Source: Methylovulum sp.
GTDB lineage: Bacteria; Pseudomonadota; Gammaproteobacteria; Methylococcales; Methylomonadaceae
DNA: 64,000 nt
Direction: 5' to 3'
Assembly: GCA_028712695.1 (NCBI GenBank)
Contig: JAQTQZ010000010.1
Span: 1 to 64,000, forward strand
The position numbers were made by a program, and so were the translations under genes. Under the pieces are notes generated by a model that did no database searches, was not told the DNA's origin, and saw only the letters and a program-made list of their open reading frames with translations. Positions 1 through 64,000 of this stretch are shown here, piece by piece (the stretch's first letter is position 1; each line of letters begins with the position of its first letter).

Positions 1-2
1 GT

Positions 3-131
3 TGGCGGGTAATGGCGCTGAACAGTGGCTACAAATGGCCATTATTGTGCCTCCAAGATAGTGTTTTTGTTGCTGCGCCATTGCTGGGGCAGGGTACTAA
101 TCTGTGGCTGTACGTAATTGCCGCTTTATAG
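3..131 (+). CDS. possible 3' end of an upstream gene (partial)
   Basis: An open frame enters the window at its left edge and stops with TAG at 129-131, giving about 42 residues with a hydrophobic C-terminal part. No family is recognised. It may be the tail of a gene lying mostly outside the window, or a chance open frame. From here to the end of rsmJ at 240 nothing else is recognised. Confidence 0.2.
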   Translation, partial: WRVMALNSGYKWPLLCLQDSVFVAAPLLGQGTNLWLYVIAAL

Positions 132-239
132 CGTCAAAAGTCGCCATTGTTATTCTCGCGCCAGATAAAATCAGGGGGCTAATTGTATGCCAATAGGGCG
201 CTGATTTCAGTGTTGCAGCTTGTTTTTGTGCGACTAGCC

Positions 240-1058
240 TCATTTATCCACCAGATAAACATCATAACGCAGCAATTTGCCTTGAAAACTGACATCCGGT
301 TTGCCTCCCAGCGGCTCGGCATAATCCGGGCTTTTTACCACCACCCGTTTGTTTGCTGTAGCCAATGCCGCTGCAAAAAGCTGTTCTTTGTCATCATCAT
401 CGCCGAGCAAATCCCGCAATACCCGCATTGATTTTTTTGCCAACGCCGATTTTTTACGTTTCGGTGGAAACATCGGGTCAAGATAAATACAATCAGGGCG
501 CGTGGGCAGCGAACTTAATAGTGCAATGGCATTGCCCGTAAGTAATTTGGGTGGCTGGAGCTGGAGGTTTTGCATCCAGTTTTGCTGTGCCAAGCGGTTG
601 AAACCATCTGCCAATAACGCCGCCATAACGGGTGAGCGTTCAATGCACAGCACTTCGTACCCCATGCGGAAAATAGCCAGACCATCTTGCCCCCAACCAG
701 CAGTCGCATCAACAACACGGGTTGTTTTTCGCCCGATAGCTTGTGCCAACGCACCTTGCTTGGGTGCAGGCCAAGAGCGTTGTTCACCGTTGCGTGGCTC
801 AATATCGACGGATAAACCGCCTTTTTTTAGCAGCTCCCGGTCAATCAGTTTTAGTGCCCCCTCGCGCCAGCTTAAAAAAAAGGCTTCTTGGGTGTCGGCG
901 CTAACGGCATGATAAAGCGGGACAGCCAGTGTGTCCGCCAGTTGTTGGAAGGGCAGGCTATCGCCAATGCCTTCATAAAGCACGGCGAGATTGCCTGCGT
1001 AGGGTTGTGTTGTGTTCATTCGATTTATTGGTTTTGCGCTGCTGAAGGTATCGGTCAC
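240..1058 (-). CDS. rsmJ: 16S rRNA (guanine1516-N2)-methyltransferase RsmJ
   Basis: SAM-dependent methyltransferase that modifies G1516 of 16S rRNA in the small ribosomal subunit. The 272-aa protein shows the SAM-binding DATAGWGQDG motif at residues 117-126 and the family-specific DPMFPPKRKK catalytic motif at 194-203, with the following lysine-rich stretch. Length is close to the E. coli enzyme (about 250 aa); the first 13 residues may be extra, since a second ATG at 1019 gives a start nearer the family norm. It is divergent from gloB, with about 75 bp between the starts. Confidence 0.93.
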   Translation of the reverse strand: MTDTFSSAKPINRMNTTQPYAGNLAVLYEGIGDSLPFQQLADTLAVPLYHAVSADTQEAFFLSWREGALKLIDRELLKKGGLSVDIEPRNGEQRSWPAPKQGALAQAIGRKTTRVVDATAGWGQDGLAIFRMGYEVLCIERSPVMAALLADGFNRLAQQNWMQNLQLQPPKLLTGNAIALLSSLPTRPDCIYLDPMFPPKRKKSALAKKSMRVLRDLLGDDDDKEQLFAAALATANKRVVVKSPDYAEPLGGKPDVSFQGKLLRYDVYLVDK

Positions 1059-1131
1059 TTAATTTACTGCCATAATAAAGGACACCCGAAAATATAATTA
1101 CCCACCATTTTAAACCACTAAAGGTAATGTC

Positions 1132-1896
1132 ATGTACAGCGTAACTATTATTCCGATGCTTAACGACAATTACAGCTATTTGATACACGATACCGAATCG
1201 CAGCAAACTGCCGTCGTAGACCCGACCCTAGCCCAGCCAGTCCTGGATGTGTTGGCGGCTAATGGCTGGCAACTTAACTTTATTTTTAACACCCATCACC
1301 ACGGCGACCATGTCGGTGGCAATTTGGAGCTGAAACAAAAAACCGGTTGCAAAGTGGTTGCCGCACAAGCCGACCAGTACCGCATCCCAGGTTACGACCT
1401 TGGAGTTAACGACAACGAGGTGGTTATGCTGGGCAATCTTGCCGCCCACATTATCGCCACACCAGGCCATACTAGCGGGCATATTGTCTATTATTTTGCC
1501 GACCACGGCCTGTTGTTTTGCGGCGACACTTTGTTTGTTATGGGTTGTGGGCGGTTGTTTGAAGGCACTGCGGAACAATTGTGGCACTCGTTGCAGAAAT
1601 TGAAACGCTTGCCGGAGGCCACCCGCATTTATTGTGCCCACGAATATACGCAAGCCAATGGCCGGTTCGCGTTAAGTGCGGAACCAGATAACCTGGCTTT
1701 GCAACAACGCATATTAGCTGTTAAGCAAGCAAGGGAAAATGGCCAGCCGACAGTGCCGTCAACCATCGCGCAGGAACTGGCGACCAATCCTTTTTTTAGG
1801 GAAGATAGCCCGGCCTTGCAGAAGGCTATTGGCCTGTCTGGTAAAAGCGCACTGGATGTGTTCACCGAGTTGCGCAAATTAAAAGACCGCTTTTAA
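1132..1896 (+). CDS. gloB: hydroxyacylglutathione hydrolase (glyoxalase II)
   Basis: Metallo-beta-lactamase-fold enzyme that hydrolyses S-lactoylglutathione to lactate and glutathione, the second step of cytosolic methylglyoxal detoxification. The 254-aa length is typical. The binuclear metal motif THHHGDH is at residues 54-60; further metal-ligand stretches (GHTSGH, FCGDTLF, CAHEYT) and the C-terminal HAGH domain are present. Monocistronic; followed by hairpins that separate it from the convergent GTPase gene. glo1 is not in the window. Confidence 0.95.
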   Translation: MYSVTIIPMLNDNYSYLIHDTESQQTAVVDPTLAQPVLDVLAANGWQLNFIFNTHHHGDHVGGNLELKQKTGCKVVAAQADQYRIPGYDLGVNDNEVVMLGNLAAHIIATPGHTSGHIVYYFADHGLLFCGDTLFVMGCGRLFEGTAEQLWHSLQKLKRLPEATRIYCAHEYTQANGRFALSAEPDNLALQQRILAVKQARENGQPTVPSTIAQELATNPFFREDSPALQKAIGLSGKSALDVFTELRKLKDRF

Positions 1897-1932
1897 GCGG
1901 GGCTATAGTGCATGCGTTCTGGACAATGGCTG

Positions 1933-1968
1933 ACACGATTGCTGGTTTTTTAGGCTCGGCAATCGTGT
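1933..1968. terminator. hairpin after gloB
   Basis: Ten-base perfect arms (ACACGATTGC at 1933-1942, GCAATCGTGT at 1959-1968) enclose a 16-nt T-rich loop about 35 bp after the gloB stop. No clear T tract follows, so terminator function is inferred from position between convergent genes. Confidence 0.45.
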
Positions 1969-1984
1969 GGTCGCTAAAATTATG

Positions 1985-2093
1985 GGTAGTGGGTTAAATC
2001 TATAATTCCAGTTCGTAACGTGGAATGCAAACTTGGATTTGCGCCAGTACAAGCCTAGGCTTGTACTCCAACCACCAGATTTAACCCACTACC
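1985..2093. repeat. nested inverted repeat with CCTAGG-centred palindrome (copy 1)
   Basis: Outer arms of 17 bp match perfectly (1985-2001 and 2077-2093) and end a few bases from the GTPase stop codon. Inside lies a perfect 20-bp palindrome, GTACAAGCCTAGGCTTGTAC, at 2047-2066. The core recurs at 40937-40978 and 47628-47657. Placed between convergent genes, it could also act as a bidirectional terminator. It resembles a MITE- or REP-type element; no transposase is nearby. Confidence 0.75.
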
Positions 2094-2096
2094 AAA

Positions 2097-2690
2097 TTAT
2101 GAATAACAATACTGGGCGATATGGGGCGTTTGGAGTAAATCAGGCGCGGTGTTGCTCGGCAAAATTGCCATGACTAATTTATCGACAACACGCAGGACAT
2201 CTTCTTTGCTACGGGCATCAAGGCGCGTGACTGCGCAACTAAAACCATGATCGCGGACATACTGATGATATTCAATCAGTAAGGTATTGGTGTTGTTGTC
2301 GTCATAGTGGGTAATGGCGACAATTGCAGGATATTTCTCTAAAAAATCTTTATGAAATTGCAGGAAATAATTCAATTCACCTAAAGGGTTGGTATGGCCG
2401 TTATCAATCATAATAACCATGCCTTTTGCACCTTTGCATAATAGGCTGGCCATAAAGTCAAAGCGCCGTTGCCCAGGTGTGCCGTAAATGTGTAGCTTAG
2501 CGCCATGAAGATGGACAATGCCGTATTCCAACGCGACAGTGGTTGAAGGCTTGCGGTGCAGGGCGTCAGCTTCACTCGCTTTAGCCTCTGTGCCCGCAAT
2601 TGGCACTTCGCTGATTGCATTAATGCTTGATGTTTTGCCAGAACCTACATTGCCGACAAAAACCAGTTTAAGCGCTTTTGAATGATTCAT
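2097..2690 (-). CDS. small Ras/Mgl-like GTPase (paralogue 1)
   Basis: A 197-aa P-loop GTPase of the bacterial MglA/SRPRB-like group. The P-loop GNVGSGKT is at residues 13-20, a threonine-rich switch I region follows near residue 50, and the G3 region reads YGTPGQRR. The position expected for the NKxD base-specificity motif reads ITHYDD, so nucleotide preference is uncertain. It has no N-terminal extension, unlike its close paralogue at 33312-34046. It lies 176 bp downstream of the 237-aa gene and may be transcribed with amt. Partner Roadblock proteins are not adjacent here. Cellular role unknown; signalling is inferred from the family. Confidence 0.8.
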   Translation of the reverse strand: MNHSKALKLVFVGNVGSGKTSSINAISEVPIAGTEAKASEADALHRKPSTTVALEYGIVHLHGAKLHIYGTPGQRRFDFMASLLCKGAKGMVIMIDNGHTNPLGELNYFLQFHKDFLEKYPAIVAITHYDDNNTNTLLIEYHQYVRDHGFSCAVTRLDARSKEDVLRVVDKLVMAILPSNTAPDLLQTPHIAQYCYS

Positions 2691-2866
2691 AATTAATTCA
2701 CCTTTACGTTAATGATTTTTCAAAATGACTTCTATACCTGCAACTCGATTTTCTGATGAAATGAAGCAGTAAGCCCAAGCTGGTTTATGCTGGGGAGGTG
2801 ATAGGCAGGGCATGAGTTGCTTTACCAAGCTATCGGTTTTTATTAGAGGATGGTATGGCTACGTCC

Positions 2867-3580
2867 CTAAAAGAAGCGGGAAGGCGGGAACAGCCTGGCC
2901 TCCGGTTTTTGTTCGCAATATGCGACCGCTCTATGGAATGCGTTATCGGCATTAATAGGCCCTAAAATGTCGCATAGTGTGGTGTAAACCACATGCACCA
3001 AGTCAGCCAGCATTTTTTCGTTAAGTGCTGTTGCCCAATCGAACTTGTCGGGGCTGTCCGCCCATTGCATGATGAGGTCGAAACTTTGTTTGTTTTGTTG
3101 GCTGTCGCCTTTTACATGCTCTAGCATGATGGGGAAGAAATCCACATCATCCGCCAGGCCGGCAATAATCTGCTGCATAAAATACGAAAATATTAAGACA
3201 GGTAACGGCAGCGCTGCTGTCTCCTCAGGGAGGGGCGGTTGTGGTGCTGGTGCAGCGGCGGGTGCTGGACTAGGTTCTACGGCTTTTTTGCTAAGTGTGG
3301 ATTGCTTATTGCCCTGCGCTAAGGCCAATGGGTCTACTAATGAGTCGGTATTTTCAAACATCATCTGGTGGAAGCGGCTATACAAGGATTTGCGTATTTC
3401 CCCTCCGATCCCAAATTCTGTGCATATTTTGCTGATATAGGCAATCAAGTTACTGACGCTGTCAGTCTGATACCCCCGCTCTAATATTTGCACCGATTCC
3501 ATAAGCTGTTGTTCGTTAAGAAATGGCTGGAAGCACGCCCAGGCCACTTTTCTTCTGCGTTGTCTCATCTCATGATTCAT
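2867..3580 (-). CDS. uncharacterised 237-aa protein between amt and the GTPase
   Basis: No family recognised. The protein has a basic N-terminus, a helical segment to about residue 95, a proline/alanine-rich linker around residues 100-125, and a second helical segment to the C-terminus. No signal peptide or membrane span is visible. The start is 13 bp after the amt stop with an AGGTGG-like ribosome site, which points to co-transcription with amt. The two-lobed layout next to a GTPase suggests an adaptor or regulator (inference only). Confidence 0.7.
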   Translation of the reverse strand: MNHEMRQRRRKVAWACFQPFLNEQQLMESVQILERGYQTDSVSNLIAYISKICTEFGIGGEIRKSLYSRFHQMMFENTDSLVDPLALAQGNKQSTLSKKAVEPSPAPAAAPAPQPPLPEETAALPLPVLIFSYFMQQIIAGLADDVDFFPIMLEHVKGDSQQNKQSFDLIMQWADSPDKFDWATALNEKMLADLVHVVYTTLCDILGPINADNAFHRAVAYCEQKPEARLFPPSRFF

Positions 3581-3592
3581 GGTCGGCCACCT

Positions 3593-4792
3593 CTATGCGT
3601 CTGCATCTAAGCGTTTTTGAAATTCAGGGTAACCTATCTCAAAATGCTCGGTGTAATCCAAACCGCGCTGTTCATGCAACGTTGACGCTTTAACACCCAA
3701 GCTTTTGTCCAGCAGTTTAAAGAAACCGTAAGCAACCGGAAATGCCCACAAAAATCCGGCAACTACTCCGGCCAACTGCACTAAGAGTGCCGAAAAGCTA
3801 AAATCGCCTTGCGGAAACAGCGCCACCGCGAGTGTTCCCCAAGTACCGGCAACGCCATGCACGGCAACCGCCCCGACCACATCATCCAGTTTGAATCTGT
3901 CCAATAGATCAACGGCGATAAGGTAAAAAACTCCGCCCACCAAGCCGGCAATAATCGCCGTCAGTGGCGATAAAGTCGCCGCCCCTGCGGTGATGCTGAC
4001 TAAACCGGCAATACTGCCATTGATGGTGGCTGACAGTAAGATGGGCCGTTTTTTCAGATACATAAATAGCAAAGCGCCTAAGCCACCCGCACATCCGCCC
4101 AAGTGGGTGTTTAACAAGATCAGGCCTAAATTATCCTGTTCTAGGCTGCTGATACTGCCGCCATTAAAACCAAACCAACCCATCCATAAGATAAAGCCGC
4201 CTAACGCCACAAACGGCAGGTTATGGCCTGGGATTTCCCGTGTTTCTCCTTGTCTGGAATAGCGTCCCAACCGGGGGCCTAATACTATAATGCCAGCTAA
4301 CGCGCACCATCCGCCAATTGAATGAACCACAGTAGATCCGGCAAAATCGACAAATCCTAAAGTCGCCAGCCAGCCGTTTGCGTTCCATGTCCAACTGCCA
4401 AACACAGGATAAATAATGCCCGTCACTATGGCGCTAAAAAATAGGTAAGCCGTAAAGTGCATCCTTTCCGCCACTGCCCCGCTCACAATAGTCGCTGCTG
4501 TGGCGGCAAACATGATTTGATAGGCCAGTTTTATCGCTTCCGTATTAGTCAGCTGTTGGGAGAAAAATTGGTCTATGCCTAACCAGCCTGTTGGGTTATC
4601 GCCAAACATTAAACCAAAGCCCAATGCCCAAAAAAGTATCCCGCCCAAACACATATCCATGTAATTCTTCATTAATACGTTAACGGAGTTTTTTGCCCGT
4701 GCCGCCCCCGATTCCAGAAAAGCAAATCCTGCCTGCATAAAAAACACCAGCACCACGCATACCGCCACCCAAACAAGCTGTAGTTCACTCAT
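3593..4792 (-). CDS. amt: ammonium transporter Amt
   Basis: Inner-membrane Amt/MEP/Rh-family channel taking up ammonium. The 399-aa sequence shows the family N-terminal stretch ending in FAFLESGAARAKN, about eleven hydrophobic segments, and the twin pore histidines in contexts FAGSTVVHSIGG and GAVAVHGVAG. The C-terminal cytosolic tail needed for PII control is present (VKASTLHEQRGLDYTEH). A sigma-54-type promoter and an NtrC-like site lie upstream, so expression should rise under nitrogen limitation. glnK, the usual neighbour, is missing; the 237-aa protein and a GTPase follow instead. Confidence 0.95.
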   Translation of the reverse strand: MSELQLVWVAVCVVLVFFMQAGFAFLESGAARAKNSVNVLMKNYMDMCLGGILFWALGFGLMFGDNPTGWLGIDQFFSQQLTNTEAIKLAYQIMFAATAATIVSGAVAERMHFTAYLFFSAIVTGIIYPVFGSWTWNANGWLATLGFVDFAGSTVVHSIGGWCALAGIIVLGPRLGRYSRQGETREIPGHNLPFVALGGFILWMGWFGFNGGSISSLEQDNLGLILLNTHLGGCAGGLGALLFMYLKKRPILLSATINGSIAGLVSITAGAATLSPLTAIIAGLVGGVFYLIAVDLLDRFKLDDVVGAVAVHGVAGTWGTLAVALFPQGDFSFSALLVQLAGVVAGFLWAFPVAYGFFKLLDKSLGVKASTLHEQRGLDYTEHFEIGYPEFQKRLDADA

Positions 4793-4836
4793 AAATAGTC
4801 CTTCTTAAGTAAAAATAACATTCCGCTGGATAACAA

Positions 4837-4852
4837 TACAAATGTCGTGCCA
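4837..4852 (-). promoter_or_regulatory. sigma-54 (RpoN) promoter of amt
   Basis: On the minus strand the sequence reads TGGCACGACATTTGTA, against the consensus TGGCACG-N4-TTGCW. The -24 GG is perfect and spacing correct; the -12 element has GT instead of GC. It ends about 45 bp before the amt start. Agreement with an upstream NtrC-like site and with the gene's function makes it credible. Confidence 0.65.
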
Positions 4853-5001
4853 AATCAAAGGATGATAGGGTAGCTGCAGAAACTTATTGTCAGTTACGGC
4901 ATAAGCTCCGCAAATATCGGTTATGTCATTGATTTAATAGATTGCCAATAAAAAAATATGACTTCACCGGCGGGCAAATTTAAAGGGGATATAAAACATA
5001 C

Positions 5002-5018
5002 CGCACTATTTTGGTGCT
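5002..5018. promoter_or_regulatory. NtrC-binding-site-like dyad upstream of amt
   Basis: CGCACTATTTTGGTGCT resembles the NtrC dyad TGCACCA-N3-TGGTGCA with correct half-site spacing. It is about 150 bp upstream of the sigma-54 promoter, normal enhancer distance. The rest of the 390-bp gap between amt and the next gene shows nothing else recognisable. Confidence 0.55.
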
Positions 5019-5182
5019 GATATTAAGGCAAAGTCCATTTATAGGGCGTATTTTGCGTTGACACGCGCTCATGGTAGTGGCAGGTGGGGATGTTAATCTC
5101 TTGATGGCGCGTAGATGCTCAGGATGCCTTTACAAGTAAGGCGTATGATTTTAAGGACGAGCTAAACACATCGGTTTCACTT

Positions 5183-6478
5183 TTAAAACCAATGGCCCAG
5201 CCACGTGGCCAGTAATCCGGCAACAACAGCAACCAATAGCGTGCCTATGACCCACCGTCCCAAAACAAAGCCACCGATAGACCCTGAAAAAATGCCTTTA
5301 ATGCCCGAATTGACCGAGACTGCAATCAAGATAGCTCTGGCGGCCACCGGTAGGCTTAACGCATGCTGGCTCATGCGTGACATGCTCAGGGTGATAGGGT
5401 CCACATCGGCGAGCCCCGAAGCGGCGGCTAAGAAATACGTGCCCATGTTGCCGAAATACATTTTTAGCAAATTGGACAACAATAAAATGATGGTTAAAAA
5501 GGCCCCGAATTTTAAGGCCATCCCTATTTGAAAGGGGTTTTCAAGGCTTAATTCTTCATTGGTACGGAATCCCCACGCTGTTCGCCACAGCAAAAAGGCA
5601 CTCAGATAAGTGAACAGGCTCATCACCAGCAATGCGGGCAGTAGCAGGCGGGACAGGCCAGGATTGATAATCCATGTCAATAGGAGGGTACGGGCAAACA
5701 TCGTGGCGCAGGCGGTTAAAATACCCGCCGCCAACACCCGCTCATTGCGGGGATATTGGCTTGATAATCGGGACAAATTAAGTGTGACCGCCGTTGATGA
5801 GACCAGGCCACCGAATGCGCCTGTTAAAACTGGGCCATGACGGTTACCCAGTATTTTGATGGCAAAATACCCCAAGTAAGAAATGCCTGCGATTAACACC
5901 ACCATCCACCAGATATGGTACGGATTAAAAGCAGCCCATGGCCCGTAACCCTGATCGGGCAATATCGGCAGGATCACCACCGAAATCAGCAATAACTGCA
6001 AGGTCGCTTCCAGCTCTTGCTGTGCCAGTTTTTTCATCCAGCCATGCAGTAACGGCTTAAAGCCCAGTAACGAAGTGATCACTACCGCCGCCGAACAGGC
6101 GACCGTGATATGGCCAAATACGGTGAGCGTCCCTAACGCAAAGGTAATCAATGAGGCAATGATGCTGGTGATGCTTAGGTCTTCCAATTTATTCAGACTT
6201 TCACGGTAAGCCACCAGCAAAACCAACGTTAGCCCCAAAAAACCGAAGCCTATCAATAAGGGGGTTACTTCCTTCGCCAAAATGCCCCATAGCCCACCGA
6301 GCAAACTAATTAGCCCGTAAGTCCGCAATCCTGCAACACGCATCCCTTCATCCCTGTTGCGGGCATGCCACCCCCGTTCTAAACCGATAAGCAGGCCTAT
6401 TGCTAAAGCAATACCTAACAATTTGAAACTTTCCAGATCACTCACATCTAATATCCCAGCTAAAATTAATATGTTCAA
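5183..6478 (-). CDS. MgtC/SapB-family DUF4010 membrane protein
   Basis: A 431-aa polytopic inner-membrane protein with about a dozen hydrophobic segments. The N-terminal part carries the MgtC/SapB signature (GLLIGLERGWHARN followed by GLRTYGLISLLGG, residues 27-60) and the long C-terminal part corresponds to DUF4010. The family's substrate and mechanism are not established. Divergent from the small membrane protein at 6561, with about 80 bp between starts. Confidence 0.85.
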   Translation of the reverse strand: MNILILAGILDVSDLESFKLLGIALAIGLLIGLERGWHARNRDEGMRVAGLRTYGLISLLGGLWGILAKEVTPLLIGFGFLGLTLVLLVAYRESLNKLEDLSITSIIASLITFALGTLTVFGHITVACSAAVVITSLLGFKPLLHGWMKKLAQQELEATLQLLLISVVILPILPDQGYGPWAAFNPYHIWWMVVLIAGISYLGYFAIKILGNRHGPVLTGAFGGLVSSTAVTLNLSRLSSQYPRNERVLAAGILTACATMFARTLLLTWIINPGLSRLLLPALLVMSLFTYLSAFLLWRTAWGFRTNEELSLENPFQIGMALKFGAFLTIILLLSNLLKMYFGNMGTYFLAAASGLADVDPITLSMSRMSQHALSLPVAARAILIAVSVNSGIKGIFSGSIGGFVLGRWVIGTLLVAVVAGLLATWLGHWF

Positions 6479-6560
6479 TTGCCAAAGTGCCTGCTTATTG
6501 GGCGTCGCTCTTAAAACACGTTCTTAGCAATAAGTTACCAACAACCTTACGGTGAATCTT

Positions 6561-6926
6561 ATGCCCTCAACACCTAAACACAATAACCGATTGATCCCAA
6601 CCATTCTTATCATCGGCTTGGTTATCGCCGTGTTGAGTTATCTGTTCCATCCTGACGTAGGGGAGTTCAGTTTGTTTATCAACGGTGAACCCATCGCCGA
6701 GCCATTAGGCCGGTTTGCCGCTATCCCTACCGCATTAGCTGTTATGTTTGTTGCCGGTGCACTTAGCGTGTTGATTTTTTTAGGCGTGGGTATCGTCTTA
6801 TTTTTCGCGACCCTGTTTTTCGCCATGTTGGGCATTGCGCTTATCGCCCCATTCCTTTCGCCGTTACTGGTGGTTATTTTTTTGATTATTGTGCTCATGG
6901 CGTTTAGCAGCAGTGACAGTGAGTGA
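6561..6926 (+). CDS. small hypothetical membrane protein
   Basis: About 121 aa, no family recognised. Three strongly hydrophobic segments are visible: one near the N-terminus (residues 13-30), and two in the C-terminal half. The ATG at 6561 is preferred over an in-frame GTG at 6552, although neither has a strong ribosome-binding site. It ends 5 bp before the convergent PPK2 gene stop, so no room exists for a separate terminator. Confidence 0.6.
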   Translation: MPSTPKHNNRLIPTILIIGLVIAVLSYLFHPDVGEFSLFINGEPIAEPLGRFAAIPTALAVMFVAGALSVLIFLGVGIVLFFATLFFAMLGIALIAPFLSPLLVVIFLIIVLMAFSSSDSE

Positions 6927-6930
6927 AGGT

Positions 6931-7716
6931 TTAAGGTGCAATTATGCCCTGAGCCAAATAACTTTCGGCATAATTGAAGACAATATCGGCATCAGGAAGC
7001 ACTAGCGATTCTTCCTTGTCCGCGTAGTTAAGCCGGAACAAGATGTCCTTGATGACATTGATACGGGCAGTCTGCTTGTCATTCGCCCTGACAATCGTCC
7101 AAGGGGTATTGATGTGATGGGTTCTGGCGAACATGATATTCCGCGCAATGCTGTAGTCATCCCAGTGCTTTTGCGCGGCTTTATCAATAGGGCTTATTTT
7201 CCATTGTTTCAGCGGATCGCGTTCACGTTCTTCCAGACGCTTTTTTTGTTCTTCCTTGCTAATATCCAAGAAATACTTCAGCAGCTTAATGCCTGAGCGC
7301 ACCAGCATTTCTTCAAAATTGGGCACGGTTTCCAAAAATTCATAATATTCATCTTCAGTGCAAAATCCCATCACCCGTTCCACCCCGGCGCGGTTATACC
7401 AGCTCCGGTTGAACAGCACCATTTCTTGTGCGGCGGGGAGATGCCCCGCGTAGCGCTGGAAATACCAGCAGCTTTTGTCACGGTCAGACGGCGCACCTAA
7501 CGCCACGGTGCGCACTTCGCGCGGGCTGAGATATTCAACAATCCGTTTTATCGTGCCATCCTTACCACCCGCATCACGGCCTTCGAAGATAATCAAAACC
7601 TTATCGTCATGCTTGATGATATGCTTCTGTAGCTTGACCAGCTCGATTTGTAGGGCTTTTAACGTGTGCTTGTAATGCTTTTTAGGTTCGGTTTGTTTAT
7701 CTTGATCTTTTGTCAT
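6931..7716 (-). CDS. ppk2: polyphosphate kinase 2
   Basis: Cytosolic PPK2-family enzyme that transfers phosphate between polyphosphate and nucleotides. The 261-aa single-domain form has the Walker A-like EGRDAGGKDGT at residues 45-55, the Walker B-like NRSWYNRAGVERV, and a KxEERERDPLKQWK lid-type segment. A GGGAG ribosome site precedes the ATG. Substrate preference (NDP or NMP) cannot be assigned by eye. Confidence 0.93.
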   Translation of the reverse strand: MTKDQDKQTEPKKHYKHTLKALQIELVKLQKHIIKHDDKVLIIFEGRDAGGKDGTIKRIVEYLSPREVRTVALGAPSDRDKSCWYFQRYAGHLPAAQEMVLFNRSWYNRAGVERVMGFCTEDEYYEFLETVPNFEEMLVRSGIKLLKYFLDISKEEQKKRLEERERDPLKQWKISPIDKAAQKHWDDYSIARNIMFARTHHINTPWTIVRANDKQTARINVIKDILFRLNYADKEESLVLPDADIVFNYAESYLAQGIIAP

Positions 7717-7902
7717 ACGTTACTCCCGCTGTGAAATAAAAGTTTCGAAAAACACCTTACAACGCTAATAATATACAGCTTGCCGTTATCCATAATGGAT
7801 TTTAATCTTACAAGTACAGGCTGTGCCGTTGGGTATAATCACGCTTGAGCTTTTATTCATCATCATATAGTATTGAGTCAATACCAACTGGAGTCCGTCA
7901 TA

Positions 7903-9471
7903 ATGAAAATAACAAAATCGTTACCCCTGTCTGTCTTAACCGCTCTGCTATTGCCTTTGGCAAACTTTGCCATAGCGGATGAAGGACAAAAAATGCACCA
8001 ACTCTACGAGGACAATTGTGCCAGTTGCCATGGTTCCGACCACGGCGGCTATTTGGCGCCGGCGCTAAATGCCGACACGCTCAAAGGCCGCAGCCCCACC
8101 GCCTTACGCACGATTGTCATGGCAGGCAGTTTTGATACGCTAATGCCTCCGTTCTACGGCAAGTTGACCGATGACGAGATACGCGGCGTTATCAAACATC
8201 TGCAAAACACGCCTAAATTGCCTAATCCACCGTTTACCATCGATGACATGAAAGCGTCGCTGAAAGTTTATGTCGCCGATGAAAGTAAGTTGCCCAGCAA
8301 ACCGGCTTACGCTATCGACAACATGGATGATGTCATCGGCGTGGCAGCGCGTGGCAAATACGGACGCGGTGAAGGTTCACGGGCAATCTTCATCAACAGC
8401 AAAACGCACCAAAAAATCGGCGAAGTGCCCACTGGCACTGCTGCGCACATCATTGACTACAATCCTGCCAACCCCCGCTGGGCCTATGTCAAAACCGACA
8501 CCGCCGAGATTTTTAAAGTTGACTTATACTCCATGCAAGCCGTGCGCAGCATCAAAACTGGCTGGAACGGGCCTGGCATGGGCGTATCGCGTGACGGCAA
8601 ATACATCATGGCGGGTTCGTTCGTACCGCACAATGCGGTAATTTTGAACGCGGACACTTTAGAACCGCTGAAAACGTTTGAATTGGAAGGCATAGACCCT
8701 GACGGCAAGCAAGTCAGCTCCGATTCCGGGATGATCATTGGCACGCCGTTTGATGATATTTTTGCCATTGCTCTGGAAAACGCCGGACAAGTCTGGGTGG
8801 TTGACTTGAAAGACGGCTTTCCCGTCACCCGCATCACCGATGTCGGCCATCATTTGCATGATGCGTTCCTGACCCACGGCGGCCGCAAGCTGATGATCGC
8901 CTCTTACGATGACAGCATCGTCGCCGCGATTGACCTGAAAGACCGCAAAATCATCAAAAAATTGGCTGCCGGTTGTGTGCCGCACGTTGGCGGCGGTTCT
9001 GCCGTTGTTGTTGATGGCCGTACTTTAGGCTTTGGCACCAACTTTGGCGATTGCGACAAAACCGTCGTCAGCGTTTGGGATCTGGACAAAATGGAAGTGG
9101 TTAAACAGATACCCGTCTCCGGTGGCACCGAATCCCCCGCCGCCCATGCCAACGCGCCGTATGTTGCCGTGGACATCATTAGCAAAGACAGACGTGCCCG
9201 CACCGTGCAACTGATCGACAAGAAGACTTTGGAAGTCGCCAAAACCTTGGATGTTGGCGGTCATGCTTACTTCCCCGAATACAGCGCCGACGGCAAGTTC
9301 CTCTACGTCAGCGCCGGTTACAGCGGTGATGAAGTGGTCGTTTATGATTCCACCAGTCTGGAAAAAGTCGCTTCGATCAGCATGGAAAGCCCCGCCGGTA
9401 TTTTCTCGCATGGGCGGGTACGTTACATGACGCGTGGTCTGTCGCCTGATGAAATCAAAGGAGCCAACTAA
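7903..9471 (+). CDS. cytochrome cd1-type protein (NirS/NirN/NirF-like propeller with N-terminal cytochrome c)
   Basis: Periplasmic 522-aa protein from the ATG at 7903, which directly precedes a signal peptide ending near residue 25; an upstream in-frame start would bury that signal. The single haem c motif CASCH is at 39-43, followed by a C-terminal eight-bladed d1-type propeller. Histidines in contexts TAAHIIDY, HHLHDAF and CVPHVGGG sit where NirS has its proximal and two distal haem d1-pocket histidines, as I recall them. The C-terminal SPAGIFSHGR resembles the NirF/NirN ending. It could be a nitrite reductase, a NirN-like dihydro-haem d1 dehydrogenase, or a divergent relative. No haem d1 synthesis genes are nearby. 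The stop overlaps the next start (TAATG). Confidence 0.8.
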   Translation: MKITKSLPLSVLTALLLPLANFAIADEGQKMHQLYEDNCASCHGSDHGGYLAPALNADTLKGRSPTALRTIVMAGSFDTLMPPFYGKLTDDEIRGVIKHLQNTPKLPNPPFTIDDMKASLKVYVADESKLPSKPAYAIDNMDDVIGVAARGKYGRGEGSRAIFINSKTHQKIGEVPTGTAAHIIDYNPANPRWAYVKTDTAEIFKVDLYSMQAVRSIKTGWNGPGMGVSRDGKYIMAGSFVPHNAVILNADTLEPLKTFELEGIDPDGKQVSSDSGMIIGTPFDDIFAIALENAGQVWVVDLKDGFPVTRITDVGHHLHDAFLTHGGRKLMIASYDDSIVAAIDLKDRKIIKKLAAGCVPHVGGGSAVVVDGRTLGFGTNFGDCDKTVVSVWDLDKMEVVKQIPVSGGTESPAAHANAPYVAVDIISKDRRARTVQLIDKKTLEVAKTLDVGGHAYFPEYSADGKFLYVSAGYSGDEVVVYDSTSLEKVASISMESPAGIFSHGRVRYMTRGLSPDEIKGAN

Positions 9472-9782
9472 TGAAGCGCTTGTTGCTTTCAGGATTGCTG
9501 ACGTTGTGCTTTGCCACTGCCGACAACGTCAGTGCGGCGGTTATTTATGCCGGACAAGCACGGGCAGCGGCGGTGTGTTCGCAATGCCACGGCATTAAAA
9601 ACCCATCTGCCGAAGCGCCATTCCCGCCCTTGGCCGGACGCGACGAGGCCTACTTGCAAACCGCCCTTAAACAATACCGCGATAAAACCCGCAAGTCCGA
9701 CATCATGAACGCGATTGCCGGTTCTTTATCGGATGCCGACATTGCCAATGTTGCGGCGTATTACGCTAAGTTGAAACCTTGA
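9471..9782 (+). CDS. small periplasmic cytochrome c
   Basis: A 103-aa class I cytochrome c with an N-terminal signal peptide (about 22 residues), a single CSQCH haem motif and a C-terminal axial methionine candidate in KSDIMNAIAGSLSDADIANVAAYY. It starts within the stop of the cd1-type gene and its own stop overlaps the next start, so translation of all three is coupled. Likely electron carrier to or from the cd1-type protein. Confidence 0.88.
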   Translation: MKRLLLSGLLTLCFATADNVSAAVIYAGQARAAAVCSQCHGIKNPSAEAPFPPLAGRDEAYLQTALKQYRDKTRKSDIMNAIAGSLSDADIANVAAYYAKLKP

Positions 9783-10126
9783 TGTGGTTATCAAAGGGAG
9801 TGAAAAAGCCTATTTTTTCACTCCACCTTTTTTTGACGCTCTGCTTGCCCATATCTAGCGTTTGGGCAACAGAACCCTCGCCAGCACGGCAAACCGAACT
9901 GCTCAACCTGCTCAAAAACGACTGCGGAGCCTGCCACGGCCTAACCTTACAAGGTGGCATGGGGCCTGCGTTATTGCCGGAAAGCCTCGCCGGAAAACCG
10001 GATGAGTTGCTGGTGACAACCATTTTGGAAGGTCGTAAGGGTGCGGCTATGCCGCCTTGGAAGCCGTTTATGACTCGGGATGAGGTGGTTTGGTTGGTTG
10101 GTGTTTTACGGGGAGGGAAGCGGTAA
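9782..10126 (+). CDS. nirC: cytochrome c55X (NirC-like)
   Basis: About 114 aa with a signal peptide, the haem motif CGACH and the NirC-like body (GLTLQGGMGPALLPESLAGKP, then a GxxMPPW axial-ligand motif). In pseudomonads NirC is a small cytochrome of the nir cluster, thought to feed electrons during haem d1 maturation. The ATG at 9782 shares its A with the previous stop (TGATG). Its presence supports a nir-type origin for the cluster. Confidence 0.75.
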   Translation: MWLSKGVKKPIFSLHLFLTLCLPISSVWATEPSPARQTELLNLLKNDCGACHGLTLQGGMGPALLPESLAGKPDELLVTTILEGRKGAAMPPWKPFMTRDEVVWLVGVLRGGKR

Positions 10127-10178
10127 ATTAAGTCGGGTCGCCATAACGTAATCACATCCCCCTTATCTATCTGGCCGA

Positions 10179-10586
10179 TTAATCGGCTATTTTTTCCAAC
10201 GCGTTGAGCAAGTTGATCAATTTAGTTGAATGCAGCCAAGCTGTTTGTTTGGCATTTTCAATATCAGGGTTGTTTTCAGTGATATCAAAAGCTGTTTCGT
10301 GGAAAGCAATATGGGTTTTTTCCACAATATTTATAAGATTTTGTTTATCATGCGAAAACGCATCCATATTTGGTTTTATTTCAGAATAAAACATTTTTCC
10401 AAAAGCGCATTCAGTAGGTTTTTTATGGTTAAAGACCGCGTTATGGTTGAGGCATTTTTGTATGCCATTGATATATAAAATATGTTGCGCCATAAAAAGG
10501 CTAAAAGAAATATTGGCCATATTATCCGTCCCTATGGATTGCAGCAGGTCAGCAATGGTGGGTTGTGGTTTAGCCGTTGAGATCAC
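10179..10586 (-). CDS. stand-alone CZB (chemoreceptor zinc-binding) domain protein
   Basis: A 135-aa cytosolic protein made almost wholly of a CZB domain: histidine in AQHILYINGIQ, cysteine in ECAFGKMFY and histidines in KTHIAFHETAF are the expected zinc ligands. CZB domains usually sit at the end of chemoreceptors or diguanylate cyclases and sense zinc or redox state; this one has no attached output domain. It is convergent with the cytochrome cluster, 52 bp away. Role unknown. Confidence 0.78.
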   Translation of the reverse strand: MISTAKPQPTIADLLQSIGTDNMANISFSLFMAQHILYINGIQKCLNHNAVFNHKKPTECAFGKMFYSEIKPNMDAFSHDKQNLINIVEKTHIAFHETAFDITENNPDIENAKQTAWLHSTKLINLLNALEKIAD

Positions 10587-11086
10587 AGCCGTTATTCCGG
10601 CAGGGATGTAAGCTATTTTTAGACCAATTCAAACCCAATCGCTACCTTATATTGTTATAGTGATTTTATGATTGCCGCGAAAGCGATAGGCAAAGCAATT
10701 ATCAGTTTGTTATTGATTTAATATATTATTATATTTTAATAAATATGCAAGTTTTTGCACTTCGTAGCAGGCAAGGCTTTGTCCTGGCTGGTGTGTAAGG
10801 TTGGGAGGACGCGGTGAAGCCTAATATTTACCGCTCCGATGGATTGCCGTCACTTTCCTTGCCATTATCTTGTGGCAGGGGATTCATTAATTGCCTATAG
10901 GCCTGAGAAGGCTTGCTATATTTTCATTGTTGATTAGCGTAAAGGGCGGATGCTAACTTGATTGCTTAAAGTGAAGTTTGAGGGCGGGTAAATCTGTTAC
11001 AATGTTGCGCATATCAAGCAATGCGGATGGTATAGCAACCATCACGCGTATCGAAGACCTTCAACTTTATCATCAGCAGAAACTCC
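10587..11086. other. intergenic region before lepA
   Basis: No gene is seen in these 500 bp. It holds an AT-rich stretch at about 10700-10750 and a TACAAT -10-like hexamer near 11000 that could belong to the lepA promoter; no well-spaced -35 element is evident. Confidence 0.4.
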
Positions 11087-12886
11087 GTGGATTTAAAACA
11101 TATCAGAAATTTCTCCATTATCGCACATATCGACCATGGCAAATCAACCTTGGCAGACCGGTTTATCCAGATTTGCGGCGGTTTGACTGACCGCGAAATG
11201 TCGGCTCAGGTGCTTGATTCGATGGATATTGAAAGGGAGCGCGGCATCACCATTAAAGCGCAAAGCGTCACCTTGGATTTCAAGGCGAAAGATGGGGAAA
11301 TTTACCAGCTCAATTTTATCGACACACCCGGGCATGTAGACTTTTCTTATGAAGTCTCCAGGTCGCTGGCTGCTTGCGAAGGCGCGTTGCTGGTGGTCGA
11401 TGCCGCACAAGGCGTGGAGGCTCAAAGTGTCGCCAATTGTTACACGGCGATAGAGCAGGGGCTCGAAGTCGTGCCGGTACTGAACAAGATCGACTTGCCA
11501 TCCGCCGAGCCTGAGCGGGTGCAGTCTGAAATAGAAGAGGTTATTGGGATTCCGGCGGATGAAGCGCTGATGATTAGCGCAAAAACTGGCTTAGGCGTTA
11601 AAGATGTGTTGGAACAATTGGTGATTAAAGTGCCGCCGCCGCAAGGCGATATTGACGGGCCGTTGCAAGCGTTGATTATTGACTCTTGGTTTGATAGCTA
11701 TTTAGGGGTGGTGTCGCTGGTTAGGATTATGCACGGCAGCATCCGCAGAAAGCAAAAGATCACTATCATGTCAACCGGAAAATCATTTCTTGCCGAAAAA
11801 GTGGGTGTTTTTACGCCTAAGCGTCTGGAAAGGGACGTGCTGAATACCGGCGAAGTGGGTTTTCTGGTTGCAGGTATTAAAGATATTTTCGGCGCGCCGG
11901 TCGGTGACACAATTACTTGGACTGACAAACCGGCTAAAGAGCAGCTCACCGGATTTCAGCGGGTGCAACCACGGGTTTTTGCCGGGCTCTATCCGGTCAG
12001 TTCCGATGACTACGAAGATTTGCGCGAGGCATTGAACAAACTGAATCTCAATGATGCGGCGTTGCAATTTGAACCTGAATCATCCCAGGCCTTGGGTTTT
12101 GGCTTCCGGTGCGGATTTTTAGGCATGCTGCACATGGAAATCGTGCAAGAGCGGCTCGAGCGTGAATACGATGTCGATTTGATCACCACGGCTCCGACAG
12201 TGATTTATGAGGTCATCACCCATAATGGGACAGTGCTGATGGTTGATAATCCGGCAAAACTGCCGGATATAGGGGTGATTAAGGAAATCCGCGAGCCCAT
12301 TATCCGCGCTAATATCCTCGTGCCCGAAGCTTATCTGGGCGGGGTGATAAACCTTTGTATAGAAAAGCGTGGCGTACAGAAAGATATGCAGTTTGCAGGA
12401 CGCCAAGTGTCATTGCATTATGAAATGCCGCTTAGCGAAGTTGTGCTGGATTTTTTTGACCGCCTAAAATCGGTTAGCCGTGGCTTTGCTTCATTCGATT
12501 ATGAATTCCTGCGCTTTCAGGAAGCTGATCTGGTCAAATTGGATGTGCTGATTAACAATGATAAAGTCGATGCCTTGTCGACTATTGTCCATAAAGACAT
12601 GAGCCAGAATCGTGGTCGCGACCTAGTGGAAAAAATGAAAGATTTGATTCCTCGGCAAATGTATGAGGTCGCGATACAAGCGGCGATAGGCGCTAAGGTT
12701 ATTGCCCGTTCTACGGTTAAAGCGATGCGCAAAAATGTGACGGCCAAATGTTATGGCGGCGACATTAGCCGTAAGAAAAAATTGTTGGAAAAGCAAAAAG
12801 CCGGAAAGAAACGTATGAAACAAGTCGGCAATATTGAAATCCCCCAAGAAGCGTTTTTGGCGGTTTTGCAGCTTAACAAGGAATGA
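11087..12886 (+). CDS. lepA: elongation factor 4 (LepA)
   Basis: Ribosome-associated translational GTPase, 599 aa, the full family length. The G1 motif AHIDHGKS is at residues 13-20, followed by RERGITIK, the DTPGHVDF switch II and NKIDLP. The LepA-specific C-terminal domain is intact (ending [11 protein letters not shown]). The start is GTG at 11087, giving the canonical N-terminus. First gene of the lepA-lepB-rnc-era-recO-pdxJ block. Confidence 0.98.
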
Positions 12887-12938
12887 TCCGGCTTTTCCCT
12901 CATACACTGATTACTTATAACCTACAGACTTAACTATT

Positions 12939-13715
12939 ATGGATTTTGATTTCTCTTTTTTCCTGCTGCTGGCAACGGTGGTTACGGGCACACTCTGGGG
13001 CGGCTATCTGCTGTACCTAAAAACGCAAGGCGCGACATTTGACGAAGAAAATGAGCCAATAATTGTCGAGTATGCGCGGTCATTTTTTCCGATAGTGCTG
13101 ATAGTCCTTTTGTTGCGCTCATTTTTGGCCGAGCCGTTCCGTATCCCGTCAGGCTCTATGATGCCTACCTTGTTGGTGGGTGATTTTATTCTGGTGAATA
13201 AATTTACTTACGGTATTCGCCTGCCGGTCATTAATACTAAAGTGGTGGAGATAAACGAACCGCAACGCGGCGATATCGTCGTGTTCCGCTTTCCTAAAGA
13301 CCCAAAAGTCGACTATATCAAACGGATTATTGGTTTGCCCGGGGATAAAATTGTTTATGAAAATAAAAAACTGACTGTCAATGGGGTGCCGGCCAAGCAA
13401 ATTTCATTAGGACGCTATGAAGGGGTTGGTCAGGGACGGGACATGACCGGTGCCGAGCACTTGTTGGAAGACCTGACTGGCGTTGAGCACAGTATTTTAA
13501 TCAGGGATGGCGCGCTTTCAGCGGAGGGCGTTTATGTGGTGCCTGAACATAGCTATTTTGTCATGGGAGATAATCGTGACAACAGCAACGATGGCCGTTA
13601 CTGGGGGATGGTGCCTGAAGATAATCTGGTCGGAAAGGCGTTTTTTATCTGGATGAGCTGGGATTGGCAATATAAAGGTGTCAGTTTTGAACGTATTGGT
13701 ACGGTACTCAAATAA
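12939..13715 (+). CDS. lepB: signal peptidase I
   Basis: Membrane-bound serine protease that removes signal peptides from exported proteins. Two N-terminal membrane segments (about 4-26 and 50-62) precede the catalytic domain. The Ser/Lys dyad is visible: serine 73 in PSGSMMPT and lysine 128 in DYIKRIIGLPGD; the GDNRDNSNDGRYWG box is near the C-terminus. 258 aa, 53 bp after lepA. Confidence 0.97.
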   Translation: MDFDFSFFLLLATVVTGTLWGGYLLYLKTQGATFDEENEPIIVEYARSFFPIVLIVLLLRSFLAEPFRIPSGSMMPTLLVGDFILVNKFTYGIRLPVINTKVVEINEPQRGDIVVFRFPKDPKVDYIKRIIGLPGDKIVYENKKLTVNGVPAKQISLGRYEGVGQGRDMTGAEHLLEDLTGVEHSILIRDGALSAEGVYVVPEHSYFVMGDNRDNSNDGRYWGMVPEDNLVGKAFFIWMSWDWQYKGVSFERIGTVLK

Positions 13716-13740
13716 TCACTCATAATAAGGGGGAAGAGGC

Positions 13741-14118
13741 ATGAAGACAGCATTTAAACGTCAACGCGGTTTAACTTTTATTTCGTTGGTTTTTGTTCTT
13801 GGCATAGTCGGTTTTTTTGTCTTGCTGATTTTTAAGATAGGCCCTATTTATTTGGATCACAGCAAAGTTGCTAGTGCATTGGCGGCGGTTGAAGAAGCGC
13901 CTGATGCAGCGACGCTAAGTGAGCAGGATATTAGGGAAATGTTGCGCAAACGCTTTGATCTCAATTATGTGAGTGATGCCAGCGATAGTGACATCAAAGT
14001 GTATAAAAGCGGTTATTATCTGAAAGTTGAAATTCAGTATGAAGTGGTTAGGAAAATTATGGGCAATTTGAGCGTGTTAGTGGAGTTTGATGACGTTGTC
14101 GAGGTGGGTAAGCAGTGA
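13741..14118 (+). CDS. DUF4845 membrane protein
   Basis: A 125-aa protein with one N-terminal membrane segment (residues 12-30) preceded by RQRGLTF, a motif like that of prepilin-type N-termini. The DUF4845 family is regularly found between lepB and rnc in gammaproteobacteria; its function is unknown. A GGGGGAAGAGG ribosome site precedes the ATG. The stop overlaps the GTG start of rnc. Confidence 0.85.
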   Translation: MKTAFKRQRGLTFISLVFVLGIVGFFVLLIFKIGPIYLDHSKVASALAAVEEAPDAATLSEQDIREMLRKRFDLNYVSDASDSDIKVYKSGYYLKVEIQYEVVRKIMGNLSVLVEFDDVVEVGKQ

Positions 14119-14795
14119 TAAAAAAGCCGGAAGCCTTAGCCAAAAAGCTCGGGTTGACATTTAATGACCCTAAAATTTTTACGACAGCGTTAACCCATCG
14201 TAGTTTTAGTGCGAATAATAATGAGCGTCTGGAATTTTTAGGTGACTCAATCTTAGGTTTTGTGATTGCCCAAAAGTTGTATGACCAATTTCCGGAGGCC
14301 AGTGAAGGTGCGTTAAGCCGGATAAGGGCGAGTTTGGTCAATGAAACGTCATTGGCTGAGTTAGCTAGAAAACATCAGTTAGGGGAGTATTTGTTGCTAG
14401 GCCCGGGTGAGCTGAAAAGCGGTGGGTTCCGCCGCGACTCTATCCTGTCGGATGCGCTGGAAGCGATTATGGGGGCGTTGTTTAAAGACCAGGGTATTGT
14501 GGCTTGCCAGCAGTGGATAGAAATATTGTTTGCGGATAAATTACAGGGGTTGTCGTCAACGCATGGCCAAAAAGACCCTAAAACACAATTACAAGAACTC
14601 ATGCAGGCGAGAAAACTGGATTTGCCTGACTATACGTTATTGACCATGACTGGGCCTTCGCACGAACAAACCTTTAAAGTGCAATGCACCATATCGTTAA
14701 TAGCCGACATCTCTATTGGTACCGGCATATCCCGAAGAAAAGCCGAGCAGGCGGCGGCAGAAAAAATGCTTGAATTATTAAATAAGGCTGATTAA
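14115..14795 (+). CDS. rnc: ribonuclease III
   Basis: Double-strand-specific endoribonuclease for rRNA maturation and mRNA turnover. The 226-aa protein has the catalytic signature ERLEFLGDS at residues 37-45 and a C-terminal double-stranded-RNA-binding domain ending in GISRRKAEQAAAEKML. It uses a GTG start at 14115 that overlaps the preceding TGA, and its stop overlaps the era start. Confidence 0.97.
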   Translation: MIKKPEALAKKLGLTFNDPKIFTTALTHRSFSANNNERLEFLGDSILGFVIAQKLYDQFPEASEGALSRIRASLVNETSLAELARKHQLGEYLLLGPGELKSGGFRRDSILSDALEAIMGALFKDQGIVACQQWIEILFADKLQGLSSTHGQKDPKTQLQELMQARKLDLPDYTLLTMTGPSHEQTFKVQCTISLIADISIGTGISRRKAEQAAAEKMLELLNKAD

Positions 14796-15679
14796 TGAAT
14801 TGTGGTTTCGTAGCCCTGATAGGGCGGCCTAATGTGGGCAAATCAACACTAATGAACCATTTGCTGAAGCAAAAAATCAGCATTACTTCGCGTAAGCCGC
14901 AAACGACCCGGCACCGCATATTGGGTATTAGCACTACCACCGCAGGGCAAGCCATCTATATGGATACGCCCGGCATGCACAATAATGAGAGCCGCGCGTT
15001 AAACCGGCACTTAAACCGCACCGCAGAAGCCACTTTGTTGGGTGTCGATGTGATTGTCTGGTTGATTGACGGGTTGTCTTGGCACGAATACGATGAAGTT
15101 ATCTTTAAGAAACTGGAGCAGGCTGGTTTGCCAGTGATTTTGGCGGCTAATAAAGTTGATAAGGTTAAAGACAAGGAAGATATTCTAGCGTTTTTTGCAA
15201 CGGCCCAGCACCGTTTCCCCTTTGCACATTTAATCCCTATTTCAGCCTTAAAAAACACCAATCTTGAGCGCTTGGAAGGGCTGATTATGGAGATGTTGCC
15301 GGAACGTGACCTGATCTACCCAGAAGATCAGGTCACCGACCGCCCCGAACGGTTTCTGGCCGCAGAAATTATCAGGGAGAAACTGACCCGACGTTTGGGC
15401 GAAGAGCTGCCTTATGTGTTGACCGTGGAAATTGAACGTTACGAAGAGCATCCTGGTCTTGCCAAAATCTATGCCATTATTTGGGTGGAAAAAGCATCGC
15501 AAAAAAATATTGTTATCGGTAAAGACGGCGAAATGCTGAAAAAAGTCGGTACTGATGCCCGTGTCGATATAGAAAGGCTGATTGGGCAAAAAGTTTATTT
15601 ACAGCTTTGGGTCAAAGTCAAATCCGGCTGGTCCGATAGTGAACGGGCGTTGCAAAGTTTAGGTTTTAATGACGGTTAA
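14795..15679 (+). CDS. era: GTPase Era
   Basis: Ras-like GTPase that binds 16S rRNA and helps assemble the 30S subunit. G1 GRPNVGKS at residues 10-17, DTPG and NKVD motifs are present, and a C-terminal KH domain carries the VIGKDGEMLKKVG loop. 294 aa, typical. It overlaps rnc by one base and recO by 11 bp. Confidence 0.97.
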   Translation: MNCGFVALIGRPNVGKSTLMNHLLKQKISITSRKPQTTRHRILGISTTTAGQAIYMDTPGMHNNESRALNRHLNRTAEATLLGVDVIVWLIDGLSWHEYDEVIFKKLEQAGLPVILAANKVDKVKDKEDILAFFATAQHRFPFAHLIPISALKNTNLERLEGLIMEMLPERDLIYPEDQVTDRPERFLAAEIIREKLTRRLGEELPYVLTVEIERYEEHPGLAKIYAIIWVEKASQKNIVIGKDGEMLKKVGTDARVDIERLIGQKVYLQLWVKVKSGWSDSERALQSLGFNDG

Positions 15680-16376
15680 CGGCATTTATTTGCAGCCTGG
15701 ATTTGTTTTGCAGCATCGCCATTTTCGTGAAACCAGTTTGCTTCTTGATGTCTTAACGCAAGATTACGGCAGGGTTTCAGTTATAGCGAAAGGGGTCAGA
15801 AAAGCCAAGTCGAAAACGGCCGGATTATTACAGCCATTTGTGCCGCTTAAATTGTCATTCATCGGCAAGTCTGAGCTAAAGCTATTGACCCACGTTGAAA
15901 TGGATCTACCCATGACAGCTTTAACGGGGCTCGCGCTTTATTGCGGATTTTATCTGAATGAACTGGTCTGCCGTTTTTTATATCCGTACGACCCGCATCC
16001 TGAAGTTTTTATTGATTATCGCGATTGTTTGGCGCAGTTGGGGGGCAAGCAGCCACTTGAAGCCGCTTTACGGTCATTTGAGCTTGCGCTCATGGAATAT
16101 AGCGGTTATGGCCTGCAATTGGAGTATGATTTTTATCATGGACAGCCGGTCGAGGCGGATAAAAAATACCATTTTAATGCTGAACAAGGGCCGGTTGCCG
16201 CCGAACAGGGGGAATTTTCAGGGTCAACCTTACAGGCACTTATCCGCAAAGACTTTACCCAGCCACAAGTGCTAAGCGAAGCCAAGCTGTTGATGCGGTC
16301 GGTTATAGACACGCATTTGCAAGGCAAATCATTAAAAAGCCGTACCGTTATCAATCAACTTATCAAGCAGCTATGA
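15669..16376 (+). CDS. recO: DNA repair protein RecO
   Basis: Recombination mediator that loads RecA with RecR in the RecFOR pathway. The 235-aa protein shows the N-terminal OB fold ([26 protein letters not shown]) and the helical C-terminal domain. The zinc-finger cysteines of some homologues are absent, as in E. coli. The start lies inside era; the stop overlaps pdxJ. Confidence 0.93.
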
Positions 16377-17128
16377 CTATGAATAAACTACCGATCTTGT
16401 TAGGTGTCAATATCGACCATGTTGCGACGTTACGACAGGCCAGAGGCACGCGCTACCCCGAACCGGTGCAGGCCGCCTTGGTTGCCGAACAGGCCGGTGC
16501 GGACGGCATCACCGCACATTTACGCGAGGATCGCCGCCATATTCAAGACAGGGACATTTTTTTACTAAAAGATCTGCTACATACCCGCTTGAACTTGGAA
16601 ATGGCGGTGACTGATGAAATGGTTGCTATAGCCCGGCAGGTAAAGCCCGCTGCGTGTTGTCTGGTGCCTGAGAAGCGTGCCGAGCTCACTACAGAAGGCG
16701 GTCTGGATGTGGTGGCTAATTTAGCCCGCCTACAATCGGCGTGTGCCGCGCTGGCAGAGGCAAGTATTGACGTGTCGTTATTTATTGATCCCGATGTTAT
16801 CCAGATTGACGCAGCAGTAAAAGCTGGAGCGCCAGTCATTGAATTGCATACAGGACGCTATGCGGACGCTGGCAACCGTATTTTGCAAGCTGAAGAACTC
16901 GCCCGTATTCAACAGGCGGCCCGTTACGCACACAGTATTGGATTGCAAGTTAATGCAGGCCATGGGTTAAATTTTTATAATGTCGAAGCGATTTGTGCGA
17001 TACCGGAAATAGTCGAGCTTAATATCGGCCATGCCATTATTGCCCAAGCGCTCTTTTCAGGCTTGGCGCAAACGGTCAGTGATTTAAAGCAGGTAATGAA
17101 AAATGCTAGAGCCAACCGAGTCTGTTAG
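16373..17128 (+). CDS. pdxJ: pyridoxine 5'-phosphate synthase
   Basis: Final step of the DXP-dependent vitamin B6 pathway, condensing 1-deoxyxylulose 5-phosphate with 3-amino-2-oxopropyl phosphate. The 251-aa TIM barrel has [17 protein letters not shown] at the N-terminus and the HTGRYA and NAGHGLN phosphate-binding motifs. It overlaps recO by 4 bp. acpS, the usual next gene, is not here; lnt follows after a short gap. Confidence 0.97.
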
Positions 17129-17273
17129 CTATTCCTTCATTAATAAAACTTGGGTGCGGATTTATTGCTTCTGACTTTATCAGCCTCATTATAGCGACAT
17201 AGCGACTTGCCCGTCGGCTTTAGCCTTGTACACTTGGCTAAAGCCGTTCCAAATCTTCTTAAGCACTTATACC

Positions 17274-18761
17274 ATGCGCTTCTTAAATACTTTTTCTAGG
17301 GATTTTTTCGCGTTGCTGGCAGGGGGATTCTATACGCTGGCATTTGCGCCATATGCTTACGCTTATTTGGCGCCACTCGCCTTGTTTGTGCTATTTGCCT
17401 CCTGGCAACATGCCAGCCCCGTCCGGGCGCTAGCGCGTGGTTATTTGTTCGGGCTAAGTTCATTTGGTTTAGGTGTTTATTGGGTCTATATCAGTATCCA
17501 TGATTTTGGCGGTGCGGATGCTTGGAGTGCAACGGCATTAACGGGCATCTTCGTGGCATTTTGGGCCTTGTTTCCGGCACTGGCAGGCTGGCTTTCCGTA
17601 AAATTGCACAGCAAGCGGAACGTGATTATGATACCGCTCATCTGGATATTGATTGAATATGGCCGTGGTTACTTGCTCTTAAATGGTTTCCCGTGGCTAC
17701 TAGCGGCCTATTCGCAGTTGGAAACACCGCTGGCCGGTTACATTCCGTTGGTCGGTGCTTATGGTATGGGTTTTTTATTAACCTTAAGTGCATCGGCAGG
17801 GGTGGTCGTTTTGCGCAACAAACAACACCGCATGTTGCTGGTTATGGTGATTGGAGTTGTATGGTTGTGCGGCGGTTTGCTGCGGGCCATAACGTGGACT
17901 ACGCCTATTGGTAAGCCGCTACAGGTTGTGTTGATCCAAGGCAACATCACCCAAGATCAGAAGTGGAAACCGGAAAATAAGTTGAACACCTTGCTGCTTT
18001 ATAAAAAGCTGACAGAAGATAATTGGGGCGCTGATGTTATTGTTTGGCCGGAAACCGCAATCCCCGCGTTTTTATCGCAAGTTGATGCGTTTTTTTTACA
18101 GCCTTTAAAACAGAGTGCCTTACAGCACGGGACTGATGTAGTAATCAGCCTGCCGGCAGAAGGCAAGGCCGATGACGTGATTTACAATGCGGTCATCACC
18201 TTGGGTAAGACAACAGGTATGTACCGTAAAAATCATTTGTTGCCTTTTGGTGAATATATGCCTTTACAGCCATTATCCGGTTGGGTATTAAAAAATCTAA
18301 ATATCCACATGGGCGATTTCACGCCAGGTGGCGACAAGCAACCTTTGCTGCAAGCAGGCGGTTATCAGTTTATCACTACGATTTGTTATGAAGATGCCTT
18401 TGGCGATGCTGGACTGGCAGGATTGCCAGCTGCTGCGTATTTGGTCAATGTCACCAATGACGGCTGGTTCGGCGATTCTGTAGAGCCTCATCAACATTTA
18501 CAAATCGCCCGGATGCGCACGATTGAAACCGGACGTTTTATGTTGCGTGCAACCAATACCGGGGCGACGGCTGTTATTGCCCCTAATGGGAAAATTATTG
18601 CCCAAGCACCTTTGTTCACTGCAACCACATTGAAGGCAAGCATAACGCCAATGGGCGGCATGACACCTTATGCCCGCTTAGGCGATAAACCGGTTATCGC
18701 CATAATGGCGATAATCTTTTTGGTGCTGGCAAGTTATGACCGGTTCTTGTCCAGATATTGA
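17274..18761 (+). CDS. lnt: apolipoprotein N-acyltransferase
   Basis: Inner-membrane enzyme that adds the third acyl chain to lipoproteins. About 495 aa from the ATG at 17274 (an earlier in-frame TTG at 17226 is less likely). Several N-terminal membrane segments precede a nitrilase-type domain whose catalytic Glu, Lys and Cys are seen in VWPETAIPAF, YRKNHLLPFGEYMP and TICYEDAFG. A final membrane segment closes the protein. The two lipoproteins at 37.8-38.5 kb would be substrates. Confidence 0.95.
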   Translation: MRFLNTFSRDFFALLAGGFYTLAFAPYAYAYLAPLALFVLFASWQHASPVRALARGYLFGLSSFGLGVYWVYISIHDFGGADAWSATALTGIFVAFWALFPALAGWLSVKLHSKRNVIMIPLIWILIEYGRGYLLLNGFPWLLAAYSQLETPLAGYIPLVGAYGMGFLLTLSASAGVVVLRNKQHRMLLVMVIGVVWLCGGLLRAITWTTPIGKPLQVVLIQGNITQDQKWKPENKLNTLLLYKKLTEDNWGADVIVWPETAIPAFLSQVDAFFLQPLKQSALQHGTDVVISLPAEGKADDVIYNAVITLGKTTGMYRKNHLLPFGEYMPLQPLSGWVLKNLNIHMGDFTPGGDKQPLLQAGGYQFITTICYEDAFGDAGLAGLPAAAYLVNVTNDGWFGDSVEPHQHLQIARMRTIETGRFMLRATNTGATAVIAPNGKIIAQAPLFTATTLKASITPMGGMTPYARLGDKPVIAIMAIIFLVLASYDRFLSRY

Positions 18762-18794
18762 AGGCGACACCAATCTAAGCGCAGGTTAACTGTA

Positions 18795-19427
18795 ATGAAA
18801 ACTAAGACAAAAATAACGGACGCCAGTGTCACGATTTATCAAGAAATACGCTTTGTATTGATGTACGGCTTAATGATGGGGCTTTTTTGTATTACCTTCG
18901 GTTTTTTCTTTATGCAAATAAAAACGGAAGATTTATTCCCGCGTATTTTTGGCGCTGTTTTTATGGCGGTAGGCGTTTTACTTTTGGCAGGTCTACCAAA
19001 ATATTATGCAAAAATGAAAGATAAAGTGGGCGCAATATTTTTCGAAGCCGACTCAAATGGCATAGTCAAATGCCAACCTTTTGACACCCATGCCAATCGT
19101 TATTCATGGGAAGTTATCGAAAAGATAATTTTTGCCGCCAAGCATGTTGAAAAAGACCCTAGTGACGGGACGTCTTACAGTAGCCACATCATGCTTATTT
19201 ATTTTAAGCAAAATCAATGTGATAGGTTTAATCTAATCGAGCGCAGCAAGCGCGGGCTTAGCAGCACGCCAAAGGGAAGTGATTTCATCACCATAGGGTT
19301 TGCCAAACAAGACGCGGACGCCATCAAAGGGAAGCTAAACGAGCTCTCAAACAAGCAAGTGACGTTAATCTCCAGTGACCGTGTTGAATTTGACTACAGT
19401 AAAAAAATAGAAACTATTGCATTTTGA
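18795..19427 (+). CDS. hypothetical membrane protein, 210 aa
   Basis: No family recognised. Two membrane segments (about residues 21-43 and 53-70) are followed by a hydrophilic C-terminal domain of mixed alpha/beta character, probably cytosolic. It is 33 bp after lnt and 36 bp before another small membrane protein, so the three may be co-transcribed. Confidence 0.65.
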   Translation: MKTKTKITDASVTIYQEIRFVLMYGLMMGLFCITFGFFFMQIKTEDLFPRIFGAVFMAVGVLLLAGLPKYYAKMKDKVGAIFFEADSNGIVKCQPFDTHANRYSWEVIEKIIFAAKHVEKDPSDGTSYSSHIMLIYFKQNQCDRFNLIERSKRGLSSTPKGSDFITIGFAKQDADAIKGKLNELSNKQVTLISSDRVEFDYSKKIETIAF

Positions 19428-19463
19428 TCTTATCTTTTCCATAGGCCTTTTGCGGGGTATAGA

Positions 19464-19961
19464 ATGTCCGGTTCTGAAATCAATTTGGACTTACCAAAAA
19501 TAGCGGCTACATTGTTTGCAGTCTTTAAGCTTCTTTCAATTGCAGGGTTGGTGTTCTGTCTTTATGGTTTAGGCGTCTCCATCCAGCAGAACTATCCGCT
19601 TTGGCTGGATTCCCGACATGCTGAAGGCACTATCGTAGATTATAAAGAAATCTCATGGGAAAGCCGTAACGCGGATGGCTCAAGCAGTCCGACATCAGGT
19701 AAATTCCCCGTGGTTAGCTTTCAAGATAGCACGGGTGCATTAAAAAAGTTTACTGACAATTTTGCCCGTGGCTCTTCTTCGTTAGGGGTAAAAGTTAACG
19801 TGATTTATTCGCCCGCTGCACCGGATAAGGCAATGGTTGACAAAGGCATCGGCAATTGGCTGGCGACCATTATTTGGCTGTTCGGGGTGGTGTGCAGCTT
19901 ATTGGGAATTAAGCGTTTTTCAAAAGTACCGGCTCTTGGCAGCAACGGTGCAATCCACTGA
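19464..19961 (+). CDS. DUF3592-like membrane protein
   Basis: 165 aa with membrane segments near residues 17-37 and 130-150 enclosing a soluble domain of the DUF3592 pattern (GTIVDYKEISWESRN, PVVSFQDSTG, VKVNVIYSP). Such proteins are of unknown function and often paired with other two-span proteins, as here with the 210-aa neighbour. Confidence 0.7.
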   Translation: MSGSEINLDLPKIAATLFAVFKLLSIAGLVFCLYGLGVSIQQNYPLWLDSRHAEGTIVDYKEISWESRNADGSSSPTSGKFPVVSFQDSTGALKKFTDNFARGSSSLGVKVNVIYSPAAPDKAMVDKGIGNWLATIIWLFGVVCSLLGIKRFSKVPALGSNGAIH

Positions 19962-19996
19962 GCTAAAGTGATAAAACCACAAATTAGGTAAATGTT

Positions 19997-20548
19997 ATGA
20001 AAATGGGTCTATTTTTGTTTGTAATGCTCCAACCCCTCCTGCTAGCAGTCTGTTATGGCGATATTGCACCCCAAACCGCTGTCCGAGCCGATTACAGCAA
20101 GCCAGCTGATGATGTCTTACGGAAAACCTTAACGCCCTTGCAATACCAGGTGACCCAAAAGGAAGCCACTGAGCCGCCATTTAAAAATACTTATTGGAAT
20201 GAAAAACGGACGGGCATTTATGTTGATGTGGTAAGCGGTGAGCCGTTATTTTCATCTAATGACAAATATGATTCAGGCACAGGTTGGCCCAGTTTTACCC
20301 GTCCGCTGGTCGCCGATAACCTCATCAAAAAACAAGATTTTTTGCTGATTTTTCCGCGTACCGAAGTGCGTAGCCGCCATGGGGATTCACATTTGGGGCA
20401 TGTGTTTGATGATGGCCCTAAGCCGACCGGGTTAAGGTATTGCCTTAATTCGGCAGCATTGCGGTTTATTCCGGTGGAAGAGATGGCGGCGGCAGGTTAT
20501 GGGGAGTTTTTAACAGAATTTAAGGTTGCTGAGCCGCACACTAAATAA
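19997..20548 (+). CDS. msrB: periplasmic peptide-methionine (R)-S-oxide reductase
   Basis: Reduces the R isomer of methionine sulfoxide in proteins. 183 aa with an N-terminal signal-like hydrophobic segment, so export is likely. MsrB motifs: [23 protein letters not shown], and the catalytic cysteine in [12 protein letters not shown] near residue 150. The CxxC pairs that bind structural zinc in many MsrBs are absent. A resolving cysteine upstream is not evident. Followed by a strong terminator. Confidence 0.92.
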
Positions 20549-20574
20549 CAATTTTTTGGAGGCTTGTCCGGAGC

Positions 20575-20610
20575 GACGAGGAGTAAAAATCTATTTTTTT
20601 ACTCCTCGTC
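20575..20610. terminator. bidirectional intrinsic terminator, msrB / DUF934
   Basis: Fifteen-base perfect arms (20575-20589 and 20596-20610) with a 6-nt loop and A/T tracts on both sides, between the convergent msrB and DUF934 genes. Confidence 0.9.
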
Positions 20611-20618
20611 ATTATTTT

Positions 20619-21071
20619 CTAATTGACGGATTGTTGGTAACTGACTGTGAAATCATTCAGGTTATTAAGCTCCATCGCCAAACGTTCGGAATTTTCAGGG
20701 CTAAACGCATCCACACCAACCCGTGATAAGTAAAACACTTGGTCGGGCATATAGTGGCCAGTCGCGCGGATTTCACCTTGATAACCGTAGCGGTTCCTCA
20801 ATAGCCATGCTTGGGAAAACAAACGGCCATCGGCAAAGTCAGGAAAATCCAGTTCGATAAGTTGTAGCGTGGCAAGATCATCGGCAATGTCGGCAACCGA
20901 ATCGGCAGGGCTAATGCGCACCCCCAGTTTTCCATTATGGTTAAGCAAGTCCTGTTTGTGCTGCTGCCATCTGGTGAAAGAGAGGGTGATATCCCCATCG
21001 CTAAGGTTGTCTTCGTCGGCGATAGTGCGCCAACTGTCATCAACAATCTGTTTGTTTTTAATGATTTGCAT
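20619..21071 (-). CDS. DUF934 protein linked to sulfite reductase
   Basis: A 150-aa DUF934 family member (GVRISPADSVADI, LIELDFPDFADGRLFSQAWLLRNRYGYQGEIRATG). In pseudomonads and relatives this family is encoded next to cysI, as here, where the start overlaps the cysI stop by 14 bp. Probably assists sulfite reductase; its biochemical role is not established. Confidence 0.9.
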   Translation of the reverse strand: MQIIKNKQIVDDSWRTIADEDNLSDGDITLSFTRWQQHKQDLLNHNGKLGVRISPADSVADIADDLATLQLIELDFPDFADGRLFSQAWLLRNRYGYQGEIRATGHYMPDQVFYLSRVGVDAFSPENSERLAMELNNLNDFTVSYQQSVN

Positions 21072-22710
21072 AAACTTGCTCCTTGAAGGGGTCTATTCCG
21101 ACCCGTTTTACCATATCCAGAAAAGACTCATCTTCCAAGCGCTGTTTGACATAAACATCAAGGATTGTCGTGACCGCTTGCGTGACTTCATGTTTAGCCA
21201 CCGAAGGGCCTAGCCGTTCGCCGATGGCCGCTTCATTTTCCGATGAACCGCCTAAGGTCAGTTGATACCATTCAACCCCTTTTTTATCGACGCCGAGTAT
21301 GCCGATATGCCCGACACTTTGGTGGGCGCAACCGTTCATGCAACCGGACATATTGATTTTTACATCGCCGATGTCATGGAGGTAGTCCATGTCATCAAGG
21401 GTTTCGTTGATTTCTTTGGCAATGCCAATTGAACCGGCGTTGGCGAGCGAGCAAAAATCGAGGCCAGGGCAGCAAATCATGTCAGTGACTGTGCCAATAT
21501 TAGGTGTTGCTAGTTTGATGGCGTCCAGTTGTTGCCACAGCGGGAATAAATCGGCTTGTTTCACATCGGCAAACAACAGGTTTTGACGGTGCGTGCTTCT
21601 TACTTCACCAAAACTGTAACGGTCAGCAAGGTCGGCAACCGTGTCAAGCTGGGTGTCGGTCATATCGCCGGGGGGCGTATCGGGTGCTTTCAATGACAAA
21701 AAGACGCCGTGATAGCCAGCAACCTTATGGGTCACCGTATTGTGTTTAACCCAAGTGGCAAACGCCGGATGCGCTTGTTGTTGGACTGCAAAACTGCCCT
21801 CTTGTGCCGCGTCGGCTTGGTAAGCTGGCGGGATAAACTGCGCTTTTATGGCTTCGATACGCGCATCGCTTAGTTCGTGCGTATCTTTTATGAGTTGCCA
21901 TTCTTGCTCAACTTGCCGGGCAAAGTTTTCCAACCCTGATTCTTTAACCAGAATCTTAATCCGCGCTTTGTATTTGTTGTCGCGACGTCCAAACAAATTG
22001 TAGATGCGTAAGATAGCGTCAAGATACGATAACAGATGCTTTTTTTCCAGATAGGGCTTAATAACCTGACCAATCACGGGAGTGCGGCCCAAGCCGCCAC
22101 CGACGAGTATTTTAAAGCCGATTTCGCCTGCATCATTTTTAACCAGATGGATGCCGATGTCATGAAATTGCGTGGCAGCCCTGTCATGTGAAGCGCCGCT
22201 GACAGCAACTTTGAATTTGCGCGGCAGGTAGTCGAATTCAGGATGTAATGTGCTCCATTGGCGGATGATTTCGCAGTAAGGACGGGGGTCTTCAATCTCA
22301 TCGGCACAGACGCCTGCGAGATGGTCTGACGTGGTGTTCCTTATGCAGTTGCCGCTAGTCTGGATGGCGTGCATTTGCACTTCGGCCAACTCCGCTAGGA
22401 TGTCGGGCACTTGCTCCAGCTTAGGCCAGTTAAATTGGATGTTTTGCCGGGTGGTGAAGTGGCAGTAGCCTTTATCGTAAGTGCGGGCAATATGCGCTAT
22501 TTTGCGGATTTGTTTGGAACTTAGCAGGCCATAAGGGACTGCCACCCGCAGCATCGGGGCATGGGTCTGGATGTAAAGGCCGTTTCTTAACCGTAATGCG
22601 CGAAATTGGTCATCGGTAATTTCGCCTTTTAAAAATTGCTCGGTTTGCCGTCTAAATTGGGCCACCCGTTCGTTAACAAGTGTCTGGTCGTCGTCGTTAT
22701 ACTGATACAT
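21058..22710 (-). CDS. cysI: sulfite reductase haemoprotein
   Basis: Assimilatory sulfite reductase (nitrite/sulfite reductase family), reducing sulfite to sulfide with sirohaem and a 4Fe-4S cluster. 550 aa with two ferredoxin-like/4Fe-4S half repeats. Cluster-ligand cysteines are in CCPGLDFC (residues 413-420) and CMNGC (around 455-459); the sirohaem-contacting FTTRQNIQFNW segment is near residue 88. The N-terminus matches Pseudomonas-type CysI rather than the enterobacterial CysIJ subunit. Translationally coupled to DUF934. Confidence 0.93.
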   Translation of the reverse strand: MYQYNDDDQTLVNERVAQFRRQTEQFLKGEITDDQFRALRLRNGLYIQTHAPMLRVAVPYGLLSSKQIRKIAHIARTYDKGYCHFTTRQNIQFNWPKLEQVPDILAELAEVQMHAIQTSGNCIRNTTSDHLAGVCADEIEDPRPYCEIIRQWSTLHPEFDYLPRKFKVAVSGASHDRAATQFHDIGIHLVKNDAGEIGFKILVGGGLGRTPVIGQVIKPYLEKKHLLSYLDAILRIYNLFGRRDNKYKARIKILVKESGLENFARQVEQEWQLIKDTHELSDARIEAIKAQFIPPAYQADAAQEGSFAVQQQAHPAFATWVKHNTVTHKVAGYHGVFLSLKAPDTPPGDMTDTQLDTVADLADRYSFGEVRSTHRQNLLFADVKQADLFPLWQQLDAIKLATPNIGTVTDMICCPGLDFCSLANAGSIGIAKEINETLDDMDYLHDIGDVKINMSGCMNGCAHQSVGHIGILGVDKKGVEWYQLTLGGSSENEAAIGERLGPSVAKHEVTQAVTTILDVYVKQRLEDESFLDMVKRVGIDPFKEQVYANH

Positions 22711-22863
22711 GGTGCGTGTTTGAAGTGCCTTACAGGCGAAAAATCTTAATTGTCCATAATATACTGTGCGTCATAAAATGACAAAATTTATTGGTTTGGT
22801 GATACCATTAATGGTTGTTTTTTGTGGTCGTTTTATTTTTTATTCTAAAAATTAGGGGGAAGT

Positions 22864-24225
22864 GTGGCGCGTTCTTTATTGGTATTTTTATTAGTCCTGC
22901 TGGTGCCGCAAATGGCAATGGCGGAGACCTTTGAAAGTTTGGGCATGACAGGAACACAACGGGGCATTTACACCGTGTTGATTTTCTTGATTGCCTACGG
23001 CTTTGTCATGACGGAAGAGTTTACCCATTTGCGTAAATCCAAGCCGGTTATTTTGGCGGCGGGTATCATTTGGGCGCATGCGGCTATTTTAGCGTCGCAA
23101 AAAGGCGTTTCTATGGAATCCATGCACGCCGCTTTCGAGCATGATCTAAAAGAATATGCCGAGTTGATGTTGTTCCTGTTGGTGGCGATGACTTACATCA
23201 ATTCCATGGCTGAACGTAACGTGTTTGAAGCATTGCGTTCGTGGCTGGTCAGAAAACAGTTCGGCTATCGTAAGTTGTTTTTAATCACTGGTATTATCAC
23301 GTTCTTTTTATCGGCGGTCGCTGATAACCTAACAGCGGCGTTGTTGGTTGGCGCGGTGGTTATGGCGGTAGGTTCGGACAATCCTAAATTCGTCAGCATC
23401 GGTTTTGTCAATTTGGTGGTTGCCGCTAATGCGGGTGGTGCGTTTTGCCCGTTTGGCGACATTACCACGCTGATGGTATGGCAAGCGGAATACGCAGAAT
23501 TCTTTGATTTCTTCAAGTTATTTATCCCATCAGTCGTCAATTATGCAGTTCCAGCGGCGGTTATGTACTTTGCCGTGCCTGATGAGCAGCCTAAGGCCAC
23601 CAGTGAGGCCGCTGTGCAATTAAAACAGGGCGCTATTCAGGTTTGCGTCATGTTTTTACTGACGATTGCAACCGCCGTCAGCTTTAAACAAGTGCTGCAT
23701 TTGCCGCCTTTTATGGGCATGATGGTCGGCTTGTCGGCATTGATGATTTATGGCTACTTCATAAAAACCAGATACTATGTTGAAGGTGAAGAAGGCTTTG
23801 ATATTTTCAATAAAGTGCGTCATGCCGAATGGGATACCTTGTTGTTTTTCTTCGGTGTTGTGTTTGCGGTCGGTGGCTTAGGTTATATCGGTTACCTTGA
23901 ATTATTGTCAGGTGCGATGTATGAAGGTTTAGGCGCAACAACGGCTAACATTCTGGTCGGTTTGATTTCTGCGATTGTTGATAATATCCCAGTGATGTTT
24001 GCAGTATTGAACATGAATCTGGATATGGATTTATATCAATGGCTGTTGGTGACTTTGACTGCGGGTGTGGGTGGTTCGTTATTGTCTGTGGGTTCTGCTG
24101 CAGGTGTTGCGTTAATGGGGCAATCCAACCATAAATACACGTTTTTTAGCCATTTGCAATGGACGCCTGCGATTGCCGCAGGTTATGTGGCAAGTATCTT
24201 TACCCACTATTTGATTAATGGGTAA
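22864..24225 (+). CDS. nhaD: Na+/H+ antiporter NhaD
   Basis: Inner-membrane sodium/proton antiporter of the NhaD type, 453 aa with about eleven membrane segments. Recognised by the stretches VADNLTAALLVGAVVMAVG, NAGGAFCPFGDITTLMVW and SAIVDNIPVMFAVLNM. The GTG start at 22864 follows an AGGGGGA ribosome site, and the N-terminus begins with a hydrophobic, signal-like segment. Terminated by a strong hairpin. Suggests sodium or alkaline pH stress in the habitat. Confidence 0.93.
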   Translation: MARSLLVFLLVLLVPQMAMAETFESLGMTGTQRGIYTVLIFLIAYGFVMTEEFTHLRKSKPVILAAGIIWAHAAILASQKGVSMESMHAAFEHDLKEYAELMLFLLVAMTYINSMAERNVFEALRSWLVRKQFGYRKLFLITGIITFFLSAVADNLTAALLVGAVVMAVGSDNPKFVSIGFVNLVVAANAGGAFCPFGDITTLMVWQAEYAEFFDFFKLFIPSVVNYAVPAAVMYFAVPDEQPKATSEAAVQLKQGAIQVCVMFLLTIATAVSFKQVLHLPPFMGMMVGLSALMIYGYFIKTRYYVEGEEGFDIFNKVRHAEWDTLLFFFGVVFAVGGLGYIGYLELLSGAMYEGLGATTANILVGLISAIVDNIPVMFAVLNMNLDMDLYQWLLVTLTAGVGGSLLSVGSAAGVALMGQSNHKYTFFSHLQWTPAIAAGYVASIFTHYLING

Positions 24226-24236
24226 GTTGTTGGTTA

Positions 24237-24267
24237 AGCACCGCACAGCCTGTGCGGTGCTGTTTTT
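24237..24267 (+). terminator. intrinsic terminator after nhaD
   Basis: GC-rich 12-base arms centred near 24249 (AGCACCGCACAG / CTGTGCGGTGCT) followed directly by GTTTTT. It lies between nhaD and the co-oriented ampG, so the two are probably separate units. Confidence 0.88.
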
Positions 24268-24279
24268 AAGGTAAGGTCG

Positions 24280-25587
24280 ATGGCCATTGAAAAAAGCTGG
24301 CAATCGGCCTTTTCCGTTTATGCCAAACCCAATGTGTTGGGTATGGTGTTTCTTGGATTTTCTGCAGGATTGCCATTTTTATTGGTGTTCTCAACGCTTT
24401 CAGCGTGGTTAAGGGATGAGGGTGTTGCCAGGTCGGTCATCGGCTTTTTTAGCTGGGTCGGCGTCACTTATTCCATTAAGGTGTTTTGGGCGCCGTTTAT
24501 TGACCGTTTGCCACTGCCGTTATTAACTCGAATTTTAGGCAAACGCCGCAGTTGGATGATGGTGGCGCAGTTTGGTATTGCCGGTGGCTTGCTGGGCATG
24601 GCGGGCAGTGATGTCCACAGCCAGTTGCAACAAGTCGCACTGTTTGCCGTGTGGGTGGCTTTTTGCTCCGCGACCCAAGATGTCGCCATTGATGCGTTCC
24701 GTATCGAATCGGCTAAGGTCGAGTATCAAGGCGCAATGGCAGCCGCTTATGTCTTAGGTTATCGCATTGCTTTATTGGCTGCAGGTGCGGGTGCATTTTA
24801 TATTGCTGATTTTTTTAGTTGGACAGTCGCCTATCTTGTGATGGCTGTTTTCATGGCGGTGGGTGTCGTGGCAACACTATGCCTGGCTGAACCACCACAC
24901 CCAATCGCCGAGCAAGAAATTACCGGCCCAGCCCAGCATAAACCGATTGGGCAGCGGTTAACGACGGTTTTTGTTGAAGCGATGGTCAATCCGTTTGTCG
25001 AGTTTTTTACCCGTAACGGTAAGACCGGCCTACTGATTTTATTGTTGATAGCGCTGTATAAAATGAGCGATATCACCATGGGCGTGATGGCCAATCCGTT
25101 TTATATGGATTTGGGTTTCAGTAAGCAGGAAATTGCCGATGTCAGCAAGATTTTTGGCTTTTTTATGACTATTGCCGGTGCTGCCTTAGGAGGGACGCTA
25201 GTCGCTAAATATGGCATTATGCGTCCCTTGCTGTTGGGTGCGGTCATGGTGGCCAGCACCAATCTATTGTTCGCGGTTTTGGCGGTCAGCAAGCCCAACC
25301 TGTTTTTGCTGGCAGGCGTTATCAGCGCAGATAACTTAAGCGGCGGACTGGCCGCATCGGTGTTTATCGCCTATCTTTCCAGTCTCACCAGTTCGGCTTA
25401 TACCGCCACCCAATATGCGCTGTTCAGTTCCCTGATGACCTTGCCAGCCCAGCTGCTGGGTGGTTTTTCGGGTGTTATTGTCGATTATTATGGCTATTTG
25501 GCCTTTTTTGTCTATGCTTCATGCGTCGGTTTGCCGGCGATTGTGTTAGTGCTGCTGTTGGCGCGTAAGACTGCCAATAACAAATGA
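24280..25587 (+). CDS. ampG: AmpG-type muropeptide MFS permease
   Basis: Twelve-span major facilitator that imports anhydromuropeptides for cell-wall recycling. 435 aa, with the AmpG-like N-terminus (GFSAGLPFLLVFSTLSAWLRDEGV, then KVFWAPFIDR and GKRRSWM) and SATQDVAIDAFR in the first half. Substrate is assigned from family resemblance. No beta-lactamase regulator is nearby. Confidence 0.85.
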   Translation: MAIEKSWQSAFSVYAKPNVLGMVFLGFSAGLPFLLVFSTLSAWLRDEGVARSVIGFFSWVGVTYSIKVFWAPFIDRLPLPLLTRILGKRRSWMMVAQFGIAGGLLGMAGSDVHSQLQQVALFAVWVAFCSATQDVAIDAFRIESAKVEYQGAMAAAYVLGYRIALLAAGAGAFYIADFFSWTVAYLVMAVFMAVGVVATLCLAEPPHPIAEQEITGPAQHKPIGQRLTTVFVEAMVNPFVEFFTRNGKTGLLILLLIALYKMSDITMGVMANPFYMDLGFSKQEIADVSKIFGFFMTIAGAALGGTLVAKYGIMRPLLLGAVMVASTNLLFAVLAVSKPNLFLLAGVISADNLSGGLAASVFIAYLSSLTSSAYTATQYALFSSLMTLPAQLLGGFSGVIVDYYGYLAFFVYASCVGLPAIVLVLLLARKTANNK

Positions 25588-25626
25588 TCCAACTTCTTGT
25601 ATGTTTTTTTAACTGGGAGAAAACTC

Positions 25627-26034
25627 ATGTCAATAAAAAACAAACGCTTACTTATTTATCTTTTATCGCTGTGTATGGCAACTGCCAGCTTTAATGTTTC
25701 GGCCGTGTGCACCCGTGCAGACCTTACCGGAACGTGGCGGATTTACAGTGTGTTTTCTGATTCTGTAATGCGCTGTATGCTAATTATGCCTAGTTCGGGG
25801 ACGAGCATTTCCTCTAAGTCGTCATGTTATATCCTTGATTTTAAGAGTTCCAAGCCGTTGACCGGTAAGTTAACCATTGACTCTGCCTGCCATATAACAG
25901 GAAACGTTATCATTGATGCTAAACAACGGAGTATTGACGCGTGGGTGAGTAAAGGGAAAGACAGTATTTCAGGAATGGGTTGGGATCCGGCACAAGCGTT
26001 TTCTGGCGATGTTTTTGCCGGAGCAAAGCAATAA
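25627..26034 (+). CDS. hypothetical secreted protein, 135 aa
   Basis: The ATG at 25627 after a GGGAGAAAA ribosome site gives a clear signal peptide (cleavage near NVSA-VCT). The mature part is small, serine-rich and has four cysteines, suggesting disulfides. Its LTGTWRIYSVFSD opening resembles lipocalin-like or META-like beta-barrel proteins only loosely. Function unknown. Confidence 0.65.
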   Translation: MSIKNKRLLIYLLSLCMATASFNVSAVCTRADLTGTWRIYSVFSDSVMRCMLIMPSSGTSISSKSSCYILDFKSSKPLTGKLTIDSACHITGNVIIDAKQRSIDAWVSKGKDSISGMGWDPAQAFSGDVFAGAKQ

Positions 26035-26167
26035 AAGACAGCTTGGGAGGGTGTTGACGATTTGGTTAAAGGCATTCTCCACGCCCATGCAGGTTGCTAA
26101 ACGGGATATTTTGCCTTGGCCTGTATACTACCGGCGTTTTAACTGTAAGGAGATATTTTAAAAGCAG

Positions 26168-26196
26168 CTGCACAACCCGATTATTGCGTTGTGCAG
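26168..26196. terminator. hairpin in the gap between convergent genes
   Basis: Nine-base perfect arms (CTGCACAAC / GTTGTGCAG) with an 11-nt loop, in the 270-bp gap between the secreted protein and waaC, which converge. No T tract. A GGAG-like sequence at about 26149 has no start codon after it. Confidence 0.4.
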
Positions 26197-26304
26197 TGCG
26201 TTAGATCCTGCACACGCCAGTTTTATACTTTGTGCGCCAGTTGAACCGCGTATTTAAAGCACGTCCTAGGCTGGATTATCCGTTTACCCTACAGGCTAAG
26301 GACG

Positions 26305-27435
26305 TTAAAAACAATCATCATCACTAATATCGGGCAAAAACTTAGCTATCTTATCAAGTTCTTGGTTGTCAATTTCGGTGATCAGGGGCGGCTGTTGGGC
26401 AAGCTGTCCAGCCACCTCGCCAGCCGTATTTTCCGACTGCGTGGCTAGCAGGGCTTGGGCTAAACCGATAATGTCCTGCTCATCAATATCCCGAATCGAA
26501 AAATCATGTCTGTTCAATTTGTGGGGATTGACCACAGAGGCTGATTTGATGGTTTTGTTGATGTCGGTTTGATAGACGCGGCTGACTGGCGTGGGGCCGA
26601 AAATAGTGATGGAGGGGCGGTTTAGCCCCCAGGCGATATGGGTCGGGCCGGTGTCATTGCCAATGACCAAATCGGCATGGGCAATCAAGGCTTTTAGGCT
26701 GTTTAAGTCCATTTTGGGTAAGATTTGCAGCCATTCGGATTGGTCACTCATCCATTCCGCTTTTTTTCGTTCTTGTTCAGTGCCCCAAACAATCAGGCAG
26801 TTTTGTTGCAGGGCCTCAGCAATTTTAATGAATTTTTCTGCCGGATAGTTACGGCTTTCCCAAGTGGAGCCAATGATAAAAACAATATTTTTTGCATGTT
26901 TATGCAAATAGAGATAAATGCACTCAGCCTCATTTTTAAAAAATAAAAACGGTTTTTTAGCGAGGATTTGCTCACGGCTGATATGTATGCCCAGTGGCTG
27001 TGCGAGTACGGTCGCATTGCGGTCAATGGTGTTTGCCTCATAAGGGCAGGCGATTTTGACATGGTAAAACCATGCGGCAGTCCTTTCACGCGCTGATTTA
27101 GCGTCAAAGCCCGAAACGTTTTTGCCCAGCAAACGGGCGGTGATGGATGATTTAAGCAAGCCTTGGGCGTCAATCACCAAATCGTAATCGTGTGTGGCAT
27201 ATTGGCGTATCCGTCTGATTTCTTTTAAAAGCCCTGTTTTGGTTGCCTTCAGGGATTTTAAGTCCACCGTCAATACCTTGTGAATATCCGGTTGGTGGTT
27301 TAACAATTCAGCAAATCGGGCTTCAACGATCCAGTCTATTTGCAGCGTGGGGTTGTGCGCTTTCATAAACTGTAGCGCAACCATGGCATGGACAATATCG
27401 CCCATGGCAGAGAGTTTGACGATGGCGATTTTCAT
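26305..27435 (-). CDS. waaC: LPS heptosyltransferase I
   Basis: Glycosyltransferase family 9 enzyme that adds the first heptose to Kdo of the LPS inner core, at the cytosolic face of the inner membrane. 376 aa: N-terminal KLSAMGDIVHAM, and the nucleotide-sugar site HADLVIGNDTGPTHIAWGLNRPSITIFGPT. About 40 residues beyond the usual domain end form an acidic, glutamine-rich tail ending DISDDDCF. It overlaps waaF by 4 bp. Confidence 0.92.
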   Translation of the reverse strand: MKIAIVKLSAMGDIVHAMVALQFMKAHNPTLQIDWIVEARFAELLNHQPDIHKVLTVDLKSLKATKTGLLKEIRRIRQYATHDYDLVIDAQGLLKSSITARLLGKNVSGFDAKSARERTAAWFYHVKIACPYEANTIDRNATVLAQPLGIHISREQILAKKPFLFFKNEAECIYLYLHKHAKNIVFIIGSTWESRNYPAEKFIKIAEALQQNCLIVWGTEQERKKAEWMSDQSEWLQILPKMDLNSLKALIAHADLVIGNDTGPTHIAWGLNRPSITIFGPTPVSRVYQTDINKTIKSASVVNPHKLNRHDFSIRDIDEQDIIGLAQALLATQSENTAGEVAGQLAQQPPLITEIDNQELDKIAKFLPDISDDDCF

Positions 27436-28442
27436 GGCGTTATTAACTCAATGACTTGTTCAGGAAGAATGCCGGTCAGGCAGTTTGTGTGGCTTAGTGG
27501 GCAGTCGCGTTTAAAACAAGGTGAGCAATCCAATCCTAACCAGAGGTTGTGGGCGTTAGCATTGAGCGGCGGTGTAAAGCCGGGATCGGATGAGCCGTAC
27601 AGGGCAATCAGTTTTTTGTCCAATGCAGCGGCGATGTGCATCAGGCCGGAATCATTACTGACCACGGTGTTGACCAGCGACAATAAGTCCACTGCTTCGG
27701 CTAATGAGGTGTTGCCCGTAAAGTCGCTGCACAGCCCATTGCTGGCGGCGTTGATCTGTTCGGCGATGGTTTTATCCTTATCGGAGCCGAATAGCCACAC
27801 TTGCCAGCCTTCAGCGATTTTATGCCGCGCGACGGTGGCAAAGTGCGCTATCGGCCAACGTTTTGCCGGGCCATATTCGGCACCCGGACATAAGCCCAGT
27901 GTTTTTTCTGACGGTGTGATATTAAATTTTTGTATGACAGCGTGTTGTTTGTCGGGCGTGACGGTCAGGGTGGGCTGCGGATAGTCGGGTGGTAAGCTTG
28001 CTGTCGCTGGCAAACCTAAGGCGACAAAACGCTGCACTGTCATAGCCAGGATTTGTTTGTCCAGTTTTCGGGCATCGGTCAACAAACCCCAGCGGCATTC
28101 GCCCAGATAGCCGGTGCGGACAGGAATGGAAGCAAAAAAGGGAATTAACGCCGATTTCCAAGAATTGGGCAACACGATGGCTTGGTCGTAATTTTCACCG
28201 CGCAATTGTTTGCCCAGTGCAACGCGCCCAGACCAGCCAAATTGCCCGTGCGTCAACGGCATCGCAATGGCTTTGCTGACTTCGGGCATCCGTTCCAAAA
28301 GCGGGAACGACCAAGCCGGTGCCAAGACGTCAATACGGCAATTTGGCGCCGTGTGTTTTAGGGTGATGAATAGGCTTTGCGCCATCACCATATCGCCGAC
28401 CCAGGACGGGCCGACGACTAAAATTTTAGCTGGCTTAGCCAA
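27432..28442 (-). CDS. waaF: LPS heptosyltransferase II
   Basis: Adds the second heptose of the LPS inner core. 336 aa, GT9 family: VVGPSWVGDMVMAQSLF at the N-terminus, LGLCPGAEYGPAKRWP in the middle and VSNDSGLMHIAAALDKKLIALYGSSDPGFTPP for the donor site. It overlaps ilvE by 8 bp and waaC by 4 bp, giving a coupled block. Confidence 0.95.
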   Translation of the reverse strand: MAKPAKILVVGPSWVGDMVMAQSLFITLKHTAPNCRIDVLAPAWSFPLLERMPEVSKAIAMPLTHGQFGWSGRVALGKQLRGENYDQAIVLPNSWKSALIPFFASIPVRTGYLGECRWGLLTDARKLDKQILAMTVQRFVALGLPATASLPPDYPQPTLTVTPDKQHAVIQKFNITPSEKTLGLCPGAEYGPAKRWPIAHFATVARHKIAEGWQVWLFGSDKDKTIAEQINAASNGLCSDFTGNTSLAEAVDLLSLVNTVVSNDSGLMHIAAALDKKLIALYGSSDPGFTPPLNANAHNLWLGLDCSPCFKRDCPLSHTNCLTGILPEQVIELITP

Positions 28443-29358
28443 GATAAGTTAGCCAGTCGGCATGGTCGTTGCGGCGGCCATGCACGTAGTCAAAATACAG
28501 CGCCTGCAATTTTTCGGTCACAGGGCCGCGGCTACCGCTGCCAATGGCCCGGTTGTCTAGCTCCCTGATTGGCGTGACTTCAGCGGCGGAGCCAGTAAAG
28601 AACGCTTCATCGGCGACATAAATCTCATCGCGGGTGATGCGTTTTTCAATGACTTCAAAGCCTTGTTCGCGGGCTATTGTCATGACCGTGTCGCGGGTGA
28701 TGCCTTCCAACGCCGACGTGGTTTCCGGCGTGTAGATTTTGCCGTTACGGACAATAAACAGGTTTTCTGCGCTGCCTTCAGCGGCAAAACCTTCATGGTC
28801 CAGCATCAGCGCTTCATCATAACCGTTAGATAATGCTTCTTGTAGCGCCAGGATGGAGTTGATGTAATTGCCGTTGGCTTTGGCCTTGCACATGGTGCTG
28901 TTGTGATGGTTACGGGTATAAGACGAGGTGCGGATACGGATGCCTTTTTCAATGCTTTCCGCGCCCAGATAAGCGCCCCAAGACCATGCCGCCACCATGA
29001 CGTGGACTTTCAGGTTATCAGCCCGTAGCCCCATGCCTTCGGAACCGAAAAAGCACATGCTGCGGATATATGCGCTGTCCAGATTGTTTTTAGCGACCGC
29101 ATCCAGCTGCGCCCGATTCATCTCTTCTTTGCCGAACGGCATCTTCATGTTCATGATATGCGCAGAACGGAACAACCGGTCGGTGTGTTCCTGCATCCTG
29201 AAAATTGCCGTGCCTTGCTCAGCATGATATGCCCGTATGCCTTCAAAAACCCCCAGTCCGTAGTGCAAGGTGTGCGTCAACACATGGACTTTCGCTTCAC
29301 GCCACTCAACCCATTGTCCGTCCAGCCAAATAACGCCGTCTCTATCGTCCATCGCCAT
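28435..29358 (-). CDS. ilvE: branched-chain amino acid aminotransferase
   Basis: PLP class IV transaminase for the last step of leucine, isoleucine and valine synthesis. 307 aa; N-terminal VIWLDGQWVEWREAKVHVLTHTLHYGLGVFEG, the PLP lysine in STMCKAKANGNYINS, and ALMLDHEGFAAEGSAENLF. Located 140 bp downstream of glnE on the same strand. Confidence 0.96.
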   Translation of the reverse strand: MAMDDRDGVIWLDGQWVEWREAKVHVLTHTLHYGLGVFEGIRAYHAEQGTAIFRMQEHTDRLFRSAHIMNMKMPFGKEEMNRAQLDAVAKNNLDSAYIRSMCFFGSEGMGLRADNLKVHVMVAAWSWGAYLGAESIEKGIRIRTSSYTRNHHNSTMCKAKANGNYINSILALQEALSNGYDEALMLDHEGFAAEGSAENLFIVRNGKIYTPETTSALEGITRDTVMTIAREQGFEVIEKRITRDEIYVADEAFFTGSAAEVTPIRELDNRAIGSGSRGPVTEKLQALYFDYVHGRRNDHADWLTYLG

Positions 29359-29498
29359 CTTTTTTCTCCGCCTAGCTGTAGTCTGATTTATAAATCGGCT
29401 AGTTTACTATAAAGTCAATAACAGCAATACCTCAGAGCATCAGTTAGGAAGCTATTCTTAACTTTTTCAGTTGGTGGACATGCGGGTTGCTTGCTTGT

Positions 29499-32354
29499 CT
29501 AGTCCATCAACTCATGCCAAAGCTGTTCAATTGGCGCTTTAAATTCCTCGATTTCCGCTTCATCAACCAATGCCCGGCTGCCTTGCAAGGCCAGTTTGTG
29601 GCCTAGATCCCGATAGGTGCAGTAGGCGGCTTTCAAGGTGGAGACCGTCGTTTCCGGCAAGAGGCCGTCTTTCCCCAAGCCTTCCAGGAAGCGCATATTA
29701 TCGGTGTAGACGGTCAATGCCGGATGCTTTGCCGCGTGGGCCAGCACATAAAATTGCACGATAAACTCAATATCGGCAATGCCGCCCGCGCCTTGTTTCA
29801 GATCAAACTTGCCTGCTTCGTTACGGGCCAGTGCCGTGCGCATTTTTTCACGCATTTCCCTGACTTCGGTTTGTAAGGGTTCGATGGCACGGGGCAGGCT
29901 TAACACGCGTTGCCGGATGCCTTCAAACGCTGTTTTAAGCTGGTTATCACCGGCGATAAAGCGGCTGCGCACCAATGCCTGATGTTCCCATGTCCACGCT
30001 TGTTGGGTCAGATAATCCTCGTAGGTGTTGATGGGCGTGACGAGCAAGCCGGAATTGCCGCTAGGCCGAAGGCGCATGTCCACTTCGTAAAGCACGCCGG
30101 ACAATAGGTTGGTGTCGAGGATATGGCGGATCCTTTGCCCTAAACGGCCATAAAACTGGGCGCATGACAAGGGCTTTTCGCCGTCAGTTATGTCCAGGCC
30201 GCTTTGATAGGCGCAGATAAAAACCAGGTCGAGGTCAGAACCATAGCCCAATTCAATGCCGCCCAATTTGCCAAAGCCCAGCACCGCAAAGCTGGTTGAA
30301 TTGTTATCGCAACCGGGTGGCAGTCCGTGTTTTTCGGTCAGCATTAGCCAAGCACGGTCAATAACGTGGGCGACCACGCTTTCGGCGATAGTGGTCAGAT
30401 AATCGCTGACGACCATGAGCGGGATCACGCCCATAATGTCGGCGGCCGCCACTTTTAGCACTTGCTGTTGCTTAAATTGGCGTAGCACAATCATCAGTTG
30501 TTCAAGGTCTTGGTTGTCAATCGTGGACAGCAGGGCGGTGAGTTGGGCGTCCAAATCCTGTTTTTGCAACGGCGTGAACAATGCCCGTGGGTCGAGCAAT
30601 TCATCAAACAAAATCGGGTAACGTGCCAGATAATCGCTGATCCAAATACTGGCTGAGATCAAACGGAGCAATTGCGCCAGCGCATCGGGGTTTTCTGCCA
30701 GTAGCGACAAATAAACCGTCCGCCCGGCGACGGCCTCAAACAAAGCCAGCACCCGCTGCAAGGTTTCGTCAGGATTGGCCACGGTTGGCAATGCGCTGAG
30801 CAATTGTGGCATTAGCCTGTCCACAACCGCCGCACCTTTGGCGCTTAAACGTCTGATGGCGGGGATTTGTTTAAAATGCCGGAGTGCGGCAAGGCCTGCC
30901 GACGTATCGCTTAATCCATAGTTGGCAAGACAGGCGAGCAGATCCGGTTCGCTGGTGGTTGCTGTCCAGAGTTGTTGGCTGTGTTGGTCGGTTTGTTCCT
31001 GTTTTGACACGGAAAAAACGTGGTCAAACACTTCATGGACTTGGCTTCTGACCTGATCCAACGTCGTTTTAAAACTATCCCAATAGGGAAAATCCAGCGA
31101 ATAGGCTAAGCTTTGCCGGACTAGCGGATCGGTGGGCAGGTCGTGGGTTTGTTTGTCTTGATATTGCTGGATATGGTTTTCGACGCGCCGTAAAAAGCAG
31201 TAAGATTGGCTTAACTGGTCAGCATCAGCCTGCGTCATCAACTGCAATTCGCCCAGCCTATGCAGGACATCCAGAATCCCACGGATTTGCAGGGACTTTT
31301 CTTTGCCGCCACGGATAAGCTGGAAGGCTTGGCCGATAAACTCAACTTCGCGGATGCCGCCCGCGCCCAGTTTGACATTGTCGAGGCGATCCTTGCGCCG
31401 CAGCTCTTGGGTGATTTGCATCTTTAATGAGCGCAGTTCTTCAAACGCGCCGTAATCCAGATAACGGCGGTAGACAAACGCATTCAGCATCGCCATCAAT
31501 TGCGCACCGGACTGGAAATCCCCGGCAACTTGGCGCGCCTTAATCATCGCATAGCGCTCCCATTCCCGCGCTTGGGTCAGGTAGTAGGCTTCCATGCCGT
31601 CAAAGGTCATGATAACCGCGCCGCTGTCACCATAAGGCCGCAGGCGGATGTCGGTGCGGAACACGAAGCCGTCCACGGTGATTTCATCGAGCACTTTGAC
31701 TAGATTTTGGCAAAGCCGGGTGAAAAACTCGCCGTAAGTCGTGGCTTTCCGGTCGGGCAACACGCCGTCTTCGGGGTAGGCGAAAATCAGGTCAATATCG
31801 GAGGAATAATTCAATTCAAACGCACCTAACTTACCCATGCCCAACACGATGATTTGCTGCGGGCTGCCGTCGGCCAACAACGGCGTGCCACGTTTGGCGC
31901 AGGCTTGGTCGTATAAAAAGGTTAATGCGGTTTGGATGCAGGCATCGGCAAGCCGTGATAAATCCAGCAAAGTTTCCGGCAACTGTGCCCAGCCCGCCAA
32001 GTCGCGCCACGCTATCCTGACCATTTCCCGGCGCCGGAACTGCCGTAATCGGCGCATTAAGTCGGCTTCGTCGGCAAACGCTTGCTGGGCGAGTTGTCCG
32101 GCATAATGGCTGGCGCTATATTGGGCGGTCAAGTCACCTGACGCGGTTAGCCCAACTAGCAATTCAGGTTGGCGCAAACAGCTTTCGGCGACAAACTGGC
32201 TACAGGCAAAAACTTTCGGCATTGCTTCGTTTATAGCGTGGCTTAGTTGAAAGTCCAATTTCCGTTCGGCCAGCTGCAATTGCCATTTTTGCACCGCAGC
32301 GGTCACCTGTGTTTGTAAGGTGGCAGGGATTGGGGTTGGATAAGTGCTAGTCAT
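29499..32354 (-). CDS. glnE: glutamine synthetase adenylyltransferase/deadenylase
   Basis: Bifunctional enzyme that adenylylates glutamine synthetase when nitrogen is plentiful and reverses it when scarce. Two nucleotidyltransferase domains are seen: NYSSDIDLIFAYP near residues 182-195 (deadenylylase side) and GYGSDLDLVFICAY near residue 690 (adenylylase side), each followed by a helical GlnD-PII uridylyltransferase-like region. The ATG at 32354 gives about 951 aa, the family length; an upstream ATG at 32417 would add a hydrophobic stretch with no counterpart I know. Confidence 0.95.
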   Translation of the reverse strand: MTSTYPTPIPATLQTQVTAAVQKWQLQLAERKLDFQLSHAINEAMPKVFACSQFVAESCLRQPELLVGLTASGDLTAQYSASHYAGQLAQQAFADEADLMRRLRQFRRREMVRIAWRDLAGWAQLPETLLDLSRLADACIQTALTFLYDQACAKRGTPLLADGSPQQIIVLGMGKLGAFELNYSSDIDLIFAYPEDGVLPDRKATTYGEFFTRLCQNLVKVLDEITVDGFVFRTDIRLRPYGDSGAVIMTFDGMEAYYLTQAREWERYAMIKARQVAGDFQSGAQLMAMLNAFVYRRYLDYGAFEELRSLKMQITQELRRKDRLDNVKLGAGGIREVEFIGQAFQLIRGGKEKSLQIRGILDVLHRLGELQLMTQADADQLSQSYCFLRRVENHIQQYQDKQTHDLPTDPLVRQSLAYSLDFPYWDSFKTTLDQVRSQVHEVFDHVFSVSKQEQTDQHSQQLWTATTSEPDLLACLANYGLSDTSAGLAALRHFKQIPAIRRLSAKGAAVVDRLMPQLLSALPTVANPDETLQRVLALFEAVAGRTVYLSLLAENPDALAQLLRLISASIWISDYLARYPILFDELLDPRALFTPLQKQDLDAQLTALLSTIDNQDLEQLMIVLRQFKQQQVLKVAAADIMGVIPLMVVSDYLTTIAESVVAHVIDRAWLMLTEKHGLPPGCDNNSTSFAVLGFGKLGGIELGYGSDLDLVFICAYQSGLDITDGEKPLSCAQFYGRLGQRIRHILDTNLLSGVLYEVDMRLRPSGNSGLLVTPINTYEDYLTQQAWTWEHQALVRSRFIAGDNQLKTAFEGIRQRVLSLPRAIEPLQTEVREMREKMRTALARNEAGKFDLKQGAGGIADIEFIVQFYVLAHAAKHPALTVYTDNMRFLEGLGKDGLLPETTVSTLKAAYCTYRDLGHKLALQGSRALVDEAEIEEFKAPIEQLWHELMD

Positions 32355-33311
32355 GGCGGCGTATGGGGCAGGCAAAAGGACATGATACCCAAAACAGAGC
32401 CATAGGTATCTACACATGTTTTATAGCACGTCATGAGTTGTGTAGATACTTATACCCACAAGGGGCACAAGAAAGGACGGGCAGTCGCACCCATAAAACG
32501 GCAAATTTGACTTTTTACCCGTCATTCCGATTGCAGGGCCACCAAATAAGCATCACCTTGACGACATCGCTTCATGCCCATTCCTAATAAATAGATATAA
32601 CTATCTTTTTATATCGTTTTATTTTGATTCATTCGTTCTTTATGCTTTAACCCGCACCAAAACCTTTTGGCCCGGACGAGGATATGCCCCTATGAAAATT
32701 CAACTATGGCTGGTCCATAGCCTAATCGCGGTGGGTGATTTAACCTGCCATAACGCGGTTGCCGGGGGCAATGACATTATGGGAACGGATGCTCCGCCTT
32801 AGGCATCGAGTGAATGAATGTTGTTTTGCCGGGTTATCCCCAAAAACGGCGACAATAAAATGAAAGGTTTCTGCCCGTGTTTGGGCACTCAAACCGCAGG
32901 ATACCTTCATTCCCATTTTGTATGCCTTAAGTTTTCTGATGGCCCCATCGTTTGTTTTCTCAAGCTTTTGAACTTTGATTCCTGTGCTTGTCACATTTTA
33001 TGTGGACTTCCGGCAAAATGGGATATTTACCCTTCATTAATTAATGTAATTTTACGAGCCTTACATCTTTGTTTATACTTGACCCGTACTCCTTACTGTT
33101 CAGGCTGATGTCCAGCCCTGCTGGCGGTCATACGGTTTCTTGTGGTGTAGGCGATTTAAAAACAGTTCAAGCTTAACCATTATCTACTTTTCGTCATTTT
33201 CATTCTTTTATCAAGTATCAACACAACTGGCATGGGCCGCGTCCTCAATATCTTAAAAAACAACACGCAATTGAGATTTAACTTTAAATACTTCAATAAT
33301 CTACGCAAATT
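32355..33311. other. long intergenic region upstream of the GTPase operon
   Basis: About 960 bp between divergent glnE and the GTPase gene. It is AT-rich toward 33300. Apart from a possible 36-codon frame at 32692, no credible gene is seen. Open frames at 32740-32994 (minus) and 32818-33108 (plus) overlap each other and have no recognisable family. A decayed gene or the regulatory region of the operon are both possible. Confidence 0.4.
32692..32802 (+). CDS. possible 36-aa peptide or gene fragment
   Basis: ATG at 32692 is preceded by GAGGA at suitable distance; the peptide begins like a signal sequence (MKIQLWLVHSLIAVG) and stops at 32800. It may be a remnant of a secreted protein gene or a chance frame. 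Confidence 0.22.
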   Translation: MKIQLWLVHSLIAVGDLTCHNAVAGGNDIMGTDAPP

Positions 33312-34046
33312 ATGAACATACAACACATACAACGCATAGAACCGGTAAGATTTACAGATGTAGCCGCTACAAATGAAAATTACGTTAGCGTTAGGCCTTT
33401 AGAAAAGCGGGTATATCACAATACGGTAACGGTAGTTTCAACCGGGCCAAAAACAGGTTGGACAATACTGCCAGAGCAGCATCGGCAAGAGAGCGCCGTA
33501 AAAAATGAAGTTAAAGTTATCGTAGTGGGTAATGTCGGCTCAGGTAAATCAACGTCTATCAGGGCAATCAGTGAAATACCCGTTGTCGGCACCGAAAGCA
33601 AAGCCACTGAGCGTGATGCCTTGCGTCGAAAAGAAACCACCACAACTGCTATGGAATATGGCATAGTCCATATAGAAAGGATCAAGCTGCATATTTACGG
33701 CACGCCAGGGCAAAGACGGTTCGATTTTATGGCAGATATTTTGTGTAAAGGCGCTTGCGGGATGGTGGTCATGATTGATAACGGTTGCCTTGATCCGTTA
33801 ACTGAAATCAGCTATTACCTAAATCAACACGGCAGTTTCTTGCAAAAATGTCCGGGCATAATCGCCATCACCCATTTTGATGACCACAACACCCGCACCA
33901 GTTTATTGGATTACCACACCTATATTCGTGACAATGGCTTTACTTGTCCGGTCATGTTGCTTGACGCACGCAATAAAAATGACATGCAGAAAGTGCTGAT
34001 GAAATTGCTGTTGCAAATCAGCGATTCAAAAATTGGCAAAAAATAA
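33312..34046 (+). CDS. small Ras/Mgl-like GTPase with N-terminal extension (paralogue 2)
   Basis: A 244-aa P-loop GTPase closely similar along its domain to the protein at 2097-2690 (shared GTE(S/A)KA, EYGIVH, LHIYGTPGQRRFDFMA, LCKGA, MVIMIDNG-type stretches). The P-loop GNVGSGKS is at residues 73-80, after an extension of about 70 residues lacking a signal peptide. The G4 position reads ITHFDD rather than NKxD. It heads a co-oriented set with a Roadblock/LC7 protein, the usual regulator or dimer partner of Mgl-type GTPases. Confidence 0.82.
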   Translation: MNIQHIQRIEPVRFTDVAATNENYVSVRPLEKRVYHNTVTVVSTGPKTGWTILPEQHRQESAVKNEVKVIVVGNVGSGKSTSIRAISEIPVVGTESKATERDALRRKETTTTAMEYGIVHIERIKLHIYGTPGQRRFDFMADILCKGACGMVVMIDNGCLDPLTEISYYLNQHGSFLQKCPGIIAITHFDDHNTRTSLLDYHTYIRDNGFTCPVMLLDARNKNDMQKVLMKLLLQISDSKIGKK

Positions 34047-34275
34047 CCAATCCAAGTGTTATTGCACTATCTGGTATTCTGATTGCTGTATTTTCTTAAG
34101 GCGGACGACTGGAAATTAAGGTAGCCTATTAATATATTTTATTATGTGCTTAAAAATCGTAAATTAGTTGCCTAATTATGCCAAAATACCTTTAACTTCT
34201 TAAGGCTATATGCCTAAGAATTAGTTGTATAACCCTTAAAAGTAACCCTTAAAAATTAAAGTACGGAGAAAAACC

Positions 34276-34683
34276 ATGGCAAAACTTGATGATCTTTTAC
34301 AAGAAGTTGTTTCTAATGTTGACGGCGCTTTAGGCTGTGCCGTTGTCGATTTGAACTCAGGTCTGTTGATGGGCGTTGCCCATAACGTGCCTTATTTTAC
34401 GTCATCTTACCTAGAAGCGGTGGCGGCGGCGGCGGTTGATATGTTGCGTGGTAAAAATGTCCGCGCGGTTGAGTCTTTGCTATCAAGCCAACGTGGCAAA
34501 CCGGTGGAAAAAACCATTCAAGAAGTGCAAATGACCACCGAAAAAACGCTGCATTTTATGGCCTTGATTAAGGATAAACCGGATTACCTAATGGTGCTGA
34601 TCACCAGCAAAGTGACCAATCTTGGTATGGGCTGGGCCGCTGTGCGCAACAACATGACTAAGATTGCGCCTTTGTGCCCATAG
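34276..34683 (+). CDS. Roadblock/LC7-domain protein
   Basis: A 135-aa single-domain protein of the Roadblock/LC7 (MglB-like) fold: LDDLLQEVVSNVDGALGCAVVDLNSGLLMG, and a C-terminal strand-helix ending MGWAAVRNNMTKIAPL. In MglAB the equivalent dimer acts as GTPase-activating protein. The ATG follows a CGGAGAAA ribosome site. It is 229 bp after the GTPase gene and 91 bp before the next ATG, so a shared transcript is likely. Confidence 0.85.
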   Translation: MAKLDDLLQEVVSNVDGALGCAVVDLNSGLLMGVAHNVPYFTSSYLEAVAAAAVDMLRGKNVRAVESLLSSQRGKPVEKTIQEVQMTTEKTLHFMALIKDKPDYLMVLITSKVTNLGMGWAAVRNNMTKIAPLCP

Positions 34684-34774
34684 TCTGAACCGATCAACAC
34701 CAACAGATAAACCCCTAGGGGAGGCAACTAAACACGGCCTCTCCACACTTGCCATTCAAACATTTAACCGCTCT

Positions 34775-36340
34775 ATGTCAACGATAGAACTGATCGGCGC
34801 AGTCGACGGAAAACATCACTATAATGCAGATCATATCGCTGGGTTGTTAGCCACAGAGCGTGAAAAATTAGCCGTTGGCACGGCCTTCACTGGTCGGCCT
34901 GATACGTGTATTTACGCCAATGGGCAGAATGTGGTCAAGATCCGTGCCGAACTTGATTTAAGCCATGAGAACGCCAGAAAATGGACGGCTAATGTCTTAC
35001 AGCAGGAACAACAACTGGCTGTCCATCATCCCCATAAGACTTGGTTCATTATTGATAACCAAAGCAATGCCACCGTTTTGGTCGGCAGCATCTGTCCGCA
35101 GTTAAAGCCATTGAATATAGAGCTGAAGCCTAGTCCGCAAACCCCTCCAATGCGGGAACAATACCTCGATATTCTGGCTGACATGTTCGAAAAATATCTG
35201 TTACTGGCAAAAAGGCACGGATACAAACTTGACGAAGGTCTGTCCAACTTTGCCGTAGACGATAAGGGGGACGTGTATTATCTGGATGATGAGTATTATT
35301 CTTGGGACAATTTTATTGCTTTTTCCGTTATGTTGGGCGTTTTTATCCGCACTTATGAGTGGCTGGATGAAGCCTTTATGGCGAAATTGACTGGCATATT
35401 GATTGGACTGGTTGATGGGATTTTTGAGGATCCTCATTGCCGCACCATCATAAGCACGCAATTGCAGTCGTTGTTTATGCCGTCGGAAGAAAAAGAGTGC
35501 TTGTTAAAAAAATTGCTCACTGGGTTGGCACAATCCCCCATTACCTCCGCAGTGCACTTGGCCAACAAAGAACAGCTCAACGCCCGAAAAAATAATAACA
35601 ATCGCTATTACGCGGTTATGGCAGACATCCATGCCAACGATGCCGCGCTGGATTGCGTGCTGGACTTTTACCGTGAACAAAAAATCACCCAAGGGATTAT
35701 CTTAGGCGATATTGTCGGTTACGGCCCCGAACCGGCGTACTGCATAGAGCGGCTCCAAGAATCCACTTTTGAAATCATCAAAGGCAACCACGACTATGCC
35801 GTTGCCACAGGCAACACTAGCCGGGGGTTTTCTGGCAATGCCATAACCGTTATTGACTGGACTATCGGGCAGTTAAACCAGCAACACCGTGATTGGTTGG
35901 ACAGCCTGCCCGTCTTCTCGCGCAACCAGCACTGGCTTGCCGTCCATGGTGCGCCGATAGATCCGGCATTTTTTTATGGCTATGTCTATCAAATGACCGC
36001 CGAAGAAAATTTGGATTGCCTGCAACAAAAAGCCATCCCCTTATGCTTGCACGGCCATTCACATATGCCTGGGGTCTATGCGCGGGATCGCTATCAGCGC
36101 GACCACCATTGCACTGAAGACAAAGTGGATTTAAGCGCCTATGCCCATAGCTTGGTTTGTCCAGGTTCAGTCGGCCAGCCCAGAAACGGACGGCGAGAAA
36201 CACAATGTGCCGTCTATGACCGCGAACTTCAGGAAATGGTGTTTGTGGCACTGCCTTATTGCGTTGATTCTGTAGTCGAAAAAATGCAGCGCTATGGCTT
36301 GTCGGACAAACTATGGCAACGTTTACAAACGGGAAAGTAA
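34775..36340 (+). CDS. kinase-like / metallophosphoesterase fusion protein
   Basis: About 521 aa from the ATG at 34775 (upstream in-frame TTG at 34664 overlaps the Roadblock gene and is unlikely). The C-terminal half is a calcineurin-like metallophosphoesterase with all motifs: DIH 284-286, GD 311-312, GNHD 337-340, VHGAP, and HGHSH 426-430. The N-terminal ~260 residues contain features resembling a protein-kinase-like fold: a VVKIRAEL strand, a VGSICPQLKPL hinge-like stretch, LDEGLSNFAV (HRD-like) and YYLDDEYYSWDN (DFG-like). The kinase resemblance is my inference. Substrate unknown; it could reverse or make a nucleotide or phosphoprotein signal for the GTPase. Confidence 0.7.
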   Translation: MSTIELIGAVDGKHHYNADHIAGLLATEREKLAVGTAFTGRPDTCIYANGQNVVKIRAELDLSHENARKWTANVLQQEQQLAVHHPHKTWFIIDNQSNATVLVGSICPQLKPLNIELKPSPQTPPMREQYLDILADMFEKYLLLAKRHGYKLDEGLSNFAVDDKGDVYYLDDEYYSWDNFIAFSVMLGVFIRTYEWLDEAFMAKLTGILIGLVDGIFEDPHCRTIISTQLQSLFMPSEEKECLLKKLLTGLAQSPITSAVHLANKEQLNARKNNNNRYYAVMADIHANDAALDCVLDFYREQKITQGIILGDIVGYGPEPAYCIERLQESTFEIIKGNHDYAVATGNTSRGFSGNAITVIDWTIGQLNQQHRDWLDSLPVFSRNQHWLAVHGAPIDPAFFYGYVYQMTAEENLDCLQQKAIPLCLHGHSHMPGVYARDRYQRDHHCTEDKVDLSAYAHSLVCPGSVGQPRNGRRETQCAVYDRELQEMVFVALPYCVDSVVEKMQRYGLSDKLWQRLQTGK

Positions 36341-36341
36341 A

Positions 36342-37619
36342 ATGAGACGGTACACAATCAAATATGTTGGTTTTGATCTGAGCCAGCAAGAGGCAATCTC
36401 AGCTATCTTGGATTTGGCTGAATCAGCCTTGACCGATACTTGGTTGGTCACGGATGACCCGGACAGTGATATAGCCATGATCAATCTGGATGCAAGTGAC
36501 GGGCAACAGCTTTTAACGGCAGAACTGCAGCTTCGGCCTGCCTACCGCATTATTTTGGTGGCTGAACACAACGGCATGGAAATTGACACCTGCTGGTTTT
36601 TAGCAAAAAAACATCAGGCGCCACCCAGCTTAAGGGAACTTAACACGCTCCTCAATGAAATCGCCATAGTGTTGGCAGAAGCCGCCCAAGCGGCTTTAAC
36701 AGCACCAACAAGTCCGGAAAACAATGGCGAAAACATCGAACCGGAAGTGCTGCCTGACGTGGCTGAAGATAACAGCCAACCAGAGCCAGCTATAAACATC
36801 GGGCCAGAAGCATTGCCTGACGTGGCTGAAGATAACAGCCAACCAGAGCCAGCTATAAACATCGGGCCAGAAGCATTGCCTGACGTGGCTGAAGATAACA
36901 GCCAGCCAGAACCAGCTATAAACATCGGGCCGGAAACATTGCCTGACGTGGACGAAGACGACAGCCAGCCAGAACCCGTTAAAAACACCGTACCCTTAAC
37001 GCGGCCGTTATATCCCAGAAACTATTTTTTTGGCCTGCTCTTGCAAGCCAAAAAAGACAGCGCTTGTCGGGTGATAAAACGGAATAAACAGACAAGCCTG
37101 TATTTGTCGCCATCTGAAAACAGCTATTACTTTACCGGATCGGCAGCTGATTTATTGGCATACTGCACGGCTTCACCGCAGTACCTGGAAGAAACGGTCG
37201 TCACCAAACAGCGGTTGGCTAAAATACTAAAAAGCGGGAAGGAATTAAACGCACAACCGTTAGATGAACTGCTTGTGTATGCCATTATTGAAGTCTCCCA
37301 AGGGCGCTTGTTAGAAGGCCATTTCCCTGAACAGGCCTTCAAACTGACCCAGTTGCCGGATGTAAATAAAACGCCCACGCTGGTGAACTATAAAAAAATC
37401 GCTGAATTTATGCACAAACAGCCGGGCAATTTGTTTGAGGTTGCCGAAGCGTTGCAAATTCCTCTTTCAACTATTTTTGAGTTTTACAATGCTTGCTATC
37501 TTTTGGGTTATTTGACAGTAGAGACAGCAACAAAAATAGAATCAGCGCCTATTGAACCCAAAAAAACTGGGAAATTAAGCAATTTTTTAAAAACCTTACG
37601 CGAGGGTAAAATCTTTTAA
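36342..37619 (+). CDS. acidic tandem-repeat protein of the GTPase operon
   Basis: About 425 aa from the ATG at 36342, one base after the preceding stop, so tightly coupled. Residues 1-110 form an alpha/beta domain with an acidic patch (TDDPDSDIAMINLD) slightly reminiscent of a receiver domain. Residues 135-218 are four 21-residue repeats (consensus EALPDVAEDNSQPEPAINIGP). Residues 220-425 include a probable winged-helix-like stretch (NLFEVAEALQIPLSTIFEFYNACYLLGYL). No membrane span. Possibly a flexible scaffold or output protein; function unknown. Confidence 0.65.
   Translation: MRRYTIKYVGFDLSQQEAISAILDLAESALTDTWLVTDDPDSDIAMINLDASDGQQLLTAELQLRPAYRIILVAEHNGMEIDTCWFLAKKHQAPPSLRELNTLLNEIAIVLAEAAQAALTAPTSPENNGENIEPEVLPDVAEDNSQPEPAINIGPEALPDVAEDNSQPEPAINIGPEALPDVAEDNSQPEPAINIGPETLPDVDEDDSQPEPVKNTVPLTRPLYPRNYFFGLLLQAKKDSACRVIKRNKQTSLYLSPSENSYYFTGSAADLLAYCTASPQYLEETVVTKQRLAKILKSGKELNAQPLDELLVYAIIEVSQGRLLEGHFPEQAFKLTQLPDVNKTPTLVNYKKIAEFMHKQPGNLFEVAEALQIPLSTIFEFYNACYLLGYLTVETATKIESAPIEPKKTGKLSNFLKTLREGKIF
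36744..36995 (+). repeat. four tandem 63-bp coding repeats
   Basis: Units begin at 36744, 36807, 36870 and 36933; units 2 and 3 are nearly identical in DNA, unit 4 is the most diverged. They encode proline- and acid-rich 21-residue repeats, so copy number may vary between strains. Confidence 0.9.
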
Positions 37620-37637
37620 CGCAAGAGCGCCAAGTGC

Positions 37638-37712
37638 GTAGGTTGGGGTGAGGCACGAACCCCAACGCATCGAAGCGGCAAATGTTGGGGTTCGTGCCTC
37701 ACCCCAACCTAC
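37638..37712. repeat. GTAGGTTGGGGTGA inverted repeat (copy 1)
   Basis: A 75-bp near-perfect inverted repeat beginning GTAGGTTGGGGTGAGGC and ending in its complement, directly after the tandem-repeat gene. Repeats of this sequence type are scattered in many proteobacterial genomes; a second copy is at 38614-38689. Confidence 0.9.
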
Positions 37713-37753
37713 AGGGCAGCCCGGCTCAAATAGATTCTTCCTTCGTTTGCGCT

Positions 37754-37779
37754 GGTTCCCAAGCTCCAGCTTGGGAACC
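37754..37779. repeat. short palindrome (GGTTCCCAAGCT type)
   Basis: Perfect 12-base arms (GGTTCCCAAGCT / AGCTTGGGAACC) around CC. It resembles the dispersed TTCCCA...TGGGAA small palindromes common in proteobacteria, and could act as a terminator between the convergent genes. Confidence 0.75.
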
Positions 37780-37836
37780 CAAGTCCGAGAAGCTCTGGCT
37801 TCGAGCCAATTTACCCGTTGTAATGATCCCATCGGT

Positions 37837-38139
37837 TCAGTAAGGCAAAATCCCCCGGATAAGCTGAAGATTTTGGAGGATACCCCGGGTGTTGTTAAGC
37901 GTGTTGTCGCGCTTTTGTTGTTCCAAGGCCATTTCATCGCCTACTATCGCCTGCTGCCGTCGATACTGCTCAACTTGCGCCTCTGTCACTTGGGCATCGG
38001 CGCGGCCCCGCGAGGCGTTCAGGTAAGCGGTATCTGAACCCGCCCCATAACTTGCCGCACTGGGGCCAGTAGGCGTAGCGGCACAGCCAGCGGTCAGGTT
38101 GGCGATTAGAATTGCACCAAACGCGGATAAAATTTTCAT
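37837..38139 (-). CDS. small lipoprotein, 100 aa
   Basis: A lipoprotein signal with lipobox LTAGC (cysteine at residue 19) is followed by a flexible, glutamine/arginine-rich helical part with a likely coiled-coil (EAQVEQYRRQQAIVGDEMALEQQKRD). No family recognised. A second small lipoprotein of similar build lies 55 bp upstream on the same strand, suggesting a pair at the outer membrane or periplasm. Confidence 0.7.
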   Translation of the reverse strand: MKILSAFGAILIANLTAGCAATPTGPSAASYGAGSDTAYLNASRGRADAQVTEAQVEQYRRQQAIVGDEMALEQQKRDNTLNNTRGILQNLQLIRGILPY

Positions 38140-38193
38140 TTGTCACTCCTTAAATTAGGTTAAATGAATTCAGGATTTATAATTCTTGGGTTA

Positions 38194-38457
38194 TCAATAT
38201 CTTGAAGGCACTACGATAGTGGTGTTAGGGGCTGAGATGTTTCTCTCCCATGCCCTGACTTCGATTTCGTCACGCAGCTTTCCACGGTGTGCTTCCCGAT
38301 CGGTATTTTGAGTTTGCAAGGCGTTATATTGCGCCGCCTTGGTCTGTGCTTCGGTCATTGAAAAAGACCCTGCATTCGGCGTCGGATTGATGATGCAACC
38401 GGCAACAGACAATGCAGAAATGGCAGTGATGCCAAGTTTGAGAGCTAGTGTTTTCAT
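38194..38457 (-). CDS. small lipoprotein, 87 aa
   Basis: Signal peptide with lipobox SVAGC (cysteine at residue 21), then a short helical region (MTEAQTKAAQYNALQTQNTDREAHRGKLRDEIEVR) and a hydrophobic-basic tail ending VVPSRY. No family recognised. It precedes the 100-aa lipoprotein and is probably co-transcribed with it. Confidence 0.7.
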   Translation of the reverse strand: MKTLALKLGITAISALSVAGCIINPTPNAGSFSMTEAQTKAAQYNALQTQNTDREAHRGKLRDEIEVRAWERNISAPNTTIVVPSRY

Positions 38458-38613
38458 GGTTTTGAACGCCTCTGTTCTGTTTTTTCCAACGCTTTGGCAT
38501 TAGCCGGTAGATACCGTCTTGCCGACAAAAAAGCAACCGATAATTAAGTGGCATAATTGGGGTCAAAAGGTTTGCCCGATTTAAGTACGCCGAAAGCAAT
38601 ATGAATAAGGGCC

Positions 38614-38689
38614 GTAGGTTGGGGTGAGTGTGCGAACCCCAACATTTGGCGCTTCAATGTGTTGGGGTTCATGCTTCACCCCAACCTAC
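38614..38689. repeat. GTAGGTTGGGGTGA inverted repeat (copy 2)
   Basis: A 76-bp inverted repeat of the same family as 37638-37712; the outer arms match copy 1, the loop differs. It occupies part of the 311-bp gap between the lipoprotein and lectin-like genes; the remainder shows no gene. Confidence 0.9.
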
Positions 38690-38767
38690 GTCCCTACGCC
38701 TGCAATCTTAACCGCACAAAGCAGCAACAGCAGCCATGCGCGGCATGAGTGCAATGTTTCGGATTTG

Positions 38768-39682
38768 TTAGAACGTGGTGTCGCCTAATAGCGCACCGGT
38801 GCTGCTGTCGCGGGTTTCAGCCTTAGGGGTGTTTTTGGTTTTGTGGATGCCTAACACGGTGATTTCACTGGCGCCATTGTTGTTGGCATCGGGTGATACG
38901 GTGATGAGTTGGGGGTTATAACCACCAGCCAAAAAGCGTATTGTGTTCAGGTTGGTTTTGTTGTTTTTGGCATCCTTGATTATGACTGAAGGCTGGCCAA
39001 ATTCAGAGTACAACACGCCGATTTCAGGCACGCCGTTGCCATCAATGTCTTCCAGCGCAACAAGGCCTTGCGGGGCTACCAGGCCGTTTTTAAAGGTCAG
39101 CGTGCTGAGCAGGGTTTCGGTTTTGGGGTCGCGGATTTTGACGGTGTGTTTGGTGGTGACGTAATCGACGTATAACGCGGCGATTTCAGCGGAGCCGTTG
39201 TTGTTCATGTCGGGGAGGACAGCCAGGCCGACGTAGTTGTCGGCGCTCCATTCGCAGATGTAGGTATATGTGTCGGTTGCAGACGCAACTCTCCAACCTT
39301 CATTGAATCTTGAAAGCACATAATCGTTGCCATCATTATCTCGCCAATATTGATAAACCCATTTTTCTCCAGTGACCCAAGTAAACCGCCCTTCCACAGC
39401 GGCATCGGAGCCGCCTATCCAAAACTGTCCGTCAGACAGGCTATTATAAACAAACCCACGTTCCGCCTCGGACGTGATCGTCACCAAATGCGCGCCCAAC
39501 GCTTGGCAATTCTTTTGTGCATTCGCCCAAGTGACCGACTGGTCGAAGCGTTGGTAAAAATGCTGGTTGGTTTTCCATTGGATGCGCAGGCTATCCGCCT
39601 GCACATCGGCGGCTAGTGAGAACAATACGGCACTGCCTAAATACAAGGCACACGTTAGCGTTTTTTTGTTGTTGTTAAACAT
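38768..39682 (-). CDS. secreted C-type-lectin-like / VCBS-type repeat protein
   Basis: 304 aa with an N-terminal signal peptide (cleavage near residue 29). Residues about 40-145 have the C-type lectin pattern: FDQSVTWANAQKNCQALGAHLVTITSEAE, FWIGGSD, FTWVTGEKW and a terminal YICEW. Residues 150-300 hold three FG-GAP/VCBS-like repeats (DMNNNGSAEIAALYVD, DIDGNGVPEIGVLYSE, DANNNGASEITVLGIH) that probably bind calcium. Exported ligand-binding protein of unknown target. Flanked by repeats on both sides. Confidence 0.8.
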   Translation of the reverse strand: MFNNNKKTLTCALYLGSAVLFSLAADVQADSLRIQWKTNQHFYQRFDQSVTWANAQKNCQALGAHLVTITSEAERGFVYNSLSDGQFWIGGSDAAVEGRFTWVTGEKWVYQYWRDNDGNDYVLSRFNEGWRVASATDTYTYICEWSADNYVGLAVLPDMNNNGSAEIAALYVDYVTTKHTVKIRDPKTETLLSTLTFKNGLVAPQGLVALEDIDGNGVPEIGVLYSEFGQPSVIIKDAKNNKTNLNTIRFLAGGYNPQLITVSPDANNNGASEITVLGIHKTKNTPKAETRDSSTGALLGDTTF

Positions 39683-39850
39683 GATATTACCTGTTGTCGG
39701 TTGAAAAATTAAAGGGCAAAGAGAGTGGGGCTATCGTACCGCCTCATCCAGGGACGCCTAGCTTACCGGCTAGGTTTTTTCCCTAGAAGGTAAGATAACA
39801 AGAAACCGGAAAAGCATGCAATACATTGATTTAAAAAGAAAAAATCAATT

Positions 39851-39896
39851 TTTTCCGATAACTGTTTTTCCGATTTTAGGGGGTGTTATCGGAAAA
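39851..39896. repeat. inverted repeat in the gap before vapB
   Basis: Perfect 12-base arms TTTTCCGATAAC (39851-39862) and GTTATCGGAAAA (39885-39896) around a 22-nt T-rich loop. Within the 447-bp gap 39683-40128; no gene is seen there. Confidence 0.6.
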
Positions 39897-40085
39897 TTGG
39901 TGAAGTTTTTTTGTTGACAATTATGCGTTTATATAGCAGCTGGCTGTAGCGCGGCTTCGCGCCAGCAAGCCGCCGCGTTTGGATAAATACGGATTGCCTA
40001 ACGGTTAAGTGGGAAGCCGATAAAACGACACACCACCGTGATGGGCAGGGTTGAAATGGTTTAATTTGCTGATTATCAGCCACAG

Positions 40086-40106
40086 CTATATACTTTGCCT
40101 ATATAC
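40086..40106 (+). promoter_or_regulatory. possible vapBC promoter/operator
   Basis: Direct repeat CTATATAC at 40086-40093 and 40099-40106, 13 bp apart and overlapping TATATA -10-like hexamers, 23 bp upstream of the vapB start. Such short repeats often bind the VapBC complex for autoregulation; this is inferred from position. Confidence 0.35.
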
Positions 40107-40128
40107 CTCTGCCAACAAGGAAAATACC

Positions 40129-40362
40129 ATGCTACAAGGTTCTGTTTTTGTTAATAATAAAACCCAGGCGGTGCGCTTGCCGGTGGAAGCCCGTTTTGAT
40201 GCACAAGTTAAAAAAGTGTCCATCCGCACGAACGGTAAGGAACGCATCTTGTGTCCGGTTGAAAACACCTGGGACAGTTTCTTTTTAACCGACCAGCAAG
40301 TGACAGACGACTTTCTCGCTACAAGAGCGGAACAAACAGAAGCCATTCGGGAAGCGTTTTAA
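40129..40362 (+). CDS. vapB: antitoxin VapB (AbrB/SpoVT type)
   Basis: 77-aa antitoxin. The swapped-hairpin DNA-binding N-terminus is recognised by GSVFVNNKTQAVRLPVEARF; the C-terminal tail should neutralise the toxin. The ATG at 40129 after AAGGAAAA is chosen over an upstream ATG at 40051 that adds unrelated sequence. The stop overlaps the vapC start (TAATG). Confidence 0.9.
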   Translation: MLQGSVFVNNKTQAVRLPVEARFDAQVKKVSIRTNGKERILCPVENTWDSFFLTDQQVTDDFLATRAEQTEAIREAF

Positions 40363-40760
40363 TGCTGAAATACATGCTTGACACCAACATTGTCATTTAT
40401 GTGATTAAACGCCGTCCGCTTGAGGTGTTGGCGACCTTTAACCAACATGTGGGGCAACTGTGCATTTCCAGCATTACCTTGGCTGAACTGCTGCATGGCG
40501 TGGAAAAAAGCGCCCAACCTGGGCATAACCTGCGGCAGGTTGAAGATTTTGTTTCGCGTCTGGATGTGTTGGAATACACCGCAAAAGCGGCGGGCCATTA
40601 TGGCGATATTCGGGCGAACCTGGAAAAACAGGGCAGTACAATAGGGGTTAATGACCTGCATATTGCCGGCCATGCGCGCAGTGAAGGCTTGATTTTAGTG
40701 ACTAACAATAGACGGGAATTTACACGGGTTGAAGCGTTACGCCTTGAGAATTGGGTGTGA
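40362..40760 (+). CDS. vapC: toxin VapC (PIN-domain ribonuclease)
   Basis: 132-aa PIN-domain endoribonuclease that usually cleaves tRNA or rRNA. Acidic site residues are in MLDTNIVIY (Asp7), LAELLHGVEKS and GVNDLHIAGHA. It overlaps vapB, forming a complete type II toxin-antitoxin pair. Located in a repeat-rich stretch, a typical accessory setting. Confidence 0.93.
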   Translation: MLKYMLDTNIVIYVIKRRPLEVLATFNQHVGQLCISSITLAELLHGVEKSAQPGHNLRQVEDFVSRLDVLEYTAKAAGHYGDIRANLEKQGSTIGVNDLHIAGHARSEGLILVTNNRREFTRVEALRLENWV

Positions 40761-40803
40761 TACAGCGCTGTAGGTACGAGGACTGTGAAAGTATATTAAT
40801 TTT

Positions 40804-40936
40804 CCTGATTAGCAAGATGCTTCAGTTAGGCTCAAAGATACTGGAGTTCAAAGCTTGCTTTGAACCTTCAAACAGTCCAGAGCAAGCTCAGGACTCCAAC
40901 CTATCCTCTGCCAGCTGAAACATCTTGCTAATCAGG
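40804..40936. repeat. 133-bp MITE-like element with 22-bp terminal inverted repeats
   Basis: Termini 40804-40825 and 40915-40936 match in 21 of 22 positions as inverted repeats. An internal palindrome (GTTCAAAGC / GCTTTGAAC) lies near 40855. No coding capacity. It abuts the next palindrome at 40937. The rest of 40761-41076 has no gene. Confidence 0.75.
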
Positions 40937-40978
40937 TTAATTTTTTAGTGCAAACCTAGGCTTGTACTAAAAAATTAA
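40937..40978. repeat. CCTAGG-centred palindrome (copy 2)
   Basis: A 42-bp palindrome with two mismatching pairs, outermost TTAATTTTTTAGT and core CAAACCTAGGCTTG, related to 2047-2066 and 47628-47657. Confidence 0.75.
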
Positions 40979-41076
40979 TATAAAAATCAGTAAGATCAGC
41001 CGAAAACAGCCTTCAAACTGCCGTTAATGGCTATAATGGAAAAGTGTAAAAAATCCAACTACCCACGAGGTGATTC

Positions 41077-41661
41077 ATGTCTACTGTACTTAAGCAAACG
41101 TACTACTCCGCCGAAGAGTATTTAGCGCTGGAGCGTAGTGCGTCGTATAAAAGCGAATTTTACGACGGGCAAATTTATGCCATGACGGGCGCAAGCCGGG
41201 AACATAATCTGATAACGGTTAATATTGCCCGAGAACTCAGTACGCAACTCAAACAGCGCCCCTGCGAGGCTTATGTAAACGATATGCGTGTTAAGGCGGC
41301 GCAGGCGCGTAGCTATCATTACCCGGATGTCGCGGTTGTTTGCGGCGCGCCGCAATTTGAGGACGGGCAGTTTGATACCTTGCTTAACCCCACGGTGCTG
41401 ATTGAAGTGCTGTCGCCGTCCACGGAAGCGTATGACCGTGGCGGCAAGTTTATGCATTACCGGAAAATACCCGGTTTGTGTGAATATCTGCTGGTGGCGC
41501 AAGACCAGCCCAGCATCGAGCATTATGTGCGGCAGGGGGACGCCTGGCTATTGACGGAAGCCGTCGGGCTTGAGGCTGCCGTGCCGCTGGATAGCATAGG
41601 CTGCGTGCTCAGTCTGCGCGAGGTTTACGATAAAGTGCCGTTGTCCACGGACAGTGATTAG
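41077..41661 (+). CDS. Uma2-family (DUF820) restriction-endonuclease-like protein
   Basis: 194 aa. The PD-(D/E)xK-like Uma2 pattern is clear: SAEEYLALERSASYKSEFYDGQIYAMTGAS at the N-terminus, YHYPDVAVVCG, and VLIEVLSPSTEAYDRGGKFMHYRKIPGLCEYLLV. These proteins are abundant in cyanobacteria and gammaproteobacteria; nuclease activity is presumed from the fold, physiological role unknown. Its stop overlaps the stop of the convergent 347-aa gene by 4 bp. Confidence 0.9.
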   Translation: MSTVLKQTYYSAEEYLALERSASYKSEFYDGQIYAMTGASREHNLITVNIARELSTQLKQRPCEAYVNDMRVKAAQARSYHYPDVAVVCGAPQFEDGQFDTLLNPTVLIEVLSPSTEAYDRGGKFMHYRKIPGLCEYLLVAQDQPSIEHYVRQGDAWLLTEAVGLEAAVPLDSIGCVLSLREVYDKVPLSTDSD

Positions 41662-42701
41662 TTGCCCAATTTGTCCGACAAATAGCTGATGAACTGCCTG
41701 GTTTTATCGGAGCGGGGATCGGGATAAAGCCCGAAATAGGCGTAGGTTTTAAAAACGTCGGTGATGTGTTCCAATTCAAACTCTTTGTGGAGTCTGCTGT
41801 AGTTCTCGGCCGTGTCCTGCTCTAAGTCCCTTAACAGGTGTTGCCTGATCTTATCGAGGTCGTAATCCAGCCAGTGGCCGACCTTTTTTAATTCTGCGGC
41901 TGTGCAATCATCCCGATCCTGCAAGTGCAAATAGCGGGCGACGGTGGCGCGGGTGACGGGGCGGTTGCTTTGTTTTAGGTCGAAGCAGGCTTTGATGGTC
42001 GCCAATTCACGCGGGGTGAATTTTGTGCCGGTATCGAACAGGGCTTCCAGTTTGGTTTTTTTGCAGAAAACCTCCCCCGTCAAATAGGGCAAAAAATAGC
42101 TGTTTTCCGGGCAGCTGATTTTGTGCTTAAAATCTTCCAGAAAAATATCAAAGAAGTGCGCGAATAGCTGCTTTTCGTGGCTTTGGAATGTTCCCCCGTT
42201 TTCGCGTTCGATGGTGCAATAGGCGATATAATAACTTTGCGTGTGGGGCGATTCGATAAATTGGTGCCGGTTGACCAATCCTGCGGTGCTGACGGCATCA
42301 CTGGTATTAATTTTGGTGAAAAATTTATGGATTATGCCGTTTTTGCCGTAGCCGAGGTCGTCTACAAAACTAATGGCTTCGACCGGGTGGCCGTCCGCCA
42401 GCTTGCGCTTGATCGTTTTTATGAGTTGTTTTATGTGCGGGATATGATGATATAGGCCATAAAATATTTTTTGGGCTTTGCCCATCAGCGGGGTGGCGAC
42501 ACACAGGGGTATGCTGCCCGGCCTGACGTCGTCCGGGTCATCGCTGGCGGGTTTTATAATGGTGCAACCCATTTCCCTACAGGGGATGAATTCCTTGATC
42601 AGCGCCATGGTGTCGTAGACCAGCGCATAGCCGGACGTGCTGGACAGTTGTTTGTAACGGTGGTGGAAATCGTGGATTATTGCTAGGTTGTTATTTTGCA
42701 T
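41658..42701 (-). CDS. uncharacterised 347-aa protein with possible DNA-binding C-terminus
   Basis: No family recognised. No signal peptide or membrane span. The segment TPRELATIKACFDLKQSNRPVTRATVARYLHLQDR (about residues 228-262) could form a helix-turn-helix. The N-terminal 200 residues look like a ligand-sensing globular domain (GAF-like length) but lack a motif I know. Transcriptional regulator is one possibility. Confidence 0.55.
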   Translation of the reverse strand: MQNNNLAIIHDFHHRYKQLSSTSGYALVYDTMALIKEFIPCREMGCTIIKPASDDPDDVRPGSIPLCVATPLMGKAQKIFYGLYHHIPHIKQLIKTIKRKLADGHPVEAISFVDDLGYGKNGIIHKFFTKINTSDAVSTAGLVNRHQFIESPHTQSYYIAYCTIERENGGTFQSHEKQLFAHFFDIFLEDFKHKISCPENSYFLPYLTGEVFCKKTKLEALFDTGTKFTPRELATIKACFDLKQSNRPVTRATVARYLHLQDRDDCTAAELKKVGHWLDYDLDKIRQHLLRDLEQDTAENYSRLHKEFELEHITDVFKTYAYFGLYPDPRSDKTRQFISYLSDKLGN

Positions 42702-42718
42702 GGGGTTTCCTAGTCACT

Positions 42719-42767
42719 GGGTACGCTGTACGTACCTTAGATTTATAAAGGTACGTGCAACGCACCC
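42719..42767. repeat. imperfect inverted repeat (GGGTACGC...GCACCC type)
   Basis: Twenty-base arms matching at 17 positions (42719-42738 and 42748-42767) in the 71-bp gap between two minus-strand genes. It resembles the dispersed GTAGGGTGCG/CGCACCCTAC repeats of many proteobacteria; a related half-site (GTAGGGTACGC) is at about 60171. Confidence 0.75.
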
Positions 42768-42772
42768 TACCG

Positions 42773-43774
42773 TTAAAACATATCCAAAATTGCTTTTTTC
42801 TTGGTTGCGTATTCCTCAGCCGAAATCAATTCCGCCTCAAACAATTTTTTTAATTGCGCCAATTTTTCCATCGGGTCTGTCGTCGGGGCGTTGTTAGTGC
42901 TGTTCATCGATTGCGCCATGTTCTGCCCAAAACTGATGCCGGCACCTAGGCCCATGCCCATGCCTGCACCGCCGCCTTCATTCCTGGCCGCTTCACGTAG
43001 CGCTTCCAATTGCTGCACTTTGGTATAATCCAAGCCTACCGCTTGGGCGGCTTGGGCTTCGGCAGTCATGTCGGCAATACGGTTGATGCGTTTTAGGGTT
43101 TCGTCATCAAAGTCGGTGCCTTCAATGCGGAAATCGGTGATTTCAAACCCCAGTTCGGTGAATACGGTCGCCAATTTGTCCCGCACGCCGTTGGCGATTT
43201 CTTCGCGGTTGGCGTCAATATCCACGTAACTAAAATGGCTGGTGGCGAGAAAATCCGCCAGTGGCTGGCTGAGCCTTGCGACAATGACAGTCCTTAAGTC
43301 GTCAGTGGAAAAATCGGTGTGGCTGCCGATGACATTGATGAAAAAATTGCGGGCATCTTGGATGCGGTAACTGTAATTGCCAAACGCGCGTAGCCCCACC
43401 GGAAATTTATAGTTGGGGTCCACGTATTTGATAATGGACGCGGTGCCCCATTTTTGGTCGAGTATGACGGTCTTCCTAAAGAAATAGATGGCGACTTTAT
43501 ACTCGCTTTCAAAAAACTGCATGAATTTGCTGATCGTCGTCCAAAATGGGATATTATCGGTTTTCAGGTTAAACGAGCCTTCTTGGTCGTAAACGGCTTC
43601 CACTTTGCCCCGATAGACAAAAATGCAGCCTTGCCCCGGGCCGACAATCAACGTGGAGGCATTTTTGATTTCATCGCCGTTGTCGGTCCATTGCTCAAAC
43701 AAGGCGTTGGGTTGTGGGTTTTGCCATTCGATAACTGTGCGCAGTTGGCGTTTTAAACCGTCAAAAAGTGCCAT
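42773..43774 (-). CDS. SPFH-domain protein (YdjI-type) with C-terminal SHOCT-like motif
   Basis: 333-aa SPFH/band-7-like protein of the type once annotated as virion core protein. N-terminal FEQWTDNGDEIKNASTLIVGPGQGCIFVYRGKVEAVYDQEG, SPFH region to about residue 230, glycine/methionine-rich linker around 255-280, and a C-terminal LAQLKKLFEAELISAEEYATKKKAIL typical of SHOCT. No membrane segment seen. Divergent from the TPM and Tim44/zinc-ribbon genes, with 56 bp between starts; the three may share a membrane-quality or stress role, as in similar clusters (inference). Confidence 0.85.
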   Translation of the reverse strand: MALFDGLKRQLRTVIEWQNPQPNALFEQWTDNGDEIKNASTLIVGPGQGCIFVYRGKVEAVYDQEGSFNLKTDNIPFWTTISKFMQFFESEYKVAIYFFRKTVILDQKWGTASIIKYVDPNYKFPVGLRAFGNYSYRIQDARNFFINVIGSHTDFSTDDLRTVIVARLSQPLADFLATSHFSYVDIDANREEIANGVRDKLATVFTELGFEITDFRIEGTDFDDETLKRINRIADMTAEAQAAQAVGLDYTKVQQLEALREAARNEGGGAGMGMGLGAGISFGQNMAQSMNSTNNAPTTDPMEKLAQLKKLFEAELISAEEYATKKKAILDMF

Positions 43775-43830
43775 GATTAACTCCTTTATTTTGTAAAATA
43801 ACGATTATATCTCACGGTTGTTGGCGACTT

Positions 43831-44454
43831 ATGAAAAAAGCATTGACTACAGAATTTAAAACGCGGCTCTGGGATACCGTTAGGGCGATTGAGCAAACCT
43901 CCCAAGTGGAAATAGTGGTGGTTATCCGTTCACGCTCGGAAGATTACCGGGATATAGCTTTACTGTGTGGCATTATTGGTGCGTTGCTAAGTTTTAGCTA
44001 CATCATGTTCAGCTCTGATTTGTTCGAAGATTGGCTGGTGTATTGCGCACCTATTTTAGGTTTTGCCATTGGCTATGCACTCGCCCATTGGCCACGGATA
44101 ACGCGGCTGGGTGTGGGAAAGCAGCGTTTGCAAAGAAGCGTTGAAATCATGGCGAGGGCGTTGTTTCAAAAAGCGGGCATCCGGCATACGCGGGCGAAAA
44201 TTGGCGTGTTGATTTATTGTTCATGGCTGGAGAAAAGCGTTTATATCCTGCCGGATAGGGGAGCGGAAATGGCTTTGCCAGCCGAAGAATGGCAGCGGTT
44301 ACGCGCCGAATTTCAAGGCATTTTTATTAGCCGTAAGCCAGCCGAAGCGTTAATAACGCAATTGCATAACGTCCAACCGCTGTTTAACCGGTATTTACCA
44401 AGTTTGGCCAATGACATTAATGAATTGCACGATGCGATGGAAATAGACTTATGA
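43831..44454 (+). CDS. TPM-domain membrane protein
   Basis: 207 aa. A TPM_phosphatase-like domain starts IRAIEQTSQVEIVVVIRSRSEDYRD-like, is interrupted by two membrane spans (residues 49-66 and 72-89), and resumes with RHTRAKIGVLIYCSWLEKSVYILPDRG. This split layout is typical of one TPM subgroup. It overlaps the next start by 4 bp (ATGA). Confidence 0.78.
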   Translation: MKKALTTEFKTRLWDTVRAIEQTSQVEIVVVIRSRSEDYRDIALLCGIIGALLSFSYIMFSSDLFEDWLVYCAPILGFAIGYALAHWPRITRLGVGKQRLQRSVEIMARALFQKAGIRHTRAKIGVLIYCSWLEKSVYILPDRGAEMALPAEEWQRLRAEFQGIFISRKPAEALITQLHNVQPLFNRYLPSLANDINELHDAMEIDL

Positions 44455-45959
44455 AGGCGATTGTTCTGGTTTTGGTGTTATTGCTCAGTTTGCTGGCGTG
44501 CTTGGATTTGGCGCAGGCAAGGCCGGGGGGAGGGCATTCCAGTGCGGGGCAGGGTTCGTCTTCATCATCCGGCGCTTTCCCATCCGATCCATTTCCATTT
44601 GAGCGGCCTTATTCTTCTGGCAATTACAACACCGGTACGCCCGTCCAGGTTGAACCGGTCGGTTTGGTGATAGGCTTACTTTTTGTCATCGTGCTTATTA
44701 TCTTATTCAAAAGGCTGGAAGATAGGCAGGTGTTTACGGTGGCGCCCACGGCGATCAACAGGGCGGTGCAACAACAGAAAATAAAATCCGGGCTGGAATC
44801 ACTCAAACAAAGTGACCCTAACTTTTCCGGCATTTTATTTTTAGATTTTGTCCATTCGCTGTACAGCAAGTTTTACAGTTATTCCACGCACCCCGAATTT
44901 AGATATCTTAGCCCCTTTCTTAGCACCGAATTACAGCAGCATTTCCAGCAAGCCCAGCCGTGGACGATTAATGAAGTGGTGATTAATGGCATCCGTTGGC
45001 AAGAGATTAATACCCAAGGCGCGGAATTTGAAAGTATTTGCTTGGTGATTGATGCCAATTATACCTTGCATCTGCAAGGCAAATCGACCCGCTATGCTGT
45101 CACCGAACGCTGGTTGTTGCATCGTACAAAAGGGTTGCTGTCATCTGGGTCTAACAAAATGCAAGCTTTATGCTGCCCTTATTGCGGGGCGCCTGCGCAT
45201 TTTACCGATGTGGGGCAGTGCGGGCATTGCGGCAGTGTGGTGCAGAAAGGGGAAATGCAGTGGTGTTTGGATAAACGTGCGGTGTTGGAAACGACCCTGT
45301 TGGCCGTTAATGAATTGGTGGCTTATGCCGAAGAACAAGGCACCGGGCTTGCGACCATTAAACAAACCGATTTAACCGAGCAAATGCAAGGCTTTCTACA
45401 ATTGCATGCGTTGCCTGACTGGGATGCGTTCTGGCAAGCCTTTGTTGAAGATATTGTAAAGGCCTATTTCCTGACTATTTATAAGCACTGGAGCTCTCGC
45501 AATTGGGATGCTGTGCGGCATTTATTGTCAGACCGATTATATGAAGCCAATTCATTCTGGCTGGATTTATATGCAGAAAAGAACTGGTTCAACCGTTTGG
45601 ATGATATAAAAATTGCCCAAATAGAGCTGGTAAAAATAGAACAAGACAAATTTTACGAGGCGATAACGGTGCGGATTTTTGCTTCCTGCTATGACTACAC
45701 CGAAGGCCCGGGAGGCCAGGTTATTGGCGGGTCCAAACGTGCGTTACGCCGTTATAGCGAATATTGGACGTTTGTCCGCCGTACTAACGCAAAGCAACAC
45801 ACCGGGCCGTACAGTTTAAAGCAGTGCCCGCAATGTGGCGCACCTGCCGATAAGATGGGGCAAACCGGCGAATGCGGTTATTGCGGCTCTAAAATCAGCA
45901 CGGGGCAATTTTCTTGGGTGCTGTTTTTGATTATGCAGGATGATGTTTATGAGGGTTGA
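44451..45959 (+). CDS. duplicated Tim44-like / zinc-ribbon membrane protein
   Basis: 502 aa. Signal-like segment (1-23), a low-complexity Gly/Ser stretch, a membrane span near residues 73-89, then two copies of a Tim44-like domain each followed by a four-cysteine ribbon: CPYCGAP...CGHCGS around 242-262 and CPQCGAP...CGYCGS around 459-480. The domain pair looks like an internal duplication. The TPM gene precedes with a 4-bp overlap. Function unknown; a zinc-binding chaperone or receptor role at the inner membrane is plausible. Confidence 0.75.
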   Translation: MKAIVLVLVLLLSLLACLDLAQARPGGGHSSAGQGSSSSSGAFPSDPFPFERPYSSGNYNTGTPVQVEPVGLVIGLLFVIVLIILFKRLEDRQVFTVAPTAINRAVQQQKIKSGLESLKQSDPNFSGILFLDFVHSLYSKFYSYSTHPEFRYLSPFLSTELQQHFQQAQPWTINEVVINGIRWQEINTQGAEFESICLVIDANYTLHLQGKSTRYAVTERWLLHRTKGLLSSGSNKMQALCCPYCGAPAHFTDVGQCGHCGSVVQKGEMQWCLDKRAVLETTLLAVNELVAYAEEQGTGLATIKQTDLTEQMQGFLQLHALPDWDAFWQAFVEDIVKAYFLTIYKHWSSRNWDAVRHLLSDRLYEANSFWLDLYAEKNWFNRLDDIKIAQIELVKIEQDKFYEAITVRIFASCYDYTEGPGGQVIGGSKRALRRYSEYWTFVRRTNAKQHTGPYSLKQCPQCGAPADKMGQTGECGYCGSKISTGQFSWVLFLIMQDDVYEG

Positions 45960-46053
45960 GCTATTATTGGTTGGCTAAAGCCATTTCCGTAGATGGTGCT
46001 TCAGTGCCCCCCCTTGCCCACAAAATTATTAACCCAACAGAAGAGTAACCTTT

Positions 46054-47505
46054 ATGAAGACAACATTAGCAGCAGCAATAAGTAAGCTATTAGCGGTCAG
46101 TTGTGTTTTGCTAAGCGTGCCAGCCATGGCAAGCGACCAGTGGGCCATGGATCAGGCCAACCCCGCACACACGGGTTATATCCCCGTGACCATCGATTCT
46201 AATAAGATTGCATTCCGGTGGAAAAAACAGGTCAGTACATCTGCATTAAATCCCATTACCGTAGCGGCAGGCTCTATTTTTGCTTCCGACTGGGGTTATT
46301 TTAATACCCAGCATTTGTATGCCATTAATAAAAATGGGCAATTGGCGTGGGGCAAAAGCTTTTCTGACATTTTTTCGATAAACCCGCCCAGTTATGCCGA
46401 TGGTAAGGTGTATGTGCAGACGGGCAACAGTGACTCAGACACGTATTTGCGGGCTTATGCCGCACTCAGTGGCAACCTCGTTTTCCAAGCGCCCCATGCA
46501 GCGCAATGGGAACGCTATTTGGCGCCGACTATCTATAAAGGCAACGTGTATATTAATGGCGGGACTTATGGCGGCATGTATTCGTTTAATGGCGGTAAGG
46601 GTAAATTGAACTGGTTTTATGGCGATTTGCCCCAAGTCGACAATTGGACGCCTGCGGTAGATGAAAAATTGGCTTATTCGTATATAGGCTCGCTTTATGC
46701 GGTTGACCGGTTGACGGGAAAACACTTGTTTACAATAGCAAACTCAGGACAGCAACAAGCGGTGCCTATGTTGGGTGGCTTAAACGATGTGTTTGTTGTT
46801 GATGGCGGTATGCTAAACAGATTTAAAACTGACACGCATAAAATTGCTTGGCAAAAAACATATAATTTCAATGAAGATTACACGGGGCAACCGGCCTTAG
46901 CCAACTCGGTTGTTTATGTTGGCACAACGAAAGGGTCATTAGTTGCGCTTGACCAAGCCACAGGCAAAATCCTATGGGCGTGGAAAAACACAGCTAAAGG
47001 CATTGTCATAAATAATATTGTCGCAACAAAATCACATGTTTTTTTTACGACTGAAAATAAACTTTATGCGGTGGACTTAAAAACCCAGCAAAATGTTTGG
47101 TCTTATCCGGTGTCTGGTCACTTGGCTTTAGGGGAAAGTGGGTTATATGTTGCCAGTGGCGATGGTACGTTAACGGCATTTGGCTTGGGATTGCCGGATA
47201 TTTTCGCGACTTCCATCCGCTATTTTTGGTCGACTGCTATTAATGCAACGCAGACTAAAACGATAACCATCAGGAATGTCGGCGACAAAAAGTTAACCAT
47301 CAGTGACATCACGTCAGCATCATTTGCCTTTATCGTCAAATCACCCACGGCTTTTGTGCTTGCACCTAACCAGAGCAAGCAGGTTGAGATTGATTTTACA
47401 CCCTCAACGGCAGGTTTAATTGAAACAGACTTAACCGTAAAAAGTGATGATGAAAATGAACCTGAAATTATTGTCCACTTAAAAGGAAAAGGCATTTCAT
47501 CGTAA
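46054..47505 (+). CDS. secreted PQQ-like beta-propeller protein with ASH-type C-terminal domain
   Basis: 483 aa with a signal peptide ending near residue 26. Residues 30-380 form repeated PQQ-like blades (LVALDQATGKILWAWKN, LYAVDLKTQQNVWSYPV, LYAVDRLTGKHLFTIAN). Residues 390-483 are an immunoglobulin-like domain of the choice-of-anchor D/ASH type (TITIRNVGDKKLTISDI, ELDFTPSTAG-like). Dehydrogenase-type PQQ ligands are not evident, so a binding or scaffold role is more likely than an enzyme. Confidence 0.8.
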   Translation: MKTTLAAAISKLLAVSCVLLSVPAMASDQWAMDQANPAHTGYIPVTIDSNKIAFRWKKQVSTSALNPITVAAGSIFASDWGYFNTQHLYAINKNGQLAWGKSFSDIFSINPPSYADGKVYVQTGNSDSDTYLRAYAALSGNLVFQAPHAAQWERYLAPTIYKGNVYINGGTYGGMYSFNGGKGKLNWFYGDLPQVDNWTPAVDEKLAYSYIGSLYAVDRLTGKHLFTIANSGQQQAVPMLGGLNDVFVVDGGMLNRFKTDTHKIAWQKTYNFNEDYTGQPALANSVVYVGTTKGSLVALDQATGKILWAWKNTAKGIVINNIVATKSHVFFTTENKLYAVDLKTQQNVWSYPVSGHLALGESGLYVASGDGTLTAFGLGLPDIFATSIRYFWSTAINATQTKTITIRNVGDKKLTISDITSASFAFIVKSPTAFVLAPNQSKQVEIDFTPSTAGLIETDLTVKSDDENEPEIIVHLKGKGISS

Positions 47506-47532
47506 CGCAAATAAGCTAAGGCTCTGTACGTG

Positions 47533-47708
47533 TTTCAAGGTCTTTTCAAGCCACCCCTCAAAGTTTAAAAATAGGGGAGAAAAATGGGCATTTTGACATA
47601 TAAACCTGCTGATAAACCTGCTGATATTTGGAGTACAAACCTAGGGTTGCACTCCAAGAAAAGACATTTGAAGCTTTTTAGCACCCATCATTCGAAAAGA
47701 CCCTGAAA
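47533..47708. repeat. nested inverted repeat with CCTAGG-centred palindrome (copy 3)
   Basis: Outer arms 47533-47549 and about 47691-47708 pair with few mismatches (TTTCAAGGTCTTTTCAA type). Inside, TAAACCTGCTGA is tandemly repeated at 47601-47624, and a 30-bp palindrome at 47628-47657 (two mismatching pairs) shares its core with 2047-2066 and 40937-40978. The remaining gap to 48057 shows no gene. Confidence 0.65.
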
Positions 47709-48059
47709 CTCATATAGAGCCTAAGCTAAAAGCCTTTTTGATTAGCAAGTCGCGATTATCCGCCATGCGGTTTTGAACGAGATATGACAGACCCAAAAGC
47801 ACCGTATGACGATTAAATGTGTGCGTAAAGCGGCTGGCTGGGCTGATTCTGCCTTAATGGATGTTTCGGCCCATTTTTTAATGGGGTAGCTCAGGCGCAA
47901 AGCCCGGCAATTGTTCCTCTAACTGGTAATCTCTGCTAACATTCAGCGCCATCAGGCTTGCCCTGGCGGTCTGGTTAGAAAAAGTTAGGTTTCATCGATC
48001 CGCCTCACTGTGGAATCTAATCAACTACTATCAATGAGGTGATATTTTGGAGATACATG

Positions 48060-48581
48060 ATGGACAAATTGACGGCACTTTCATTAAGCATTGGTGTTCT
48101 GGCTGGCCTTGCGACGTTTTTGGCGGTAGGCCCGCTTAGCGGCATATTTTTTATCTGGGCGGCAACCATTGCATGGGCGACTTACTTTTTCTTGGGCGCC
48201 ACTAAAGAAGCCTTGATAAACACTATCGTATGCAGCATTTTCGGCGTTGTTATGGCATGGGTCACCGCTGTTTTATTGACCGAAATCTCACCTGAAGCCA
48301 CACTGGGCTTCCCTTTCATGGCGGCACTCACTGTCACTGTGGCTGTCGTGGTCATGTGTCTTGCGGCTAATATCCCACAACTGGCAACCATTCCTGCCAG
48401 CGTGTTGGGTTATTCATCAACCTTTGCTTATTTGTTGCAAACACCTGAGAAATTGACCCAAGACGTGCTATTGGGCGTTTCTTTAAGCAATCCTCTGCTG
48501 GTCATCTCCATTTCTATTGTAGTGGGTACTTATTTTGGTCAGTTCTCGGCACAATTGGCTGCCAAATGGACTAAAGCATAA
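48060..48581 (+). CDS. DUF1097 inner-membrane protein
   Basis: About 173 aa, almost wholly hydrophobic with five to six spans. The DUF1097 (YcdZ-like) pattern is suggested by FFIWAATIAWATYFFLGATKEALINTIVCSIFGVVMAW. A TTGGAGA ribosome site precedes tandem ATGs at 48057 and 48060. Function of the family is unknown; eutBC lies two genes downstream. Confidence 0.8.
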   Translation: MDKLTALSLSIGVLAGLATFLAVGPLSGIFFIWAATIAWATYFFLGATKEALINTIVCSIFGVVMAWVTAVLLTEISPEATLGFPFMAALTVTVAVVVMCLAANIPQLATIPASVLGYSSTFAYLLQTPEKLTQDVLLGVSLSNPLLVISISIVVGTYFGQFSAQLAAKWTKA

Positions 48582-48672
48582 TCCTCTCCATTCGCCTGAA
48601 GGTCGAAGACAACCCGGTTTTGCCGCCGTCCTTCGGGCACTGCGATACCCCTCCTCAAGATAAGGTGTCCGA

Positions 48673-49326
48673 ATGCACAGTTTATTGTTCCTGCTTGTCG
48701 TATCCGGTATTTTGTATGCCCTGCATGTCATTGTCAGACAAACATCGCAATTAGGTTACATCCAGCGTTACCGATTCCATCCGGCAATCCGCCAAAAATT
48801 CAAGAAAAAACACCCGACCCTTACCGAGTCACAGGTAGATTCGGTGTTCCTCGCCTTGCGGGATTATTTTTATTGCTGCAACCGTGCCAAACGCCGCATG
48901 GTGTCCATGCCGTCGCAAGTGGTTGATGATGCTTGGCATGAGTTCATTTTGTTCACCCGCAGTTACGGGCAATTTTGCCAAAAAGCCTTTGGCCGTTATT
49001 TGCACCACACGCCCGCCGAAGCCATGACGCGGCCCACGCTGGCGCAAGATGGCATAAAACGGGCTTGGCGTTTGGCTTGCGTTAAAGAAAAGCTCAATCC
49101 CCTAACGCCCGCCCGTTTGCCGTTGTTATTCTCGATAGATACCCAACTTGCAATTGCCAATGGCTTTGTTTACAACCTGCACTGTATGCCGGGGGACAAC
49201 AGCTATTGCGCCAGCCATATTGGTTGTGGCGGTGACCGTAATGACGACATTGATTTTGATGTTGGCGCGGACGGTGGTTGCAGCTCTGATGGCGGCTGTA
49301 GTGGGGGCTGTGGAGGCGGTGATTAA
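48673..49326 (+). CDS. glycine-rich-domain protein
   Basis: 217 aa. One N-terminal membrane segment, then a helical domain with the VVDDAWHEFILFTRSYGQFCQKAFGRYLHH signature of the glycine-rich domain (GRDP-like) family, and a C-terminal tail of Gly, Ser, Asp and Cys (CSSDGGCSGGCGGGD). The cysteine-rich tail may bind metal. It ends 46 bp before eutB; function unknown. Confidence 0.75.
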   Translation: MHSLLFLLVVSGILYALHVIVRQTSQLGYIQRYRFHPAIRQKFKKKHPTLTESQVDSVFLALRDYFYCCNRAKRRMVSMPSQVVDDAWHEFILFTRSYGQFCQKAFGRYLHHTPAEAMTRPTLAQDGIKRAWRLACVKEKLNPLTPARLPLLFSIDTQLAIANGFVYNLHCMPGDNSYCASHIGCGGDRNDDIDFDVGADGGCSSDGGCSGGCGGGD

Positions 49327-49372
49327 TATCCACAGTTTCATAAGAGTAACCCCTACATAATTACCCTACCTC

Positions 49373-50776
49373 ATGTATAAAACACACCTGGCAGACCTGA
49401 GCTACGATTTTAAAACCCTGTGCAACCTGATGGCGAAGGCCACCCCGCCACGGTCGGGCGATTATCTGGCGGGCGTGGCGGCCGCCAACAACCTTGAGCG
49501 GGTCGCCGCGCAATGGGTGTTGGCCGATGTGCCGCTAAAACAATTCCTTAATGAGGCGCTGGTGCCTTATGAGCAAGACGAAATCACCCGCTTGATTATC
49601 GACGGGCATGACAGCGCGGCGTTTGCGCCGGTCAGCCATTTGACGGTGGGGGATTTCCGTAACTGGCTGCTTTCCGAACAAGCCACCAGTGCAACATTGG
49701 CCGCCCTTGCCCCTGGCCTGACCCCGGAAATGGTGGCGGCTGTCTCAAAAATCATGCGCATCCAAGACTTGATCCTAGTGGCGAAAAAATGCCGTGTGGT
49801 CACCCGCTTCCGTGGCACGATAGGTCTGGAAAATAGGCTATCCACGCGGCTGCAACCCAACCATCCCACCGACAACCCAGCGGGCGTGGCAGCCAGTTTA
49901 TTGGACGGCTTGCTCTATGGCTGCGGCGATGCGGTCATCGGGATCAACCCCGCGTCTGATAACTTGGAAGCCACCACACGTTTGCTGCATCTGCTGCATG
50001 ATGTCATCGAACGTTACCAAATACCGACCCAATCGTGTGTCTTGGCGCATGTGACCACCACGCTGAAAGCGATTGGCCAAGGCGCACCGGTGGATTTGGT
50101 GTTCCAGTCCATTGCTGGCACACAAAAAGCCAATGACAGTTTCGGCATTAATCTGGATTTATTGCAAGAAGCCCACCTTGCCGCGTTGGAACTGGGGCGC
50201 GGCAGCCTGTTTGAAAATGGCGTGTTGGGTGACAACTGCATGTATTTTGAGACCGGTCAAGGTAGCGCGTTGTCCGCCAACGCCCACGAAGGCATGGATC
50301 AGCAAACCTGTGAGGCACGGGCCTATGCCGTCGCCCGCAAGTTCAAGCCGTTGTTGGTCAACACCGTGGTGGGTTTTATCGGCCCCGAATATCTGTACGA
50401 CGGCAAGCAAATCATCCGCGCTGGCTTGGAAGACCATTTCTGCGGCAAGTTATTGGGATTGCCGATGGGCTGCGACGTGTGCTACACCAACCACGCAGAA
50501 GCCGATCAAGATGATATGGATATGTTGCTGACGCAGTTTGCCGTGGCGGGCGGCACCTTTATTATGGGTGTGCCGGGGGCGGATGATGTGATGCTCAACT
50601 ATCAATCGACCTCGTTCCATGATGCGTTGTATCTGCGCCAAGTGTTGGGCTTACGGCCCGCGCCGGAATTTGAGCAGTGGCTGCAACAACATCAGCTGTT
50701 TGATGGCCATAACCGCCTAGTGCAACAACGCGAAATACCGGCCTTATTTAAACCGGCTTTACAAAAACTAAAGTGA
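49373..50776 (+). CDS. eutB: ethanolamine ammonia-lyase large subunit
   Basis: Adenosylcobalamin-dependent enzyme converting ethanolamine to acetaldehyde and ammonia. 467 aa, TIM-barrel subunit: GDYLAGVAA, FRGTIGLENRLSTRLQPNHPTDNPAGVAAS, LLYGCGDAVIGINP, GQGSALSANAHEGMDQQTCEARAYA, FCGKLLGLPMGCDVCYTNHAEADQDDMD. Slightly longer than E. coli EutB. Followed at 6 bp by eutC. No eutR, eutAT or microcompartment shell genes are present, so the ammonia may serve as a nitrogen source. Confidence 0.97.
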   Translation: MYKTHLADLSYDFKTLCNLMAKATPPRSGDYLAGVAAANNLERVAAQWVLADVPLKQFLNEALVPYEQDEITRLIIDGHDSAAFAPVSHLTVGDFRNWLLSEQATSATLAALAPGLTPEMVAAVSKIMRIQDLILVAKKCRVVTRFRGTIGLENRLSTRLQPNHPTDNPAGVAASLLDGLLYGCGDAVIGINPASDNLEATTRLLHLLHDVIERYQIPTQSCVLAHVTTTLKAIGQGAPVDLVFQSIAGTQKANDSFGINLDLLQEAHLAALELGRGSLFENGVLGDNCMYFETGQGSALSANAHEGMDQQTCEARAYAVARKFKPLLVNTVVGFIGPEYLYDGKQIIRAGLEDHFCGKLLGLPMGCDVCYTNHAEADQDDMDMLLTQFAVAGGTFIMGVPGADDVMLNYQSTSFHDALYLRQVLGLRPAPEFEQWLQQHQLFDGHNRLVQQREIPALFKPALQKLK

Positions 50777-50782
50777 ACGGCA

Positions 50783-51586
50783 ATGAGCAACGCCAACAAA
50801 CCCACGGCAGACCTAGACCCTTGGCAAGCCTTAAGCCAATTCACCCCGGCGCGTATCGCATTAGGCCGTGCGGGCATGAGCCTGCCGACCCGCGCCTGCT
50901 TGGATTTCCAGCTGGCCCATGCGCTGGCCCGCGACGCGGTCAACATCCCGTTGGATTTTGCCGCCTTGTCCCAGCGCATCCAGGCACAAGGCTATCAAAC
51001 CTTAAGCCTGCAAAGCCAAGCGGAAAACCAGCGGGTTTATTTGCAACGCCCTGATTTGGGACGGTTATTAAGCGTGTCTGCGGTTGATTCGTTACAACGC
51101 AATGCCTGCCCGAAAGCGGATGCCGTGATTGTGGTCGCTGACGGGCTATCGTCCAAAGCCATCGAGCATCATGCCGTGCCGATGTTAAATTTATTGCTGC
51201 CCCAACTGCAAGCAAACGGCTATCACCTGCCGCCCGTGTGCCTGGTAAAACACGGCCGGGTGGCGGTAGGTGATGCTATCGCCGGACATTATGCCGCCCG
51301 CCTGTGCATCGTGTTGATTGGTGAGCGCCCGGGCTTAAGCTCGCCCGACAGCATGGGCATTTATTTCACTTACCAGGCCAAACCGGGCATCAGCACCGAC
51401 GCCGACCGCAACTGCATTTCCAATATCCATCGCAATGGCCTGAGTTATCAGCACGCATTGAAGAAATTGCTGTTTCTGATCCATGAAGCGGAAAAGCTAC
51501 AGTTTTCGGGCGTTAATTTAAAAGACGGGACAACAGAAAGCAGTTTGGAAAACCTACCGCAACAGGCTAACTTTTTGCTGGATTAA
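50783..51586 (+). CDS. eutC: ethanolamine ammonia-lyase small subunit
   Basis: Small, cobalamin-contacting subunit of the EutBC enzyme. 267 aa: TPARIALGRAGMSLPT, DLGRLLS..., VVADGLSSKAIEHHA, and GERPGLSSPDSMGIYFTYQAKPGISTDADRNCISNIH are family stretches. Translationally close to eutB and followed by a strong hairpin. Confidence 0.97.
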   Translation: MSNANKPTADLDPWQALSQFTPARIALGRAGMSLPTRACLDFQLAHALARDAVNIPLDFAALSQRIQAQGYQTLSLQSQAENQRVYLQRPDLGRLLSVSAVDSLQRNACPKADAVIVVADGLSSKAIEHHAVPMLNLLLPQLQANGYHLPPVCLVKHGRVAVGDAIAGHYAARLCIVLIGERPGLSSPDSMGIYFTYQAKPGISTDADRNCISNIHRNGLSYQHALKKLLFLIHEAEKLQFSGVNLKDGTTESSLENLPQQANFLLD

Positions 51587-51646
51587 GTAATTAAGTAGAC
51601 GTTTTCAGGCGGTGAGTGGCGGATAGCCAATAATTTCGGTGCCATA

Positions 51647-51679
51647 ACGCCTGCCAGTCCTTGCAGGACTGGCAGGCGT
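51647..51679. terminator. bidirectional hairpin between eutC and the cyclophilin gene
   Basis: Perfect 14-base GC-rich arms (51647-51660 and 51666-51679) with loop TTGCA, between convergent genes. No T tract, but the stem is very stable. Confidence 0.75.
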
Positions 51680-51710
51680 CCAATCGCCAAATGGACTAAT
51701 ACTTAGGCCC

Positions 51711-52553
51711 TTATTGGATAGCAGAAGAATTCTTAGTGAACACGGCGGTGCAATTGTGGTTGCCCTTCAAGGTATCGACCGTAAGAAAGCGGTTACCCCC
51801 CTGACAATCACCGCGCCAGCCGGTAAACAAATAGCCCGCAGCCGGTGTCGCCGTTAACTTTATTGTGCCGCCCGCCGGTTTTGCCAAATAACAGCGGGTG
51901 CCGCAGTTAATCCCCGCAGGCTCACTGGTGACAGTTCCGGAGCCGATGCGGGTGATTCTGGTTTTGGCAACCGTTGTGTCAAATGTATAAGTAGTGTAAA
52001 CATTTTCAACAAAAACCACACTGGACGAACCCGTATAAGGCAAATCGCTAAAAGAGGCCATCGCTTCAATTTTCTTAACGACATCCATCCCTTCTATCAC
52101 CTTGCCAAACACCGCATAGCCTGGGTTGGCGGCACTGGCGTAATCTAGGTTCACATTGTCCGTAAGGTTAATAAAAAACTGCGAAGTCGCCGAATTGGGA
52201 TCGCTAGTGCGGGCCATCGCGACAGTGCCGGTCAAATTGCTTAAGCCATTGGTTGATTCATTGACAATCGGTGCACGCGTGGTTTTCTGCTTGCCGTCCG
52301 CTTTATTAATCCCTCCGCCTTGCACCACAAAGCCTTTAATGACGCGGTGTATCAAGGTGCTTTTATAAAATCCACTTTTGACATAGGCGATAAAATTGTT
52401 TGAGCTGATCGGTGCTTTCGCATAATCGAGCTGCAAAGTGATAGTGCCGACATTGGTTTGCAACTCGACTATTGCTGGCGGGGTTGCACCAACTGCCAAC
52501 GGGCTGACTGACGAAAAAATAAACAGTGATAAAAAAGTGTATGACTTGCGCAT
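51711..52553 (-). CDS. exported cyclophilin-type peptidyl-prolyl isomerase with InlB-repeat-like tail
   Basis: About 280 aa from the ATG at 52553, the position that gives a signal peptide (MRKSYTFLSLFIFSSVSPLAVGA). Residues 30-190 are a cyclophilin domain: LIHRVIKGFVVQGGG, GTVAMARTSDPNSATSQFFINLTDN and YAVFGKVIEGMDVV. The C-terminal 75 residues (GTVTSEPAGINCGTRCY..., GYLFTGWRGDCQG, CTAVFTKN) match a divergent InlB B-repeat with four cysteines. Probably periplasmic; the tail may anchor or bind. Sequence 5' of the ATG is a remnant of another gene. Confidence 0.88.
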   Translation of the reverse strand: MRKSYTFLSLFIFSSVSPLAVGATPPAIVELQTNVGTITLQLDYAKAPISSNNFIAYVKSGFYKSTLIHRVIKGFVVQGGGINKADGKQKTTRAPIVNESTNGLSNLTGTVAMARTSDPNSATSQFFINLTDNVNLDYASAANPGYAVFGKVIEGMDVVKKIEAMASFSDLPYTGSSSVVFVENVYTTYTFDTTVAKTRITRIGSGTVTSEPAGINCGTRCYLAKPAGGTIKLTATPAAGYLFTGWRGDCQGGNRFLTVDTLKGNHNCTAVFTKNSSAIQ

Positions 52554-52620
52554 GATGGACTCGGTGGTTGGTTGGACAGATTTAATTTGAATAAACGGGA
52601 CTGGACTATAATCAATAATA

Positions 52621-52720
52621 TACCGGTTTTTTGCTGGTATGAGGCACCATAAAACGAATGTAACAAGAAATAACGCCGAGGCGTCCACCCTGCGGGTCTC
52701 TATCCGGTCGGTTTCATCGG
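52621..52720 (-). pseudogene. remnant of the 3' end of a DUF6632-like gene
   Basis: Reading on the minus strand gives DETDRI...ALFLVTFVLWC(L)IP, the C-terminus of the intact protein at 55730-56116 (DETDRI...ALFLVAFVLWYLMP). About 100 bp are alignable with a few substitutions and a codon-length difference; the rest of that gene is missing. Flanks the RTX gene on its 5' side in direct orientation with the intact gene. Confidence 0.8.
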
Positions 52721-52750
52721 CAGGGAAATTTTTACATTATCGAGGTTATT

Positions 52751-55603
52751 ATGAGCAAGCAAACCAATACAATTAATACCAAGCCAACATTTATTACCCG
52801 CATCAGTCCAGTGCTGACTGATTTTGGGGCGGATGACCAGGCTTCCCGTGTTGTAGTACAGACGGATGGCAAGATAGTGGTGGCCGGTACACGCTTTTTC
52901 GATCCTATGATAGGGCCTGGTAATTATGACGCGGATTTTGCGGTGGCCCGTTATAACGGTAATGGTGATTTGGACACTAGCTTCAGCGGCAATGGACAGT
53001 TGACAACAAAAATGTCTAACAATTCGTTTGCATCTAGCATAGCAATGCAGGATGACGGCAAGATTTTAGTGGTTGGCAGCAGCGGCTTTTTTTCTGACTT
53101 CGTTGACAGTTATTACGAGTTTACCCTGGCCCGCTACAACAGCAATGGCAGTTTGGACACCGGCTTTAGTGGCGACGGCATAGTGACAGCCGTTTTTTCT
53201 GGAAACATTAATAATGCTTATAGTGTTGCCTTGCAACGCGATGGTAAGATTTTAGTCGCAGGTCAAACGGGTAGCCAACACGCCTATGATGGTTTTGGAA
53301 GCTATGATTTCGGGTTGGTACGTTACAACGGCAATGGCAGTTTGGACACTAGCTTTAGTGGGGACGGCAAAGTGACCACTGATCTTGGCTTTGACAATGA
53401 TGCCGCCCATAGTGTGCTTGTGCAACCCAATGGCAAGATTGTCGCTGCCGGCACGACTGGTTTGGTGCGGTATAACAGCGATGGCAGTTTGGACGGCAGC
53501 TTTAGCGGCGATGGCAAGCTTCCTACTGATTTCTCCATTTCCAATGCCATGTTGCAGGCTGACGGCAAACTTATAGTTGCGGGTGACAAAAACTTGGCCC
53601 GTTATAACAGCGACGGCAGTTTGGATAACAGCTTTAGTGGTGACGGCAAAGTGATGGCTGATTTCCCTATTGCCAGTTCCCTGTTGCAGGCTGATGGCAA
53701 GCTTGTGGTTGCGGGTGACAAAAACTTGGCACGTTATAACAGCGATGGCAGTTTGGATAACAGCTTTAGTGGCGACGGCAAAGTGAGGGTTGATTTCCCT
53801 ATTGCCAGTGTCACTTTGCAACCCGATGGCAAGATCGTAATTGCAGGGGAAGGCCCTATTAATGCGGATGATTTTACCCATGATTTCGCAGTGGCGCGTT
53901 ATAACAGCGACGGCTCATTAGATAACTCTTTCGGTACGCTCAGCAATTCTTTAAGCAACACCATCAACACCAAGGAAAACGCCGCACCCGTCATTATCAA
54001 TGACAATGTTCAAGTCGGCGATGCCGAACTGGATGCGTTAAATGCTGGCAACGGCAATTACTATGGCGCCAGCTTAACCTTGATGCGCCATAGTGGTGCT
54101 AAAGCGGATGATGTTTTTGCTGCTGGTTCTGGTGGCACACTCAGCCTGACGGACAACAGCATCACCCTTAACGGCAAGGTAGTTGGCAGTAGCGAACAAA
54201 TGTTAGGGAAATTAACCCTTCACTTCACCACAGCCACCACGCAACAGGTCAATAGCACGTTGCAACAGCTCGCTTACCGCAATAGCTCCGAGCAACCACC
54301 CGCAACCATACAACTGGATTGGGCTTTTAATGACGGCGACCGTATTAATCCATTATCGACCACAGGTTTCACAGTTATTAAAATCGCCCCATCCAATGAT
54401 GCCCCGCACGGCTATGTTTCCATTAACGGCATTATTGCCCAAGGCCAAACCCTGACAGCCAGCAACAACCTTACCGATGCCGATGGCTTAGGCACCATCA
54501 ACTATCAATGGCAGTCCAGTCCAGATGGTCACGCATGGAGCAATTTATCCACCGGAACCGATATTGTTTTGACCCGCACCCTGCTTGCCCAACAGATCAA
54601 GTTGATCGCCTTCTATACTGACGGACAAGGCTTCAACAATAGCGTTTACAGTATTCAAGGCACAAAAAACAATGATGAGCTCTTTGGTGGTGCCGGAAAC
54701 CAGCGCTTGAGCGGTGGCGATGGCAATGACAGCTTGCTGGGTGGGCGCGGCAATGATGTCATGGACGGTGGCAATGGCAAAGATTGGGCGCAATACTGGA
54801 CGGCAAGCGCAGGAGTGACAGTAAACTTGGGGCTGACCACTGCGCAAAACACCCTAGGTGCGGGCACCGACACCTTGATAGCCATCGAAAACATCAACGG
54901 CAGCCACTTAAACGACACCTTGATCGGCGACGCCTTGGACAACGCCCTTTATGGCGAGGCGGGCGATGACAAACTCAACGGTGGTGGTGGCAATGACAGC
55001 TTGCTGGGTGGGCGTGGTGATGATGCCATGGATGGCGGCAATGGCAGGGACTGGGCGCAATACTGGACGGCAAACGCAGGGGTGACAGTGAACCTGCGGC
55101 TGACTGTTGCGCAAAACACGGTCGGAGCCGGTAAAGACACCCTGCGAAACTTCGAAAATATTAGTGGCAGTGGTTTTAACGACACCTTAATTGGCAATGC
55201 CTTAAATAATATTTTGTTAGGCGGTGCGGGTAATGACACCTTAAATGGCAGCTTGGGCAACGACAGGCTAAAGGGAGGCGCAGGGCAAGACACTTTTGTG
55301 TTCAATACCCCACTGGGTGTTAGCAACATAGACACTATCATTGACTTTAGCGTCGCCGATGACACGATTAAACTGGATAACAGTATTTTTATCGCTTTAA
55401 CTTCTACAGGTGTGTTGGCAGCCAATGCTTTTAAAGTCATCGGTAACGGAAATTCGATAGATGACGATGACCACATCCTTTACAACACGGCTTCAGGCGG
55501 GTTGTTCTACGATGCCGATGGTAGCGGCGTATCCACTTCGGTACAGATTGGGATTATCGGCAAAGGGCTGGCTGTCACGCAAGCGGATTTCATGGTGGTT
55601 TAA
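52751..55603 (+). CDS. large delta-60 repeat / RTX-type secreted protein
   Basis: 950 aa without an N-terminal signal peptide. The N-terminal 400 residues hold seven delta-60 repeats (for example NSDGSLDNSFSGDGKV with DGKIVVAG). The middle resembles cadherin-like or Ig-like stretches. From about residue 640 there are nonapeptide GGxGxDxLxG calcium-binding repeats, including an 89-residue block duplicated in tandem (267-bp period). The C-terminal DTFVFNTPLGVSNIDTIIDF and following strands look like a type I secretion signal. ABC transporter genes for export are not in the window. Probably cell-surface or extracellular; function unknown. Confidence 0.8.
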   Translation: MSKQTNTINTKPTFITRISPVLTDFGADDQASRVVVQTDGKIVVAGTRFFDPMIGPGNYDADFAVARYNGNGDLDTSFSGNGQLTTKMSNNSFASSIAMQDDGKILVVGSSGFFSDFVDSYYEFTLARYNSNGSLDTGFSGDGIVTAVFSGNINNAYSVALQRDGKILVAGQTGSQHAYDGFGSYDFGLVRYNGNGSLDTSFSGDGKVTTDLGFDNDAAHSVLVQPNGKIVAAGTTGLVRYNSDGSLDGSFSGDGKLPTDFSISNAMLQADGKLIVAGDKNLARYNSDGSLDNSFSGDGKVMADFPIASSLLQADGKLVVAGDKNLARYNSDGSLDNSFSGDGKVRVDFPIASVTLQPDGKIVIAGEGPINADDFTHDFAVARYNSDGSLDNSFGTLSNSLSNTINTKENAAPVIINDNVQVGDAELDALNAGNGNYYGASLTLMRHSGAKADDVFAAGSGGTLSLTDNSITLNGKVVGSSEQMLGKLTLHFTTATTQQVNSTLQQLAYRNSSEQPPATIQLDWAFNDGDRINPLSTTGFTVIKIAPSNDAPHGYVSINGIIAQGQTLTASNNLTDADGLGTINYQWQSSPDGHAWSNLSTGTDIVLTRTLLAQQIKLIAFYTDGQGFNNSVYSIQGTKNNDELFGGAGNQRLSGGDGNDSLLGGRGNDVMDGGNGKDWAQYWTASAGVTVNLGLTTAQNTLGAGTDTLIAIENINGSHLNDTLIGDALDNALYGEAGDDKLNGGGGNDSLLGGRGDDAMDGGNGRDWAQYWTANAGVTVNLRLTVAQNTVGAGKDTLRNFENISGSGFNDTLIGNALNNILLGGAGNDTLNGSLGNDRLKGGAGQDTFVFNTPLGVSNIDTIIDFSVADDTIKLDNSIFIALTSTGVLAANAFKVIGNGNSIDDDDHILYNTASGGLFYDADGSGVSTSVQIGIIGKGLAVTQADFMVV

Positions 55604-55729
55604 AAGCCAAACAAGGATACGGCACCTTGGGATGAGGAGTGCCGTTAGATTTGCATCCGTAGAGATAATGACCGGATGTTGGGCGTTATGATACGGATGG
55701 GGTGTATTCCGCAAACACTATAAAACTAA

Positions 55730-56116
55730 CTAATCTACCGATTTTTCTGTTGGCATGAGATACCACAAAACAAATGCGACAAGAAATAAAGCGGGCACAT
55801 CACCCAACAGGTTTATCCGGTCGGTTTCATCAACAATGGCGTAATAGAACATGACGCCACCATGGACAATGTTTGACCAAACCGTAAACCATATCAGGCT
55901 GGCATTGGCTGACGGGTCTTTGGCTGCTTGATACAAGAATACCCCCAAGGTGGCGTAAACGCCCATAATCATGTGCTCGTATTCAGGTTGTGCCGGTGTC
56001 CAGCCCCAACCCGCAGGCCATATCCACATCATCATTAACGGTACGCCGACGACATAAATGACACCGATCACTTTTAACGCAGTTTTTAAATAAGCTAGCT
56101 TTTGTTCGGGCTGCAT
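55730..56116 (-). CDS. DUF6632-like membrane protein
   Basis: 128 aa, four hydrophobic segments. The conserved pattern MGVYATLGVFLYQAAKDPSANASLIWFTVWSNIVHGGVM then LLGDVPALFLVAFVLW fits a DUF6632-type small membrane protein (family assignment from memory). The partial copy at 52621-52720 on the other side of the RTX gene shows this gene was once duplicated. Confidence 0.65.
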   Translation of the reverse strand: MQPEQKLAYLKTALKVIGVIYVVGVPLMMMWIWPAGWGWTPAQPEYEHMIMGVYATLGVFLYQAAKDPSANASLIWFTVWSNIVHGGVMFYYAIVDETDRINLLGDVPALFLVAFVLWYLMPTEKSVD

Positions 56117-56451
56117 ACAATTTTCTCCAGATAGCGGTCAAGTTAAGTGCTAATTTGTCATTGTAACTGGTTTCATAACGTTTTCAGTTCTTATAAGGAA
56201 GGTTTAAATTCCGTTTTATTTTCCATTCTTAACAAACAACTGTTTTATTTTTCTCGAATTAGACGTGATGATAAAACGGGTCAACCCCCAGGCAGCCTAA
56301 TAACCCCATCAATCCGCGCTATCACGTCCAACACCAAGTCGCGTTTTTCGCGGGCGATGCGGTATGCTCGCGAATTTATTAGCATAATTAAAAGTACGCG
56401 ATTAAAATCGCTGACTACCCCGCATACATTTAAACTAAGCCTAACTTAACT
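56117..56451. other. intergenic region before the 305-aa gene
   Basis: About 335 bp, AT-rich, between divergent genes. No convincing gene, promoter or repeat is seen; an open frame at 56147-56449 has no start context or recognisable content. Confidence 0.4.
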
Positions 56452-57369
56452 ATGAAGCCTGAAACTGAACGCTTTCTCTACCAACTAAGCAGATCAAGCG
56501 AGGCTCAGAAAGCGGCTATTGCTGATAATTGCCGTTTTGATGAGCGTGTTGCACCATTACGTTGGGATAAATTTGAGAACCGCTTGCTTGATCCGGCAAA
56601 ACCGGATTGGGCAGATTGGAGTGAAGCGGACAAGTTAAATTATGAAGACAGCGTTACAGTGCTTAGCACCAGCATTCCTGACAGCTTTCTTGATCTTAAC
56701 CAAACTGCTTGGCTTCAAGGCATAGCGACTAATCGTACAGTAGTGCGCTTGGAACATTTGGAACGCTTACTAAGCAAAGAAAATTTGAGTTTTAACACCC
56801 TACAAGACCTACTTAACAGTAAGGATGTTGATGAGCAAAAGCGCTTAGAGTCGCTTATACAAAGTTGGAACAATGCGCGTGATGGTCGGCCCATGTTTGC
56901 CGCCTTTTATGACGAAGTTCAAGCTGAAGCCGATCACGACAACTGGCAACACCAACTGCGTGACCGCTTGGGACTAGGGCATTATGGCTCTGATAAAGGC
57001 GTGACTATACCCGTTGCCTTGATGCGTTATTCCTTGGATGAAGTCGTCGCTCACAAAGTCCCCAACGCTTTTGCCTTGCCTACCGTGCTTGATGGCGGTA
57101 TGCACGAATTTTACTTCCCTGTGCCCAAATCGCATCCTTACGGCGCGACTTTGCATCTTGCACCAGATCGGGCCGATACTCTGACTGCAGAAATGCTGCA
57201 TTACCGCATCGACTACCAACCTAAACACCTCTGGAAAATAGCGATGATTACCCGTCCGCATAATGTCGAAGACAATAGTTTACGTGAGACGAGGGATTTG
57301 CATTTATTAGCCTTACAAGAGGCAACAGACCGTCCTGATTTTGGTGAAACGATGGAGGGTCGGAAATGA
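56452..57369 (+). CDS. uncharacterised 305-aa protein coupled to a TPR protein
   Basis: No family recognised. Soluble, mildly acidic; the middle is helical (SLIQSWNNARDGRPMFAAFYDEV), the C-terminal half richer in strands with PVALMRYSLDEV, GGMHEFYFPVPKSHPYGATLHLAPDRADT and LLHYRIDYQPKHLWKIA. Its stop overlaps the following ATG (ATGA), so the two proteins are probably made together and interact. Confidence 0.6.
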   Translation: MKPETERFLYQLSRSSEAQKAAIADNCRFDERVAPLRWDKFENRLLDPAKPDWADWSEADKLNYEDSVTVLSTSIPDSFLDLNQTAWLQGIATNRTVVRLEHLERLLSKENLSFNTLQDLLNSKDVDEQKRLESLIQSWNNARDGRPMFAAFYDEVQAEADHDNWQHQLRDRLGLGHYGSDKGVTIPVALMRYSLDEVVAHKVPNAFALPTVLDGGMHEFYFPVPKSHPYGATLHLAPDRADTLTAEMLHYRIDYQPKHLWKIAMITRPHNVEDNSLRETRDLHLLALQEATDRPDFGETMEGRK

Positions 57370-59711
57370 ATAAGTGGTACACCGATTTCCTCAACAATCC
57401 AAACCAAGCGATCACAGATTTATTTAGCGGCAGAGCCGGTTTAGGTTCAAGTTTGCGCTTAGATATTCCAGAGCTGTTATATCAGGAGTTTCCCGATACA
57501 CCAGAATTCACCGAGCCACGGCAACTGCTCGATCATGCCTTGTTGCATTGGCTAAACACCATGCGCAGTGACTATGCCGCACAAGTAAGACGCTTAGGTT
57601 ACGGCATATACAGCAAACGGCTGTGTGACGCGCTCACTAGCATACAGTTACTGGATTTGCCGATCACAACCTATCACCTGCGAGAAACTGCAAGCAGTTG
57701 GCTCAACTGGCTGGCTCCTTTGCGCCTGGCTCCCGAACGCGACCCCGCGTTGGAATACTGGCGCGTATTGACGCATCGGCAAGACCAACATGCCAGCCCG
57801 GCGCCGTGGCTACAGTTGGCTGACGACCCGCGCCCCGAGTATCTGAGCGTTGCATTAGTCGGCTTACAACGCCTGCCCAATGGTCACGATGCGCGGCGTA
57901 ATCAACAAACGCAATTATTTGCGTTGTTGCAGCATGCAGTATTATTGCCCGATAGCGGAAAAGCCTGCCAATTTTTTAACCAACACTTTGCGGCCTTGCG
58001 AGCCACTTATCCCGCCGCGCCGGATCATTGGCAAATGCTGTTGGAAACAGTCATTCGAGGTTTTAAGGTGCAAACGGCTATTGCCAGAGACTTGCTGGAA
58101 AATTTACAGCAACCGGCTAAACCACAACGTGCCACGTCCCCGATTTTTGCTCAGCCAGCCGATAAAGCCGAAACTGATACGTTGTTAGACGACATCAAGA
58201 CATCGCGCCATTCTGCCGAGGCTTTGGCGCAGCGCCTATTCACGACGTTGGAGAAGAATTACGCCTACAGTCAAGCCACAGGCGACAGCTATTTTTTTGT
58301 CACTACGCTTAGTAACTTAGGGGAGCGCCTATTAAAACGACATAAACTGTCGGCGGCAGCCCTGAATCGTTTGCAATTGATGGTTGAGCGCGGTTTAAGC
58401 CTGCAACCTATGAATCAGTTTGTCTGGATGTTATGGGCAAACTGCTTGGCGCATTCGGGACACAGCGATGCCCAACAGTGGGTATTACGAGAGGCTGTGC
58501 GATTATTTCCTAATAATGAAGCGTCGTTCGTAGAACTGGCACGGTTGTTAATGCGGCAAGGCAACGACCAGGAAGCCGAACGCTGGTTGCGGGATGTAGT
58601 TGAACGTAGTCCTAATAATGAACCGTCCCGCGTGGAACTGGCGCGGCTGTTAATGCGGCAAGGCAACGATCAAGAAGCCGAACACTGGTTGCGGGAAGCG
58701 GCTGAACGTAATCCTAATGCTGAACCGTCCCGCGTGGAACTGGCGCGGCTGTTAATGCGGCAAGGCAACGATCAAGAAGCCGAACGCTGGTTGCGGGATG
58801 TGGTTGAGCGTAGTCCTAATAATGAACCGTCCCGCGTGGAACTGGCGCGGCTGTTAATGCGGCAAGGTAACGATCAAGAAGCCGAACGCTGGTTGCGGGA
58901 TGTGGTTGAACGTAGTCCCAATAATGAACCATCCCGCGTAGTCTTAGCCAAACTTTGGGTTAAACAAGGTAAAACGCCAGAAGCAGAAGGCTTGTTGACG
59001 AAATTTTTAGACCGTTATCCGCAAAACAACCAAGCACAGAAGTTGTTAAAGACGATCAAAAATGGCAGCATTGATTTGTCATCTTGGCTTGATTTTGACG
59101 CTGATGACGGCATTGACCATGAAATACAAAGCGCGTCAAAACTCAGCCACAACCAACAAGCCAGTGATAGCTCTGTACCAAGCATCGCGGACAATGATCA
59201 ACCTAGCCTTACTCAGTCTAAAACCATGTCCGATTTATTAAGCGAATTACAACGCCGCGCCCGGTTGCAAAGTGAATTTAACCAAGCGCGAAGCTTATCT
59301 GCCGATACGGATTACATTCTCCAAGAAGCAGAAAAAGGCGATGCTTTAGCGTGTTTTTATCAGCAATGGCTGAAATCCGATGAAGCTTTAAATCTGCCCC
59401 CCCACGCTTGGGCAGCACACGCCTGTCGCTTATACCAAACGCGCGCACCTGAAACAGACTGGCAACAACTCAACCAAACTTTTCCGGAACACCGTTTGGC
59501 GAATCGTTATTTGCACTTGCAGACAGTAGAAGACGAAAATGAAACCGCTGCTCTACTGAAAAAACTATCTAGCGATGCAAACGCGTTAACACCGCTGCAA
59601 CAATTCATCTATCAAGCCTTAGAAGCAGACAATCCGCCTGACCATGACAACTTGGCCCTAGCCGTGCTCGCCAGCGACGCCGCCAGTGCACCTCAGATTG
59701 TTAGTTGTTAA
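57366..59711 (+). CDS. large TPR-repeat protein
   Basis: 781 aa, soluble. Residues 1-360 are helical without a recognised family. Residues 385-554 are five 34-residue TPR-type repeats (VELARLLMRQGNDQEAERWL...), the first four nearly identical in DNA. A low-complexity acidic segment and another helical domain complete the protein. It likely scaffolds protein interactions with the 305-aa partner. No enzymatic motif is seen. Confidence 0.7.
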   Translation: MNKWYTDFLNNPNQAITDLFSGRAGLGSSLRLDIPELLYQEFPDTPEFTEPRQLLDHALLHWLNTMRSDYAAQVRRLGYGIYSKRLCDALTSIQLLDLPITTYHLRETASSWLNWLAPLRLAPERDPALEYWRVLTHRQDQHASPAPWLQLADDPRPEYLSVALVGLQRLPNGHDARRNQQTQLFALLQHAVLLPDSGKACQFFNQHFAALRATYPAAPDHWQMLLETVIRGFKVQTAIARDLLENLQQPAKPQRATSPIFAQPADKAETDTLLDDIKTSRHSAEALAQRLFTTLEKNYAYSQATGDSYFFVTTLSNLGERLLKRHKLSAAALNRLQLMVERGLSLQPMNQFVWMLWANCLAHSGHSDAQQWVLREAVRLFPNNEASFVELARLLMRQGNDQEAERWLRDVVERSPNNEPSRVELARLLMRQGNDQEAEHWLREAAERNPNAEPSRVELARLLMRQGNDQEAERWLRDVVERSPNNEPSRVELARLLMRQGNDQEAERWLRDVVERSPNNEPSRVVLAKLWVKQGKTPEAEGLLTKFLDRYPQNNQAQKLLKTIKNGSIDLSSWLDFDADDGIDHEIQSASKLSHNQQASDSSVPSIADNDQPSLTQSKTMSDLLSELQRRARLQSEFNQARSLSADTDYILQEAEKGDALACFYQQWLKSDEALNLPPHAWAAHACRLYQTRAPETDWQQLNQTFPEHRLANRYLHLQTVEDENETAALLKKLSSDANALTPLQQFIYQALEADNPPDHDNLALAVLASDAASAPQIVSC
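58518..59027 (+). repeat. five tandem 102-bp TPR-coding repeats
   Basis: Units begin at 58518, 58620, 58722, 58824 and 58926. Units 1-4 are almost identical, unit 5 is diverged. Recent slippage or gene conversion is likely; copy number may vary. Confidence 0.92.
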
Positions 59712-60214
59712 CTACTGATGTTGCGCACCTATTTTTTAAAATCAATGAGTTACAGCTTTTTGAATTCGCTACAGCCATTAGTGCTTCTGAACGCCCGTGT
59801 ATTGTCAGTTATCAAGTTGTACCAAATCAGTTTGAAATTCCGCACTCAGCTTTGAATCTATCAGCGAAACAGGTTTATCCAAGTAGGCGTATTAGTTGAT
59901 CCGTAATGCTTTGGGTGCTTATGGATGGATGTGTTGAAACGTTAAAGACGGCGTTTCAAATCCCATTCCGTTATCCTTCTTGCTATAACAACAAAACTGT
60001 TGCGCAACAGTTTTGTTGCGTAGTTTTTGGTGTCACTTACAGAATCGAGCTACTTTCCAAGCAAACAAGATCCGCCAAACTCCCCACATCCCAACATTTT
60101 CCCTTCGGAGAAGGTGTTTTTGCATGTGCGTAGATATACTTTAAACGGTCTAGTTTTCGGTTTTTTGTGTAGGGTACGCTGCAAAAGCTGAAAATATACC
60201 TAGGCTAATGGCGA
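59712..60214. other. intergenic region between convergent genes
   Basis: About 500 bp with no credible gene. It holds the 30-bp palindrome at 59989 and, near 60171, a half-site of the GTAGGGT-type repeat seen at 42719-42767. Confidence 0.4.
59989..60018. repeat. 30-bp perfect palindrome
   Basis: Perfect 15-base arms (CAACAAAACTGTTGC and complement) with no loop. Position between convergent genes fits a transcription terminator in either direction; a protein-binding site is also possible. Confidence 0.8.
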
Positions 60215-63034
60215 TTACGGCCTCCGCACATGCTTTAGTATGGTGGCAACCAACGCATCGATGGAGATGGGTTTGGCTAAATGGTCAACCATACCGGCGG
60301 CTAGGCAGTCGGTTTTGTCTTCGGCAAAGGCGTTGGCGGTTTGTCCGACGATGGGCATATCGGGGGCAAATTCCAAAATAAGGCGGGTGGCCTGATAGCC
60401 GTCCATTTGCGGCATTTGCACATCCATAAGTATCAGGTCGTAGTGTCCGGCACCATCCGTCAGAACCCGCTCAACAGCGGTTTTGCCGTTATCGACCATG
60501 ACAATATTGGCGCCTTCGGTGCTTAGCATGTCGCTTAACACGGCTTGGTTAACCTCATTGTCTTCGGCAACCAGGATGGACAGTCCGGCCAGCCGTTGCT
60601 TGGACGGGGGCTTTTGCGGGATAGCTTCTTCGGCTAGCTGCAGGGGGTCGACGGCTTGGTAAGGCAGGCGGATTGTGAATTCGCTGCCAATGCCCATTGT
60701 GCTGCTGACGTGAATTTCACCACCCATCATTTCCACTATGCGGCGGGTGATAACGAGTCCTAGGCCTGTCCCGCCGTACTTTCGCGTAGTGCTGCTATCG
60801 GCCTGTTCAAACGCATTGAACAGGCGGGTTAGCTGTTCCTGTTCCATGCCTATACCGGTGTCACTTACTTGAAACAGCAAGAATCCGCCTTCTTTTGCCA
60901 ACGACAAGGTGATGTTGCCTTGCTCGGTAAATTTGATGGCGTTAGCGAGCAAATTCATCAGGATTTGTTTGATCCGTAAAGGGTCGCCCAAGCAGGTGAG
61001 AGGCAGGTCATTGGCTTTTTTTACCTTCAACATGAGCCCCTTGGTTTGGATGGGCTCTTTAAACACGTCGACGATTTCTTTGGTTATGTCGATAAGTTTG
61101 ACGGGGATGTTTTCCAAATGGAGCTTGCCAGCCTCAAGCTTCGATAAATCCAAAATATCATTGATAATGCCCTGCAATAATTTGCCGGAAGTGATGATTT
61201 TGGCAAAAGTGTCCCTAGCTTTGTCATGCCCGGTACTGTCCCGGTAGCCGATTTCGGCAAAACCGAGCACACCGTTTAGCGGGGTGCGGATTTCGTGGCT
61301 CATGTTGGCAAGAAACTCCGCTTTGGCGCGGGCCAAGTGTTCCGCTTCGGCTAGGGCTTTTTCGCGGGCGGCAGCCAGCATTTTTTGCTGGCGGATGTCG
61401 ATAAAGCTCACCACCGCGCCAATAATCCGGCTATCTTTAAACATGGCTTGCGTGGCAGTCGCCACCGGCAATGGCGAGCCGTCAGCCCGCCAGAACAAAT
61501 CATCATCGTTACGGACGGCTCGCCCCGAGCGCAGGGCGGACAGCAACGGGCAGGTTTCGGGCAGACAAGGCGAGCCATTGGCGAGGGTATGATGTACGGC
61601 GGCATGCACCGGCTTGCCGATTAGGGCTTCCGCCGTATAACCCAGCAGCTGTGCCCCCGCTGGATTGATAAAGATGAATGTGCCGTCTTCGCCGATGCCG
61701 TATAGGCCATTGGCATTGGCTTCCAGTAGCAAACGGCTGCGTTCCTCTAATTCACGCAAGGCTTCCGTGCGTTCGGCCACCAGGTCTTCCAGATGTGCCC
61801 GGTAGTTTTCCAGTTCCAGCATTTCCTGTCTGTGCTGGGTGATGTCATCATAAATGCCAAGTATCCCTACTGTCTGTTGATGCAGGTCATAAATTGGCAC
61901 TTTGGACGTGCGTAGCCATATCTGCTTGCCGTCAGGCGTGGTCTGCGGCTCTTCAAAGCCCAGTTTGGGTTCGTTGGTGGACATGACCCGCCGGTCGTCG
62001 CTTTGATACAGGCTGGCTTGGTCTTGCCAGCTTAATTGCGTGTCATCTTTGCCGATCAGGTCTTGGGCTGAGGCCAAGCCCGCGTCGTGGGCAAACAGCG
62101 TGTTGCAACCCAAGTAGCGCAACGCGGGGTCTTTCCAAAAAACCCGGATAGGAACAGAATCAATGATGACTTGCAGTAGGTTTTTTGCTTCATAAAGCCG
62201 CCGATAAGGCTCCCTGACTGCGTCAATAAAAATGCTTTTGTAAATAAAGCCATACGCAACCACTTTATAAATATGCCCCAGCAAATTATAAATATCGGCA
62301 ACATCGGCATATAGCGTAAAAAAGCCTTCGCTCATCGCCGTGATGGACGCCGCAGCAAATAAACCGACGACATCATAAGTTTGGGTCGCACGCATTTTAT
62401 ACAGAAAACCCATAGCCGCGATGCCATAAAGCGCAATCAGCACATATTCGCAGTGGATCTTGAAGGGTGTCAATCCGGTTCCAGGTATAAAGGTTCGCGG
62501 CAGCCATTGGTTATGCAGCAACCCTAACCAAGCCAGCAGCGCAACCAACAGCAGCACGATTGCCAGCAGCAGCCAGCGTAATACCGGGCTATGCGTCTGA
62601 CGGCATCCCCCCACCGATATGGATAGTAAACCTAATGCCGCCAGCAAACGCGCTTCTAGCCAGAAATTGATTGTCTTTTCAATGTTGCTGGCGGTGATAA
62701 AGGCGGGCATATCCCGAAACGACACCACATGCAGAAAGTCGAGCAGCGCCACACCCAGAAAAACACAGGCCAGCAAGGTAAAGCGGTCAGCCCGCTGTTG
62801 GTCATAGGTGCTCCAGCCTACGGCAAACACGCAAGCGGATGTGACGATGGCAATCGTTTCCAGCAGCGTGTGCAAGGTCGCATAACCGGTGATGGCTTGC
62901 TGCGGATAGGCGTTGATTAAAAACCAGGCAAGCATCTGGAATACCGCCAAGCACAGCAGCACCCACAAGGTGGTCCGTAATGCCCGGCGATAATTAGGAT
63001 GCGGCCTGATAGGCGTGGTGATAATCGATAGCAT
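60215..63034 (-). CDS. MASE3-PAS hybrid histidine kinase
   Basis: 939 aa. N-terminal MASE3 sensor region of about eight membrane spans (LLDFLHVVSFRDMPAFITASNIEKTINFWLEARLLAALG) to about residue 265; PAS domain 1 near 290-410; coiled coil; PAS domain 2 near 430-550; HisKA with phospho-acceptor His580 in NMSHEIRTPLNG; HATPase with NLLANAIKFTEQG and GTGLGL boxes; receiver domain with Asp871 in LILMDVQMPQMDGY. No HPt domain is present. The gene at 63130 upstream encodes a receiver end and HPt, so the two may form one phosphorelay. Confidence 0.92.
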   Translation of the reverse strand: MLSIITTPIRPHPNYRRALRTTLWVLLCLAVFQMLAWFLINAYPQQAITGYATLHTLLETIAIVTSACVFAVGWSTYDQQRADRFTLLACVFLGVALLDFLHVVSFRDMPAFITASNIEKTINFWLEARLLAALGLLSISVGGCRQTHSPVLRWLLLAIVLLLVALLAWLGLLHNQWLPRTFIPGTGLTPFKIHCEYVLIALYGIAAMGFLYKMRATQTYDVVGLFAAASITAMSEGFFTLYADVADIYNLLGHIYKVVAYGFIYKSIFIDAVREPYRRLYEAKNLLQVIIDSVPIRVFWKDPALRYLGCNTLFAHDAGLASAQDLIGKDDTQLSWQDQASLYQSDDRRVMSTNEPKLGFEEPQTTPDGKQIWLRTSKVPIYDLHQQTVGILGIYDDITQHRQEMLELENYRAHLEDLVAERTEALRELEERSRLLLEANANGLYGIGEDGTFIFINPAGAQLLGYTAEALIGKPVHAAVHHTLANGSPCLPETCPLLSALRSGRAVRNDDDLFWRADGSPLPVATATQAMFKDSRIIGAVVSFIDIRQQKMLAAAREKALAEAEHLARAKAEFLANMSHEIRTPLNGVLGFAEIGYRDSTGHDKARDTFAKIITSGKLLQGIINDILDLSKLEAGKLHLENIPVKLIDITKEIVDVFKEPIQTKGLMLKVKKANDLPLTCLGDPLRIKQILMNLLANAIKFTEQGNITLSLAKEGGFLLFQVSDTGIGMEQEQLTRLFNAFEQADSSTTRKYGGTGLGLVITRRIVEMMGGEIHVSSTMGIGSEFTIRLPYQAVDPLQLAEEAIPQKPPSKQRLAGLSILVAEDNEVNQAVLSDMLSTEGANIVMVDNGKTAVERVLTDGAGHYDLILMDVQMPQMDGYQATRLILEFAPDMPIVGQTANAFAEDKTDCLAAGMVDHLAKPISIDALVATILKHVRRP

Positions 63035-63129
63035 GGTTTTTCAAGGCCATAGGTGTTTATGCTGTGTGCAACGTAGGGAATAGCCAACGGACGCGGAGGG
63101 CTACGCAGTGCGGTGTTGCCGTGCCAACG

Positions 63130-64000
63130 TTACTGGTCGTCATCCGCCTGTTCTGTTTCCGTCAGCTGGGCGGTCGGATCAGGAAGTTGGGCGTATAAAT
63201 CCTGCAGGGTTCTCAAGGCGGGTTCGTAATCAAAGTTTTCAATTTGTTGTTGCAGCACGTTTACGGGTGCGCCTAAGGCCGACCGTAATAAGGGGGCGGC
63301 GGTGCGCATCACGGTTTCGGCATCAATGTCGCTGATTGCCAATAAGGTCTCAAGCTTGGCCAATTCGCCACGCACTTCATTCCAGTCGACCGCTACCAAT
63401 GGGCTTTCAGGCGCTGCCGCTAAAGTGCCGATTGCCGCTAAAAATGGCCGCTGTTCCTTTTCAAAGTCAGCCAGAAAAAGTTCGATTTCACTGCGTTCGC
63501 GGCCTTCCCGAATGGCTTCGTTAAGCTGGCAGGCCGTTTGGTAAACGCGTTTTGCACCCAGTGTCCCGGCTGCCCCTTTAACGCTATGGGCGATCAGTTC
63601 AGCCTGTTGCCTGTCATTTGCCATCAAGTTTTGGCGGAGCCGTTCTATATCATCGGCGTGATGGGCCAAATACATCCGCAATAAGGCCGTATATTTTTCG
63701 GCGTCCTGGCGCGTTGCCGCTAAACCAACGTCGGGATCCAAACCAGGGATGGCGCTTAAGCGTTGATATAAACTGGGATCATGGGTGGCAAGCGCGGTTT
63801 GGCGGATTGGCGGTGGGTTTACGATTTGCAAGTGCGGCAACCATTTCAGCAAAGCGGCAAATAAGTCTTCAGGGTTGACCGGTTTGGCGACATGGTCATT
63901 CATGCCAGCGGCTATACAGCGTTGCCGGTCTTCGTTGAAAACATTGGCGGTCATCGCCAGAATAGGGACTGACTGGTAGCCAGGTAAGGTACGGATAATC
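63130..64000 (-). CDS. receiver/HPt protein, 5' end beyond the window
   Basis: The frame is open to the right edge and continues beyond it. The part seen begins inside a receiver domain (PILAMTANVFNEDRQRC, NDHVAKPVNPEDLF) and ends with an HPt domain whose phospho-accepting histidine lies in ELIAHSVKGAAGTLGA. It is probably the end of a hybrid sensor kinase. It lies 95 bp upstream of the MASE3 kinase on the same strand. Confidence 0.88.
   Translation of the reverse strand, partial: IIRTLPGYQSVPILAMTANVFNEDRQRCIAAGMNDHVAKPVNPEDLFAALLKWLPHLQIVNPPPIRQTALATHDPSLYQRLSAIPGLDPDVGLAATRQDAEKYTALLRMYLAHHADDIERLRQNLMANDRQQAELIAHSVKGAAGTLGAKRVYQTACQLNEAIREGRERSEIELFLADFEKEQRPFLAAIGTLAAAPESPLVAVDWNEVRGELAKLETLLAISDIDAETVMRTAAPLLRSALGAPVNVLQQQIENFDYEPALRTLQDLYAQLPDPTAQLTETEQADDDQ

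Follow-up and report, generated by a model that had tools for sequence, protein, structure and literature searches.

A conserved pairing of an MglC-like roadblock protein with a kinase-like/metallophosphoesterase fusion, found beside an MglA-type GTPase gene in Methylovulum sp.

Four genes on one strand

The window (the whole 64,000-nucleotide stretch of a Methylovulum sp. contig that was analysed) holds four co-oriented genes in the order given by a preliminary description: a small GTPase, a roadblock protein (RB), a fusion of a kinase-like with a metallophosphoesterase domain (KIN-MPE) and a tandem-repeat protein (REP), all on the + strand (Table 1). The last two genes are one base apart, as described, but the tight spacing claimed for the whole set does not hold, with successive gaps of 229, 91 and 1 bp. 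Promoter-like matches are no more common than in shuffles (10 versus a mean of 9.0). Terminator-like matches exceed the shuffles (12 versus a mean of 6.7, sd 2.8), but 11 of the 12 lie on the - strand and neither kind of match was used further.

Table 1. Coordinates of the genes, domains and repeat at the locus (window positions)
Feature	Position	Strand	Details
MglA-type small GTPase gene	33312..34046	+	244 aa, N-terminally extended paralogue
RB: roadblock/LC7-fold protein, MglC-like (predicted)	34276..34683	+	135 aa
KIN-MPE gene, third of four	34775-36340	+	521 aa
KIN: kinase-like N-terminal domain of KIN-MPE	34775..35524	+	G40, K55, E78, D153, N158, D171, D172
MPE: calcineurin-like metallophosphoesterase domain of KIN-MPE	35600..36340	+	D284, H286, D312, N338, H391, H426, H428
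REP: conserved N- and C-terminal parts with an acidic variable linker between them	36342..37619	+	425 aa
Tandem repeat encoding part of the REP acidic linker	36751..36987	+	63-nt unit, 3.8 copies

The first gene had been described as an Mgl/Ras-like GTPase, which its motifs (P-loop GNVGSGKS, GTPGQ, THFD and DAR at aa 73, 130, 187 and 218, respectively) and its Pfam matches bear out, with scores that exceed the ATP_bind_1 and Roc thresholds and, by a small margin, those for Ras and MMR_HSR1. The G3 motif is GTPGQ in 52 of the 53 GTPases examined and STPGQ in the remaining one, and in G2 a threonine replaces the arginine, T110 and T111 being invariant in 14/14 GTPases. The window GTPase lacks the G4 lysine (THFD) and has DAR as its G5 motif. 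All 13 GTPases at loci outside the class keep the G4 lysine and form a separate clade, indicating that KIN-MPE is not confined to GTPases resembling the Group 3 MglA type. The window GTPase, 229 bp upstream of the RB gene, is a member of a second paralogue clade, and the operon-type GTPase of the same genome is encoded on another contig, where it follows a REP of its own.

The proposed roadblock identity of RB is upheld by profile comparison, which links it to MglC (E 1.6e-4), and by a predicted fold, for which a PDB search ranks MglC, a Streptomyces roadblock protein and MglB highest (E 4.9e-6 to 3.0e-5; model pLDDT 65, with residues 61-87 below 50). Pfam adds nothing here, Robl_LC7 matching none of 17 RB members at E<=1. 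Identity to the window RB is 51-93% in 32 of the 35 other alignment rows and 26-40% in the remaining three.

The metallophosphoesterase motifs reported for the third gene are confirmed by a Pfam Metallophos match (PF00149, 3.4e-11; both PF00149 and PF12850 score above cut-off) and by seven metal-ligand positions that are invariant in 58/58 relatives, and MPE matches PDB 3rqz (E 5.4e-45). In KIN, the catalytic K, E, D, N and D occur in kinase order and spacing, and G40, K55, D153, N158, D171 and D172 are found in 57/57 sequences and E78 in 56/57 (the residue census took 57 of 59 KIN and 58 MPE domains, at a coverage of 75% or more); W90 and Y169 are likewise invariant. The D-x4-N-x12-D spacing is conserved in KIN and recurs in only two of 29 other alignments, both of them kinases (protein kinase and APH), but ABC1, a real kinase family, lacks it in the same test, so that its presence or absence is not decisive. 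Profile comparison of KIN with APH, protein kinase (Pkinase) and ABC1 by hhalign gives probabilities under 1%, whereas these three positive controls link to one another at 93-97%. The earlier label of a kinase-like N-terminal half thus stands for the catalytic motifs and not for profile homology to kinases. KIN has no match among Pfam or PDB entries, its structure model, built from a two-row alignment (the window and one other locus), reaches a pLDDT of 37, too low to assign a fold, and of 30 pattern matches in a search for viral relatives none is a relative.

The fourth gene is, as described, an acidic tandem-repeat protein, with a 21-aa repeat unit within the acidic linker that joins its conserved ends. 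REP has no Pfam match above cut-off, and the window REP is a further copy of the protein encoded ahead of the GTPase in related operons.

Co-occurrence of the roadblock and fusion genes

Across genomes, we observe that a strong roadblock match (E<1e-40 in genome searches, E<1e-30 in loci) accompanies KIN-MPE at several taxonomic levels, in counts where related genomes are non-independent observations: 23/26 KIN-MPE-bearing versus 0/211 other genomes in the family, 14/14 versus 3/355 in the class sample, 28/32 versus 0/41 in a hand-picked phylum set whose KIN-less members were chosen by list number, and 8/8 versus 0/12 in one genus. The class result ties this roadblock subtype to KIN-MPE. Weak roadblock matches occur in 6 further KIN-less class genomes and 2 phylum ones. 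Of the 237 family genomes, 36 gave a match to the full-length KIN-MPE query and 26 hold the KIN-MPE subfamily, two of these (G250, G253) as MPE fragments only; nine genomes whose match was confined to the MPE part were classed as KIN-less, and so was G247 with its 48-residue remnant, which if taken as KIN-bearing would change the family counts to 23/27 versus 0/210. Exceptions exist on both sides, with G196 (estimated 100% complete) having KIN-MPE and no roadblock homologue, and three class genomes (G437, G498, G619) combining a strong roadblock with the GTPase set but lacking KIN.

Neighbourhoods were compared at 59 loci from 58 genomes (one, G258, gives two), with 34 of the 45 KIN-bearing class and phylum genomes represented, the window's own aside (13/13 class, 21/32 phylum). 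Long N-terminal extensions in some loci proved to be ORF-calling artefacts, and locus counts were therefore made in six frames. A strong roadblock lies within 9 kb of KIN-MPE in 49/59 loci, a GTPase is nearby in 36/59 and REP in 18/59, while the collinear series GTPase-roadblock-KIN on one strand is seen in 13/59, and 7/59 lack both a strong roadblock and a GTPase in the vicinity. The roadblock gene is found in two main arrangements, upstream on the same strand (27 loci) or convergent downstream (18 loci), and in three genomes both genes are present on different contigs. A further roadblock cluster (assigned to Robl_LC7 by one representative) occurs in 13/59 loci and is absent from the window. 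The robust conserved unit is the roadblock protein plus KIN-MPE and not the four-gene operon. These counts make RB, a predicted MglC-like roadblock/LC7-fold protein, a near-obligate companion of KIN-MPE in genomes.

The two domains KIN and MPE are fused in a single polypeptide at 58/59 loci, the 59th being cut by a contig end, as are two short KIN matches in other genomes (G753, G843). Two 530-aa genes beside RB in KIN-less genomes were considered as diverged KIN-MPE and rejected, showing no profile or Pfam sign of it.

Membership of the GTPase is looser. At E<1e-75, a threshold picked after the list was seen, and with a profile built from genes near KIN-MPE and so biased toward KIN-bearing genomes, GTPases were found in 17/24 KIN-bearing versus 1/28 KIN-less family genomes, and G260 has KIN-MPE and no GTPase of this family at E<1e-20. 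In the nearest relative of the window, whose roadblock is 97% and KIN-MPE 83% identical, the roadblock gene has no GTPase gene ahead of it. This differing placement is what favors the view that the four genes are chance neighbors in one genome, which is refuted for RB and KIN-MPE by their co-occurrence across three samples and may still apply to the window's GTPase; for the locus as a whole we give it next to no credence.

Possible roles of the fusion protein

Judged by its residues, KIN-MPE looks capable of both attaching phosphate and taking it off. We put at about even the chances that a switch built on an MglA-type GTPase, which in the window resembles Group 3, is coupled to such a two-headed phosphate enzyme. 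The preliminary description had proposed a GTPase switch with a partner that governs or removes a phosphate signal, and this remains the best reading, with the qualification that the conserved unit comprises only RB and KIN-MPE and that the window's GTPase is a paralogue. In such a switch, RB would dock on and regulate KIN-MPE and would report the state of the MglA-type GTPase to it, while KIN may write and MPE erase phosphate on a shared target, so that the GTPase would set the balance. The target could be a small molecule or a protein, for which the putatively receiver-like REP and the roadblock itself are candidates. If REP ends in a winged helix, as reported for proteins of this kind, it could carry the output to transcription.

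Haem or di-iron proteins (a two-domain globin, a protoglobin or ODP) might feed the switch where present. Full-length two-domain globins occur in 18/43 KIN-bearing versus 0/37 KIN-less genomes, among 80 of the 109 genomes first listed (our own choice, mostly dropping less complete ones) and with a profile that, being built from genes near KIN-MPE, is biased toward KIN-bearing genomes; setting aside the 8 genomes where the globin had already been seen near KIN leaves 10/35 versus 0/37. Seven of nine members entered the profile, two with uncertain starts being excluded, and partial matches to the truncated-globin half (5 KIN-bearing and 3 KIN-less genomes) were uncounted. Near KIN-MPE, ODP is found in 7 loci and protoglobin in 4, each named from one representative. 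The window's genome has no two-domain globin. More tentative is the fuller chain in which KIN is a new kinase family, the kinase/phosphatase balance is set by the MglC-like roadblock and the MglA-type GTPase, and a globin-type gas sensor stands upstream, turning O2 or NO into reversible phosphorylation.

It is also conceivable, if somewhat doubtful, that KIN-MPE acts on nucleotides or other small molecules, with MPE hydrolyzing a nucleotide signal, KIN serving as a nucleotidyl or small-molecule transferase, and the module providing a GTPase-linked set-point for a second messenger. The nearest relatives of MPE are uncharacterised phosphoesterases and, with sub-threshold scores, YfcE-type phosphodiesterases; its PDB matches include 3qfm, which we take to be a dinucleotide-polyphosphate hydrolase, and KIN carries LD....N where protein kinases have HRD....N. 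Against this, MPE has weak below-cut-off matches to protein-serine/threonine phosphatases too, and the near-obligate pairing with a roadblock protein suggests that control runs through protein contact. We consider it unlikely that KIN, as a pseudokinase or a domain of unrelated fold, only docks the roadblock or GTPase, leaving MPE as the sole enzyme, switched by docking: the hhalign result, without kinase homology, agrees with it and the invariant W90 and Y169 could be binding residues, but the G/K/E/D/N/D set is near-invariant in 57 KIN sequences and pseudokinases usually lose some catalytic residues.

Equally unlikely, in our estimate, is a conventional Group 3 MglA system for polarity or type IV pili, with KIN-MPE as a peripheral accessory. 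The GTPase and REP features do agree with the published description of such systems (PMC4316618), and the three class genomes with the GTPase set and no KIN fit it as well, but the roadblock is present in all 14 KIN-bearing class genomes and strong in only 3/355 others. An anti-phage defence island, suggested by the patchy distribution of KIN-MPE and by a weak match of a short MPE stretch to NCBIfam DS9_1_antiphage (E 0.0017, 17.3 bits against a cut-off of 420), is very improbable and was rejected on the PADLOC result, since at E<=0.01 RB, KIN-MPE and REP have no match there and that of the GTPase is one 38-residue P-loop stretch.

Relation to known systems

Opposite activities within one polypeptide are familiar from AceK and HPr kinase/phosphorylase, which KIN-MPE resembles by general description; here, KIN and MPE are distinct domains. 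Neither Pfam nor PDB contains the kinase-like family that KIN would represent, and a near-obligate enzyme partner offers a biochemical handle on the role of a bacterial Ras-like GTPase outside Myxococcus. The link to two-domain globins suggests a possible input, O2 or NO, in methanotrophs and their relatives.

The closest known relatives are the Group 3 MglA systems of beta- and gammaproteobacteria, described from genomes by Wuichet and Sogaard-Andersen in 2014 (PMC4316618), whose text gives for the GTPase GTPGQ, a G2 threonine, G4 without lysine (THFD/THYD) and DAR in G5, for a neighboring protein conserved ends and a variable linker (receiver-like N terminus, winged-helix C terminus), and one or two coupled MglB-type proteins. 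By comparison with that description, the window GTPase has the G2, G3, G4 and G5 features, REP the conserved ends and variable linker, and RB the place of the coupled roadblock protein. The locus differs in that the window GTPase is N-terminally extended, KIN-MPE has a further REP behind it (in the window and at 5 other loci), nearby GTPases in a second class of the phylum keep the G4 lysine, and KIN-MPE, or any enzyme partner, is unmentioned in the passages of PMC4316618 considered here. The preliminary description gave no precedent for the combination; the GTPase, roadblock and variable-linker protein had already been described together in that paper, which, on those passages, makes KIN-MPE the new part. 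A literature search over titles and abstract openings returned none describing roadblock, GTPase and KIN-MPE in combination.

RB is predicted to share the roadblock fold with MglC and MglB of Myxococcus xanthus (PDB 7ct3, 6hjm; PMC7949163, consulted in part), and MglC is its best PDB match by both sequence profile and predicted fold (27% identity in the fold alignment), but RB is tied to an enzyme gene, KIN-MPE. In the specific case of the Snodgrassella mgl locus, a Group 3 mglA likewise comes with more than one mglB, and a kinase-like or phosphoesterase gene is unmentioned in the available part of the paper (PMC11112851). The HGbRL protein of Methylacidiphilum also ties a globin to a roadblock domain in a methanotroph, there as a fusion and here with a separate two-domain globin (PMC4476040, from its accessible portion). 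Streptomyces conservons, to the extent covered by the excerpts of PMC4316618 and PMC13343842, similarly place a roadblock protein, a small GTPase, a kinase gene and an extra protein in one operon, their enzyme being a membrane histidine kinase, whereas here it is a kinase-like/phosphoesterase fusion.

Genomic pairing of the roadblock protein with KIN-MPE

All four genes of the preliminary description are present where it placed them (see the table). The gaps measure 91 bp between the MglC-like roadblock gene (RB) and KIN-MPE, 1 bp between KIN-MPE and REP, and 229 bp between GTPase and RB, the last being too wide for the tight spacing also proposed there. The genome holding the window (contig C65) measures 3.79 Mb, and the nearest named relative found is UBA6146, a Methylococcaceae MAG (83% in the KIN-MPE protein). 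At the corresponding locus of the nearest relative (genome G016, locus L040), RB (97% identical) adjoins KIN-MPE (83%), followed by REP (about 50%), with no GTPase gene at this locus.

Features of the window
Feature	Position	Strand
Second GTPase of the same family	2097-2690	-
Gene for a 237-aa protein	2867-3580	-
Ammonium-transporter-family gene	3593-4792	-
GTPase	33312-34046	+
RB	34276-34683	+
KIN-MPE	34775-36340	+
REP	36342-37619	+
Palindromic repeat, with 29-nt arms of 100% complementarity, and related inverted copy ~1 kb off	37637-37712, 38608-38695	
C-type lectin domain protein	38768-39682	-
Small gene pair	40051-40760	+

RB-type roadblock proteins were found in 23/26 KIN-bearing versus 0/211 KIN-less genomes of the family sample and, within one genus, in 8/8 versus 0/12. 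The class sample gave 14/14 versus 3/355 for strong matches (E < 1e-40; 9/355 counting weak ones), a hand-picked phylum set 28/32 versus 0/41 (2/41 weak), and family f212 25/29 versus 0/15, with Fisher values that are inflated by the relatedness of the genomes. Even so, their joint presence or absence inside one genus and inside f212 argues for RB and KIN-MPE being a functional pair, and the roadblock and KIN-MPE very probably act together. The KIN-bearing genomes lacking a strong roadblock match are G196 (estimated 100% complete), G250 and G253 (KIN-MPE fragments), and G753, G806, G843, and G876 (estimated completeness 95, 87, 70, and 57%); in G753 and G843, a contig end truncates the KIN match.

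KIN-MPE itself is encoded in 26/237 genomes of the family sample (two as fragments), 14/369 of the class sample, and 33/398 of the phylum sample; 29 of these 33 belong to f212, in a second class that is probably Zetaproteobacteria, judging from how the sample was drawn. Within 9 kb of KIN-MPE, we observe a roadblock gene in 51 of 59 loci (49 at E < 1e-30), a GTPase in 36, and a REP in 18, while 7 loci have neither a strong roadblock nor a GTPase. The order GTPase-roadblock-KIN is collinear in 13/59 loci, and REP-GTPase-RB-KIN is collinear on one strand in 10/59; in six loci, the window's among them, a REP lies downstream of KIN-MPE. Where a strong roadblock is present, RB is upstream on the same strand in 27 loci, convergent downstream in 18, and otherwise placed in 4.

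KIN-MPE and roadblock proteins

The metallophosphoesterase motifs recognized earlier are borne out by metal ligands invariant in 58 MPE domains, and MPE belongs to the calcineurin-like phosphoesterases, with PDB 3rqz nearest to it. For KIN, the searches tried gave no credible Pfam or PDB match, and its predicted-structure model was unusable. Residues G40, K55, D153, N158, D171, and D172 are invariant across 57 KIN sequences, with E78 in 56. D-x4-N-x12-D is the protein-kinase spacing; at 95% conservation, KIN shows it, as do the protein kinase and APH alignments, 2 of the 29 others compared (several of the 29 having few rows), but ABC1 does not; with the upstream K and E included, only KIN and protein kinase show it. 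The description of the N-terminal half as kinase-like stands on near-invariant catalytic residues and their spacing, but not on an hhalign profile link: KIN scored <1% against APH, protein kinase, and ABC1, three alignments that link mutually at 93-97%, so no homology of KIN to kinases emerges from this comparison. KIN is likely to transfer phosphate or nucleotide and may prove to be a new kinase-like family.

RB has no match in Pfam, and its profile (36 relatives) matches MglC (E 1.6e-4). With hhalign, it reached 83% against cluster C6, which is Robl_LC7 positive, and only 26% and 2% against two other roadblock clusters. An AlphaFold model (two sequences, pLDDT 65) shows the roadblock order of elements, with MglC, a Streptomyces roadblock protein, and MglB as top PDB matches.

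GTPases, REP, and neighboring genes

The window GTPase scores above the Pfam cut-offs of ATP_bind_1, Roc, Ras, and MMR_HSR1, and a profile of 14 relatives matches Rab proteins and MglA in PDB. By topology, a tree of 53 related GTPases places it with N-terminally extended paralogues (G010, L051, L052, G063, L054), outside the group of ~180-aa GTPases from REP-GTPase-roadblock operons. The window's genome encodes six GTPases of this family (E < 1e-20). It does have an operon-type GTPase, which lies on contig C43 behind a REP of its own. In an alignment of the window REP with 11 relatives, the ends are conserved and the linker differs in length and make-up; the window linker contains a 21-aa repeat (none visible in the aligned REP of the nearest relative), and residues 121-225 include 25 acidic and 2 basic residues.

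Several further genes were observed around these loci. The 237-aa protein beside the second window GTPase has no Pfam match; in G016 (L154), matches to its gene (71% identity) and to the ammonium-transporter-family gene (92%) lie beside a GTPase. In the stretch 783-7403 of L143 (contig C43), the operon-type REP-GTPase pair is followed immediately downstream by genes resembling those for haem d1 synthesis (cytochrome D1 haem domain, two NirDL-like proteins, radical SAM), and in G016 (L154) REP-GTPase precedes genes similar to this set in size, the feature compared. Directly 3' of the fourth window gene, the palindromic repeat looks like a repeated element, and the small gene pair is presumably, from its translation, a VapBC-type toxin-antitoxin. 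Near KIN-MPE, we also found three conserved gene families, clusters C5 (14 loci, ~125 aa, hhalign probability 73% to C6), C7 (13 loci, ~211 aa, mostly adjoining the GTPase), and C11 (7 loci, ~240 aa, between roadblock and KIN-MPE), whose representatives gave no Pfam match above cut-off. An ABC1-type kinase gene occurs near KIN-MPE in 8 loci (L052, L054, L060, L123, L126, L127, L131, L140), most of which also carry a glyoxalase-like gene.

Candidate inputs and known systems

Near KIN-MPE, 9 loci carry a two-domain globin (Globin plus Bac_globin, by representatives), 7 an ODP-family protein, and 4 a protoglobin. Genome-wide, the full-length two-domain globin occurs in 18/43 KIN-bearing versus 0/37 KIN-less genomes, and in 10/35 versus 0/37 (P = 3.4e-4) when restricted to genomes without a prior sighting near KIN. 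Two of these ten globins adjoin module genes (REP-GTPase in G258, L209; roadblock and GTPase in G221, L210); for the other eight, no module gene lies within the 10 to 17 kb fetched. Gas sensing is a possible, tentative input in globin-bearing genomes; since the window's own genome lacks the two-domain globin, it is a lead for the family and no claim for this genome. As to mechanism, a single target shared by KIN and MPE, with GTPase and roadblock controlling their action, seems about as likely as not.

The window and its class match the published Group 3 MglA systems (PMC4316618) in GTPase motifs, linker protein, and roadblock; in the passages compared, that description does not mention KIN-MPE. 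KIN-MPE is not confined to such systems, since 13/13 GTPases from loci outside the class retain a lysine in G4 and branch as a clade of their own in the 53-GTPase tree. In organization, the nearest analogue is the Streptomyces conservons.
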